This document shows, piece by piece, positions 1 to 64,000 of a stretch of DNA of 64,000 bases. Where the stretch lies: NCBI GenBank assembly GCA_026874595.1, contig CM049317.1, positions 13,632,882 through 13,696,881 of the forward strand, written 5' to 3'. Position numbers and translations under genes: made by a program. The DNA is from Sipunculus nudus. Its lineage: Eukaryota; Annelida; Sipuncula; Golfingiida; Sipunculidae. Position 1 is the first letter of the stretch, and every line of letters begins with the position of its first letter. The notes under the pieces are model-generated. The model was given only the letters and a program-made list of their open reading frames with translations, did no database searches and was not told the origin of the DNA.

Positions 1-3000
1 AACTGCTGACTCCAGTCACATGTATCAGTGTGAAATATTCCACAAAGGTCTTGACTCAATAGAAAGTAATCTGCCATCGATCCATCAAAACCTTTTACAC
101 AGTTCTGTCATTCTCTCGCTCTCTGCTTGTATTTTGTATCACTGAAAACAAATACTTCTCGGTAAGTGCAATTCTGGCAGAAAACCTCTAAAACTGCAGA
201 CACCTACTGAATAAACAGCCACTTGTAGAAAGAACTGTTATAGCTGCCAGTATAACATACTAACTTGGTATGTGTGAACAAAATATAAAGATATACCATT
301 ATTCTTAAATTAGTTCAATGGCATCCGGCTTGCCGTTGCTCTTGTGTCCTTGGTTTTAACAGCTACTTAGTATAAAAGATTCTCTGGGTTCCATAACCAG
401 GGCTGGCACAGAGCAAAGACTTGTAATCACACAAATGGGAGGGTGGTATCAGTGTGCATCCAGCTCTAAATTTAAAACATGAGACACCCCTTCTCATTGG
501 TCTGATGTTTTGACCTGTGCCAGAACCAGTCACCCTATTCAATGCAATGAGCACCCTGTCCACTCTCAAACATTGAATTTTATCAAATATTTTTTGCACC
601 CCAAAAAAGCGCCCCCACCCCTGCAGTTCTAGGCTTAGATATGGCTTCTTTTGAGGTGAACATAAGTACTGCCAAAGTTTTCCTAGGTGACAATGACCTT
701 TCCTCAAAGATATCCCTCAAAAATCCAAGGGGGGGGGGGGGGTGCTCATTATGGTGGGGGCACTCATTACGTTAAATATGGTAATCAGATTTGTGTCAGA
801 TTAAGCAACATTTCGACTGCTTTATACCATGCTCTATGTGACACAGATGAGGCATCTGTGTTCGACTTTAAAGAAAAGTGAACACCACTGAGATGAGAAC
901 AGAACAGTGTTTATCAATTAAGCTTTATTCACCAAAACCTTAAATATCCAATTCCCATATAATTCCAATTCATTTCGTTTTATTTTTTTCAATTCAAAAG
1001 TTTCTAATTCACACAAGTCTCCCTTCAAATCCATTTCTAAATCAATTCAGAACTGACCCATGGTCTGGTCCTAAATCTCAACAACACATCTCCATAAAAC
1101 TGTGAATGTCTGCAACATCCCATTCACAGATTTAACTTAACAGGTAACTTCAACAATATTGAACCGCTGCTGTGCTATGGGTACGCTCATGTGGCAGCGG
1201 AAATCTTGCGCTTCTAAAGAAGCTACAGATTTTCACACTGCCTGCTTTGACCGTTTATGATGCACTTAAACACCAGGTGGTGCACATGGGCCTGTCTGAT
1301 GAAAAACTGCTGATGTGACGAGCAGCCAACCAAATGCAAGTCAACAAAAGCTCGACAGGCATCAGGCTTCGCCGAGAAACCACATGTGGGGCAATTCTCT
1401 CTGAGCCTGTGGCCTGTTCAAATGGTAGACAGGGCGATGAGCTGTCACTCAAAACAAAATGAACAACATTGGCTCCGTGTATTCCTCGCTTGGCTGGTAA
1501 ACCGTTTTGTCTTCAGGACAGGGTCTCATCTGATTGGACCAAAATACAGTGCTCCCCTCTGGTGTAGAGATTCAGGATACAAGGTCATAACAAACAGCGC
1601 TTATTATATAGGTAGTTGGCCTATGGGTTAAGTGCTGTGTAAAGAGCGTATGCTATAGGAAAAATATCTAATATTTGTACTGGACAACTGAGAGTGATCG
1701 AGAGTTCATTGATCTTGTATTATAAGAGTCTTATGACATTACTGTCATATATAAAAGAATATAAAAGGCCTTCAGATTCCCTACCTTTCCAATTTTAAGA
1801 AACATCTATCTTATATTTTTATGCACTCAACCAACTCTGCGCTAATTTTTCATGAATCAAAGGGTACATACATGAAGCGATTTAAAACACAAAAAGAAAA
1901 CGGTGAAACTGAACTTTTATGTTTTCTATCCATTTTCATATAAATTACAGAATATAAAGCAAGTCAAAGCAACAAACTACCAAAAAAGAAATTCTTCAAA
2001 AGTACTTTGTAACCAAGTGCGTTTTTTTTTTCTTGCTCTGACGAGAATCTAAAAGAACTTTTAAAAGGGGCAAGAACCGGTGTCAAGCAAAATTAAGTTG
2101 AACAACAGCACAAGGCAATACGCTTATAACAAGTAAAATATTAAAACTACTTATAAGCAGCAAAAATTTTAAACTGCCAAGATATAGGCTGGGTATTGGG
2201 CAGACGGCAGCTGTTTTCAAAAGAAGCGGCCAATCACTTGCTTTGATGTCAGCCACTTTTTGGGGTGTCATTTTGGCAGGAACCCTCCAGTGTCAAGAGT
2301 TGTGGTTTATGATAATGGCCATTATCACTTTTCATCCCTCCTCCTCCTCTTTCATGTTTTACAAAAGTCCCTGTCTGCAGGGACCATAAATATTAGTGTT
2401 TTTAAATGCTGAGAACAATAGTAAACAGACAATACAAATCTCGAGCAGCCAAAGCTGACTAAGGTTGCTTTTGTGTATCATTATAAAACAGGAATTGCAG
2501 GTTCAACCCAAAACCTGGATAAACCCTAAGTTTTACCTAAAACCATAGATTGGTAAAATAGGTGTTATTCAGGTATTACCCAAGATGATTGGGTTTTACC
2601 ACTTATTCCTACTGATTAAGAGAGATACGCTCTGCACAGCCCGACATAAGTTCGAGTGTGAGATGTAAATGGCTTCTTTAAAGGGACATAATCGTGAGCA
2701 ATATTATGCCTGTGCTTTCACACTATCAAAATCAGATTTGCTTAAAACAAAAGTTTCCCAGCAAAACCATCCCAGCACACAGTCTCAGTACCTCGCATAC
2801 GACTGTTTTAACCCCATGTTATGGCTCTGAGTGTTGGTAAACACAGTCCACGTGTGTCTGTTTTTCATAACAAGGCTGTGTGACTGGAGGTCCGACTGTG
2901 AGCCGCAACATGCGGGGTTTTAATCAGCGGGTACATGTATTATATTTTTGGGCAAAGTCAGTCAGGACATCTCCTGATTGACACGTATTGTGGCTCCACA

Positions 3001-3029
3001 GTGCACATGGCCCCACGCTCTGTGTTAAT
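1..3029. other. No gene seen; probable distal intron of the zinc-finger gene
   Basis: AT-rich sequence. The only structure noted is a G14 run and, at about 2500-2600, AACCCAAAACCTGG/GGGTTTTACC motifs that recur at 3720-3845 and 21145-21215. Open frames of 62-114 codons lack recognisable content. Confidence 0.6.
729..742 (+). repeat. G14 homopolymer
   Basis: Unbroken run of 14 G. Similar runs occur at 23497-23513 (C17), 23894-23909 (G16, followed by A and G6), 25130-25144 (C15), 39354-39366 (G13) and 42822-42833 (G12). Confidence 0.95.
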
Positions 3030-3437
3030 GTTGACACTAGGGCTGAAACGGGTACAAAATTTTGGACTCGAGTACCTGAAAGGCATTACCCGACTAGGAC
3101 TTGAGTACCCGTTACCATGGCAACGCTGTGAAGATAAAACGAACATCTGTTTACCGATTCAAAATATGCATAAATTTGACTTAGTGATGGCTTAACTTTA
3201 TCGCAACGAAGGAATAGATATATGTCATAACAAGACCTCTGGTAATTTGACTAGCATATGTTTAGAGCCCTACGCCAGGCTACGACAATGGATAAATAAT
3301 CCTACAGACTGTCCTAAAATTTGCAGTAATATACATAAATGCATGTACATACAGGAGTACTCGAGTCCACATTTTGGACTCGAGTACTCGGTAAGTATTA
3401 CCCGGACTCGAGTACTCCTTTCATCCCTAGTTGACAC
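3030..3437. mobile_element. hAT-type MITE, 392 bp, 8-bp target duplication GTTGACAC
   Basis: GTTGACAC occurs at 3030-3037 and 3430-3437. The element between them starts TAGGGCTGAAACGGGTAC and ends GAGTACTCCTTTCATCCCTA, which are imperfect inverted repeats. Both ends hold several copies of GGACTCGAGTAC as subterminal repeats. An 8-bp duplication and TAGGG...CCCTA ends fit the hAT superfamily. There is no transposase, so it would depend on one supplied elsewhere. Confidence 0.9.
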
Positions 3438-4378
3438 CTTGGATCGCGCCCAGTCCACTGTTTTAACACTCGTTTACAGGAGCAATCAAACGATTTCAAG
3501 GCAAAATTTTGGATGGTTCAGATTTATTTGAAAGGGAAGAAGCTATTTTTGGTGTTAATTCAACATGCTTTAAAGGTGATTGGGCCCCTTTGAATCAGGG
3601 GTGACATGGTCAGAGCTATTGAATTGGCTAGCTACGTAATTATTAAATAACTACTTAGACAGAAAGAAACTAGTTTTAGGTCATGCTTGATAAAAGCCTT
3701 TAAACATCCAGAAAAGCTTTGGTAATAAACTGGGAAAACCCTGGGTAAAACATGGATAACACTTGGGCAAAAACCCTGGGTAAAATACTTTTAACCCCGG
3801 ATATTTACCCACTTGGCTGGGTAAAATAGGTTTTACCCAGGTTAAATAATAACTCTACTGTATACTCTAGTGATGAGCCAGTGATTGTTTATAATCAATG
3901 ATTGGTCAGTTGATGCAAACTGATCTGATCATTGATCTTGCAGTGCCAACATTTACAACATTTAGCACATATAGGCTTTGTGATGAGGCATTGTATGCTT
4001 TCATTTAATTTATGCAAGCAAACTCTTGAAAAGTCTGTGTTCACAAGTAATTTCATACCCTATGATATTACACCTAGTACACTTTCTATAGATTTTTACA
4101 TGTATATGCGAAATGTAGGCCTATATATTGCTTGAGACCATACACATGTCTGTCATGTGGTCAGAAATTTCATACGCCTATACAGCCAATTAATTCTGAT
4201 TATCAGTTGGTGGAGGTCTGCTGATTTTAACTGATCACTCATGAAATTAGAAGCAATTCCCAACACCAGTTTAATCCATGTCTTTGCATCACTTTTGGTA
4301 TGTTCAGAGGAATCTCAATATTTCAGGCAGATCTCTGTTATATGGACATCTCAGGTGAAACAGTCTTTATAATACCTC
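3438..4378. other. No gene seen
   Basis: At 3720-3845, CTGGGTAAAA and TTTTACCCAGG alternate as short inverted repeats, perhaps a decayed MITE. Nothing else is supported. Confidence 0.5.
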
Positions 4379-4560
4379 TATGCGGAGGTATAACATTCAG
4401 ATTACATGTTGGTTGGTGTGTCTGTTAGCAACTTCATTCAAAAAGTTAGGAGCAAATTCTACTGCAATTCTTTGGAGATTTTTTTTAATGAAATTTTGTT
4501 GATGGTTAGGATAACACTCAAGGAACAATTTGTTAGGTATTCTGGAGTACAATAACATAA
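4379..4560 (+). repeat. Dispersed repeat (GCGGAGGTATAACATTC family)
   Basis: GTGTGTCTGTTAGCAACTTC, then CAAAAAGTTAGGAGCAAATT and GAAATTTTGTTGATGG, is a wording I associate with a dispersed repeat of many marine invertebrates. A related stretch is seen at 7603-7700 (TTTGTTGACAAAATAACTTG, TTAGATTTTGGTGTGGATCC). No ends are defined. Confidence 0.5.
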
Positions 4561-5678
4561 GTTAAAAGGTACCTTCACAATTGTTAGACAGAACCACCAA
4601 GATAGTTGTGTTCACTAATACCAGAAGAAAAGTGTAAATTCCCAATGGGGTAACTGTGCACAGGTATCACCTCATTGGAACTGCCTCTGTTCTAGCAGGC
4701 AGAGCTGAACTTTGATGAGGCCTAAAAAAAAGTCTTTGTTTCTGATTACATGCCAGAGAAAAATAGGGTAGGTAGGTTGGGAATTTTTTTTATTTTTATT
4801 TTTTTTATTCAGTTTATGCGACATATTTTCAGAATAAAATGGTAAATAGAATTATATTTATGCATATCTGTGCGAATCCGTGTACAGTATGATCAAATAT
4901 TGACCCATTAGAACCATTTTCTCTTGGAGAAATATGTGTTTGTTCAATCTCTTATAAGAAGTGAAGCGAAGTAACTTTCAAGGAATGATCAGCTGGTGGC
5001 TGACAAATAATTAAAGTTGGCGATCTTAGGCTAACATGAAGTGATCATAACATCGTTATATTTGTTTAAAATAAGAAATGTACATCAGCAAACCGCCGGT
5101 GTCAAATTTGACATCGCAGCTATGAATATGCTCTTATCATTTACCGCCCGTTCTCAGACAGGTCACCACTATCAGACATTCGAGGAGGAGGCCACGTTCA
5201 TAGCTTGAAAGAAGCTGCTCATTTCTCCAGTGGAACACTTTTGATATTTATCTGCTTCCTATAAATTAAAAAAAGTTGTTGTGCAGAACTACGTTCTAAG
5301 CTGACGAACCGGCTTATGAATATGACCTTCCAAAGGCCGTTTTCGCGGGTATATTTGAACTGTCAGTGACGATATCAGAACATTGTAATTTGTATCTGTA
5401 TGAAAGATTAAAGTTGTCAACATTAAGTCGTACTTCACCTAAAAATTCCACGCGCAAACCTCAACTTTTACTGGTTTTGCAATCAGAATCAAAATAAAAA
5501 TTTTAGGGTTGCACAGTAAATCTAGGGTCGGTCGGGTAACAGTAAAACAAAGATTTTTTTTTACGCCTGAGTTGGATAACATTGACACATTTTCTCTCAG
5601 CTTGCATTCTTATATTTCCTGCAATTATGAAGCACACAAAAAGTTTGAACCAGATCCTGGTAATATTCCAGATCTGGT
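4561..5678. other. No gene seen; CpG-bearing segment at 5020-5420
   Basis: At 5020-5420 the G+C and CpG rise (ACCGCCGGTGTC, GGCCGTTTTCGCGGG) between two copies of ATTAAAGTTG, which suggests an unclassified transposon relic. No frame of note. Confidence 0.4.
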
Positions 5679-5948
5679 CAGGGCTTGACATAAACAGTTA
5701 ACCACTTGCCTGGGGGAAATGAAAGGTCCAGAAAATAGTGGGAGGGCAACTAAAAGTCACCTCCTACTTGCCTGACTGGGCAAGTGGGTCCAACACAAAC
5801 CTTTACCCAAAGGCCTGAAAAAGGATGTGTGTTCTTAAATACATTCAATGATTTTTGTAGGGCAAGTAAAAATTCAAGTAGGGCAAGTAAAAGCCAGATG
5901 TTACTTGCCAAGTTGGTAAGTACTTTCAAAAGTTAAGGTCGAGCCCTG
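5679..5948. mobile_element. Short inverted-repeat element (CAGGGCTTGAC...GTCGAGCCCTG), 270 bp
   Basis: The ends CAGGGCTTGACATAAA and AAGGTCGAGCCCTG are inverted repeats of a pattern common in animal hAT-like MITEs. The body contains ACTTGCC and its complement GGCAAGT several times. I found no convincing 8-bp target duplication, so the superfamily is uncertain. Confidence 0.7.
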
Positions 5949-7602
5949 CAGGTGATCCATACCCTTGGCAGAAGTAGTTTTGCTGTCTCTGAGTGTTTAC
6001 TAGTTCAGTTTTACTGTTATAAATCACATTCTCTGTTATCACTCAAATACTGGTCCCTGAAATGTTAGGCCAAAAGCCCAGTTCCTGCAGTATACAAAAT
6101 TGGTAGGTTCCCCTGTAATTCTGAAAGAATCCGATTCTTTTTTATTCCACGTAAAAAGATAAAATATTGTGTTACTCAGATTTTAAAGCATAGCAGATTT
6201 TGTGCCACTAGAGTCAATTGTTAATTGACAGAATGTGACTATGTGTTTAGGAATTTTATTAATGATCTAAATATGCTATTTCTTTAAAAATTCTGGCACA
6301 CATTTAATTCTGTGAAATTAGAGTCATATACCTTGACCTACTTTAAATATCTCCCTTTACTCATCTAATAGTAGTGTGGAAAAGCCTGCTTGAACATTTC
6401 CCTGCTTAAAGCTTGCCATCTAAAAAAATGAAAAAAAATTAGGAAACCTTGGAGTGACTGAAATATTAAAATAATGTAAGACTGGAAATGAAAACAACTT
6501 GAACATATATAAATTCTTAAATTTTTAACATACTGATACAATACAAAATACTGATGGTTTCATTACCAATCTTCATTAATTGTCACCTCAAAGTACTTAA
6601 TCGACTTATGATGAAAGTATTATCAATTAATTTAAAGATTAACAATATAGAAGCTGACAACAGCATTAGATAACACAAACAAACCTGTGTTGATTAATAC
6701 TGATACTATTAAATATCTATAGTTATTTATATTAACACTGTGAAACCCACGACAAATACATCAACAATGCAGCAATCTTAATATTGAATTAAATAACAGA
6801 AAAGTTGTATACTGGAATAACAATACAGAAAAAAATACAACAGCAGCCATCTCTCCTACAATACTATATATGTTCAATTCTATAAAAATCTTATGGATGT
6901 CCTTGCTCCAGATAAACCGGACCACAAGAGACTTAATATAAAGGATAAAAAAGATGACTAGCCAGCCTACACAACTCCCACAATTCATATATTGCAGTAG
7001 ATTTCTTTCTCATTAAAAGGTATGATCTTTATATAACCTTCTCCATTCCAGGTACATGTGGGCTGTTCCAAAAAAATTATTTCTATATGTAGTGTAGAAT
7101 TCTTCCATTCAATTTATATAATTAAAACCACAGTATCTGATAGTCTGTGTCACATGGAAAACAGTCTGTATGTTCCCGTGATATATTTAGTAATCAATAT
7201 TTCAAGCACTGGTGTTCATTAATTGCACACTGGTATTATATTATGCTGTTTTTAGTTTCCCGAGAAAAACACAAGTGGGAGGATATATTACAGGGCGTGC
7301 CACTGGAACTTACTGGATTAGTGAAAAAATCAAAATTTGTAATCCAATATGCTGCAGGATACCAATCTTAAAGAATGTTACACCATACACTGTTTATTTA
7401 ATAAAGACAGCCATGCACTCTTAACCGTTAAACACATCAATGGCAGCCAGAGCTGAGGAAACACTAAGACACTCACATCTGAGTGATGCTTACTACTGCT
7501 TGAGATGGAAATCAGGATGAGTCCTGGTGAAGAGCTGAATATTTAAATAATACCTATTGATTTATTTAGTTATCATTAATGCTGATGAACCTAAATTTTC
7601 CC
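5949..7602. other. No gene seen
   Basis: AT-rich intronic or intergenic sequence. A 75-codon minus-strand frame at 6761-6988 is hydrophobic and AT-driven, not a recognised product. Confidence 0.55.
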
Positions 7603-7905
7603 TCTGCTAGGAGGGTATGCGTTCATGAGTGTGTTTGTTGACAAAATAACTTGTTTTGATTAGATTTTGGTGTGGATCCACCTCATGATCTAGGTCTAGG
7701 AAAGACTTCCACAAATATAAATAAACGTAGAGTCACTTATAAAATGAATGTATCTGGGAATATGGGCTGATTAGGTTAATGCAAACACAGGTTGGGGGAA
7801 CTTATGCCCCAAGAACCTGTGAGTATGGGCCATATAAGAGAATACAAACATGTTTTAGCGAGCATCCCACATGGCCGGGGCCTCCATTCCGGAGAATACA
7901 TATTT
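7603..7905 (+). repeat. Dispersed repeat, second copy
   Basis: The first 100 bp resemble 4379-4560. The part at 7765-7905 (ATGGGCTGATTAGG, GGGGAACTTATGCCCC, CATCCCACATGGCC, GAGAATACATAT) is alignable with 19300-19475 (TGTGCTGAATCAGTG, GGGGAACATATGCACC, TATCCCACATTAAGG, GAGAATGCATAT). Each carries a short inverted repeat around GGGGAAC. Confidence 0.55.
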
Positions 7906-8117
7906 TCTTGTAACGAATTAAAAATTAGGCTTGTTTACATTTTTATGTTGTAATCAAATGTTGTCACTTGCTCAGGTCTAAAAGTAAGCAGTATAAACCT
8001 TATAAGGGTTTATTTCTACTTTTGAAACATTCCATTGTAAGGTGTCATCATGTATGCTAACAACTAGTCAAGGCTGCATTGGATAAAAGCTAAATTATTA
8101 ACAAGAGCCTTAAGATA

Positions 8118-8396
8118 TGTTTCCATGTGCACGTATATGCACATGTGCATATATGTGTGAAAAATAGGTGTGTATCCATGTACTTATATATTTGTACAGT
8201 GGATCAAGCAGACCTTCCAAAAAAAGATGGTGAAAAGACTTCATTTTGCCTGAATCCATGACTTCGCACAGAATCTATCCGTGAAAATCACTCCTGTGGG
8301 GATTTTCATGCATACACGTTGACAGACACATTGAAAAACCCCAGTTACAAAGTAAAATGAGTGATTTTTTCATGCATATACGCTCACATGGAAACA
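8118..8396. mobile_element. Inverted-repeat MITE with TGTTTCCATGTG ends, about 280 bp
   Basis: The left end reads TGTTTCCATGTGCACGTATA; the right end, in reverse complement, reads TGTTTCCATGTGAGCGTATA. The match continues weakly to about 40 bp. There is no coding potential. A target duplication was not resolved. Confidence 0.65.
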
Positions 8397-11385
8397 CCCC
8401 TTTTGTTCCTAAGTATAAAATTTGCAGTCTTATCATCATGCCCCTTCAAGACAGTTCTCCATGCTAAGACACCTAGCCAAGATCTTTACCACCTGGTTAC
8501 ACTTTAAGGTGATTGGGTATTGATCACAAGTGATAGAATAATGCCAAACACACTTTGTGGCTGCTTGGACTGAATGTTCCCTGTGGCACTAGAAGAATGA
8601 ACTGGCATGAGACACCAGGAGTGAAAAGAAAACCCAGCTTAGGATAATTAATTTGAGCATAAAACCCCAATCTTTACCACTAAAGCTGCATTGATGACAA
8701 TGTACAATTGCTGAACCTGAAGCATTCTTAGTTTGAGAGATAAGCAACAGGTGGCACTTTTTACACTGCCTCATCGCCCTGCATCTGATGCAGCTATTCT
8801 GCATGGGCACTATATTTAAATGTGGTGTCTTACTGATAAGAAAAGCAAGATAGTAATTCTATTTTAATCAATGATGATTAAGGTCTTCAGGAGAAATAAT
8901 TCTTTTCAACCACATATGAAATATGATATCAATCATGATATGTTTAACCAAATAAGACCACAAATAACAAAGTTGGGATTCCTCAACAACTGAAGGAAAA
9001 CCTCAACTGATATTAAGTCTTCTATTTGCTGTGACTTTCTTTTTAGTCCTACAACTGTGTCAGTCATATGTAACAACTTGATTTGGCAACCATGAGTAAA
9101 ACAAGAGATATTGTAATAAAGATTAACTGATAGCAGCTAGCTGGAAACAACCAAGTTTTTTAAACTACCATCATGGAATGCACCCTTGGGAAGACATGGC
9201 CACGCAAAAGGTGTAAAGGAAGTAAAGTGTCCCTGTTAATTCACAAGGATTTCTTAAGAGTTTAATGTGAGTGATGCCTGCCGGATTAAATATCAAATGT
9301 GAAAATAGTGAACTGGCCATGTATTTATGAAATCATTCACACAGCCTGGAGGGTATTATGACCTTTAGCGAACTGGTCACATACAGGTATAATCTAATTA
9401 CCATGCTTAATGATTCGCTCCTCAAGCACACTCCCTGAGATATTCATGAGATTTAACAACGTTTTATGTAACGCTGCCTGATAAATGATTAGAAATCCTT
9501 TCTAGCTCGTACATCAACTCCTGCCACTAACACATCTAATACTTGGTGCCATATACGCCACTGAGCTGGAAAGATGGACATTTTCTACAGTTACTAATAA
9601 GAACTGTTTTAATAGGATCTGCTATTTTTAGTTTATCATTATCTTATGAGTGTAAATCTAGATCATCTATGTCCTACTATTAGTAGTAGGAATTGGTGTG
9701 AAATCACATTCAATGATGGAAAGAAACCTGGGACCAACCAGTCACAGCACTCAGCTAGATTCACTGTTATCATGAAAAATTTTAGCAAATGGAAAAGCTC
9801 TTAATGCTATATTTATAATATATTCATGTGTATCTGCAATGTAAATGCATTTTTAAAAGCTAAGAAGCAATTCCTCATAAATTTGGTAGTGGAAAATACT
9901 AAATATCGATTGTTGAGCTAATAATATAACTTGATTGCTATTGAAAACTCTAAAAATAATCATCTAGCACTGCCAATAATCTCATACAAGGAACCCATGG
10001 GTCACGATGCTCAGCTGTCTAGTATGATGTAATAACCATAGCGTATGGAAAAGAGGTTACAGTTCAATTTTTTTGCAAATGGCAATATTGTCCGTATTTC
10101 AAATAAATTGTTTACAACTACAAAGTTTCTCAAACTTAGACATTAAATTTTATAATGGTGAAGCTTTAATGGTTTCTATAGCCAGTAATGGGCTAATAAT
10201 ACCATTGAAAATCCAATTAACCTTCCCTACATAATAATGAACACCTGTAACAATATTATTGTAAATCCAATTTAGGGTTGGATTCATAATCACATGAGCT
10301 GACAAAATGACAACTACCTCTGCAACAGACATCACATAAGAATAAACATCCCTTTTATAATTAAACAATTACGCAAACTGTGTCAGAGTTCAGCCCATCA
10401 GTTTTACATAACACTTACTTAAAGAAAATGTGTTGGAAAACAAAATCTCTCAATGAGTGGGTCTATCTGTTCTGACGAAACAAACCAAATTAGCAAGATT
10501 TAATATTTCAGTAATGGTTTCAGTGGAAATGTGTTGCCACTTCCCTGTGTGTCATATTCATAAAGCTATCAATTAATACGGACCCATATCAACATGAACA
10601 GCAAATTCATGGCAATCCATGTATGATTATTGGGGAAAAGTTGCTTTTTCTTGAACTTTTAATTTTATTGAAAATGGATCAACAAATTTTACATTTTGTT
10701 TGCTCCTTTGATACAGACCGAAACCTGTTATAAATTATTTACTGAAAGTCAGGGCACACCACTATGTATCAAACCACATTCTTTATTCGCAGAGATCTGC
10801 TCGGGTCAAGAATAGTCTGGATGTGTGTGTGTGTGTGGGGGACCTATTTAATTAGAACCTTATAATTAGACCTATTGCTGTTTTACAGCAGATAGTCCAC
10901 AGTGTATTCACACCTATCTAGATTGCATACATGGTTCTCCAAATCTGCCACAGTCCGTATAGGATTATTATGTATGTATTTATTGTGTGTGTAAATCCTA
11001 GCACAAGCAGGCTTTAAAACTGGTTTGAGAGGGCTATACTAAATCAGGATCAGCTCCTTAGGCCATGATACAACATTTGTAGTGGTTTTCTATTGTGGCC
11101 TATCATGTAGAAACCTTATCATCATTTACAAAGATGCTGCCAAAATTCTGGTACTATACTGATTTCTGACATTTTGCAGGATGCCTTGATAACCACAATC
11201 ACCTCTAGTCAATATATTACGTAATCTTCCTGGAAAAAAATATCTATCGCTTGGCTACTGGAATATCCTTAAATCAAAGACACAATTATCTAAATGTCAA
11301 GTGTAGTTTGAGGAGTCTCATTACTGGTGAGTCCAGGTGGGTACAATTGCTGACATGACTGCACTAATTTACAGCAATGCATTAT
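8397..11385. other. No gene seen
   Basis: AT-rich. Apart from the SINE-like fragment near 8457-8525 and a short (TG)n run near 10825, no structure is supported. Confidence 0.55.
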
Positions 11386-12789
11386 TACCGTAAAATCTCC
11401 ACTTAAAACCGCACTTCCGATTAAAACCGCACCCAGACTTCGCCGAAATTCCAGGCGAGACACCGCGAGGGGCTCAAATACTAAGAACCCCCCTTTAAAA
11501 CCGCACCAACTTTCGCTACGGAATGATTTGACAAAAGACAATCAAGCAATCATCAAGAAATGAACACGCGTAGGTTGTGACTCGGCCATTCCTGTCCACT
11601 TTAAAAATTCCTTGGGCATTTTATTTAAACACATCATAACACTTTTTTGCAGGGTCACTCAGCATGAAGTTTGGGAAGACGTATGGGCCGGTGAACCTCT
11701 GCCTGTTTATACAGATTTTATATTCCGTGCCGTATTCTCGTTTGCTACTGATTTGTCATTATATTTTGGAAAAAAATATTCTGCTGATCCATTTCAAGTC
11801 ACTGTATATTTTAATTCTAAAAGTAATATTTTGAAATCTTAATTTTTGAAAAAATTCCATTTTCTTGAATTACTCGGAAGATTCAAATCATTTTCATACC
11901 GGTTACTTCGGTATTATCTTCGTCACATCGTACGTTGACATCGCTCCATGTCACAATTTGCTGGTGCGTTTGAAAACATCGCTGGTCAACTTAACTAAAT
12001 ATCAAAGTAACTGAAGTTACCTTTTCGAGATACGCACGTATAGGAAACATGACGCTTGAAAACGAGTGATTTTAAGGTAAAATTTAAGTGGCCAGTCCGG
12101 GTTATTAAGTTTTTTTTCCTGAAGAAAGTTTCCGTGTGGAGAGCCATTTTGTCAAGTCAGTGTTCGCGCAAGGCACGCTGGGACGAAATAGGTGGCTGTT
12201 CTATTTACCACCCACCGCGTACAGCCGTTCAAAATATTCTTAGCAAAATACCGGGGTGTTTCAGCACATGGCGGCACTCAAACTTGATTTTAAAACGATC
12301 GTCTGCCATTGTGTGACTCTTTACGATGTCAGCTTTTTATTCATTTTACGTTTTAAACAAATAATCATTGCTAAATAATGCCGCAAATGGGTTTAAAGTG
12401 GGCTTTTATTTCAATTTTGCTTGACCATGCCCAACGAAGTGGACCGCTCTGTGTAACAGCAGGGTTGTTGTAAACGTATTATTTGGTGACAATTACCAAG
12501 ATTTTATAACAAGTTATATATCACACGAAAACTTATCAGCAATATTTTATTTATAAATAACAAATAATCGTAAACAATACATTTACACACGGCTCCCATG
12601 CATGCTAAGAACAGCCTTCGAAAGTTGCAATATTATCGCCCACGCGCCGGCCCAAAAACGATGTCTGTCAGGAAGATATTCAGGAAACCCTTCTAGTATA
12701 AACCGCACAGTGCTTTCAGGAAATCAACCTGATTTCAAGATTTTGAATCTCTTGATTAAACCGCGGTTTTAAGTGGAGATTTTACGGTA
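11386..12789. mobile_element. TA-flanked inverted-repeat DNA transposon, 1.4 kb, Tc1/mariner superfamily (pogo-like?)
   Basis: TA at 11386-11387 and 12788-12789 flanks ends that are perfect inverted repeats for 25 bp, beginning CCGTAAAATCTCCACTTAAA. The motif TTAAAACCGCAC recurs as a subterminal repeat on the left (about 11403, 11422 and 11493). The TA duplication and terminal sequence fit Tc1/mariner, possibly the pogo branch. The inside has raised CpG and G+C relative to its surroundings but no frame that I recognise as transposase, so this is a non-autonomous or decayed copy. Confidence 0.85.
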
Positions 12790-13977
12790 CTGGACAGATG
12801 TGGAGGTGGACATGAGCACAGGCCACAAAACCAATCAGAGATCAGTGGCAGGACACGGGGAAACTATCTGTCAATCATGTTCACAGCAAGCCATCTATTT
12901 TGGGAACATTTTCTATTTTTATCCCAATACAACATATTTGTCGATATCAGGCATAGCAGCTTGCCAAGAATTTTACAGAAAGAGAAAGTTATGGTTGAAA
13001 ATATGCTCACAGTTAACCTATAAGATATCTTCACTTGATAATTACATTTATGTTCTTTATGTCTCAAAAATATGAGGCCAAAACACATGAAGAGTACATG
13101 CATGTGCAGTTTAAAGTGGTAGGTCAGGGACTCTATACTGGTATATCATTATAGCTAATGTTTCAGATTTAAATAACAAAGGGCACAAATTTAATATAAG
13201 AATGTTTAATTATCTTTTTAAGTTTAAGTTTTTCCCCAGTTTTATTACTTGCCACAACCCCTTCCAAAAGGATTTTACAAAAAGTTTTAAGTCCCTCAGT
13301 TTAAAAGGAAACCCCTCTCTTCTAAAAATTCTACATCCATCCCTCCAGTGATCACTTGGGAATGCATACGTCTGGTTTTAGAAATGAAAATGATGGTTAG
13401 TTTAGGATTGGTTCAGTCGTGATTACCTGTGAAACTGGAAATTGTTGGAGTATTTTATGCTGTCCCAGCTATATTTTTTCTATCTTAATCTCATCTAAAA
13501 CTCTATATTAATTTTCGAGTGCATTTTCAAGTTGAATACAGCTAGGATTTAGGAAAATGTCATAAAAATTCATGATTCAGGGTGTTTTTTTAAGAGCAGT
13601 CAGGTGGATGGAGACATCCTTTTTGGGCTTTATTCTTTTGTAATCAAAAGTGTCTGAAACTGGAAGAACAACTTTCAATAAACTAAGACTTTCCAAAAAC
13701 TTAAGCCGCACCTTCTTATAGGAATCCATCAATATCATATATGTTTTATATAGAAAACAAGGCCTGCAGGCCTAATGCAAACCTGTGCAATGAGATTACA
13801 CCAGGTATAATGCTTCAATGTTGGACCATTACTTTTCAAGAACATGTGTAACATGTATATGCAAAGCAAGTACTAAACACTAAGAACAAGAAACAATTAA
13901 ACAAACATCACTGCTGCAATTCTGGCATGGGTGCACACAACACAAAAACTAAAATATGGGTAGTAAACAAGCGACTA
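12790..13977. other. No gene seen
   Basis: AT-rich sequence between the TA-flanked transposon and the 277-bp satellite. Confidence 0.55.
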
Positions 13978-14003
13978 CGTGTATCCACCGTAGTGGATAC
14001 ACG
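13978..14003. repeat. Perfect hairpin, 11-bp arms
   Basis: CGTGTATCCAC and GTGGATACACG are separated by CGTA. It lies just upstream of the 277-bp satellite. No terminator, tRNA or other RNA identity is apparent. Confidence 0.75.
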
Positions 14004-14089
14004 ATACAGAAAGGTGAAGTGAGGTATGGATTGAGTGGCAAGAAGAAATAGAGTGAGGTGTGTTGCATAATAGCCTGGATGTCTGCTGC

Positions 14090-16330
14090 CGAAATGTGTA
14101 TGTAGGTTGCACCACCTACCACAAAATCCAGGAAGCCGTCCAAGATGTATAAACATGCAAAATTTTAGGCAAATAAGTCAAACCACTACTGAGATATGAG
14201 TGATTTTAGCCCACGACAGACAGACAGACGGACACTGTGCAAAAGTGGTGGCAGGTGGTGCCACCAATTTTGTGTATGATTAAGAGATATGTTAGATCTA
14301 TACATATGCAAATTTCAGGGGGATATGTCAAACAAGTCCTGATAGATAAGCCTGAATGTCTGTAGCGTATACATAAATGTAGGTGGTGCCACCTGCCGAA
14401 AAATCCAGAAAGCTATCCAAGATGTATAAACATGCAAAATTTTAGGCAGATAAGTCAAACCACTTCTGACAAACGGCAGACAAACAGACGGACGCTGTGC
14501 AAAAATGGTGGCAGGTGGCACCACCAATTTTGTGTATGATTAAGAGCTATGTGAGAACTATACACACGCAAAATTTCAGGGGGATATGTCAAACCAGTCC
14601 TGAGATATAATCCTGAATGTCTGCAGCATATACATAAATGTAGGTGGCCCAACCTGCAACAAAATCCAGAAAGTTATCAAAGATGTATAAACCTGCAAAA
14701 TTTTAGGCAGATATGTCAAACCACTGCTGAGATATGAGTGATTTTATCCCATGGCTAACAAACAGACCGATGCTTTGCAAAAATGATTGCAGGTGGCGCC
14801 ACCAGTTCTGCGTATGATAAAGAGCTAAGGGAGATCTATTCACATGCAAAATTTTGCCCCAACTGGTCAAAAGGTACCCGAGATATGAGCTTGGATGTCT
14901 GCAGCTTAAACATGAATGTAGGTGGCGCCACCTGTCATAAAATCAAGAAAGCTGTGCAGCATGTATACACATGCAAAATTTCAGGTGGATAAGTCCAACC
15001 AATGCAGAGATATGAATGTTTTTATCCCAAGGCAGATGAACAGATGGACGCTGTGCAAAAATTGTGCAGGTGGCACCACCAGTTTTGCGTATGATATAGA
15101 GCTACGGGAGATCTATACACATGCAAAATTTTGGCCCTATCGGTCAAACGGTTCCCGAGATATGAGCTTGGATGTCTGCAGCATAAACATGAATTTAGGT
15201 GGCGCCACCTGTCATAAAATCAAAAAAGCTGTCCAGGATGTATACACATGCAAAATTTGAGGTGGATAAGTCCAACCAATGCAGAAATATGAGTGATTTT
15301 ATCCAAAGGCAGATGAACAGATTGACACTGTGCAAAATTGGTTGCAGGTGGCACCACCATTTTTTTGTATGTTATAAAGCTATCCAAGGGCTACATTTGT
15401 GCAAATTTTTTTTCTTAATTGGTCAAAGGTTTCCCGAGATATGAGCTTGGATGTCTGCAGCTTAAATGTGAATGTAGGTGGCGCCACCTGTCATAAAATC
15501 AAGAAAGCTGTCCAGGATGTAAACACATGCAAAATTTCAGGTGGATAACAAATGCAGAGATATGAGTGTTTTTATCCCAAGTCAGATGAACAGATGGACG
15601 CTGTGCAAAAATGGTGGCAGGTGGTGCCACCAATTTTGTGTATGATTAAGAGTTATGTGAGATCCATACACATGCAAAATTCAGGGGGATATGTCAAACC
15701 AGTCCTGAGATATAATCCTGAATGTCTGCAGCATATACATAAATGTAGGTGGCGCCACCTGCCAAAAACTCCAGAATGCTATCCAAGATGTAAAAATACG
15801 CAAAATTTTAGGCAGATTTGTCAAACCACTGCCGAGATATGAGTGATTTTATCCCAAGGCAAAGACACAGACGGACGCTGTTCAAAAATGATAGCAGATG
15901 GCGCCAACAGTTTTGCGTATGATAAAGAGCTATGTGATATCTATAAACATGCAAAATATTTGCCCAATCGGTCAAATGGTTCCTGAGATATGAGCTTGGA
16001 TGTCTGCAGCGTAAATTTGAGTGTAGGTGGCGCCACCTGTCATAAAATCAAGAAAGCTCTCAATGATGTATAAACCTGCAAAATATCAGGTGGATAAGTC
16101 AAACCACTGCCGAGATATGAGTGTTTTTATCCCAAGGCAGATGAACAGATGGACGCTGTGCAAGAATGGTTGCAGGTGGCGCCACCATTTTCAGTGTATC
16201 TTATAAAGCTTTCCAAGGGCTACATTTATGCAAAATCTTTAGCCTTATCGGTCAAACGGTTCTTGAGATATGTGGATTTATGTGTGGAAACAGACGCACA
16301 AATGGACGCCAGGCAAAGAGGAAAGGTCAG
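14090..16330. repeat. Dimeric 277-bp satellite, about 8 units, with GGTGGCGCCACC palindromes
   Basis: A GTATGATTAAGAG-like marker recurs at about 14272, 14532, 14810, 15087, 15363, 15637, 15916 and 16193, giving spacings of 260-279 bp. Each unit contains two related halves of about 138 bp. Each half carries the 12-bp palindrome GGTGGCGCCACC (or variants GGTGGTGCCACC, GGTGGCACCACC), then ACATGCAAAATTT, GTCAAAC and GAGATATGAG. The two half types are consistently different (one with CATAAAATCAAGAAAGCTGT, the other with GATATAGAGCTACGGGAGAT), so the array is a higher-order dimer. Apparent frames of up to 112 codons across it are by-products. Confidence 0.9.
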
Positions 16331-18559
16331 AGGTCAACCAAAAATGTGCCAAAACTATTTGTAGAGCTGACATCATCTTGGCTAATGGCCAACATCAAGG
16401 CACTGGCAATCTGCCAATGGTAAACCAAGTGCTGCCATATGTACACAAAAGTGGTCCCTACTTGAAATAACTTTGAAATTTATTTTCCCAATACAAAATG
16501 CTTTTCAGCTGATTTTTTTATAAAAAAAGAAATCAGGAATATATGTAAAATTATTACTGATGCATACTGAATGTGAAATATTGGACAATTTGGCTGGATA
16601 GTTTCGGAGAAGAAGATTTTTAAAGCTTTTTTAGCTTTTTCCCTATAAAATCTAAGGAAATGCAGGTAGGAAAAAAATAAACAAAATCCGATATAGTTTT
16701 TTGGATGACTGATTATTTGCAAAATATTTGGTGATGCTAGCTCCTGCCGTTTTTGAGATAGCTATGGTTAACGTACAGACAATGCACGACTCACGCCGCC
16801 GCACCATCGCATAAGCTCACAGGTTCGCTAACAAGACATTATACAAGCAAGATGAATGCATAAACCTCTCACCAGCTACTGAGAATAATATGGCTACAAA
16901 ATGTGACTTCTAATTTCTTAGGCCCCACCAAAACATTAAATTTTATTTCATTCGAATCTTTCAACAGCAGTAAATATCAATATCAAATATCTGATAATAA
17001 AACAAAACAGAGATGAATACATATCCTTCTCCCAATCAAAAGCAACAAACTGTGAATACTGTTTACATTTGAACATCTTTATTCTTCAAAATGTTGGATC
17101 CACAGCAGAGTAATATTAACAATTTTTCTTTATCATACGTGCAAATCTAGACACTTATTAAGTAACAACTTACAATGTCAAACCACCATAGAGGGATCCC
17201 TCACAGGAAAGGGTTTACGTAACAAAAGAAAATATGTCCAATCCTACATGTAAAAGAACTTAATGATTTTTATACACACTTGTTCCAGCATCGTCAGTCA
17301 GTGCCGAGTCTAATTTGGTCAAGGCACGTCAACTCTGACACAGTTTCTGGAAAGTCACTTATTGAATCATGCTGGGAGGGTCATGAGGTCAAGCAGCCCA
17401 CGAAGATCAATACTTTGTCATGATATGAAATACAAAAAGAGTTTAAGGATTGGATGTTCGTTTGCAGTATTACAGAGCAGTGCATGCAGAAACTTGGTAG
17501 ACCCAATAAAGGAAACACAGAGAGAGAGAGAGAGAGAGTCACAATGAGAATACACAGACAAAGGGTGATTCAAGATAAGGTCACCGAGCACTGATACAAA
17601 ACAGACTGACTGCTGACTGTGACCGAGAGGATGCAGACAGATGAAGAAAGGGAAATGAGAGAAGAAAAGAGGAGGAATGTTGGGACGAAGAAAGGTGGGG
17701 AAGGGGAATGGTGTGAAAAGAGATATCAATATCTCAGCGAGAGAGAAAGGGACTATAGATGTATACAGAGAGACTCAAATGAGAGAACAATATGTCATGA
17801 CTTTTGTGATAAAAACAAATTGAAACAATGTTCATCTGATACTAATATTAGTAAACTGCTTTTTTTATTCACAGATTTTCTCTGGTGTCACAGTCTTATC
17901 AATTGTACTGTATACATAGGTAACAGTTTTGTATGTGATCAGCATGCAATTTCTTGGCCACCCATAAAGCCATTACTGGCAAATCAAAATTTGTAAATTT
18001 TTACCAAATAAATATCAATAAAAGTGAAAATATTTTTGCTTTATAATTACCATATATGTAAAGTTCACCCAGTGGACCTTTTAATCTTCAGTTGATACAC
18101 ACAAGATTTTCATACAAAAATTTTTCTCACAATCAGTTGAAGTGTTAGGAATCGGTTGTAATTTCATGATAGATCACCAGTAAAAATTGGCTGACCTCTA
18201 CTGACCGATGATCAGAATTATCTGGTTGTTTTTTGTTCACAATATATAGACTTGTACTCTGCCTCAACCAATATATACAGGTCCACGTCTTTATATATAT
18301 ATGCAATAATTTTATAGCCCTTATATGTGGGTGTTGAAGTTATTAATAAACAGACTTTTCTAGTTGCATGCATGACTTAAGGAGAACATACCTATTTTTA
18401 TTACAAAGCTATGTGCAAAACTTAGTCTGCCGTTATGGCACTGCAAAATCAATGATCAGATACTCTGGCACCCAAATGACTAACCACAGATTTTAATCAA
18501 CCATCTGCCCATCACTAAAAATTATTAAAATTTAAAGCTCTTACTGACATCAAACAGGT
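16331..18559. other. No gene seen; one dispersed-repeat fragment
   Basis: At 16740-16830, TCCTGCCGTTTTTGAGATAG, then GGTTAACGTACAGACAATGC and a CpG-rich tail, look like a fragment of a common marine invertebrate dispersed repeat. A (GA)n tract at 17521 creates charged, low-complexity frames. Confidence 0.5.
17521..17540. repeat. (GA)n microsatellite
   Basis: A GA run of about 20 bp between ACACA and GTCACAATG. Confidence 0.95.
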
Positions 18560-18755
18560 AAGGTGCTAGAAGTCTTGTTGTTCCACAATTGTCTGCAATA
18601 ATGACCAATACCCAATCACTGGTGAATGGAGCTGATGCATCCTTGGGGTTAAAACCTTAGCCAAGGGTCTTGGCATGGAGAATGGTCCACACAGAACAAA
18701 AACAAAAACAATCCTGCAGTCACAGATTCAGATCTCAAACCATTATACCACCATG
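18560..18755 (-). mobile_element. Degenerate SINE-like remnant
   Basis: On the minus strand a GGTGGTATAATGGTTTGAGA head is followed by CCATGCCAAGACCCTTGGCT, similar to the SINE body at 50.7 kb, and by AGTGATTGGGTATTGGTCAT. A second copy of the CCATGC(T/C)AAGAC to GATTGGGTATTG part lies on the plus strand at about 8457-8525. Divergence is high. Confidence 0.45.
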
Positions 18756-19234
18756 AAGAAAGAAACACGCTTTATTACCCTGCGTGAAGTGAGGTTGTGT
18801 GTGTACAGCAATAAACCTTGAGAAAGCTTTTGTGGATTTTAAATATTTAAATTTGACTTTATTAGCCTGGAGTGTGAAAATCTCCAAATGATTAAATTTT
18901 GGTATAAATGCAAGATTCATGAGCAAATCATGGGGTTTGGTAGCACTGTTCACCACAAGGACCTGTAACATGACCATATGGCCAGTTGTCCAGTGTGAAT
19001 CGTGACGTCAAAAGGGACAATGTTGTCACACCAAGCAAAGTTTCCTAGAATGGTGGCAGTAACTAGACGTTCAGCATGGTCATGAATGATGGTCACTGCT
19101 TCCACCAGGAGAGTGTGTGTTCATTCCTGTCAGTGTGTGTTTGTTCACAAGCTAACTCACACAATCATGAACAGATTCCTATGACATTTTCAGGGGACCA
19201 TTTGAATGGGCCAATGAAGAACCGATTTGATTTT

Positions 19235-19480
19235 TGTGTGGGTCTGGCTGATGATCCGGATCCAGGAGGGACACCCATGTATATTCAGTACAGTCACATG
19301 CCCAATTGAACATGGGAATATGTGCTGAATCAGTGAATTCAAACACTTGTTTGGGGAACATATGCACCAATAAACTTGGGAATGTGGGCCAAATAGTGAA
19401 ATTAAAACAAGTTGCAGAGTATCCCACATTAAGGTCTGCCCACATGACAGAGGCCTGCATTTGTGAGAATGCATATTTCT
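19235..19480 (+). repeat. Dispersed repeat, copy matching 7765-7905
   Basis: It starts with GATGATCCGGATCCAGGAGG and continues as described for the copy at 7765-7905. Overlapping open frames of about 94 codons on the minus strand here are not conserved in the other copy, so they are not taken as genes. Confidence 0.55.
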
Positions 19481-19763
19481 ATTTGTGTATATAATCTAGG
19501 GCAGCATTATCACAATGCAAAGCATTGTTTATCATGAAACACATCCACTAATATTGGTAAACATCTAACAATTCAAGCACCATAATCATCTCAAGATATT
19601 TTCTTCGAGTCCAAAAATTGGACAAATTTTTTCATTTTTTCTTTTAAACATGGTGTGAATATCATGGTGTGAATATCAGGTCAAATTTCATCAATTTGCC
19701 TCAGAGGAAATATTGAGAATAAACCAGACACCTAGGGTCAGGTCCTATCCAGTGGATACTTAC

Positions 19764-19885
19764 CTTTGGAGTTTCCTTTGTCTCTGTCCTCTCCATCTTC
19801 CCTTCAGCCTCCCCGTCCCCACCTGTCTCTGCAGTCTTCTTCAGTTTGGATAAAGGTAGATCATCATCTTCCTCCTCTTCATCAC
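19764..19885 (-). CDS. Zinc-finger repressor gene, coding exon 2 (acidic linker)
   Basis: The acceptor reads CCTGTTACAG|GTGATG and the donor AAAG|GTAAGT. With the single base carried over from exon 1, the first codon is AGT (Ser14). The frame continues DEEEEDDDLPLSKLKK and then a G/E/K/T-rich low-complexity stretch to Lys54, ending in phase 0. Acidic linkers after the MSRRKQ motif occur in FOG proteins. There is no zinc-finger cysteine or histidine pattern in the exon, so it gives no independent family evidence. Exon status rests on two good splice sites, the open compatible frame and G+C content well above the flanking intron. Confidence 0.7.
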
Positions 19886-20115
19886 CTGTAACAGGTATGA
19901 TCATTATCAACAGGTGCAATTCATAATCATGTCATACTTAGTGTTATCAAAAGGTATAAATGAAACACCTTTATCAACTTACCTGTTGAAATTAAAAGGT
20001 GTCATTATTAGCATCATTAATTAAATTCAAACAGGTATAATCTTTCTCAATAAGTAACATTCAGTCTGATATCATAATAAACAGGTACATATATACTCAA
20101 ACAGGTATCATCATT
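19886..20115. repeat. Degenerate AACAGGTAT repeat beside the zinc-finger exon 2
   Basis: AACAGGT(A/G) followed by ATCATTATC-like sequence recurs about seven times at irregular spacing of 20-45 bp immediately upstream (in gene orientation) of the exon 2 acceptor. On the minus strand this supplies several ACCTGTT motifs near the acceptor CCTGTTACAG. Confidence 0.5.
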
Positions 20116-21329
20116 ACGGACAAGATAAGAGCTATGATGGGCAAACTGCTGCCCACAGGCAAGGTAAATTGATGCAGTCCTTGAACGTTGATATCATTTT
20201 GTGCAGTCTCAAGCGTTCTCTCATCAATTAATACCTTCACAGGGGTAGATGTTTTAACATTTTGGATAAGTTTGATAAAGAAAACTTGAAACACAGGCTG
20301 TAATTAACTAATTAAATAGCAATCAACATTATGAAGCGGATTTTTGTGAATCTCTTAGTACAGAGAAATTAGGCAACTCGGTAAAGTTTGCACAAATATT
20401 TCATCCAACTTAAATTTAATTTATAATTTGAACAGACTTTGTCATGTGTGACTTTGAACAAGAATGGGTCGTTTCTTGCAGATTTACATCTGACCTGAAG
20501 ACTGCTTTGAGTATAACAAATGCTAAAATCTGATTGATTACAACCTTGTACAGAATTGTATGCAATTGCATATATTCCATGGATTAAAAGCTTGAGTAAC
20601 TGTTCTTGATCCTTTATGATGCAACACACAGTGAATTCATTCTTATCTATCATTTTTTATGTACCAAAATAAAAACGTATTTGCATACGTGTGTTCCTTT
20701 GTAAAAAATAAACTTTTTTTAATCAAGTTTATTTAGCTGTTTATCAAAGCAGCTTGATACAGACCTAGCTTATGTTCCAATTGTGGCCTCCTTGAAGAAA
20801 TGTTTGGCCACCCCTGAATTAAAGAGCGATTTGCTATGATCAGCCAAACAGGAGTTAAAGTGAAAATGGCTCCATTATGACAAGGTTGGTGTGGTCAGAG
20901 CCACTTGGCTTGTAACAAATATTCACAAAATGTGTGTATAAGTATAATATCTGCTGACCAATCTACTACCCCTTTCACTTTTAATGCAAATAGAGCAATC
21001 ACACCATACTTTACCAAAGGGGATAAAATGATTCGCATTCAAAACTGTTTGAAATCACCTCCTGAGCTTGATTCCTAACATTTTGGCCAAAACAATTTGG
21101 AAAGCTTCATACTTCCATGTGAACACTCAATTTGCATAAAAAACGGTTTGAATATTTTTAACCCAGATCTTACCCTGGGTTGGGTCAAATAGGGGGTTTC
21201 CCAGGGTAAAATGTGAATACTGTTGGCAACTGGTCCTTCAGATTTGGAATAATAATAACTAGAGTATATGAAATTATCAATTCATAAAAGAACACTGATT
21301 GGTTTTGCTGTACAATATTGTATATGGTG
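20116..21329. other. No gene seen; first intron of the zinc-finger gene
   Basis: AT-rich intron. A TTAACCCAGATC/CCCAGGGTAAAATG inverted motif at 21145-21215 resembles those at 2.5 and 3.7 kb. Confidence 0.55.
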
Positions 21330-22252
21330 AATGGTGGTCTCCATTGTTTATTACGTTGTGTTAAGTTTTGGGTTAAATTACTTTATATGCCAGAACATAG
21401 GTATCAGAAACAAGTGTACAGTTTGTTGAGGAATTTAGACAACAGTGGTAAATCAAATTGGGTATCTCATGTAAGAACATTGCTATTTGAGTCTGGTTTT
21501 GGATATGTTTGGATGGCACAGTATGTTGGAGATGCGAATAAATTTTTGAAAGAATTTGAAATTAAAATAAGAGACATGGCTATTCAAAACTGGCATAGTG
21601 ATATTGAGTTGTGTAGTAAACTATATTATTATGGTGCTTTCAAATCTATGCTAACTCTTGAAAAGTATTTATATTGTATTCCTAATAAGAAACATCGCAT
21701 AGCACTTGCTAAACTTCGATGCTCCAATCATGAATTGGCTATAGAAATAGGTCGTCAAAATGATATATCTCGTGAAGAGAGGATCTGTAAATATTGTTTA
21801 CATCATGGATACAATATTGTTGAGGATGAAGCTCACTTTATGCAAGAATGTATTCTATATAATGATTTGAGGATAAAATACTTTAGACAAGACTTACATT
21901 ACCCAAGTGAACAAAACTTTATTAAATTATTCAATTTAGACAATCATATTGAGATAATGAATGTTGCTGCATATGTATATTATTCCTTTTTGAGGAGACG
22001 AAGAATAATAGATGGTTAAAGTATGTGTTACATACTCACTGATGATGGCAATATAGATTCATTGTGTACTAAGGTATGCAGTCATGTTACACGTGTTTGT
22101 TGCATTATATATTAATTAATAATAAGACTGCTACTTTATGTTCTATTAATGCAATTATTTGATTGAATTATTGTTGAAATGTTTGGAACTTTGGGCCTGA
22201 GGCCTTTTTCCTGAATAAACTCTGTTCTGTTCATAAAATGGTGGTCTCCATT
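21330..22252 (+). mobile_element. 5'-truncated LINE (891 bp) with perfect 16-bp target-site duplication
   Basis: AATGGTGGTCTCCATT stands at 21330-21345 and again at 22237-22252 without mismatch, framing an insert at 21346-22236. The insert holds the last part of an ORF2, a stop at 22017-22019, a 3' UTR and the end GAATAAACTCTGTTCTGTTC. This is a textbook target-primed reverse transcription product. It lies in the zinc-finger gene's first intron, antisense to that gene. Confidence 0.9.
21346..22019 (+). pseudogene. C-terminal fragment of a non-LTR retrotransposon ORF2
   Basis: The uninterrupted frame contains SNWVSHVRTLLFESGFGYVW, a string type common in the region after the reverse transcriptase of many marine invertebrate LINEs. 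Near its end is a cysteine/histidine cluster, C-x2-C-x12-H-x4-C (ICKYC to HFMQEC), a zinc-knuckle-like motif seen at the end of such ORF2 proteins. No catalytic reverse transcriptase motif is left. The open frame starts 28 bases upstream in host sequence by chance; the target duplication shows that element-derived codons begin at 21346. Confidence 0.8.
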
Positions 22253-25200
22253 TTCCCATCTAGCCTTTGTAAAGAATCCTTTAATAAAAACATTATGGTG
22301 ATCCAGATAATCTATAAAATTTAAAGGACTGTTCCAAAAACTTTTCTCCAGCCTTTTACAAAATTTAATTGATATGTGTTCACAACTTAAGACTGAGTAA
22401 AGCTGGCTTAAGATGCCAACAGACAAACCAACCAACCACCATAAAAATTGTTTACCTCTGTACACAGGTAAATTACCTCCAAAACACGCAGGTAAAACAT
22501 GACTATATTATTAACGCATTATATGACTTACACCTATGAACAGGATACAGGCAATGAATTAAAATACATGTATTAACAGCATCACTTTCCCTTTCCAGCA
22601 GCAAGGCTTGTGGGCAACATATATCCTCACCAGCAGACTTATAATCAACTGCTAGTCTGTGCAGGCTTTGTGTGACTAACAGTTAGGCTCTTTTGGGTAC
22701 ATGGACAACCAGGTTTATTTGGTGGAACAGCCCTGGGGGACAGTGAAGCCATGTTTGATTTTTTTAAGTCTTTGAGGTAATTACCATAAAGTATCCTAAG
22801 GCAAACAATGAATGGATCCCACCTGTATAAAGCACTTAAATTCCTTCCTACACGAGCTACCACATGTTATCTGTGACTCTGAACAATACAAAACCCAAAC
22901 CTCAGAGGTATTTTCCCAGCAGAAAGAACTATACATATACACACCTAATTAATAATACTGAATATTCATATACATAATTAGTATTTATATACAAGTAATA
23001 ATATAAATCCTTCAGCTGCTAACTGCATAATTATTATTGTGATCAAAGTAACAGTTGTTTATGAACACCCTGTATGAATCATGAAAGCAAATATTACAGA
23101 CTAAATTATCAAAGACAACATATGGTCCAAACCATGATTATCAGAATGATCATTTTTACTGGTGATGTCACAGCAAATTATCCTATTTGAAATATCAATG
23201 TAGGATATTTTATAATGCAATGATCATTTGCATGTTCTGTTGCACTACCACAGGGTAAGGTAAAGGTGGGGGTGGGGGGTTCCTCAATAAAATATTAACA
23301 ACAACTGGTTCTCTAAGCTACTATGAATGATGATTACCAGAAGATGGTAAAGGCTAATACTTTGTGTAAAATTTATATATTACAGGAACTTACCCAGCCC
23401 CCTGAGAGGGATTTAGCTCTAAAGAATATGGGGATACAGTGCAAAAAAGGTAACCTATCCACATAAGGTTACCTCTTTTACAATCTATCCCTATAACCCC
23501 CCCCCCCCCCCCCAAAAAAAAAGTTTTGGCAATGTTCTGAATGTAAAAAAAAACTTTTTTGGGGGGCCACACCAAAATTATATCCTCAATTATAGTAGGA
23601 TATTCTTACTCTAATTATTTAAAAAAATGATTATTTGTTGGACTATTTTTGAGAATATTATGTACAATGTAAAGCCAAGTAAAAGAATTTGAACTCTTTC
23701 ATCTATTTTTTTTTAAATACTGTGTATATTTCCAGACATTAAAGTACAGTGACTTTAGGTAATATTAAACTGAACCTTAACATTTCAAGCAATGTAAGTA
23801 TCTGATTGCACATGAGGTCTAGGTCTTAGAGACTTTGCTATCACACTTTCAGATGATCCCTTTTGGAAGACAAGGAGTTTTTATTATTTTTTTGGGGGGG
23901 GGGGGGGGGAGGGGGGTAAGGAGGAAATGTGACAATGTCTGTGCAAGTAGAAGGACAGTCTCTGGTCTGTCCTTGATACAGGGGACACGAGTCTCTTCCC
24001 AAAGAATGGTCACTGCAAGGGATGGTCAGTAAATGAACAAACCTTGGGGCTGAGCATCAAAGGGCAATCACCACCAGATGAGCAAGGGTAGCAGAGGGGA
24101 GAGAACTAATGTATGAATACAGAAACACATACACATACTGCAAGTCAGAGATCTAGGTACAAAACTTATGTGTAACAATGGTTTTTAGACTGATCTTTCC
24201 TGCATGATCTGCAATTAAAGGGCTCAACATTTTTAACTGTTGGTGTACCTGTACCTATTTTGTTCTACATCAACTATGCAAAACCATATTTTTATACATT
24301 CACTCTACATTAAATACTTGTAAGAAGGCTGAAAATAAACCATAGAAATATATAAATTACAGCTTGCAGGATTCTAAATTTTCCCTGAACTTTCTGGATA
24401 ACAGAGACATCTGCTGGCCAATTTCTTAACCATAAAAAAATGTCAACACAAAAAAATTATTATTTTCAATGAACCATTACACGTCTCTATAATAAGATAA
24501 ATTAATTATATGACAAGAAAATTTCTCAATAAAAAATGTGTTTTAGAATTTTTATGTAAAATCCTTTCTGTGCATGATATGATCATCCGTGTTTTATCCC
24601 ATCCCTCACAATGCATGTCTGAAACATGGCAATCCATCATCTGATATAGACAATATTAGAGACAGCTAGTGTACTTGGTGGATATTCTTGTTTAATTCAT
24701 CAAACAATGTTGAAATTAATTATCCTCTCCTAGTGCTCATTATCTCTGATTAATCAACTAGTATAGGCGGAATATCAGTTTGTACTAATTAATATGCTGT
24801 TCTGTCAGGGTACATAAAATTACAAACTTCTACAGCCCAGTTCCCGGAAGTTTGGCTTCATCAGCGGTAATAAAAATACATTAGTCTTGTCAGTTCCAGC
24901 TCATTTTCCGCGATTAATTGATGTTTGACAAATTACTTTGATTCACCTAGAGGACATCTAGATTAGGTCATTTGGGTTCACTTCAAATACAAAATATCAA
25001 TTATTCATATACGGACAGTTTCTCCCCCAAGGCAACTGCAGTAATTTCACTTGGCAGTGAAATCGATTGAAAGCTACAAAATCACCCACAGGTCCTCACA
25101 GCTGATGGATGTGCTTAATTGGGCCACTGCCCCCCCCCCCCCCCTCTTACAGGAAATATTGTTTCATGCACAGGCATGCATGCAGTGCATTCCAGCACAG

Positions 25201-25309
25201 GCATAAGAGACAATGTCAAGATTAGCATGCCAATGCATGGCCTATTCACCAGGGGTAGTGTGTTATCAATAGACTCTGTATGCCTGGCTAGCTCTGAGCC
25301 TGGTTGGGT
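22253..25309. other. No gene seen; first intron of the zinc-finger gene
   Basis: AT-rich intron with three long G/C homopolymers (23497, 23894, 25130). No exon is recognised. Confidence 0.55.
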
Positions 25310-25874
25310 GTCCAGGAGCGCTGAGGATTGATTTGTAGTCACGCACCCGCACCCACATACTCGCGCACTGGGGTTATAGGGGCACGCAAACGGGTGAAAA
25401 GGGAAGAAATTCCCAGCCACTTGGGGCTGTGAGAGCAGTATCAATTTACCAACTAGACGCAAGGCCGCCTGTGCTAGCAATAACAACAGAAGCCCCCTCC
25501 CTCTCCTTCCTCTCAACGATTCAAGCTCCTGCTTGGCCGAGCCAAGTTGATTTCGGGTCAACTCGGTACACTCATGATCTATTTCACTTTCCCCAACACA
25601 GTGAGAGGCGATCGCGCATGCAGCGTGCCAAGCAAGCCATTTTAAGCGCGTTTATAGATATGGAGGGCCTAAACTAATATCAACAGCACTGTTTAACTAT
25701 GTAAGGGGGCTTGGTCCACCATTTAGACAGTCACGAAAACCAATAAGCCCAGCATCACGCACTGGCGAGAGCTCTGCCCGCGCGTGCGTAATAATGTGCA
25801 TGCATGCTAAAACAGTTCACGCCCAGGCCATAGAGAGCCCGAGATGTCGACCGAAAAAGTCAAAATCTACTTAC

Positions 25875-25914
25875 TGCGGTGTTGGGCTGGCTTGGATTGT
25901 TTTCGCCTGGACAT
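25875..25914 (-). CDS. Zinc-finger repressor gene, coding exon 1 (NuRD-recruiting motif)
   Basis: Reading down from 25914, the exon encodes MSRRKQSKPAQHR and ends one base into a codon at a strong donor, A|GTAAGT. The first nine residues are, as I recall them, the same as the start of vertebrate ZFPM2, and seven or more match SALL and BCL11 proteins. In those proteins the arginine/lysine cluster binds the acidic surface of RBBP4. The exon lies in the CpG-rich segment shared with DARS1, as expected for a first exon. It is too short to appear in ORF scans. The chance that nine residues of such a motif precede a good donor and a frame-compatible exon by accident is low. Confidence 0.75.
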
Positions 25915-26182
25915 GTTGGGGTCCTTGCGCGTCCGCTCGTGTGAAAATCATGGAGGTTTAGCTTGAAAATGCGGGAAAAATACACTCAAATTGGAGGCCT
26001 GATCCGCTCCGTGCGCGGCCTGCGACCATCTCCGCGCGGGGGATGCCGGGAACGACACGTGCACGCTGGCTCGCTGTACATTTCCCGTGCACATTTCCAT
26101 AAGTTTGCGTGGGCCTTCCGTCAAAAAACCTGCACGTTCTGTCTATCTGGTAACCAGTGGGGCTCCTTAAAGGTCCACCGTC

Positions 26183-26229
26183 ATGGCTGGAGGTGATAAA
26201 AAGGTTTCGGAGGAAGAAACTGTGCTCGG
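26183..26229 (+). CDS. DARS1: DARS1 coding exon 1
   Basis: The exon starts at an ATG in a favourable context (G at -3, G at +4) and encodes MAGGDKKVSEEETVL plus two bases of a glycine codon. It ends at a donor reading GG|GTAAGA. The two leftover bases (phase 2) pair with the T that opens the exon at 41582 to make GGT, which supports the join. The leader is hydrophilic and short, and such leaders vary between species, so the assignment rests on the in-frame join and on its place at a CpG-rich promoter rather than on similarity. No mitochondrial targeting character is seen. Confidence 0.8.
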
Positions 26230-26560
26230 GTAAGATGTAAACAGTTTGTTTTGGCAAATTCAGGCGGCATGGTGCCGGGCCATGGGGGCTGACATGTTTG
26301 TTGTCACTGGTCAGCTGTCAGATTCAGCCATCGACGCAGGCGTGGTTGGCCATTTTTGCGCTACGGGTCAGAGGAATTATTGATATAACGCCAACAGAAC
26401 GATCTTAACTGCTGTTTTGACCATTTTTATATGACGGATCGATATTAGCTCCGTCCACGGCGTGTTAAGAATGGGACAGGGATCGAAGCCAGCACAAACT
26501 GGCTGAAAATTACTGAACTGGCGCGCAGGGAGAGGGAGGCATGATTCAATGATGTAAAGT

Positions 26561-27079
26561 GAATTCAGGACTGCTTTCTGAGGCAATTGAATCGGTTTAA
26601 CCCTTGGCGTATTTTTATTTACAGATATATTATGTTATGTTTTGGTATGGCGGTTTGTGGGGCCTATATATATATCATAGCATGAGCTGTATGAAATTGT
26701 ATGATGCAATAATTTTGATGAACTGGTAATTATAAAAATTAACTTATCTAACCGATGGGATTATCCATACTATTGCTTGTAACATATTCTGAGATAATTT
26801 CCATCATATCAATAACCTTAAAACACATTACATCCTCACATTTCAACACCTTCCCCCACCCTACACACACTGGCCATCAGAAAATTATAATAAACCAATA
26901 TTATATATGACCTGATTCACTTTGCCATACATGCCACTTTGTCAGTATATGAAATGTTATGCTTAAGAGATATTTGTCACAGGAATACTTCTCACACCCC
27001 ATCTCCCCTTTTGCATGCTTAAAATGTTCTGACTACTGAGTTCTTATTAGCAAAATGACATAGGTGACATTCCTGTAGT
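26561..27079. other. No gene seen; start of DARS1 intron 1
   Basis: Sequence drops from CpG-rich to AT-rich. A short TATATATATC run lies near 26663. Confidence 0.55.
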
Positions 27080-27500
27080 TATAAATAAGATAACTCTGAT
27101 TGACCAGAATGTCATTCCATTAATCATAACCAAAATTTCATTTCTCTAACCATTGCCAACAACAATATTATCAAACTGTCATCTTAACATCCATTACCAA
27201 AATGTCATTCCAGCAACTATTCCAAGGATATAATTCCCACAACCGTACTTACATGTCATTCCCTCTGCCATTACCAAAATGTTAATTATTTCCACAACAG
27301 TTATCTGGACCTCAATCCCATAACCATTACCAGGATGCAATACGCACAACTATTATCAAGATGTCATTACCATAACCATTTAATACCTGCTAGAATATCA
27401 TCTCACAATTTTTATCAAGCTGTCATTCTTACATTACCAAGATTCAGTCCCACAACCATTAAAAGGATGTCATTCCTACAATTAAAACCAAGACATGCAG
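27080..27500. repeat. Highly degenerate minisatellite, ATTACCAAAATGTCATTCC type
   Basis: Units of about 30-36 bp follow CATTACCAAAATGTCATTCC plus CACAACC. They are strongly diverged and end shortly before the large TCACAC array. Confidence 0.6.
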
Positions 27501-30366
27501 GACAGGGCCAAATTTGGAACATATCTTGGAAACTTCAGCTTGCAAGTTTATGATAATCCATCACACAGGTGACACAGATATCTGTCAAATACAGTCCCAC
27601 AGGTGACAGAGATATCAGCCACATATTGTCACAGATACCTGGCAAATACTGTCACACAGGTGACACATATCTTTAATATACTGTCACAGGTGATATATCT
27701 GTTGCATACTGCCACACAGGTGACAGATGTCTTTCACATATTGTCACACAGATGACACAGATATCTTTCACAGTTCACACAGATCTATGTCTCTCACATA
27801 CTGCCTCACAGGTGACATGTACAGGTATCAGTCACACACTTTCACACAAATCACACAGATATCTGGCACATACTTTCACACAGGTGATAGAGATATCAGT
27901 AACAAATTACAGATATCGGCACATACTGTCACACAGATGACACTTGTCGTTAATTTACTGTCACATGTGATATATCTATCACATACTGACACACAGTTGT
28001 CACACATGTCTTTCACATATTGTCACACAGGTGACACAGATATCTCTCACATGTGGCCAAACAGGTGACATGTTTAGATATCAGTTGCATACTATCACAC
28101 AAATTACACACATATCTTTCAAATACTGTCACACAAATCACACAGATACCCTTCATATTCTGCCACACAGATGACACAGATATCTTTCACATACTGCCAC
28201 ACAGTTGACATGTATAGATATTGGTCACACGCTTTCGAGCAAATCACACACATATCTGGCACATACTGTCACTTTGGTGACACATATCTTTGATATACTG
28301 TCACAGGTGACATATCTGTCACATACTGCCACACAGCTGACAGATATCTTTCACATATTGTCACACAGGTGACACAGATATCTCTCACATACTGACACAC
28401 AGGTGACATGTTCAGATATCAGTCACACACTATCAAACAAATCACACAGACTTTTTTCCCATACTGTCACACAGGAGACGCAGATATCTTTCACAAACTG
28501 CAGATATCTCTCACATACTGACACACAGGTGACATGTTCAGATATCAGTCACACACTATCAAACAAATCACACAGACTTCTTTCCCATACTGTCGCACAG
28601 GTGATGGAGATATCAGTCACATGTCACAGATATCTGGCACATACTGTCACACAGGTGACACTTATCTTTATTTACTGTCACAGGTTACATTTCTATCACA
28701 TACTAACACACAGATGTTACATGTCTTTCACATATTGTCACACAGGTGACACAGATATCTCTCACATATGGCCAAACAGGTTACATGTTTAGATATCAGT
28801 CACATACTATCACACAAATTACACAGCTATCTTTCATATACTGTAATACAGGTGACATAGATATCTTACATACTGCCACGCAGGTGACATGTACAGATAT
28901 CATTCACAAATTTCACATCTGTCATGCAGCTGAAACATATCAATCTGTCACATACTGTTACAGGTGACGCATATTGCCACAAACTGTCTCAAAGATATCT
29001 GTTACATACTGTCACACAGGTGACACATATCTTTTAAATACTGCCACACAGTTGACACACATCAGGTACACACTATCACACAAATCACACATATCTAGCA
29101 TATATTGTCACACAGGTAACATATATCTGTCACATACTGCCACACAGGTGACACTGATATCAGTCGCGCACTTTCACACAAGTCATAGATATCTGGCACA
29201 TACTGTCAAAAAGGTGAGATATCTGTCACATACTGTCACAGGTGAAACCAATACTTGTCACAAACAGTCTCACAGATATTTGGTATATACAGTCACATAG
29301 GTGACAGAGATATCAGCCACATAATGTCACAGATCTATATCTGTCATGTACTGTTAAGCAGGTGACACATATCTGTCACATCATGTCACACAGGTGACAC
29401 AGATATCTCTTACATACTGCCACATGGATTGCACAGATATCTGTCACATACTCTCACACAGGTGACACATATCTTTCACATAGTGTCACAGGTAAAACAT
29501 ATGTCACATATTACCGCACAGGTGACACATATTTTTCATGTACTGCCACATAAATTGCACTGATATCTGGCACATACTGTCACACAGGTGACACATATCT
29601 GTCTCGAACCATCACGGGTGTCACAAATCTGTCACTAACTGCCACACAGGTGAGACAGATATCTCTCACATACTGTCACACAGGTTACACAGATATCAGT
29701 CATGTGGACTATATCACACAAACCATACAGATATCTGTCACATACTGTCACAGGTGACCCAAACTAACCACAAACTGTCTCACCAATATGTCACAGATAG
29801 TCACACAGTGACAGAGATATCAGCCACATACTGTCACACAGGTCACACACATATGTCACATATGTCACATACTGTCACAGGTGAAGTAGCTGTCACATAC
29901 TGTCAAATATATATCTGACACAAATATTATCACAAATTTTCACGAATATCTGTCACATACCGTCACACAGGTGACAAGAGATATCAGCCACATAATGTCA
30001 CAGCTGTTTTGCACAAACTATCACAAAGGTTACACATATATCTGCCACATACTGTCACACAGTTGACAGATATTTGTTTCATACTGCCACGCAAGTGACA
30101 CATATCTCTCACATATTGTCACACTGATGAAGCAGATATGTCATAATGATATACTTTCACAAAGGAGAGACAGATATCTATCACATACCATCACACAGTG
30201 ATCCATCAGATATTGTCAAACATGCCACACAGATACAGATATATCTGTCACATACTGTCACACAGGTTAAACATATGCCACATTCTTTCACACAATGTGA
30301 CTGACACACATGTCACACTTATCTGCCACATGCTGTCACGCATTTGACACAGAAATCTGTTACACA

Positions 30367-30569
30367 CTCAGGACTTTCAGAAACACTAGGGTAAGCGTAT
30401 CTGATGCTCGAAATCTCTTATGTAAGCTTGGTTCTGAGTGTCCGAGCATCCTTCCCATCATGCAAATTTCTGGCTTTGGCACCTTGTGGCAATAAGTGAC
30501 CATTACTGGGTGCCTCAATCAAACCCGTCAGGTTTGTAAACGCCACAATAATTTCTGAGGCTCACATTT
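30367..30569. repeat. Non-repeat block ending the first higher-order copy
   Basis: About 200 bp without the 34-bp period, containing AGGGTAAGCGTATCTGATGC. It recurs at 32950-33152, about 2,583 bp away, with scattered substitutions. It marks the border of the higher-order unit. No coding or RNA identity is recognised. Confidence 0.8.
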
Positions 30570-32949
30570 AGGGTTTAGATATCAGTCACACACTGTTTCA
30601 CAAATCATACAGACATCTTTCCCATACTGTCACACAGGAGACGCAGATATCATTCACATAGTGCCACACAGTTGACACATACAGATATTGGTCACACACT
30701 TTCACCCAAATCACACATATATCTGGCACATACTGTCACACAGGTGATGGAGATATCAGTCACATGTCACAGATATTTGGCACATACTGTCACACAGGTG
30801 ACGCTTATCTTTAATTTACTGTCACAGGTTACATTTCTATCACATACTGACAAAGATGTTACATGTCTTTCACATATTGTTACACACATGTGACACAGAT
30901 ATCTCTCACATATGGCTTAACAGGTCACATGTTTAGATATCAGTCGCGTACTATCACACAAATTACACCGCTATCTTTCATATACTGTAATACAGGTGAC
31001 ATAGATATCTCTCACATACTGCCACACAGGTGACATGTACAGATATCATTCACACATTCGCACAAATTTCACATCTGTCACGCAGCTGCCACATATCAAT
31101 CTGTCAAATACTGTTACAGGTGACACATATTGCCACAAACTGTCTCAAAGATATCTGTTACATACTGTCACACAGGTGACACATATCTTTTAAATACTGC
31201 CACACAGTTGACACACATCAGGTACACATTATCACACAAATCACACATATCTGGCATTTACTGTCACACAGGTAACATATATCTCTCACATACTGCCACA
31301 CAGATGACACCTATATCTTTCACATACTGTCACATCTTTCATATACTGTAATACAGGTGACATAGATATCTCTCACATACTGCCACACAGGTGACATGTT
31401 CAGATATCATTCACACATTCGCACAAATTTCACATCTGTCACGCAGCTGCCACATATCAATCTGTCAAATACTGTTACAGGTGACACATATTGCCACAAA
31501 CTGTCTCAAAGATATCTGTTACATACTGTCACACAGGTGACACATATCTTTTAAATACTGCCACACAGTTGACACACATCAGGTACACATTATCACACAA
31601 ATCACACATATCTGGCATTTACTGTCACACAGGTAACATATATCTCTCACATACTGCCACACAGATGACACCTATATCTTTCACATACTGTCACAAAGGT
31701 GACACAGATATCTTTTACCTACTGCCACACAGGTGACACTGATATCAGTCACACACTATCACACAAGTCATAGATATCTGGCACATACTGTCACATTGGT
31801 GACATATCTGACACATATTGTCACAGGTGAAACCAATACTAGTCACAAACAGTCTCACAGATATTTGGTATATACAGTCACAAAGGTGACAGAGATATCA
31901 GCCACATAATGTCACAGATCTATATCTGTCATGTACTGTTAAGCAGGTGACACATATCTGTCACATCATGTCACACAGGTGACACAGATATCTCTTACAT
32001 ACTGCCACATAGATTGCTCAGATATCTGTCACATACTCTCACACAGGTGACACATATCTGTCACATACTGTTACAGGTAAAACATATGTCACATACTACC
32101 GCACAGATGACACAGATATTTTTCATGTACTGCCACCTAAATTCCACTGATATCTGGCACATACTGTCACACAGGTGACACATCTGTCACATACCATCAC
32201 AGGTGTCACAAATCTGTCACTAACTGCCACACAGGTGAGACAGATATCTCTCACATACTGTCACACAGGGTACACAGATGTCTGTCATGTGCATTCTGTC
32301 ACACAAACCATACAGATATCTGTCACATACTGTCACAGGTGACACAAACTAACTACAAACTGTCTCACTGATATGTTACCTACAGTCACACAGTGACAGA
32401 GATATCAGCCACATACTGTCACACAGGTCACACACATATGTCACATATGTCACATACTGTCACAGGTGACATAGCTGTCACATACTGTCAAATATATATC
32501 TGACACAAATATTATCACAAACTGTCACGGATACCTGTCACTTACCGTCACACGGGTGACAGAGATATCAGCCACATAATGTCACAGATGTCTTGCACAT
32601 ACTCACACAAAGGTTACACATATATCTGCCACATACTGTCACACAGTTGACAGATATTTGTCTCATACTGCCACGCAAGTGACACATATCTCTCACATAT
32701 TGTCACACTGATGAAGCAGATATGTCATAATGATATACTTTCACAAAGGAGAGACAGATATCTATCACATACCATCACACAGTGATCCATCAGATATTGT
32801 CAAACATGCCACACAGATACAGATATATCTGTCACATACTGTCACACAGGTTAAATATATGCCACATTCTTTCACACATTGTGACTGTCACACATGTCAC
32901 ACTTATCTGCCACATGCTGTCACGCATTTGACACAGAAATCTGTTACAC

Positions 32950-33152
32950 ACTCAGGGCTTTCAAGAACACTATGGTAAGCGTATCTGATGCTCGAAAATT
33001 TTATGTACGCTTGGTTCTGAGTGTCCGAGCATACTTCCCTTCGCGCAGATTTCTGGCTTTGGCACCTTGTTGCAATCAGTGACCATTACTGGGTGCCTCA
33101 GTCAAACCTGTCAGGTTTGTAAATGCCACAATAATTACTGAGGCTCACATTT
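32950..33152. repeat. Non-repeat block ending the second higher-order copy
   Basis: Copy of the segment at 30367-30569. After CTCACATTT the two copies diverge: the first continues into more minisatellite, the second into ordinary intron, which fixes one duplication end point. Confidence 0.8.
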
Positions 33153-33155
33153 CAC

Positions 33156-34089
33156 TGTAGCAAATATTCAGATAATGGCAAGATTTCTGATTTTATTATG
33201 ATATGATAATTATGTAAAATACGAGGAAGATTCAATTTTACATAACCCTTCAAACTTCGACACATATATATAATCTCCATTTGGGGCACTCTAAACTCAG
33301 ATGGGACTCGTGTAAAATTTTGCCTGAACATCCCTGACTCTTCAGAGTTTCTTCCTATTGAAAGCCCTGCTGACTGTCACACAGGTGACAAAAATATCAG
33401 CCACATACTGTCATCTAGAAACCACAGATACCAGTAACTCAGCATACCAATATCAGGAATATGTTGTGATATTTATATATTATTATAACAAGTTTGGAAT
33501 ATTGCATATTATATTTCACTCACTGTCAGTGAAGTAAAAGTTCATAATTTATACACATATGTCTTTCAGAAAATATTTTAATTTGACACCTGAATTTTAT
33601 GAAAATTCAATAAAACCTTAACATGATTTAATTTGGGAATTTTTTTAATTAAATTTGTAAAATTAGGTGATGTATGTGAAAAACAAAAAAAATCATTTTG
33701 ATATGTATTTTATATGTATCTCCCAGTGCTGACACAGATGGCTTTTAAATAATAATCTTACAAAACATGAGCAGATGTTATATGTTCTCTGGCACATATA
33801 GCCATATTGCGTGATATTGTGTTTAGGTGGCAGAAAGGAAACAGACCCCCATGTGCAGTACACATCATGCATGTGCTGCAGAATTAGGTCATGAATATTC
33901 ATGTTACCACTGAAAGGATATGAGTACATATAAGGTAACCAGACACCAGCTGAGAATGCTTATGTCATAGTACATGCCACCAACTGCTCAGCTGTGACTT
34001 GTGTCACATAATACATAACCATTATATGAAACCACTGTGTATAAATACACAGTTATAAATATACAGTGGAACCTCCCAGTAAGAGACAC
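33156..34089. other. DARS1 intron 1 between two minisatellites
   Basis: AT-rich, with a stray unit of the TCACAC repeat at 33374-33410. No gene. Confidence 0.6.
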
Positions 34090-36826
34090 TGGTCAAGCGC
34101 TGTCCATAATTGAGATGCTTCCACTTGTCAGATCTTGTCAATAAAAGAATGAAGTACTTGTCATATCTTATCCATAATAGAAAGTAGTACTTGTCATATC
34201 ATGTCCATAATAGAATGAAGTACTTGTCAGATCTTGTCCATAAAAGAATGAAGTACTTGTCATATCTTATCAATAATAGAAAGTAGTACTTGTCATATCA
34301 TGTCCATAATAGAATGAAGTACTTGTCAGATCTTGTCCATAAAAGAATGAGGTACTTGTCAGGCCTTGTCCATAATTGAATGAAGTACTTGTCAGATCTT
34401 GTCCATAATAGAATGAAGTATACATGTCAGATCTTGTTTATAAAAGGGAGAAGAATATGTGCCAGATCTTGTCTGTAATAGGATGAAATACCTGTCAGAT
34501 CTTGTACATAATAAAGAAAGTTCACTCTTCAGATCCTGTCCAAAATAAAGTAGGTATACTATCAGATCTTATCTGTAATAAAATGAAAAACTTGTCAGAT
34601 CTTTTCCATGATAGAGAAAATACACTTTTCTGATCTTGTCCATATTAGCAAGAAGTACATTTTTCAGGTCGTGTCCATAAAAGGGAGAAGTACACATGTT
34701 GAATCTTGTCCATAAAAGGCAGGGAGAAGTGAGCATGTCAGATCTTGTACATAAAAGGCAGGGAGAAGTACAAATGTCAAATAATGCCCATAACAGAGTG
34801 TGTACAATCATCAGATCTAATCAGTTATAGAATGAAGTACTTTTCAGATCTTGTGCATGATAGAAGATATTGTGCATAATAGAATGTAGAACTTGTCAGA
34901 TCTTGTCCATAATAAATGGCAGGGAGAAGTACACATGTCAAATCTTGTCCATAAAAGGCAGAGAGAAGTACACATGTCAAATTTGGTCCATAATAGAGTG
35001 TGTTCAATCATTAGATCTTATCCAGAATAGAGAGAGGTACACTTGTCAGACCTTGTCCATAAAAGGTAGGGAGAAGTAAACTTCAGATCTTGACCATAAT
35101 AGAGAATGTTTAATCCTCAGATCTCATCCATAATATAGAGGGTACATTTTTAAGATCTTGTCCATGAAAGGGAGAAGAACACATGTCAGATCTTGTCAGT
35201 AAAAGGCAGGGAGAAAAACTCATGTCAGATCTTGCAATAAAAGGCAGGGAGAATTTCACATGAGATTTTGACCATAAAAGAGAGAGTTAAGTCTTTGGGT
35301 CTTATCTGTATTAGAGAGAAGTACACTTGTCAAATCTTGTCCATAAAAGCCAGGGAGAAGTACACATCAGATCTTGTCCATAATAAAGAGTGGTCAATCC
35401 TCAGATGTCCTCTATAATAGAGAGAAGTGTACTGGTCAGATCTTGTCCATCAAAGGGAGAAGTATACATGTCAGATTTTGTCTATATAATAGAATGAAAA
35501 ACTGGTCAGATCTTGTTCATAAAATCCAGGAAGAAGTACACATGTCCAATCTTTTCCATAATACAGAGTGTTCAATCCTCAGATCTCATCCATAAGAGAG
35601 AGAAGTATCCTTGTCAGATCTTCTTCATTAAAATTTTAAGTACATATGTAAAATCTTGTCCATAAAAGGCAGGAAGAAGTACAAATGTCAGATCTTGTCC
35701 ATAAAAGGTAGGGAGAAGTTAACTTTAGATCTTGTCCATAATAGAGTGTTCAATCCTTAGACCTCATCCATTATAGAGAGAAATACACTTGTCAGAAAAG
35801 GGGGAAGTATACATGTCAAACTCAGTCCATTAAAGGCAGGGAGAAGCAGGCATGTCAAATTTTTTTCATAAAAGGCAGGGAGAAGTACACATCAGATCTT
35901 TTCCATAAAAGGTAGGGAGAAGTACACATCAGATCTTGTCCATAAAAGGTAGGCAGAATTTCACATCAGATCTTGTCAATAAAAGGTAGGAAGAAGTACA
36001 CATCAGATCTATTTTGTCCATGAAAGGGAAAGGTATACAAGTAAGATTTTGCCTATAATAGAATGAAAAACTTGTCAGATCTTCTCCATGATAGAGAAAA
36101 TACACTCTTTAGATCTTGTCCATAAAAGGAAGAAGTATACATGTCAGATATTATCTATTATATAATGAAATATTTTTCAGATCTTCTCCATAATAGAGAA
36201 ATTACACTCTTCAGATCCTGTCCATAATAGCAGGAAGTACACGTCAGATCTTGTCCATAAAAGGGAAAAAGAAAACATGTCAAATGTTGTCTATAAAAAA
36301 AATGAAAAACTTGTCAGATTTTGTCCGTAATAGAGAATGTTCAATCCACAGATCTCACCCTTAATAGAGAAAAGTACACATGTCAGATTTTGTCTTTAAA
36401 TGGTAGGGGGAAGTACACATGTCAGATCATGTCCATAATAGTGTTCAGTCCTCAGATCTCATCCATAAAAGAAAGAAGTACACTTGCCAGGTCTTATCTG
36501 TAAAAGGGAGAATTATCTATGTCAGATTCTGTCCTTAAAGTGAGAAGTACAAATGTCAGATCTTGTCCATAAAAGGTGGGGGGAAGAACACGTCAGGTCT
36601 CGTCCATGAAAAGTAGGGAGAAGTACACATCAGATCTTGTCCATAAAAGAGAGTGTTTGATCCTCAGATCTCATCCATAATAGAGGGAAATATAAATGTC
36701 AGATCTTGTCTGAAATATAATGAAATACATGTCAGATCTTCTCCATAATAAAGTTCACTCACTCTCTAGATCTTGTCCAAAATAGAAAATGTACAACCGT
36801 AAGATCTTGTCTGTTATAGATGGGAG
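34090..36826. repeat. About 39-bp degenerate minisatellite, DARS1 intron 1
   Basis: Units follow ATGTCAGATCTTGTCCATAA then AAGGCAGGGAGAAGTACAC, in two flavours: AATAGAATGAAGTACTTG near the left end and AAAGGCAGGGAGAAG in the middle. Divergence between units is high, and insertions or losses of a few bases are common, so the array is older than the one in intron 3. A weak internal subperiod of two units occurs where TTCAATCCTCAGATCTCATC alternates. Confidence 0.9.
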
Positions 36827-36889
36827 CCTTCATTAAAGAAGTTACAGAACTACCAAGTAATGTATTTAATTTTTGTTTAATGACCAATA

Positions 36890-37350
36890 GTTTAAGGTGC
36901 AGATTCACCTACCTTTTGAAAAAAGAATTGTGACTTTTAGCTTCCTCTGTGTATTTATAAATATATTATTGATCTAAGGGTAATTTTGGGTGTGAAAAAG
37001 TTCTTATAACCCTTTGTGAAGGATTAATGAATTTGTTTATCAACAATATGTTTGTACACACAGCAATATTGACAAAAGGGGAAAACATATAACCTGAGTT
37101 GGTATAGGTTGCATGTATGCTGAGGTAGAAAGGTCACTTGTTACAAAACAGCATTTGCAAAGCTCTGGCCTATCTGACTTGCTGCCAGATTCCCTCGATG
37201 AATTTGGTTTTGATTTTTTTGGCAGCCCCTCCCCCCCATATTATAGATCTATATAAACAAAACTAGCAGGCTGTCTGCTGTGATATCCATGTTTTCTGGC
37301 CTTAAAAAAGGGATTAATTTAGTTTATTAAGGTCAGATAGGTGATTGGGC
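36890..37350 (+). repeat. 460-bp dispersed repeat, copy A (DARS1 intron 1)
   Basis: It aligns end to end with 54285-54755: CTTCCTCTGTGTATTTATAA against CTTCTTCTGTGTATATAATA, then TATCTGACTTGCTGCCAGAT in both. The left end TTAAGGTGCAGATTCACCTA and the right end AGGTGATTGGGCTTCTTTAA are approximate inverted repeats, so it may be a MITE, possibly with a TTAA-type target. Confidence 0.75.
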
Positions 37351-37759
37351 TTCTTTAAAGTTACTACTTCATAACACTATTATTCACAGTGCCACCTCAT
37401 GTAATTTAGATTTAGATGTGTCCGTAGAGAGTTGTCCCTGTATTACACGATCTATCAGTCAGGGTATATATCTGTAAATCACCTGTAAAATAGGAAGAGA
37501 ATATATTGCATGTTGATAGCATATTGATCTTTGTATCCCGTTCATATCACAGTGAATCCATTTTCGAATGGTTTGAGGCGTTAACAGACAGTAGTTTTAG
37601 AGAAGTAATTAAGATTAATTAAAAAAGCTGTTAAAAGTAGTAGAGAGCTGATTTGTTTAGTGGTGTATATTTATAAAGATGGCTGCGTTTTTTATTGTGA
37701 TATAATATGTGATATAACATGTACCAACAAATATACCTTTTAAATATTTTATACAAACT

Positions 37760-37980
37760 AAGTGGTGCATATAAAATATAGATTGGATTCATTAGAGATC
37801 TAATTGTATTGGTTGTGCACATAAAACTAGATGGCACTTGGTAGAGAGCAAATTGCTCTGATGGTGCACATAAATCTTGAAGGTACTCAGTAGAGAGCAA
37901 ATTGCTTCAGTGGTGCATGAAGAACTGAAAGGCACCCAGAAGAAGCCAAAATGCTATAGTGATGCACATGAAACGCAATG
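37760..37980. repeat. About 50-bp repeat, 4-5 copies
   Basis: GGTGCACATAAAACTAGATG and GCACTTGGTAGAGAGCAAAT recur with changes near 37764, 37815, 37864, 37912 and 37964. Confidence 0.7.
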
Positions 37981-40171
37981 ATGCATTTGAAAATCTGCTT
38001 TTGCCTTTGCTTGACTGTAATATTTGATGTGTATTTCCAGCTGTACTCTATCTGTATATAGCATATTTGTTTTAACATTAAAAGGCCAAAGTTCTTCTTA
38101 TCGTGTAAGAAATTTATCTTTATATGTATTTAATCTTAAACTTCCAAATGTCCAGGTGAACAAATGAACTGTTATAAATGTCAGTGTTATCTTAAACTTT
38201 GCAGGTAAACATAGTACCTGCATGCTTTTTTAATTGTTTTTTGCGTGTGATTTGAAATACAAACACATGCGCATTATATATCAAATTTGTACTATGTCAA
38301 AATGAACAAATATTTACCATACTGGTGAGCACCATAATCAGAATTTGTGCACAAGTCAGATTCAAGTTGACTTTCAATTAATATGATTACCTAAAAAAAA
38401 CTGAAGGGACTTTCTTGGAAATAACCTATCCCATGGCACAATTTCATCAAAATCCAGTCAGAACTTTTTGTATAAAGCAAATAAAAATCTTATGCAAATT
38501 TATATTCTAATTGGGAACACTCAAAGATGAGGCAAGTGCAACTTTGAAGTCCCCAGCTGTACTGGAGCATTGATGTAACTCTAGTGTGCATGTAGGATGG
38601 CATGTAGGATGGCATGTAAGATGTCAGAATCAGTCATGGTAAGAAGCATCTTTCGTCAAATGGCAAATTTTTTTGCGGAAAGGCAAGCTTTATTGAGGCC
38701 TGTCTGGAAAGGTGAAAACTTCAAAGTATTATGATCCCTGAATTAACACTTGTACCTTGAATTCTGGTAGATGTACATTAATAAATTATATGTATATTGT
38801 TGATTGATGTATATTGGGCCCCCATAACTACCATCATGTCGTGTCACCTTCATTACAGAATATTATTCTTACTTCACTAATAAAATCAACATATGGATAA
38901 AACTAAAAAAAACTCCCAAAAAAACTTTAATTTTCAAAGTTATATATTTTAAATTAGTGGTTGTTTAGCCTGTTAGAGGCAGCTAGAGTTAGTTGGGTTA
39001 TTAGATAAAAAGTTAAAATGTACATGTACATTTGTTAGTTGTGGTGGGAAAATGAGGGCTCCATGATGAATGTACAATGAAGGTCACATGATCACAGCAG
39101 GAGGGGCCATGTTTACATGTCAAAGGTCATGGCAGTGTGTGTGCACAAAAAGGACATTGCCTCAGGCACGTTGTGATCAGGCAATCTGCGTGCCCCCACA
39201 GAGCACAACCAGATCTGTAAGCAGGGATTGATTTGAACAAAACATTCACTTGCCCAAGGGAAAAATTTATAATCTTTGGTACATATAGGACAAAGTAGTC
39301 CTTCAAATTTATTTCATTTATTAATTTATTTATATATCATAGGTGCAGATCCCGGGGGGGGGGGGGAGGTTTGGGGGAGGTTTAACTTTTATGATGGTCA
39401 CAGTCAGTTTCTTTCAAATTAAGTCAATTTATTTAGTTTAGAAGTCATGAACTTGTGCAGTAGTCAAATGTCAGATTATAAAAATATCAGGTAATTTTAA
39501 TGTCTTTTGAATTCATAAGTAGGTTTTGCCACTTACAGAAAAAAAATATACTTATCCAAAGCCAAGAGGGTGCTGAAGAAGTTCTCTTAATAGAAGAAAA
39601 TGTTCCTTTCATGCCATTTTGTTACTTTATTTAAATATAAATTATTAACTTCAAATTTTTATTTTAATCTTCTGCTTATACAATTATTATTAACTGCCTA
39701 TCCAAGAAACTGTTCTCTGGTTGTACTCTAATACAGTAACTACTTGCATGTTCAGAAAACTTGTTTATCCAGCATATATCAATTAAGAAAGGATGGGTGT
39801 TTTCTATTAACCCAAGGTGATTGAGTAAGTGTTGATGTGGTGCCCTGTTTGATACAGTGTTATACACTCAAGTGGTTCTCAGGCAACTCTGTGTGCGTGC
39901 TTATTGTCAGTATGCTGAAATCAGGTGGATGCGTTGAGACATGCATGACTGGCCGACCCATTGTGCCTGGCATACAGTACGCGCTAACCAGCATGCATTC
40001 CATTGCGTTGGCATGCATTTCATGTATGAATGAACTTGTGTGCTTTAATGGCAATCGCTAGGGTCAGTACCGCTGGGAAACGCCATTAACATAGAACTGC
40101 ACGGCACTGAGATCACACAAAAGTAAACCACATGCACTGGCCCCATCATGCATGCAGGCATTTAGCGCAGG
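37981..40171. other. DARS1 intron 1, no gene seen
   Basis: Contains a dispersed-repeat fragment at 38400-38530 (CACAATTTCATCAAAATCCA), three copies of GGATGGCATGTA near 38595 and a G13 run at 39354. Confidence 0.5.
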
Positions 40172-40510
40172 CTATAAAATGTATGAATCATGCATCTTGT
40201 ATGTAAATAACCATTCACTGCATGCATCAGTGTGCTCATCCAGGTCAAATGCCTCAAAATGTTCAACAAACATTTTCTGTAGAGTTAAAATAACTTCAAA
40301 CATTTGATCAGTTGCATTATAGTTTCTCTCCAGATTAACAATTTTTCTGCCCAAACAGGAATGTATACTTTTCCTACAAAAACCATATTTCAGATTCATG
40401 AAAGTGTAATGGTTCCTCCAGTTTGTTTCCCATATCAACCAAATCAAATGCCCATCGCATTCAACAAAACCATTATCTGTTAAAATCTGTCTATAAATAA
40501 CTTCATTCAA
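40172..40510 (-). other. Orphan open reading frame, 113 codons, not recognised
   Basis: The frame runs from just after a TAA to a TAG at the left end; it has no early ATG (its first internal codon is TTG). It contains ILTDNGFVECDGHLIWLIWE and later LTLQKMFVEHFEAFDLDEHT, with a normal-looking amino acid mix rather than low complexity. Just to its right on the same strand, in another frame, AETNETAVELQKLLTLSKVL also looks protein-like. This may be a decayed retrocopy, a transposon remnant or chance. It lies antisense in DARS1 intron 1, and no splice sites were found that would make it an exon. Confidence 0.3.
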
Positions 40511-41581
40511 TAATTAATTACATAATTTTTGTTCTTTTTCTCTTCAGTGTAATACATTTTTGCTTCTTCTTTTGCTTGTAATTTTTTTTCTACCAAACTT
40601 CATTAAAACCTTTGATAAGGTCAATAATTTCTGAAGTTCCACTGCAGTTTCATTAGTTTCTGCCTAAGTATCCATGAACATCTTTTTGTATAACCTTACA
40701 CTACTTTTATATAACCACATGTTGTGATAGAGAAAATCCCAGCAGGAAATGGGGTGTGTGGTCACCCATGACGACAGCATCATGGTTGTCATGTGGCTGT
40801 CATTTATCATATGTATTGGTTCATACAAAGTAGTATGAAGAACCAATTAATATTTAGCCAAGTATTTTTGCAGCCAGATATCCTGTATTTGAGGGTACAG
40901 AGGGTGATTACTGTTAACAGAAGGTGTAGGAGAAATATCTAACTCTGTATGTGTTACTGTAATGAGATTTGTAGTCAGAGAGGGGATTGTGTATTTGTTC
41001 CTCAGATGAAGGGGCAGGACTATGGTACAAAGGCTCAGGAAGTACTTATCTTAAACCAAGTTTGTTTTCCCCAAGGGGTGTAACCCTTAGGTTAACCAAG
41101 TGAAAGAAAGATGACACCACTTGTTTACAAATAGGGTTTTTAGAATCTCAATGATACTGCTGGTTTAATTACTAAAGGACCCCAAGAAGCACAGAGGTTA
41201 TATTAACATATTTATTTGTCCAATGTCCCTCTGTTTATCATCAACAAAATATCTCTCTGTTGTTGTCAAAGTAAGGAGAGTTTAATAGCTCTTTATTTTT
41301 GTCTACCAGTACATCTGCGCCCTTAAATTACTAAGGAGTGTCACTAGCACTGACATCTGTTGGAGGAGAATAGCACTATATGAGATGTTGGCCTTGAGTT
41401 TGAGAATATAAAATCAAATTTGAGATGTTATCTCATTCAAATTGGATATTTCATGAGAATGAGTCATCCAATTGCAAATTGATAATAATCTCTTTGTTTT
41501 GGGCATTGCTCATATAAAGTTACTGCTAATCACCAATTATGTGTCTTTTTATAATGACTTTTATTTTATATCTTCTTAAAG
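40511..41581. other. 3' end of DARS1 intron 1
   Basis: AT-rich. It ends in the pyrimidine tract TTTTATTTTATATCTTCTTA before the exon 2 acceptor. Confidence 0.6.
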
Positions 41582-41675
41582 TGAGGATGGTAAGCCAATA
41601 TCAAAGAAGGCTCTGAAGAAACAACAGAAAGCAGCTGAAAAAGCAGCCAAAAAAGAGCAGCGCAAACAGGAACAG
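41582..41675 (+). CDS. DARS1: DARS1 coding exon 2, lysine/alanine-rich N-terminal extension
   Basis: The acceptor is TCTTCTTAAAG and the donor is CAG|GTCAGA; the exon runs from phase 2 to phase 0. It encodes residues 16-47, starting GEDGKPISKKALKKQQK and continuing as an amphipathic run of K, A, E and Q. Residues 22-32 (ISKKALKKQQK) fit the xSKxxLKKxxK pattern known as an RNA-binding motif in the N-terminal extension of eukaryotic class IIb synthetases, best studied in yeast AspRS. In that family the helix increases affinity for tRNA without contacting the anticodon. That this protein uses it in the same way is inference. Confidence 0.88.
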
Positions 41676-43972
41676 GTCAGAATTTTTATTATTGTGTGTC
41701 CATTAATTATATATTTTTCTCCAATTGTTCACTTCTTGATGAAAAATTAAGCACAGTTTAAGGAACTAACACTTCAGTGACTTTTTTTCTTTGTCTGTAG
41801 TATAAATGAAGGTTGTACCACTCAACTTTTGTCACACAACTTCTGTGGCCACGCCTCAGAAATGCTCATTTTGGTCTTGAAGTTGAATTGTTCAGATTGA
41901 TATCCAAGTTTGTCCTAAATTGCAGGCTAATTTCCTAAATTTTTGAATAAATCCAGAGAAATTGGATATTTTTTTTGTGAAGGGCTTTTTCAGCACCATC
42001 TATCAGGAACTGTGTGAACTACTAATGAGCGGGCAGATGCTAGTAAGTTGGAGTTGCAAATTATATATTACAGTGATATTGAAAATATAAGTTTTATTGT
42101 TTAAAAGCTTTTCTGAATTTCAAATGATTGATAATTGCAATGTAAGCCATGATGACTGATGTGACTTTTTTGTCTGAGTTACTGATGTGACTTGTAAATG
42201 TCAGTGAATACTCATCTTAACCTCTCTATAGACAAACTTAATAAAGTCCATAAACCTAGGATGCTTCACTTGTATGAATGATTTATTCATCTAGACTTCA
42301 ATGTAAAAAATGCCATCTACATTATTTTAGCGTGCAAATGAGCATTATCTTGTATTTTTTGTGAATTAAAAAGGTTTTAAAATTAATTAGTCTAATGATA
42401 ATAAATAAAAGTGATAAAAACAAAGGTAAACACAAAATTATTAATTTTATAACATTGATTACTATAAACCTGGTAATATTTTATATATTCCTTTGAAATT
42501 ATAAACAATGTAGTTAAGATATTTTCTAATAATCATAACACATGCAACAAACATGATCAAAGAAACATAAGAGTCTGGAAATCAATATCATTATCTGGTG
42601 ATGCAGAGATAAATGATAAATGAAGAGTGTAAGAAACAGACATATGACGTGCCACAGTAACTTACTTGTCTGCCAATGATTGGTACATCATTAATGGATC
42701 AGACCTAGGATTATGATCAGATCACATGGTGTTCCGGGATCGTTACACTTCCAAGGCCCTGAACATCAACACACTAGGGTAACAGGTGCCATAATACTGG
42801 AGATACGGAACAAGAGAGACAGGGGGGGGGGGGACAGGTGGGAGTGAAGCATGATGTTGCCATGGTACCACACGAGCTATAGTACTTCCGTATAATGAGG
42901 TATTATAGTGGACTTTTCAGGTGTGGCCACTGGGAGACCAGCGATGGAGGATATCGCTATTTATTAATATTTGAGGGTAGCACCCTCACTTGAGGTGACT
43001 TTTATCTCTTTGTTTGGAGGCAATGTGACACTTTAATCGTTGACTGTTTGATCTTCATCCCCCAGGACTTCTATTGGCTATCCTTTCTTGTTTGATAACT
43101 ATAGCTTATTTCCCAAGACAGAACAAATAATTCCCTGGATGCCCAGATTTCCAGAATATTCCTAAGTAATGCTCAAGAAAATACTTAGATATTGGAAGTT
43201 GTGAAGGTCATTTCTGACTTATTTGTATCAAATCAAAATATAAATTTGAATTCTGAAAACTAGAATTAGGTCTTTACACCTGCTTCTTCTCATAAGAAGG
43301 GATATATATTATGGTATCATAGAATGGGCAGCATCTGTTCATTAACCTCCAGCATTTACTGACATGATAAGCTGCCTTGAATTTGATGGATTAAAATTTT
43401 CATAAAACTCACTTTGAATGTTTATCAATAACAGGGCTGGCTTAACATAGATTCTCAGCAGAACAGGCTCAAAAAATGATAAATTTCATGAGGTCAGAGA
43501 TCACCGGATTTTGTGGTGTTGCTATAATGACTACCAGGAATTCAGAAACTCGATCATTGTGCATACTCATGTTTAAACTAAAGCAGTTTACTCCATTTGG
43601 ATACATTTTTTCCATTAGAATTTGGGAATATGCCTCACAATATATATCACAGTTTATTGCTGGATTCAGATGACATATATAATACAGTATAGTGAAACAA
43701 TTTTTGTCAAACTTGTTATAGTGGAACCCCTGCTTGTGTCAAAATGCAGCTATAAATTTAAATTGTCATTGAGTAAAACTTGCTCGTACCAAACCTTTGA
43801 CATGTGTCAAAGTTTCTTGTCCCTGATCCATTCAGGTAGCATTCCATATACATGTGGGTTAGCAGTACATATACAGTATGTATGTATATGCAGCTAAGAA
43901 TTGGACAGAATATGTTTTTTTTTAGGTGATTCCATTTGTGCATATGCAGTATATATGCATATAAAAGTATGT
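41676..43972. other. DARS1 intron 2, no gene seen
   Basis: AT-rich intron with a G12 run at 42822. Short frames near 43.5-43.9 kb have no recognisable content. Confidence 0.55.
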
Positions 43973-44438
43973 GTATGCAGTAGGCCTGTGATTTGCTAAG
44001 GGGTCTTCGATTCAATTCAATTATCGATTATTGCCTTTTGATTCGATTTTCGATTTGATTATTGTATATAGTCATAATATTCTGTCAGAGACCTGTATCT
44101 ACTAAAAGTTTTCATTACATATGATGCTATAAGATTAAGATTATTATATACCAGAGAATAATGTAGACCAAATCATATTTAAATCTTCTCATCCATTATT
44201 GTGCTAACATGGAATGAAGAATATAAGGTGACTGTCTTTGTTAAATAACAGAGCTACTTCATCATGTATGCTGTTTATCTGTTCTTAGGTAAGAGCCAGA
44301 GACCAAAAAAGTATGAAAATGAATGAAATTGCAATAATTGAAATTAATTATTTCATGCCCGATTCAATTAATGATTAATGACTGGTTTTGATTCGTTGCA
44401 TCAATTATTTGATGCATTGTTTCAGCCCTAGTATGCAG
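43973..44438. mobile_element. hAT-type MITE, 450 bp, 8-bp target duplication GTATGCAG
   Basis: GTATGCAG stands at 43973-43980 and 44431-44438. The insert starts TAGGCCTGTGATTTG and ends CATTGTTTCAGCCCTA. Subterminal ATCGATT/GATTCGATT motifs repeat inside the left end, and ATTAATTG/TTGATTCG inside the right. It differs in sequence from the element at 3038-3429 but shares the TAGG...CCTA ends. It lies in DARS1 intron 2. Confidence 0.88.
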
Positions 44439-45249
44439 CACATTTCAATCGCTCACTGAAGTGATTGAAAATGTTTACACAAGGTAACTGTAAATGGAGG
44501 GGAAATTCCCCTCTTTGACGTCAGTGTTAGGGTATTCCTCTAGCAGATGACTTCTCTACTCATGATCGGGCAGCTGTACACTCTAGGCCTGTATTACCTG
44601 CATACATATCACATGTACATGTGCGTATTAATGGAATCACAGGCGGCTGTTAACTAGCTGCATTTCACATACGTACTGCATATGCACTTATGCATGCATG
44701 AATTTTGCATATATGGAATGCTAACTTTACAAGTTTTTACTGTATTTAAATATTTTCAAAAAAAAAAATATTTATATGGTCCAAATATGTATAACATTTC
44801 TTTCCTAACACATCTATGACATAGTCTATGATATATGAGAGTAAAGCTGGAAACCTGAAAGGCGAGGGAAATACATTGCATATTTTGCTGTCTTTACACT
44901 GACAGTACTGCCTATATTGATGTGTTTTGACACTAGACCATGTGGAGGCTTGAAAAGGCCTATGAAATGCATTTTGGTGTCACTGGCAGCCAATCAAATA
45001 TGCTCTGACACACCTGTTCATCAACTACATCCACCATTTTGATAATTTCATGGATGTTGGAGTGCATATGTATCTCCCTGAGGCACACAAACAGTTTGGA
45101 GTTTCTGGTTTATCACACTGGATCAGTTGACCACGCAGTCAACCAATCACATAGTGTGTTATGAAATATCAAACAAGTTGTCATGCCCTCTGGTGGCCAA
45201 ATCAAAGCAAAGAGTGCATAACTAATATAGAGGAGAGCATTGTGTAAAC
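44439..45249. other. DARS1 intron 2, no gene seen
   Basis: AT-rich sequence between the hAT MITE and the 30-bp minisatellite. Nothing else is supported. Confidence 0.55.
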
Positions 45250-45789
45250 AGCTAACCATTGTCCCTGGTAATGATATAGAGCTAACCATAGTCCCTGGTA
45301 ATGATATAGAGCTGACCATGGTCCCTGGTAATGATACAGAGCTGACCATAGTCCTGGTAATGATACAGAGCTGACCATAATCCTGGTAATGATATAGAAC
45401 TTACCATAGTCCCTGGTAATGATACAGAGCTGACCATAGTCCCTGGTAATGATATAGAGCTAATAATAGTCCCTGCTGATGATATAGAGCTAACCATAGT
45501 CCCTGGTAATGATATTGAGCTAACCATATTCCCTGGTAATGATATAGAGCTAACCATATTCCCTGGTAATGATATAGAGCTAACTATAGTCCCTGGTAAT
45601 GATATAGAGCTAACCATAGTCCATGCTGATGATATAGAGCTGACCATGGTCCCTGGTAATGATATAGAGCTAACCATAGTCCCTGGTAATGATATAGAGC
45701 TAACCATAGTCCCTGCTGATGATATAGAGCTAACCATAGTCCCTGGTAATGATATAGAGCTAACCATAGTCCCTGCTGATGATATAAGA
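45250..45789. repeat. 30-bp minisatellite, left part
   Basis: The unit is CCATAGTCCCTGGTAATGAT followed by ATAGAGCTAA, exactly 30 bp, in about 18 copies; a CTGCTGAT variant replaces CTGGTAAT in some. On the minus strand the ten-codon unit reads TMVSSISLPG without stops, which produces spurious long frames. The array is interrupted at 45790 by a LINE and resumes at 47253. Confidence 0.95.
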
Positions 45790-47252
45790 TAAGATAAGAT
45801 AAGATAAGATAACATTTATTAGCCTTCAGTTCCAGGAATTTGTTGTTGACTTGCAATTCATTACATAAAAAATAAATAAGTAAATAGATAGATAAATACA
45901 TAAAAATAATACAATAAATACATAAAAATCACACATAAAATATTGACTATGCATGTAAAATTAAGCATGTAAAAATGATAAAACAGATAATTCTGCAGGT
46001 AAAACACATAATTCAAAACATTAAATTTCTAAGAGGGTTGTGAGTTAAAAAGTTTAATACTGTGTGGTACGAGAGATTTTTTAAAACGAGTTGTTCTGCA
46101 GAATATTGTATCTAGGCGTTTACCTGAAGGTAAAAAACGGAACTCTGAATATAGTGGATGTGTTTTGTCAGTCATGACCTTAGATATGAAGGCCATTGTT
46201 TTGGTTTCACAGATTTCCTGGTGTGTGGCAAGAGAAGTACCAGTCATTCTACTACTTCTCTTCCTGGTATTATTCAACTGTTTCTTTAACTTATCAGATA
46301 TATTTGTAAACCAGCACTCCAGTGAATAAGTAAGGACACTGGAAATTACTGAATTATAAAACATGGTAATTATGGTTTTGTCGATATTAAGCTTTCTTAG
46401 ATAATAAAGGTAATATAATCTTTTGTTTGCTTTCTTGGATTGATTCAACACATGTTCTTTCCAATTCATATTTCTGTCAATAATACATCCTAAGTATTTA
46501 TAATTTTCTACAATATCAACATCTTCATTTTTGATAGCAACTGGGGTAATTACAGATTTTGATCTCCTAAAATCAAAGACTACTTCTTTAGTCTTCTTTA
46601 CATTTAATTGAAGGTAGTGTTCCTCACACCAACCAGTCACATATTGAATGGTTTTCCTGTAGAGCGATTCATCATTCTTGTGTATCAGGCCTAGAATAAC
46701 AGTGTCGTCTGCATATTTGATAATTTTACAATCTGAAAGGCTCACAGACAAATTATTTGTGTATAGAATAAAAAGGACTGCTGACAGAACACAGCCTTGT
46801 GGAGCACCAGTATTTATGATAATATCTGAAGAAGTTTCTTTGCTTGTTCTAACATGTTGTCTTCTATCCGAGAGAAAATCTAGAATCCATAGACAGTAGG
46901 AAAGAGGAATGTTATATCTACAGAGCTGATTGATCATAATGTGTGGCTGTATTGTATTGAAGGCTGAAGAATAATCAATGAAAAGTGATCTGGCATAATT
47001 TCTGGGGTCCCTGTCTAAGTGTTGATAAATATAATGAGTTAATGTGGCAATTGCGTCGCTTGTGCATCTGTTGGATGAATATGCAAACTGATGTTGATCT
47101 AGCATTGGTTTAACAATTGGAAGTAATTTATTAAGAACTATTCGCTCCAAAGATTTTGCGAGAATAGATGTTAGTGCCACAGGCCTAAGATCATTCATCA
47201 CTTTAGGAGAGTTATTTTTGGCGACTGGAATTATTTCTGCGGTCTTCCATAA
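45790..47252 (-). mobile_element. 5'-truncated non-LTR retrotransposon (CR1/L2/jockey type) inserted in the 30-bp minisatellite
   Basis: About 1.46 kb. The 3' end on the minus strand carries a TTATC microsatellite tail (plus strand AGATAAGATAAGATAAGATA), typical of CR1/L2-type LINEs, which end in short repeats rather than poly(A). The 5' end is cut inside the reverse transcriptase frame, just before WKTAEIIPVAK, so the endonuclease is missing. Both flanks are minisatellite, so a target duplication cannot be told from the repeat. Confidence 0.88.
46029..47250 (-). pseudogene. LINE reverse transcriptase, C-terminal part of ORF2, 5' truncated
   Basis: The frame is open for about 400 codons from the truncated 5' end to a stop at 46029. 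Counting from the residue at 47201, reverse transcriptase motifs are visible: LRPVALTS at 5-12, the first catalytic aspartate in FIDYSSAFNTIQP (74-86), NTGAPQGCVLS (130-140), and the catalytic YADD box (163-166). The C-terminal end, FKKSLVPHSIKLFNS, is the usual finish of these ORF2 proteins. The catalytic residues are intact, but the endonuclease and the upstream part are absent, so the copy cannot move by itself. The lack of stops or frameshifts suggests a young insertion. Exact clade (CR1, L2 or jockey) needs a tree. Confidence 0.92.
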
Positions 47253-47646
47253 TTAGAGCTAACCATAGTCCCTGGTAATGATATAGAGCTAATCATAGTC
47301 CCTGGAAATGATATAGAGCTAACCATAGTCCCTGGTAATGATATAGAGCTAACCATAGTCCCTGGTAATGATATAGAGCTAACCATAGTCCCTGGTAATG
47401 ATATAGAGCTAACCATAGTCCCTGCTGATGATATAGAGCTAACCATAGTCCCTGGTAATGATATAGAGCTAACCATAGTCCCTGCTGATGATATAGAGCT
47501 AACCATAGTCCCTGGTAATGATATAGAGCTAACCATAGTCCCTGGTAATGATATAGAGCTAACCATAGTACCTGGTAATGATATAGAGCTGACCATAGTC
47601 CCTGCTGATGATATAGAGCTAACCATAGTCCCTGGTAATGATATAA
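47253..47646. repeat. 30-bp minisatellite, right part
   Basis: About 13 further units of the same 30-bp repeat, in the same phase as the left part, on the far side of the LINE. The identical unit on both sides shows that the array existed before the insertion. Confidence 0.95.
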
Positions 47647-49144
47647 AACTCCTAAAACTTTGGTCACATATACTGAGTCGACCTGAGAACTTGCACTTCT
47701 GATATTATCAAGTATACCTGAAAAAGGGCATCCTGGTTCACTTCCTAACATGCTTGTTTATTTGTTTTATTATGACATTGTCAATAGATTAGAGAAACGG
47801 GCATCACTAAAGTGTGAGAGGAACTAGAATGGAATTGAAAAAAAAAAAAGAAAATTTTGACAATATTGTTTAACAGTGCCCCTTAAATTATTTACTGTGA
47901 AAAAAAAACTGGTATTTGGTACATGTAAATATGTATATCAGAAAACCTGTATATCACTGTATGCTCAAAGTCTCCATGGGTAAATCAGTGAATCTGGTGG
48001 CTGTCTGTTGACTAGTCACTAGTAGTTTCAGTGTTTTAGTTGTTAATAAATTGTACATAAAAGCCATATGCTAGCACATTTTATAGGATCTCATCATGAA
48101 AATATTAATGGATCTGCTTATAGACAACCTTGTGTTTTGTATAAAATGGTCACTCCCTACAAATTTTAAATTCAGATATATACTTTTGGATAAATAATTT
48201 TTGGTCTTCTGCTTTCAGTATGATTATCATCATGATGACACAAGTGTCTGTGTGGTCTTGATTTAAATCTCTACTAAGAGATACACAGTTTTGTCTGCAG
48301 TACTGCCACCTTATATTTTTATAAAATATTTATTTTTTTCATACTTTTTTATACCTTTAATCAGGTTTATATATAAATCAGTGTACTTTATGATGTCATT
48401 CAGTTAAATCAAAACACCTGGTTATCAGTTACTGGTGTAACCATCTATTATGCAAGACAACAAAATAAAACATAATTGGGAAGACCTTTTTTCAAATTGT
48501 ACATGTGCATAGATACATTGTACATGGGTCAGAGAATAAATCTTTTTAAGTAGGGTTATGACCTTTAGGCTTCACTCTGAGAGTGACCATGACCTTCGCC
48601 TTAATATATTTTGGGTTTAATCATGCAGGACGTTAGGTGTTGGAAGAATGGATTGAGGGACTGCTCTGAAAATCAAATTAGACCGTGATAGAAGGTCTTG
48701 GATAGCTTACTATTTTGTCACCTATATATTTTTCCCCATGTTTGAAAGTCTACCTCCCAATCTGGAACTAATCAATATTTTTATTTCAAATTTTGCATGT
48801 GCATATGATCAGAGATCAGGGTATCATCTCTGAGAGCTTTAGGAACTGTACATGACTGAGGGCAGTGTACTGTTAGTTATGCATCAGAGGGAGTTTCTAC
48901 TGCGGATGACATTTTGTTGGCGAGGGTTTCAAATTGTGATATTCAGGAAAGGGAATTTATCATGAAAATAAAAAAGCCATATCTTCCGGTAGCTGCTGAT
49001 AATGAATAAGAATTTCCATTCCATTGGTTTTAAATTTTCTCTTAGGTTTTAGTCAAATGATAAGAATTTGCAAACATATTGAATTATCAATATAACAATG
49101 GATATACTGTATGTATAGTTCACCGTATAGTAAGATCACAAAAA
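47647..49144. other. DARS1 intron 2, no gene seen
   Basis: AT-rich sequence with short A runs. No repeats with defined ends. Confidence 0.55.
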
Positions 49145-49470
49145 TGACCAGCTTCTGTGGCTCAGGATTCACGGGACTCACAGGACTCAATGCCAGGAGA
49201 TCATGGGTTCAAATCTCAGCCGTGGCTGTGAGATTTTTATGGTCGATCCCCACTCAGGGTGAGCTCTCTGCAGGCTTAATGGGAATGCCGTGCCCAAAGG
49301 CCATGTTTCACTCACAAACGGGAGGTTCCTGAGACTGTGGTATGACCCAGCTATGGGGAGGTTTTCTCACCAGGGCCTACAGGTGCAGTAGTCACTGGGC
49401 CTGGTTAACATCAGGATATATCATAAGAGGAAGCCTGTGATACTGCCCTGTCATGTAGTCTTAAACTGGA
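49145..49470 (+). mobile_element. Second tRNA-derived SINE, unrelated body
   Basis: A tRNA-like head starts near CAGCTTCTGTGGCTCAGG (A box) and has the B box GGGTTCAAATCTC about 60 bp on. The body (TATGACCCAGCTATGGGGAG and following) is G+C-richer than its surroundings and differs from the SINE at 50.6 kb. Neither a target duplication nor an exact 3' end was resolved. Confidence 0.65.
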
Positions 49471-50635
49471 ATGGAGTTCTGCAGATGTACATATACTTAG
49501 TTAAGCTAGCATTTAAAAATTGAAGGCAGTTACATTCAACAAAAAAAAGAAAACATAAATGAAACCGTCGCAAAACATTGAAAAAGTGAAAATCACTAAG
49601 ATTCCCTACAAAAACAGATTAAGCCAACCACAGTACTCAACAGGGGCAGTATAGACAGTCTGGGATATTTAGGCTTTTTAGTTACAACTGGGATAAATTT
49701 CAGTGATAGAACATGCAACATTCCTCACAGTTACATAGTTCGTCTGCACCCATATTGCTTGTGCCATTTTGTACCTACATAACCAGGCTGGCAAAGTTTG
49801 GTAAGAAATATATGTTTTCCCCCAATGACACGTTTCTTCATAATATGCAGGTAAGAGTAGGCCAATTACTTCAGTGTAAAAGAAAAGGTTGTAATAAACC
49901 ATGCAATACATAACATAATATAAAACTAATTTTTGCCTCCTCTACTAAAATACAGTGTTCTTGTTTTAAAGATTTTTCAAATATCTCTCACAAATTCAAA
50001 TATTTTGAGAAAATGTTGAAACTATACACCACATGAAACATGCACACACTACACATTCATACAGATGCATGAGCACACACAAACATTCTCTAACGCATAC
50101 ATCAATACACTACAAATATATCATGATCCAACACCATCCAACCTCGAATTTTGATGGGTGTCAGTCTTGTTGCCGGAACAAAATCAGACTGCTTCCTTTT
50201 TATACATCCAAGTTGTGATTATTTGTTTTGGTTGCCATGGTGATGAATGATTTATACTGTTGCCATGCAGTACATATTCTGGTTCAGTCATGCATGGTCA
50301 GCTTGGCTCTGCATTATGCATAACTTAACTTGCATGTATGTTTATTATCCTTGTGTGTGGAACGATCTAGCAGAATATATATTATACAGCTTGAGATAAT
50401 AAATTCTACACATCATATTTTTAGCTTTGTCAGGTACTATTTTAATATCTCGCATACATGTCCATTTTGCGTGTAAGTGATTTTAATTCATTTTTAGTAG
50501 CATGTATGTTTTACTTTCTGCTGTCAGTTAGGTGCAATTTGATATCACTGAAATATATACATGAAATTACAATATATATGGTTTCAGCTGCTGTTATATT
50601 TTATAATATGAGGAAACAAATGAATTTTAGGGGCC
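49471..50635. other. DARS1 intron 2 between two SINEs, no gene seen
   Basis: AT-rich sequence. A short CACA-rich stretch near 50040-50100 is the only visible bias. Confidence 0.5.
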
Positions 50636-50970
50636 TATTCAGATATCAGTGGGGGCGGTGGTGAAATGGTTAAGGTGCCGGGCTCATGATCGAGAGGTCG
50701 TGAGTTCGAATCTCGGTCAGACCCACACCGTGCCAAGACCCTTAGGCAAGCTCCCAACCGCAAGTGTGCCTCTGTCCACCCAGCAGTAGAAATGGGTACC
50801 AGTAAATACTGGGAAGGTAACCTGTGATGGCCTAGCATCCCATCCAGGAGGGGTCTAACTCCTAAGTCGCTTCACGCTACAGAAACCGGGATAAGCTCCT
50901 GCCTGATGAGCCATTAGGCTCGGGTGAAAAAGCCCAGCAGACTTTACCTTACCTTACTTATTCAGATATC
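50636..50970 (+). mobile_element. tRNA-derived SINE with L2/Meta-like tail, 12-bp target duplication
   Basis: TATTCAGATATC stands at 50636-50647 and 50959-50970. The insert (50648-50958) starts with a tRNA-like head: an A-box-like GGTGAAATGGTTAAGG and a B box, GAGTTCGAATCTC. It then has a body with CCAAGACCCTTAGGCAAG and GTAACCTGTGATGGCCTAGC, which resembles the conserved 3' domain shared by many marine-animal SINEs and L2-type LINEs. It ends in a TTACC repeat tail. The perfect flanks suggest a fairly recent insertion. Confidence 0.9.
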
Positions 50971-51337
50971 TGTTGTCTTGTAATGGACCCTTCATGAAAA
51001 AAAGTCAGAAAACACTGATTCCACAACACACAGACTGTTCATTTTGTTGTTATCCATATGTTTTTAACATTTTTGGGAGGGCCCCCCCCCTCCCTAATTA
51101 TCCAGACACATTCAGTTAAGGACAGTTAATGGTGGTTCAGACCAAACTGAGTTTTGCAAAGGGCGTTTTGTAACTAGTGACATTTTAACTTCCACACATA
51201 TGAAACCAACCATCTTATGGTTTGTATGGTTTCTTCTGTTTGTCAACTTTGGTGCAGGTAAATATTGACTAACAAACTTATACATTTATCACAAAGTCAT
51301 TTTAATTAGTTTTCTTAACAGGGATTACCTACATTTA

Positions 51338-51375
<38 letters not shown>

Positions 51376-53000
51376 GCTGAATAAACAAGAAAACTCATAA
51401 ATTCCACAGTAAAGGTATGTGTATAGCCGGCTTTAAAAGGTAAACATGAAGATGATATAAAACCATATGTTCATTGGTGAAAATTACACATTCATTTAGA
51501 ATGTATTTACATACTGTATGGTGTTTGTTAATTTTTGTTGCAGTTAAAGAGCCAGGTTTCTATCAGTTGATAAGTATTATTAAGTATTAATTAAGATTAA
51601 AGGACATATAAATATTGTTTTACCATTACAAATCCTGAAACATTTTATACATACATCTTGGTAAATATCTGACAAAAGTTATCACTGGTCAACAAAGAAT
51701 TTTTGGACTCTAATAACTTGGCAACAACATAGGAAATGGGGAAAATTCTAGATTTTCCTGAATTTTTTCCAGTGTTATAAATAAAGAAAATTGCATTGCA
51801 TTAATTAAGTCTTTATGAGAATATCAGAAAGTGCATATCATAAAATTAATCTTTGTTTTAGCCACATCAGCTCAAGATTTGAATTTTCTTTCCATATCCA
51901 ACATGAATGATAATACCAAATTTCTCAACTAGATGTCTCAACCAGTGGTTGTTCATAACCTGTACTCCAAGGACATTTACAAAATGGGGAAAAATGTCTT
52001 CTTTATTCACATCCAGAAAAAATATAAAATTTGACAACCCACTCTTTAGCTGAAGGCTTATCTGCCCACAGACTTATATACAATTATTGCAATTTCATCA
52101 ATAAGTTTTTTGCCTTCTTGAAGCTAGTAAAAACAGGGAGACTGATAGACACGTGAGCAGGTCACGTTTATCCAACTAGGTGGGTGGAGCTAACTAATCA
52201 TACTTAAAATATGTTCTCCTTGACATACACTCGTATCTCATGTCATGAATAATACGGATAGTCCAGTTTATTAAACATATTGTTTGTATCTGATTAATTT
52301 TCTTGAGGGTTATTTTCATCCCACCCCCACCTAGAGAAGCATTCAGATTAAACCATTTAACATTTTCTCAAAGTTATTTCTTAACCACACGTGTTTAGAG
52401 TTTTTCCACTGAACTGGAGATAATTGATCACTATACATAGTGCCACTGGTAATATACAAAAAAATGTTCAGATTCTGTTGACGTTTCACCTTTGTCCAGC
52501 GGAATACAATCAGTTTATTTAATTTTATGTGTTGGTGGACTCGCAGCCACTGAGATAATCTGTTGTCATGGCAACCATTGTGGGAGATGAAGAACTAATC
52601 AGTGAGTGGCAGGTACTGATTGTACTGTATTAGTTGTCACGTTTTGGAGTAAACAGAAATAAACTGATTTCCTTGACGCCCTGTTAAACCAGAATGCTGA
52701 ACTTTTTGATTTGATGGATTCCAGTGAGTTTGACTAGAACACTTTTTAGACTTAATACAGGACTTACTGTAACATGGGATTTTAAGTAGCAGATGAGTCA
52801 GTTCCTGAAATATGGGTTTCCTTCAGTGTTTGTTTGTTAAACTTAAGTAATACAAAACGTTTCCAAGATTTATACTTATCAGATGCTGATCTTGTAAAAT
52901 GGAACTTGCTGGAGTAAATATTGTTAGGCAGAAATACTGCTGTATTTATCAATAGGAATATCAAAACAGGAAAACTTCAATTGGGCACACATGGGTACTT
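50971..53000. other. DARS1 intron 2, no gene seen
   Basis: AT-rich. It holds the (AT)n tract at 51340 and a C-rich run near 51083. Confidence 0.55.
51340..51373. repeat. (AT)n microsatellite
   Basis: An unbroken AT run of about 34 bp in DARS1 intron 2. Confidence 0.97.
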
Positions 53001-53107
53001 CTCTATTACAGACACCTCTGTAACAGACACTCTCTGTTAAGAGCATCCCTCTATTACAGACACCTCTGTAACAGACACTCTCTGTTAAGAGCATCCCTCT
53101 ATTACAG
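53001..53107. repeat. 48-bp tandem repeat, 2.2 copies
   Basis: CTCTATTACAGACACCTCTG begins at 53001, 53049 and (partly) 53097. The two full copies are identical over 48 bp. The ACAGACACCTCTGT core is itself nearly palindromic. Confidence 0.9.
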
Positions 53108-54284
53108 AATTACACATGGATCCCCCAGCACATATGTTGCCAGTTCCCTAGGTTGCTCCCCTTAACGTACATGCATAATGTTCAAACATTTTACTCATTT
53201 GTGTGTAATTTTAAATGTGTTTATGTGTAAACGTATATGTGTGTGTATATATATATGTATGTTTGTGTATATATATGTATATGTGTGTGTATTTTTTTTA
53301 TTACACATGTATTTGTTTTGTAGAATTTGTACTTATGTGAAGTTCGAGGAGAAGGATTAATATAGGGCGAAGCCCCGTTTTCTGATCCTCATTGCTTTTT
53401 CTGCAATAAAATATTCTTTTAACCAAAATTATTGATATACCACTTGTATATAAAAAGTATAGGTCTGCAGGTTTTCTCAGGTATAGCTGGTCTTAATCTC
53501 CAGTCAGTTCGGCTGAATTTTAAGGCCAGGATTGTGTATTACTGTTTATACCATTTCATAATTGGGATATAATCAGAGAACCAAGTGGTCATATATATTC
53601 TGCTGTTTATTGGAAGGCTTTTAGCTTTGCAAAGAGTGGACAATGTTGTGTTTCTAAGTGATGTAAATAGCAATGTGTGAGTGATAATAATCTTTATTAC
53701 CGGTAACTTGCTGAAACATGTAAATTCTAAGGTGTATAAACCTTAAACAGAATTGTTGTGTAGTCACTGAAAGTCCTAAGTCTGGTGTTTTAGTCTTTTA
53801 CTCACCATGACAACATGACTTTTAACGCTTTATAATATATACTGAAAGGGTCAGATCAAAATATTTGTGGTACTGGGTGGTAATTTTTTACATCGGAGGT
53901 ATGTATGGTCATGTTTTATTTTCTAAATAATGAAGAAAAAATGTTACACAAAATTTGTAGTGGCTAAGTTGGTGCAGAAGAACTGAAGTTTGAAGCAGTT
54001 TCAGCTTATTTTCCACTGTAAAGCTGAAGTGACAGATGGAGAGACAAACTTTCCTATTAGAAACCAGCCTTGTAATAAATAACACTCATGAATACATGCA
54101 AGTAAACTGTGAACGGAATATTTATTATTTTTCCCAGCAGAATAACATCATTTTTTGTTTTACCTGGAGGAAAATAACAGTATGACAAGCAAATGAAAAT
54201 GAAAAAGTACTGTTAGAAATGGCATGCTTATACTAGAATTGATCTGAACCTTATAGAAAAATTGTACTTCCGTCTCAGTGTCTT
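53108..54284. other. DARS1 intron 2, no gene seen
   Basis: A mixed (TG)/(TA) tract at about 53235-53292 encodes a spurious hydrophobic frame. The rest is AT-rich. Confidence 0.55.
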
Positions 54285-54755
54285 CAGTTAAAGGTGCCCA
54301 TTCACTGGCTTTTGGAAACAATTGTATGTGATTTCTGGCTTCTTCTGTGTATATAATAATAATCTAAAGGTAATTTTGGTTTTGAAAAGTTCTTATAATG
54401 CCTTCCTGAAGGATGTATGAACTTGTTTCTCAACAACCTGTTTGTAAACACAGCAATGTTGACAAACAGGAAAACATTTGACTATGTAAGGTGGTAGGTT
54501 GCAAATATGCACATGTAGAAAGGTTTCTTGTTGCAAAATGCCATTTGCAAAGTTCAGACTTATCTGACTTGCTGCCAGATGCCCTTGTTGACTTTTTTTT
54601 GTGCCTCCACATATTATAAACACGTTTATATAAACAAAACAAGCAGCCTGTGTGCAGTGATATCCACCTTTTCCGGCCTATTTTTTTATAAAACCTCCAA
54701 GGGACTGTCTTAAGTTTATAAAGGTCAGATAGGTGATTAGGCCCCTTTATTTAAA
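54285..54755 (+). repeat. 460-bp dispersed repeat, copy B (DARS1 intron 2)
   Basis: Same family and orientation as 36890-37350, with perhaps a fifth of bases changed by eye. The right end reads AGGTGATTAGGCCCCTTTAT. A fragment of the end motif (AAAGGTGATTGGGCCCCTTT) also occurs alone near 3571. Confidence 0.75.
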
Positions 54756-55212
54756 TTGACATCTTCTACATGTTACATTTGACCATTGTAATACTACCAG
54801 CTTGAGACAATAAGACAACAACAACATCATTCATCCATACTTGCTGTGTGACAATCATAAGAACTAGGAATTTCAAACATGGCAGCTTCTGACAGGAAAA
54901 GTAAAATTAGGTCATTGAGACCTACATTATCTGAATTATCAGACAACAATACAGGTTTGCAGTCATCAGAAAAGTTCAGTGGATAAATCTAATAAAGCCC
55001 TAGATTTTCAGTGAAGTCTGCATTGAATGTGATGAAATTGGGTATGCTTTATTGTTAGTCCTCAAGAGTTTTAAACTGCTGCACAAGACATGTGACACCA
55101 TAATAATTTTAAATGTTTATTATAAATGATAAATATTTTTTTTGCAGCAGGGTGCACTCTGTAAACATGGTTTAGTCTGTGTTACTTTAATATTTTTGGG
55201 TATTTTTTGCAG
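54756..55212. other. 3' end of DARS1 intron 2
   Basis: It contains two acceptor-like TTTTTTGCAG sites, ending at 55147 and 55212. Only the second gives the right frame for exon 3. Confidence 0.65.
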
Positions 55213-55390
55213 CAACAAGATGCGGCAGCACCAGAAGATGACTATGCAAAAGATTGCTATGGTGACATGCCCCTCATCCAGTCCCACAATCCTCCTGACA
55301 GGAAGCTGGAGAAAATCAAAGACCTGACAGGAGAAAATGCTGGCCGATCAGTGTGGATCAGGGCGAGAGTGCACACCAGTAGGAGCAAAG
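55213..55390 (+). CDS. DARS1: DARS1 coding exon 3, start of the anticodon-binding OB fold
   Basis: The acceptor is TATTTTTTGCAG and the donor is AAAG|GTAGGT. The exon encodes residues 48-106 and the first base of Gly107. It includes EDDYAKDCYG (residues 55-64), a family-typical linker, and VWIRARVHTSRSKG (residues 94-107), the first strand of the OB fold that reads the tRNA-Asp anticodon. An upstream TTTTTTTTGCAG ending at 55147 is a competing acceptor, but it would put the exon in the wrong frame. The last 36 bases of this exon are the first unit of the 42-bp minisatellite that fills the following intron, which is very unusual. Reading through the donor meets TAG at 55396-55398, so intron retention would stop translation two codons beyond the exon. 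Confidence 0.95.
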
Positions 55391-58300
55391 GTAGGTAGAT
55401 CTGGGCCAGGGTGCACACCAGTAGGAGCATAGGTAGATAGATCAGAATCAGGGTGTACACCAGTAGGAGTAACGGTAGACAGATCTGGGCCAGGGTGCAC
55501 ACCAGTGGGAGTAAAGGTAGGTGGATCAGGGCCAGGGTGCACCCCAGTAGGGTAAAGGTAGGTGGATCAGGGCCAGGGTGCACACCAGTAGGATTGAAGG
55601 TAATTGGACCAGGGCCAGGGTGCACACCAGTAGGAGTAAAGGTAGGTAGATCTGGGCCAGGGTGCACACCAGTGGGAGTAAAGGAAGATGGATCAGGGCC
55701 AAGGTGCACACCAGTAGGAGTAAAGGTAGGTAGATCTGGGCCAAGGTGCACACCAGTAGGAGTAATTGTAGGTGGATCAGGTCCAGGGTGCACATCAGGA
55801 GTAATGGTAGCTGGATCAGGGATAGGATGCACATTAGTAGGAGTAATGGTAGGTGGATCAGGTCCACGGTACATACCAGTAGGACTAAATATAGGTGGAT
55901 CAGGGCCAGAGGGCACACCAGTAAAAGTAAAAGTAGGTGGATCAGGGCTATGGTAACACCAGTAGGAGCAATGGTAGGTGGATCAGATCAAAGGTACACA
56001 CAAGTTAAAGTAAAAGTAGGTGGATCAGGGTCAGAGTACACACAAGTAGGTGTAATGGTAGGTGGATCAGGTCCAGTGTACACACCAGTAAAAGTAGGTG
56101 GATTAGGGCCAGAGGGCACACCAATAGGTGTAATGGTAGGTGGATCAGGTCCAGGGTACACACCAGTAAAAGTAAAAGTAGGTGGATCAGGTCCAGGGTA
56201 CACACCAGTAGGTGTAATGGTAGGTGGATCAGGTCCAGGGTACACACAAGTAAAAGTAGGTGGATCAGGGTCAGGGTACACACAAGTAAAAGTAAAAGTA
56301 GGTGGGTCGGGGTACACACCAGTAGGTGTAATGGTAGGTTGATCAGGGCCAGGGTACACACCAGTAAAAGTAAAAGTAGGTGGATCAGGTCCAGGGTACA
56401 CACAAGTAAAAGTAAAAGTAGGTGGATCAGGGTCAGGGTACACACCAGTAGGTGTAATGGTAGGTGGATCAGGGCCAGGGTACACACCAGTAAAAGTAAA
56501 AGTAGGTGGATCTGGGTCAGGGTACACACAAGTAAAAGTAAAAGTAGGTGGATCAGGGTCAGGGTACACACCAGTAGGTGTAATGGTAGGTTGATCAGGG
56601 CCAGGGTACACACCAGTAAAAGTAAAAGTAGGTGGATCAGGTCCAGGGTACACAACAGTAAAAGTAAAAGTAGGTGGATCAGGTCCAGGGTACACACCAG
56701 TAAAAGTAAAAGTAGGTGGATCAGGGTCAGGGTACACACCAGTAGGTGTAATGGTAGGTGGATCAGATCAAGGGTACACACAAGTAAAAGTAAAAGAAGG
56801 TGGATCAGGTCCAGGGTACACACCAGTAAAAGTAAAAGTAGGTGGATCAGGGTCAGGGTACACACCAGTAGGTGTAATGGTAGGTAAATCAGGGCCAGGG
56901 TACACACCAGTAAAAGTAAAAGTAGGTGGATCAGGGTCAGGGTACACACCAGTAGGTGTAATGGTAGGTGAATCAGGGTCAGGGTACACACCAGTAAAAG
57001 TAAAAGTAGGTGGATCAGGGTCAGGGTACACACCAGTAGGTGTAATGGTAGGTGAATCAGATCAAGGGTACACACAAGTAAAAGTAAAAGTAGGTGGATC
57101 AGGGTCAGGGTACACACCAGTAGGTGTAATGGTAGGTGAATCAGGGCCAGGGTGCACACAAGTAAAAGTAAAAGTAGGTGGATCAGGTCCAGGGTACACA
57201 CCAGTAGGTGTAATTGTAGGTGAATCAGATCAAGGGTACACACAAGTAAAAGTAAAAGTAGGTGGATCAGGTCCAGGGTACACACCAGTAGGTGTAATGG
57301 TAGGTGAATCAGGGCCAGGGTGCACACAAGTAAAAGTAAAAGTAGGTGGATCAGGTCCAGGGTACACACCAGTAAAAGTAAAAGTAGGTGGATCAGGTCC
57401 AGGGTACACACCAGTAGGTGTTATGATAGGTGGATCAGGTCCAGGGTACACACCAGTAAAAGTAAAAGTAGGTGGATCAGGTCCAGGGTACACACCAGTA
57501 GGTGTTATGATAGGTGAATCAGATCAAGGGTACACACAAGTAAAAGTAAAAGTAGGTGGATCAGGTCCAGGGTACACACCAGTAAAAGTAAAAGTAGGTG
57601 GATCAGGTCCAGGGTACACACCAGTAGGTGTAATGGTAGGTGAATCAGGGCCAGGGTGGACACCAGTAAAAGTAAAAGTAGGTGGATCAGGTCCAGGGTA
57701 CACACCAGTAAAAGTAAAAGTAGGTGGATCAGGTCCAGGGTACACACCAGTAGGTGTTATGATAGTTGGATCAGGTCCAGGGTACACACCAGTAAAAGTA
57801 AAAGTAGGTGGATCAGGTCCAGGGTACACACCAGTAAAAGTAAAAGTAGGTGGATCAGGTCCAGGGTACACACCAGTAGGTGTAATGGTAGGTGAATCAG
57901 GGCCAGGGTGGACACCAGTAAAAGTAAAAGTAGGTGGATCAGGTCCAGGGTACACACCAGTAAAAGTAAAAGTAGGTGGATCAGGTCCAGGGTACACACC
58001 AGTAAAAGTAAAAGTAGGTGGATCAGGGTCAGGGTACACACCAGTAGGTGTAATGGTAGGTGAATCAGGGCCAGGGTGCACACCAGTAAAAGTAAAAGTA
58101 GGTGGATCAGGGTCAGGGTACACACCAGTAAAAGTAAAAGTAGGTGGATCTGGGTCATGGTACACACCAGTAGGTGTAATGGTAGGTGAATCAGGGCCAG
58201 GGTACACACCAGTAAAAGTAAAAGTAGGTGGATTAGGGCCAGAGGGCACACCAGTAGGTGTAATGGTAGGTGGATCAGATCAAGGGTACACACACAAGTA

Positions 58301-61300
58301 AAATTAAAAGTAGGTGGATTAGGGCCAGAGGGCACACCAATAGGTGTAATGGTAGGTGAATCAGGGCCAGGGTGCACACCAGTAAAAGTAAAAGTAGGTG
58401 GATCAGGGTCAGGGTACACACCAGTAAAAGTAAAAGTAGGTGGATCAGGGTCAGGGTACACACCAGTAGGTGTAATGGTAGGTGAATCAGGGCCAGGGTG
58501 CACACCAGTAAAAGTAAAAGTAGGTGGATCAGGGTCAGGGTACACACCAGTAGGTGTAATGGTAGGTGAATCAGGGTCAGGGTACACACCAGTAAAAGTA
58601 AAAGTAGGTGGATCAGGGTCAGGGTACACACCAGTAGGAGTAAAGGTAGGTAGATCTGGGCCAGGGTGCACACCAGTGGGAGTAAAGGAAGGTGGATCAG
58701 GGCCAAGGTGCACACCAGTAGGAGTAAAGGTAGGTAGATCTGGGCCAAGGTGCACACCAGTAGGAGTAATTGTAGGTGGATCAGGTCCAGGGTGCACATC
58801 AGGAGTAATGGTAGCTGGATCAGGGATAGGATGCACATCAGTAGGAGTAATGGTAGGTGGATCAGGTCCACGGTACATACCAGTAGGACTAAATATAGGT
58901 GGATCAGGGCCAGAGGGCACACCAGTAAAAGTAAAAGTAGGTGGATCAGGGCTATGGTAACACCAGTAGGAGCAATGGTAGGTGGATCAGATCAAAGGTA
59001 CACACAAGTTAAAGTAAAAGTAGGTGGATCAGGGTCAGAGTACACACAAGTAGGTGTAATGGTAGGTGGATCAGGTCCAGTGTACACACCAGTAAAAGTA
59101 GGTGGATTAGGGCCAGAGGGCACACCAATAGGTGTAATGGTAGGTGGATCAGGTCCAGGGTACACACCAGTAAAAGTAAAAGTAGGTGGATCAGGTCCAG
59201 GGTACACACCAGTAGGTGTAATGGTAGGTGGATCAGGTCCAGGGTACACACAAGTAAAAGTAGGTGGATCAGGGTCAGGGTACACACAAGTAAAAGTAAA
59301 AGTAGGTGGGTCAGGGTACACACCAGTAGGTGTAATGGTAGGTTGATCAGGGCCAGGGTACACACCAGTAAAAGTAAAAGTAGGTGGATCAGGTCCAGGG
59401 TACACACAAGTAAAAGTAAAAGTAGGTGGATCAGGGTCAGGGAACACACCAGTAGGTGTAATGGTAGGTGGATCAGGGCCAGGGTACACACCAGTAAAAG
59501 TAAAAGTAGGTGGATCTGGGTCAGGGTACACACAAGTAAAAGTAAAAGTAGGTGGATCAGGGTCAGGGTACACACCAGTAGGTGTAATGGTAGGTTGATC
59601 AGGGCCAGGGTACACACCAGTAAAAGTAAAAGTAGGTGGATCAGGTCCAGGGTACACAACAGTAAAAGTAAAAGTAGGTGGATCAGGTCCAGGGTACACA
59701 CCAGTAAAAGTAAAAGTAGGTGGATCAGGGTCAGGGTACACACCAGTAGGTGTAATGGTAGGTGGATCAGATCAAGGGTACACACAAGTAAAAATAAAAG
59801 AAGGTGGATCAGGTCCAGGGTACACACCAGTAAAAGTAAAAGTAGGTGGATCAGGGTCAGGGTACACACCAGTAGGTGTAATGGTAGGTAAATCAGGGCC
59901 AGGGTACACACCAGTAAAAGTAAAAGTAGGTGGATCAGGGTCAGGGTACACACCAGTAGGTGTAATGGTAGGTGAATCAGGGTCAGGGTACACACCAGTA
60001 AAAGTAAAAGTAGGTGGATCAGGGTCAGGGTACACACCAGTAGGTGTAATGGTAGGTGAATCAGATCAAGGGTACACACAAGTAAAAGTAAAAGTAGGTG
60101 GATCAGGGTCAGGGTACACACCAGTAGGTGTAATGGTAGGTGAATCAGGGCCAGGGTGCACACAAGTAAAAGTAAAAGTAGGTGGATCAGGTCCAGGGTA
60201 CACACCAGTAGGTGTAATTGTAGGTGAATCAGATCAAGGGTACACACAAGTAAAAGTAAAAGTAGGTGGATCAGGTCCAGGGTACACACCAGTAGGTGTA
60301 ATGGTAGGTGAATCAGGGCCAGGGTGCACACAAGTAAAAGTAAAAGTAGGTGGATCAGGTCCAGGGTACACACCAGTAAAAGTAAAAGTAGGTGGATCAG
60401 GTCCAGGGTACACACCAGTAGGTGTTATGATAGGTGGATCAGGTCCAGGGTACACACCAGTAAAAGTAAAAGTAGGTGGATCAGGTCCAGGGTACACACC
60501 AGTAGGTGTTATGATAGGTGAATCAGATCAAGGGTACACACAAGTAAAAGTAAAAGTAGGTGGATCAGGTCCAGGGTACACACCAGTAAAAGTAAAAGTA
60601 GGTGGATCAGGTCCAGGGTACACACCAGTAGGTGTAATGGTAGGTGAATCAGGGCCAGGGTGGACACCAGTAAAAGTAAAAGTAGGTGGATCAGGTCCAG
60701 GGTACACACCAGTAAAAGTAAAAGTAGGTGGATCAGGTCCAGGGTACACACCAGTAGGTGTTATGATAGTTGGATCAGGTCCAGGGTACACACCAGTAAA
60801 AGTAAAAGTAGGTGGATCAGGTCCAGGGTACACACCAGTAAAAGTAAAAGTAGGTGGATCAGGTCCAGGGTACACACCAGTAGGTGTAATGGTAGGTGAA
60901 TCAGGGCCAGGGTGGACACCAGTAAAAGTAAAAGTAGGTGGATCAGGTCCAGGGTACACACCAGTAAAATTAAAAGTAGGTGGATCAGGTCCAGGGTACA
61001 CACCAGTAGGTGTTATGATAGTTTGATCAGGTCCAGGGTACACACCAGTAAAAGTAAAAGTAGGTGGATCAGGTCCAGGGTACACACCAGTAAAAGTAAA
61101 AGTAGGTGGATCAGGGTCAGGGTACACACCAGTAGGTGTAATGGTAGGTGAATCAGGGCCAGGGTGCACACCAGTAAAAGTAAAAGTAGGTGGATCAGGG
61201 TCAGGGTACACACCAGTAAAAGTAAAAGTAGGTGGATCTGGGTCATGGTACACACCAGTAGGTGTAATGGTAGGTGAATCAGGGCCAGGGTACACACCAG

Positions 61301-62310
61301 TAAAAGTAAAAGTAGGTGGATTAGGGCCAGAGGGCACACCAGTAGGTGTAATGGTAGGTGGATCAGATCAAGGGTACACACACAAGTAAAATTAAAAGTA
61401 GGTGGATTAGGGCCAGAGGGCACACCAATAGGTGTAATGGTAGGTGAATCAGGGCCAGGGTGCACACCAGTAAAAGTAAAAGTAGGTGGATCAGGGTCAG
61501 GGTACACACCAGTAAAAGTAAAAGTAGGTGGATCAGGGTCAGGGTACACACCAGTAGGTGTAATGGTAGGTGAATCAGGGCCAGGGTGCACACCAGTAAA
61601 AGTAAAAGTAGGTGGATCAGGGTCAGGGTACACACCAGTAGGTGTAATGGTAGGTGGATCAGGTCCAGGGTACACACAAGTAAAAGTAAAAATAAGGGAT
61701 CAGGGCCAGGGTGAATGCCAGTTAAAGTAAAAGTAGGTGGATCAGGGTCAGGGTACACACCAGTAGGTGTAATGGTAGGTCGATCAGGGCCAGGGTACAT
61801 ACCAGTAGGACTTAATATAGGTGGATCAGGGCCAGAGGGCACACCAGTAGGAGCAATGGTAGGTGGATCAGGTCCAGGGTACACACAAGTAAAAGTAAAA
61901 GTAGGTGGATCTGGGCCAGGGTACACACCAGTAAAAGTAAAAGTAGATGGACCAGGGGCAGGGTGCACACCAGTAGGGGTTATGGTAGGTGGCTCAGGGC
62001 CAGGTTGCATACCAGTAAAAGAAAAAGTAGCTAGATCAGGGCCAGGATGCACATCAGTAAGGGTAATGGTAGGTGGATCAGGGCCAGGGTATATACCAGT
62101 AGGAGTAAATGTAGGTGGATCAGGGCCAGAGGACACAACAGTAGGAGTTATGGTAGGTGGATCAGGACCAGGATGCACACCAGTAGGAGTAAAGCCAGGG
62201 TGTATACTAGTAAAAGTAAAAATAAGGGATCAGGGCCAGGGTGCATGCCAGTTAAAGTAAAAGTAGGTGGATCAGGGCCATGGTGTACATGAGAAGAAAC
62301 AAAGGTAGAG
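55355..62310 (+). repeat. 42-bp minisatellite (about 160 units) derived from DARS1 exon 3 and its splice donor
   Basis: The unit is GGATCAGGGCCAGGGTGCAC followed by ACCAGTAGGAGTAAAGGTAGGT or variants. The first unit lies in the exon: 55355-55390 matches 55397-55432 at 31 of 36 positions, at exactly 42 bp spacing. Two later variants dominate: one ends CCAGTAAAAGTAAAAGTAG, the other CCAGTAGGTGTAATGGTAG. They alternate irregularly, and a few units are shortened. The exon-like type (ACCAGTAGGAGTAAAGGTAG) is kept at both ends and at the junction of a large internal duplication (58.6-58.9 kb). Because 42 is a multiple of three and the unit lacks stops, reading frames of 65 to 516 codons appear on both strands. 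Seen in the plus frame of the exon they read WIRSRVHTSKSKSR. I regard all of them as artefacts. Confidence 0.97.
55600..61650 (+). repeat. Tandem duplication of about 3.0 kb inside the 42-bp array
   Basis: Sequence from about 55.6 to 58.6 kb recurs 3,004 bp downstream. The 468-codon minus-strand frames at 56005-57411 and 59009-60415 differ at only three residues. In the downstream copy the offset grows to 3,088 bp by 61363, a gain of two 42-bp units. A six-unit (252-bp) internal copy is also visible at 60660-60899 and 60912-61151. The near identity means a recent event or an assembly effect. Confidence 0.9.
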
Positions 62311-62664
62311 TCTTTGTAGGATTAGTAAACTAAAATCATAGTTGTAGGTAATATCTTTATTTCATACATGTGTATCTTTTGCATACAAATTTCTCCTGTT
62401 GTCATTTTAAATATAAATGGTGTCACAAAGAATTAAGTGCTGCTGACTGTCAGTGTTAGTGGCCTGGTAACAGGATTCATCTTTCAGGGTAGGGTTTCAG
62501 ATGTGGCCAGGAAGTCTTGCTTTGAATGTTGGTTCTTGCTGCAATAGGGTGGTGACCATAAGCACTTCCACTGTACTATGAAGATTGATCAACTGCTTTA
62601 GTTACATAACATGTACCTGTCTTTGTTAAAAGATAAGATGGGATATATAGAAAGTATGTACGAG
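62311..62664. other. DARS1 intron 3 between the minisatellite and the foldback element
   Basis: No structure is recognised. Confidence 0.55.
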
Positions 62665-63350
62665 TATATATATGTCAAGGTAGAGATTGTGATTTGGTAT
62701 AATCGGAGTTTCTACCATTAGAAACTACGATCAGAGTCTCTGCTGGTAGAAACCACGATTGGAGTTTCTACAGGTAGAAACTCCTATCCTACTAGTAGAG
62801 ATTTCGATCATGGTTTCTACCAGTAGGAACTCTGATCCTGCTGGTAGGAACTTCAATTCTACTGATACTATACTGGTAGAGACTCCAATCACAGTTCCTA
62901 CCTGAAGAAACTGCAATGCTACTGGTAGGAACTTCAATTCTACGGATGGGCCAACCAGTAGAAACTGCGATCCTACCAGGCTAGTAGAATCTGTGATCTT
63001 ACTGGTAGGAACTTCAATTAATGATAATAAGCCAACCAGTAGAAACTGCGATCCTACTGTTAGGAACTTCAGTTCTATAGATAGGAACTCCATTGGAGCA
63101 AATCCCAAAATAAGTTTCTGTGGTTGTTTAATAATATTATATGTTTATTTAAATATTAAATATGTGAATTTTCTTTTAAAAAAAAAAGAATTTTCTTTTT
63201 TAAAGAAACCACAATCGGAATCTCTACCAGTGGGATCAGAGTTTCTACTGGTCTGATCATGGTTTCTACCAGCAGAGACTCCGATTGTAGTTTCCCCCAG
63301 TAGAAACTCCGATTCTACCAGATCGCAAACTCTACCCTGACATATATATA
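62665..63350. mobile_element. Foldback element, 686 bp, about 95-bp inverted ends and internal palindromic repeats
   Basis: The left end, TATATATATGTCAAGGTAGA, matches the reverse complement of the right end, TATATATATGTCAGGGTAGA. The match continues imperfectly for about 95 bp through AATCGGAGTTTCTAC and GTCTCTGCTGGTAGAAACCA. Inside, GTTTCTACCAGTAGAAAC-like units of about 24-30 bp repeat in both orientations around an AT-rich centre (about 63120-63210). No transposase is present. It sits in DARS1 intron 3, 131 bp before exon 4. Confidence 0.8.
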
Positions 63351-63481
63351 TGTAATATCTTTTCTTGGCAAGTACTTTGCAGTTGTGATCTATAAAAAAT
63401 GAACATGTTCCTTGAATGTAGGTTTATTTACTAATAATGATGACCAGGTCAGACTAAATATGATATGTTCTTTTTTTGAAG

Positions 63482-63584
63482 GAAAGCAATGTTTCTTGGT
63501 GTTGCGGCAACAACAATACACACTACAGAGTCTGTTGTTTGTCACTGATAAGATCAGTAAACCAATGGTACGCTTTGTAGCAGA
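63482..63584 (+). CDS. DARS1: DARS1 coding exon 4, OB-fold strand KQCFLVLRQQQ
   Basis: The acceptor is TTCTTTTTTTGAAG and the donor is GCAGA|GTAAGT. The exon enters in phase 1, completing Gly107, and encodes residues 107-140. KQCFLVLRQQQ (108-118) is the conserved OB-fold strand of AspRS; the sequence continues YTLQSLLFV and ISKPMVRFVA, matching the spacing of the family. Two bases (GA) of the next codon remain, so the following exon must enter in phase 2. That exon is not found in the last 416 bases of the window. Confidence 0.95.
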
Positions 63585-64000
63585 GTAAGTGCACCTACAA
63601 ATCATCCAATCAGAAAGAATGTTATATTCTCTGCTGTATTGACTTATAGATTTGGCAAGAAAATTAATTATCACTATATAGATCAAGCAAGCCAATTTCA
63701 TTTTCATAATTTCAAGTGACATATTGACATGTTTTTGTGGTGCCCCCTACAGCCAGCTATTGGAACTATCCCCTGCATTCACATTGGGCTCAAAAATATA
63801 TTTCAAATTCTTCTAGATAATTGTGTTTATGCTGTTCAACAGGTCACACAGGTCCATTGCATTTTATTTGCAACTTGTGGTAGTAATGTCCTGTAAGTAA
63901 ATAACATTGCCATGTCCATTTTAGGACATACAGTTTTGTGTAAACATAAAAAACAGACATTTTAGTGATGAACTGTTTTATTCAAATAAATGGCTATGAT
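63585..64000. other. Start of DARS1 intron 4
   Basis: It follows the GTAAGT donor. Acceptor-like CCCCCTACAG (to 63752) and CTGTTCAACAG (to 63841) are not followed by AspRS-like codons, so the next exon is outside the window. Confidence 0.6.

Follow-up and report, generated by a model that had tools for sequence, protein, structure and literature searches.

A 42-bp minisatellite spanning the exon 3-intron 3 border of DARS1 in Sipunculus nudus, with similar arrays at other exon ends of the genome

Exon 3 (as numbered here) of the DARS1 gene of Sipunculus nudus ends in a tandem repeat whose 42-bp unit straddles the exon-intron border; the exon end itself forms the terminal unit, and 166 further copies lie in the following intron. 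Arrays of this kind recur at other exon ends of the same genome. It is highly probable that the DARS1 array is a boundary-spanning (mirage-type) minisatellite, the copies of which are hidden by splicing at the first donor and have been multiplied by unequal exchange or slippage. The features of the locus, given as positions within the window (the whole stretch of DNA analysed, 64,000 nucleotides of contig CM049317.1), are as follows:

55213-55390, plus strand: DARS1 coding exon (here "exon 3"), recognised by its match, with exon 4, to human AspRS and by its acceptor and donor
55353-55390, plus strand: exonic part of the first repeat unit (likely source copy), from the TRF start and the 31/36 identity to the unit at +42
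55391-55396, plus strand: native 5' splice site GTAGGT of exon 3, read from the sequence
55391-62305, plus strand: array of 42-bp units in 166 copies, filling about 85% of intron 3, from TRF and a unit walk, the end being set by eye
55513-55731, plus strand: four early units with the native donor context AAAGGTAGGT (at 55513, 55554, 55638 and 55722), from a motif scan
55610-57966, plus strand: stretch repeated at +3,004 bp, the second copy starting at 58614, from offset identity
55391-63481, plus strand: DARS1 intron 3 (8,091 bp), the acceptor of which, ttttttgaag, is not a repeat copy
63482-63583 (3' bound approximate), plus strand: DARS1 exon 4 (GKQCFLVLRQQQ...), contiguous with exon 3 in human AspRS

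Exon 3 is preceded by the acceptor cag (55210-55212) and followed, after position 55390, by the donor AAAG/GTAGGT. Joined to exon 4, it encodes a peptide matching human cytosolic AspRS (4j15) with an E-value of 2.2e-27; in this alignment neither the splice junction nor the pairing of the exon peptide VWIRARVHTSRSKG with human VWVRARVHTSRAKG contains a gap. The acceptor of intron 3 (63472-63481) lies approximately 1.2 kb downstream of the end of the array.

The tandem-repeat finder run proposed in an earlier note on this DNA places the array at 55353-62193, giving 163.9 copies and 81% matches, and reports 62194-62285 as an additional row; a unit walk counts 166 copies beyond the exonic one, with a step of exactly 42 bp in 150 of 166 cases. 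These values agree with the approximately 160 copies over about 7 kb described in that note, and the TRF start bears out its placing of the beginning of the period (55355) inside exon 3, i.e. about 36 (36-38) bases inside the 3' end of the exon. Recomputation also reproduced the reported identity of 31/36 between the last 36 bases of exon 3 and the bases 42 positions further on. In 42-base windows, the offset-42 identity is 0.17-0.31 over most of exon 3 and exceeds 0.8 at the exon end. The early units said to keep the native donor context unchanged are indeed present (the four listed above), and AAAGGTAGGT is found unchanged also at 58642 and 58726, where an internal duplication with an offset of +3,004 bp has reproduced the copies at 55638 and 55722. 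This duplication (of about 72 units) shows 8 mismatches over 55610-57966 (approximately 99.7% alike); the likeness goes on raggedly beyond 58000, with 22 mismatches in 2,441 positions if extended to 58050. The internal duplication is recent, the array grew lately, and its expansion in large steps is directly visible here. In a genome search with bases 55390-55900, all 20 of the best matches listed fall inside the DARS1 array. The array units are about 80% alike to the exon unit, and their identity to it hardly varies from one end of the array to the other (nine bins, 33.5-35.6 of 42); as there is no gradient of similarity away from the exon, stepwise outward growth is not visible. No exon was seen by eye at the left edges of other arrays in the window (14475, 27610, 34123, 45250 and 47254).

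Exon 3 is the likely source of the array, as had been proposed, and its AspRS identity is confirmed by the human match. The direction of copying, from exon to intron, is indicated by the conservation of the exon in AspRS and by the nature of the differences between exon and array. At least 90% of the 42-bp copies differ from the exon at three positions (unit positions 11, 14 and 32), and all three are synonymous third-codon changes (GCG/GCC, AGA/AGG and AGC/AGT, respectively). A fourth difference, at position 17 (GTG/GTA in the consensus), occurs in 72% of the copies, and the array consensus differs from the exon unit at 7 positions. The chance that three random exonic positions are all third positions is about 0.03 (by hand count, post hoc). 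Silent differences would be expected if the array holds an older state from which the exon has drifted under coding selection, and the DARS1 differences, which are few and were considered post hoc, are compatible with this. The silent-site test at 12 other loci gave no support (three loci were without copies in the examined stretch). When fixed differences were pooled with those of DARS1, 12 of 32 fell at third positions, which is about the chance level, and many of the others lay in the outermost part of the copied stretch.

The copies carry potential decoys for the spliceosome, and GTAGGT is found 188 times between the native donor (itself counted) and position 62310. The strength of these donors was scored with an approximate human donor table. 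By this table, the native donor is outscored by none of the 989 GTs scanned further into the intron, 6 array copies tie with it (55517, 55558, 55642, 55726, 58646 and 58730) and the remaining 160 of the 166 copies have a weaker donor context. The commonest unit donors, AAA/GTAGGT (79) and ATG/GTAGGT (49), are each one U1-pairing base short. Retention in the units is 0.87 for the donor positions and 0.79 for the rest. Selection for donor weakening is not claimed, as with 7 differences between consensus and exon such losses could easily arise by chance. Exclusive use of the first donor would fit this layout. Splicing at any of the 6 native-strength decoys would lead to a stop 61 codons from the start of exon 3, within the first intronic copy, and nonsense-mediated decay is therefore a likely backstop against decoy use.

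From this arrangement we infer the order of events, the exclusive use of the first donor and the neutrality of the array. A segment of about 42 bp, which took in the last 36-38 or so bases of exon 3 together with a few bases at the start of intron 3, would have been duplicated in tandem. The exon-proximal donor would have kept its position, and splicing there would have left the mRNA unchanged; with the first donor still in use and the mRNA unaltered, the new copy would have been intronic and free of counter-selection. Further unequal exchange or slippage may then have raised the number of intronic copies, with coding selection holding the first one fixed. The earlier note had suggested slippage or unequal exchange that started across the border. 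The border-spanning unit and the +3,004-bp duplication, in which unequal exchange can be seen, speak for this proposal, whereas the start across the border is deduced from the present arrangement.

The search for similar structures looked for tandem triplets of a strong donor throughout the genome (1.43 Gb, of which 17 contigs of 61-111 Mb make up about 1,397 of 1,427 Mb) and grouped the matches into arrays. Other searches of this genome gave no match for the GFP family, a negative of little weight as the 14 control genomes had none either, or for molluscan haemocyanin; a COX1 search brought out no mitochondrial genome, and the best match for bacterial AspRS reached 54% in a segment. The matches listed for AGGTRAGT x3 cover contig 1 to the start of contig 2, and those for CAGGTAAGT x3 cover contig 1 to part of contig 5; together they contain 24 arrays (13 from the former and 11 new ones from the latter), the 5' edges of all of which were examined. 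Among these 24 listed arrays, 7 begin in a frame that shows protein homology (E <0.01):

L006: alpha-catenin-like (PDB 0.0072; Pfam vinculin only 0.12)
L007: aromatic decarboxylase-like (Pfam 3.5e-9)
L011: PH domain (PDB SKAP55 8.3e-4; Pfam 0.023)
L107: ABC transporter (Pfam 3.1e-6, just below the curated cut-off)
L109: hydroxyacyl-CoA dehydrogenase (Pfam 1.5e-5)
L114: XPD helicase (PDB 3.6e-7)
L117: thioredoxin domain (Pfam 8.3e-11)

Another 9 of the 24, judged by eye, have an open frame running into the first donor without significant homology and are plausible further cases (L002, L003, L004, L005, L009, L013 with L026, L108, L115 and L116), while the remaining 8 have no discernible exon (L001, L008, L010, L012 and L110-L113). 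Pfam searches with the exon-like frames gave nothing significant for L002, L003, L004, L005, L009, L012, L026, L108, L114, L115 and L116, and PDB searches up to E 1 gave no match for L115, L009 and L013/L026; the sole matches of L116 were to DNA-PKcs, at E 0.61 and up. Since the 24 arrays were selected by a donor motif, they are no evidence of a preference for donors. The reversed-motif control (4 arrays among the matches listed, 7 chosen edge ORFs) gave 0 Pfam matches, numbers too small to weigh much.

A survey that started from exons was composed of 100 exon-centred regions, of which 88 were taken from 138 protein-kinase rows (those judged by eye to be partial and exon-like matches) and 12 from 26 aminoacyl-tRNA synthetase rows; of the synthetase rows, 3 were excluded as DARS1 and 11 because they lay on small contigs, 9 of the latter being clearly bacterial AspRS. 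The regions span 67,272 bp (60 regions) and 45,810 bp (40 regions); five pairs overlap and several regions belong to the same gene. At a TRF score of at least 200, a cut chosen after viewing the list, 11 arrays were found; lowering the cut to 100 leaves these 11 unchanged. Boundary-spanning arrays occurred in 4 of the 100 regions (95% interval 1.1-9.9%):

L123: 65 bp, donor, kinase exon ending ...APEVLRSEPYSTK/gtagat (Pfam kinase 1.4e-20)
L164: 49 bp, donor, 2.4 copies, ...CGTPEYLAPE/gtaagg, in the exon adjoining the selected one (Pfam kinase 1.7e-11)
L193: 89 bp, donor, 2.4 copies, ...MCLVLEM/gtgagt (Pfam kinase 6.5e-16)
L171: 45 bp, acceptor (Pfam kinase 2.9e-15)

This small survey suggests that boundary-spanning arrays are common in the genome. 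At L118, an array begins a few bases past the donor and does not include the exon. Under random placement of the 11 arrays, 6.3 border-spanning cases would be expected vs 4 observed (P 0.12), and the arrays cover 122 exonic bases vs 878 expected (P 0.00006, the exon bounds being approximate). The first version of the exon-avoidance test used a cut of 80 exonic bases, set after the data had been seen, and was rerun without a cut (the value above) and with seven cuts from 20 to 150 exonic bases, which gave P values of 0.0002-0.014. The avoidance is partly a matter of ascertainment, because the regions were found via intact kinase or synthetase domains and exons broken by an array could escape. 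The data of this small survey can be understood without any targeting of borders, if arrays are removed from exons and tolerated across borders.

Such targeting, i.e. array birth directed to 5' splice sites (e.g. by R-loops, U1 binding or breaks) and a resulting over-representation of border arrays, is quite improbable. It could draw on the genome counts, as AGGTRAGT x3 gave 2,175 matches vs 1,438 for the reversed pattern and CAGGTAAGT x3 gave 402 vs 159 for its control. However, these are counts of matches, to which each long array contributes many, and the enrichment is shown at the match level only, not for arrays: among the matches listed for the first 7.6 Mb of contig 1, there were 2 donor arrays and 4 control arrays. 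Moreover, border arrays in the exon survey did not exceed random placement, and one of the four (L171) spans an acceptor. A present function of the DARS1 array, whose many weak donors might regulate splicing or expression of the gene (e.g. through length-dependent skipping of exon 4 or diversion to a stop), is likewise unlikely. The abundance of GTAGGT and the stop that the 6 native-strength decoys would yield agree with such a role, and in human ABCA7 increasing array length is associated with more skipping of exon 19 and with reduced expression (PMC5954066). Against it stand the weaker donors of most copies (by the approximate table) and donor positions that are only slightly better kept than the rest of the unit.

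It is hardly credible that the array is older and that the exon end was overwritten by it (through gene conversion or exonisation). The similarity of units and exon speaks for it, but the exon peptide aligns gap-free to its human counterpart, and none of the differences found array-wide would alter the protein. An assembly artefact, affecting the whole array or the internal 3-kb duplication only, is very unlikely. Assemblies are prone to errors in the length of arrays, and the stretches duplicated at +3,004 bp are nearly identical; nevertheless, these copies differ at 8 sites, and the contig (C12) is chromosome-sized (78.6 Mb), whereas the array is shorter than 7 kb.

With the DARS1 array regarded as a boundary-spanning minisatellite hidden by first-donor splicing, a broader reading can be put forward tentatively, at somewhat less than even confidence: border-spanning tandem duplication may be a major and continuing route of intron growth in this genome, such that thousands of genes, with several per cent of all exons, carry arrays seeded by their own exon ends. 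In that reading, border arrays are this frequent because a duplication sparing the outermost splice site is invisible in the mRNA. If this is true, exon borders would be the sole part of coding sequence that tolerates the birth of tandem repeats, and each array would archive former silent sites of its exon. Splice-neutrality of borders would explain how coding sequence can feed the growth of introns while the gene stays unharmed and why the CBS and ABCA7 VNTRs sit on donors; it would also imply that arrays are rare inside exons and tolerated across borders with the outermost splice site kept, with which the small survey is compatible. With its many natural cases, which range from 2 to 166 units, such a genome would offer a ready series for studying the choice of the spliceosome among similar donors.

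The earlier note knew of no described case of a synthetase exon end feeding an array of this size. We found no report of a border array in a synthetase gene either, in a literature search not directed specifically at synthetases, yet border-spanning arrays as such are known from amphioxus and from human CBS and ABCA7, the last of which reaches about 427 units. The "mirages" of amphioxus, the cephalochordate for which the term was coined (Adh3, globin Gb6/Gb9, TnC and PGBD5), are described as border-spanning tandem duplications (PMC3087553, PMC3902484), for which RT-PCR suggested regular splicing (PMC3087553). They resemble the DARS1 array in the tandem duplication across an exon-intron border and in units with splice signals. 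Many mirage units carry AG/GT signals, with both 5' and 3' borders affected, and both border types are hit in the present genome as well (an acceptor at L171, donors elsewhere). The reported amphioxus units are 10-72 bp long (Adh3) or 150-160 bp in 3-6 copies (Gb6), in contrast to 42 bp x 166 in DARS1. Regular splicing and somatic instability are reported for amphioxus in the same sources, whereas the DARS1 array is known here from the sequence of one assembly. A further difference is the rough per-exon rate given here for the present genome; a literature search largely without subscription papers found no report of such a rate.

The human ABCA7 intron-18 VNTR has a 25-bp unit, and its alleles, of about 12-427 units, measure between 298 bp and 10,678 bp; retention of a single unit and exon-19 skipping that goes with length are described (PMC5954066). 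Its unit likewise includes the donor of the preceding exon (18), which makes every unit a potential donor, but it is described as starting at the donor GT, while the DARS1 unit contains about 36 exonic bases; effects on splicing were measured for ABCA7, whereas DARS1 is represented here by its DNA sequence. In the human CBS 31-bp VNTR, c.1444_1467+7(16_21), the unit covers, by its name, 24 exonic and 7 intronic bases in 16-21 copies (PMC2630376); it shares with DARS1 the coverage of exon end and intron start and differs in being far shorter and of known polymorphism. In intron gain by tandem duplication of the Rogers type (PMC4974935, PMC2891723), the duplication also includes a splice signal, but the duplicated segment provides both intron ends, while in DARS1 no new intron arose and the acceptor lies outside the array. 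The DARS1 array is a large further case of the border-spanning arrays known from lancelet and human, and what is new here is the recurrence of exon-end arrays at many sites in one genome.

Tandem units located elsewhere in the genome assembly (G000) by the donor-motif scan (L006 and L007, 5' edges of strong-donor arrays) and by the exon-first survey (L171 and L199, exon-centred regions) include the following:

G000:C1:76747750-76748700, minus strand: 58-bp units at an alpha-catenin-like exon end (L006)
G000:C1:80740100-80741060, about 463-579: copies of an exon end and donor, located by eye (L007)
G000:C4:81946489-81947604, 121-323, minus strand: acceptor-type border array at a kinase exon (L171)
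G000:C4:47782834-47783979, 759-1143, minus strand: 43-bp array (L199)

Each 58-bp unit at the alpha-catenin-like exon contains both an acceptor-like tttacag and the donor, and so resembles a micro-exon of 30 bp accompanied by an intron of its own. The aromatic-decarboxylase-like exon of L007 has its own 3' end and donor copied into both flanking introns, i.e. upstream as well, in units of about 32-38 bp (judged by eye). On the acceptor side, repeats of the intron end together with the first ~21 bases of the exon lie upstream of the kinase exon. The unit of the 43-bp array includes TTTACAGGTGGTGCC; this array is possibly also of the acceptor type, belonging to the next exon.

Other repeats were found in the window, both upstream of DARS1 exon 3 and within the following intron:

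27610-32878: long degenerate minisatellite cluster (32-34 bp units)
34123-36811: long degenerate minisatellite cluster (33-39 bp units)
45250-45786 and 47254-47645: two arrays with a common 30-bp unit, AGCTAACCATAGTCCCTGGTAATGATATAG
62700-63330: imperfect palindromic repeats around AGTAGAAACTCCGATC, seen by eye

The two clusters are placed upstream of the DARS1 exons seen in the window, and some of their units carry a donor-like CACAGGTGAC or AAAAGGTAGG; no exon was seen by eye at their left edges (27610 and 34123). The 30-bp arrays, separated by 1.5 kb, are sited between a K/E/A-rich exon near 41.6 kb and DARS1 exon 3. The palindromic repeats share the DARS1 intron with the 42-bp array and lie downstream of it.

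Intact intron-free genes for AspRS (contigs C61, C62, C72, C74, C75, C77, C82, C83 and C89) and COX1 (C60, C61, C62, C66, C72, C74, C75 and C89), with near-equal scores, were identified on small contigs of the assembly, as if several strains of a bacterial associate were present within it. Compared with the genomes returned by the scan, the AspRS of C74 shares at most 54% identity (best segment).
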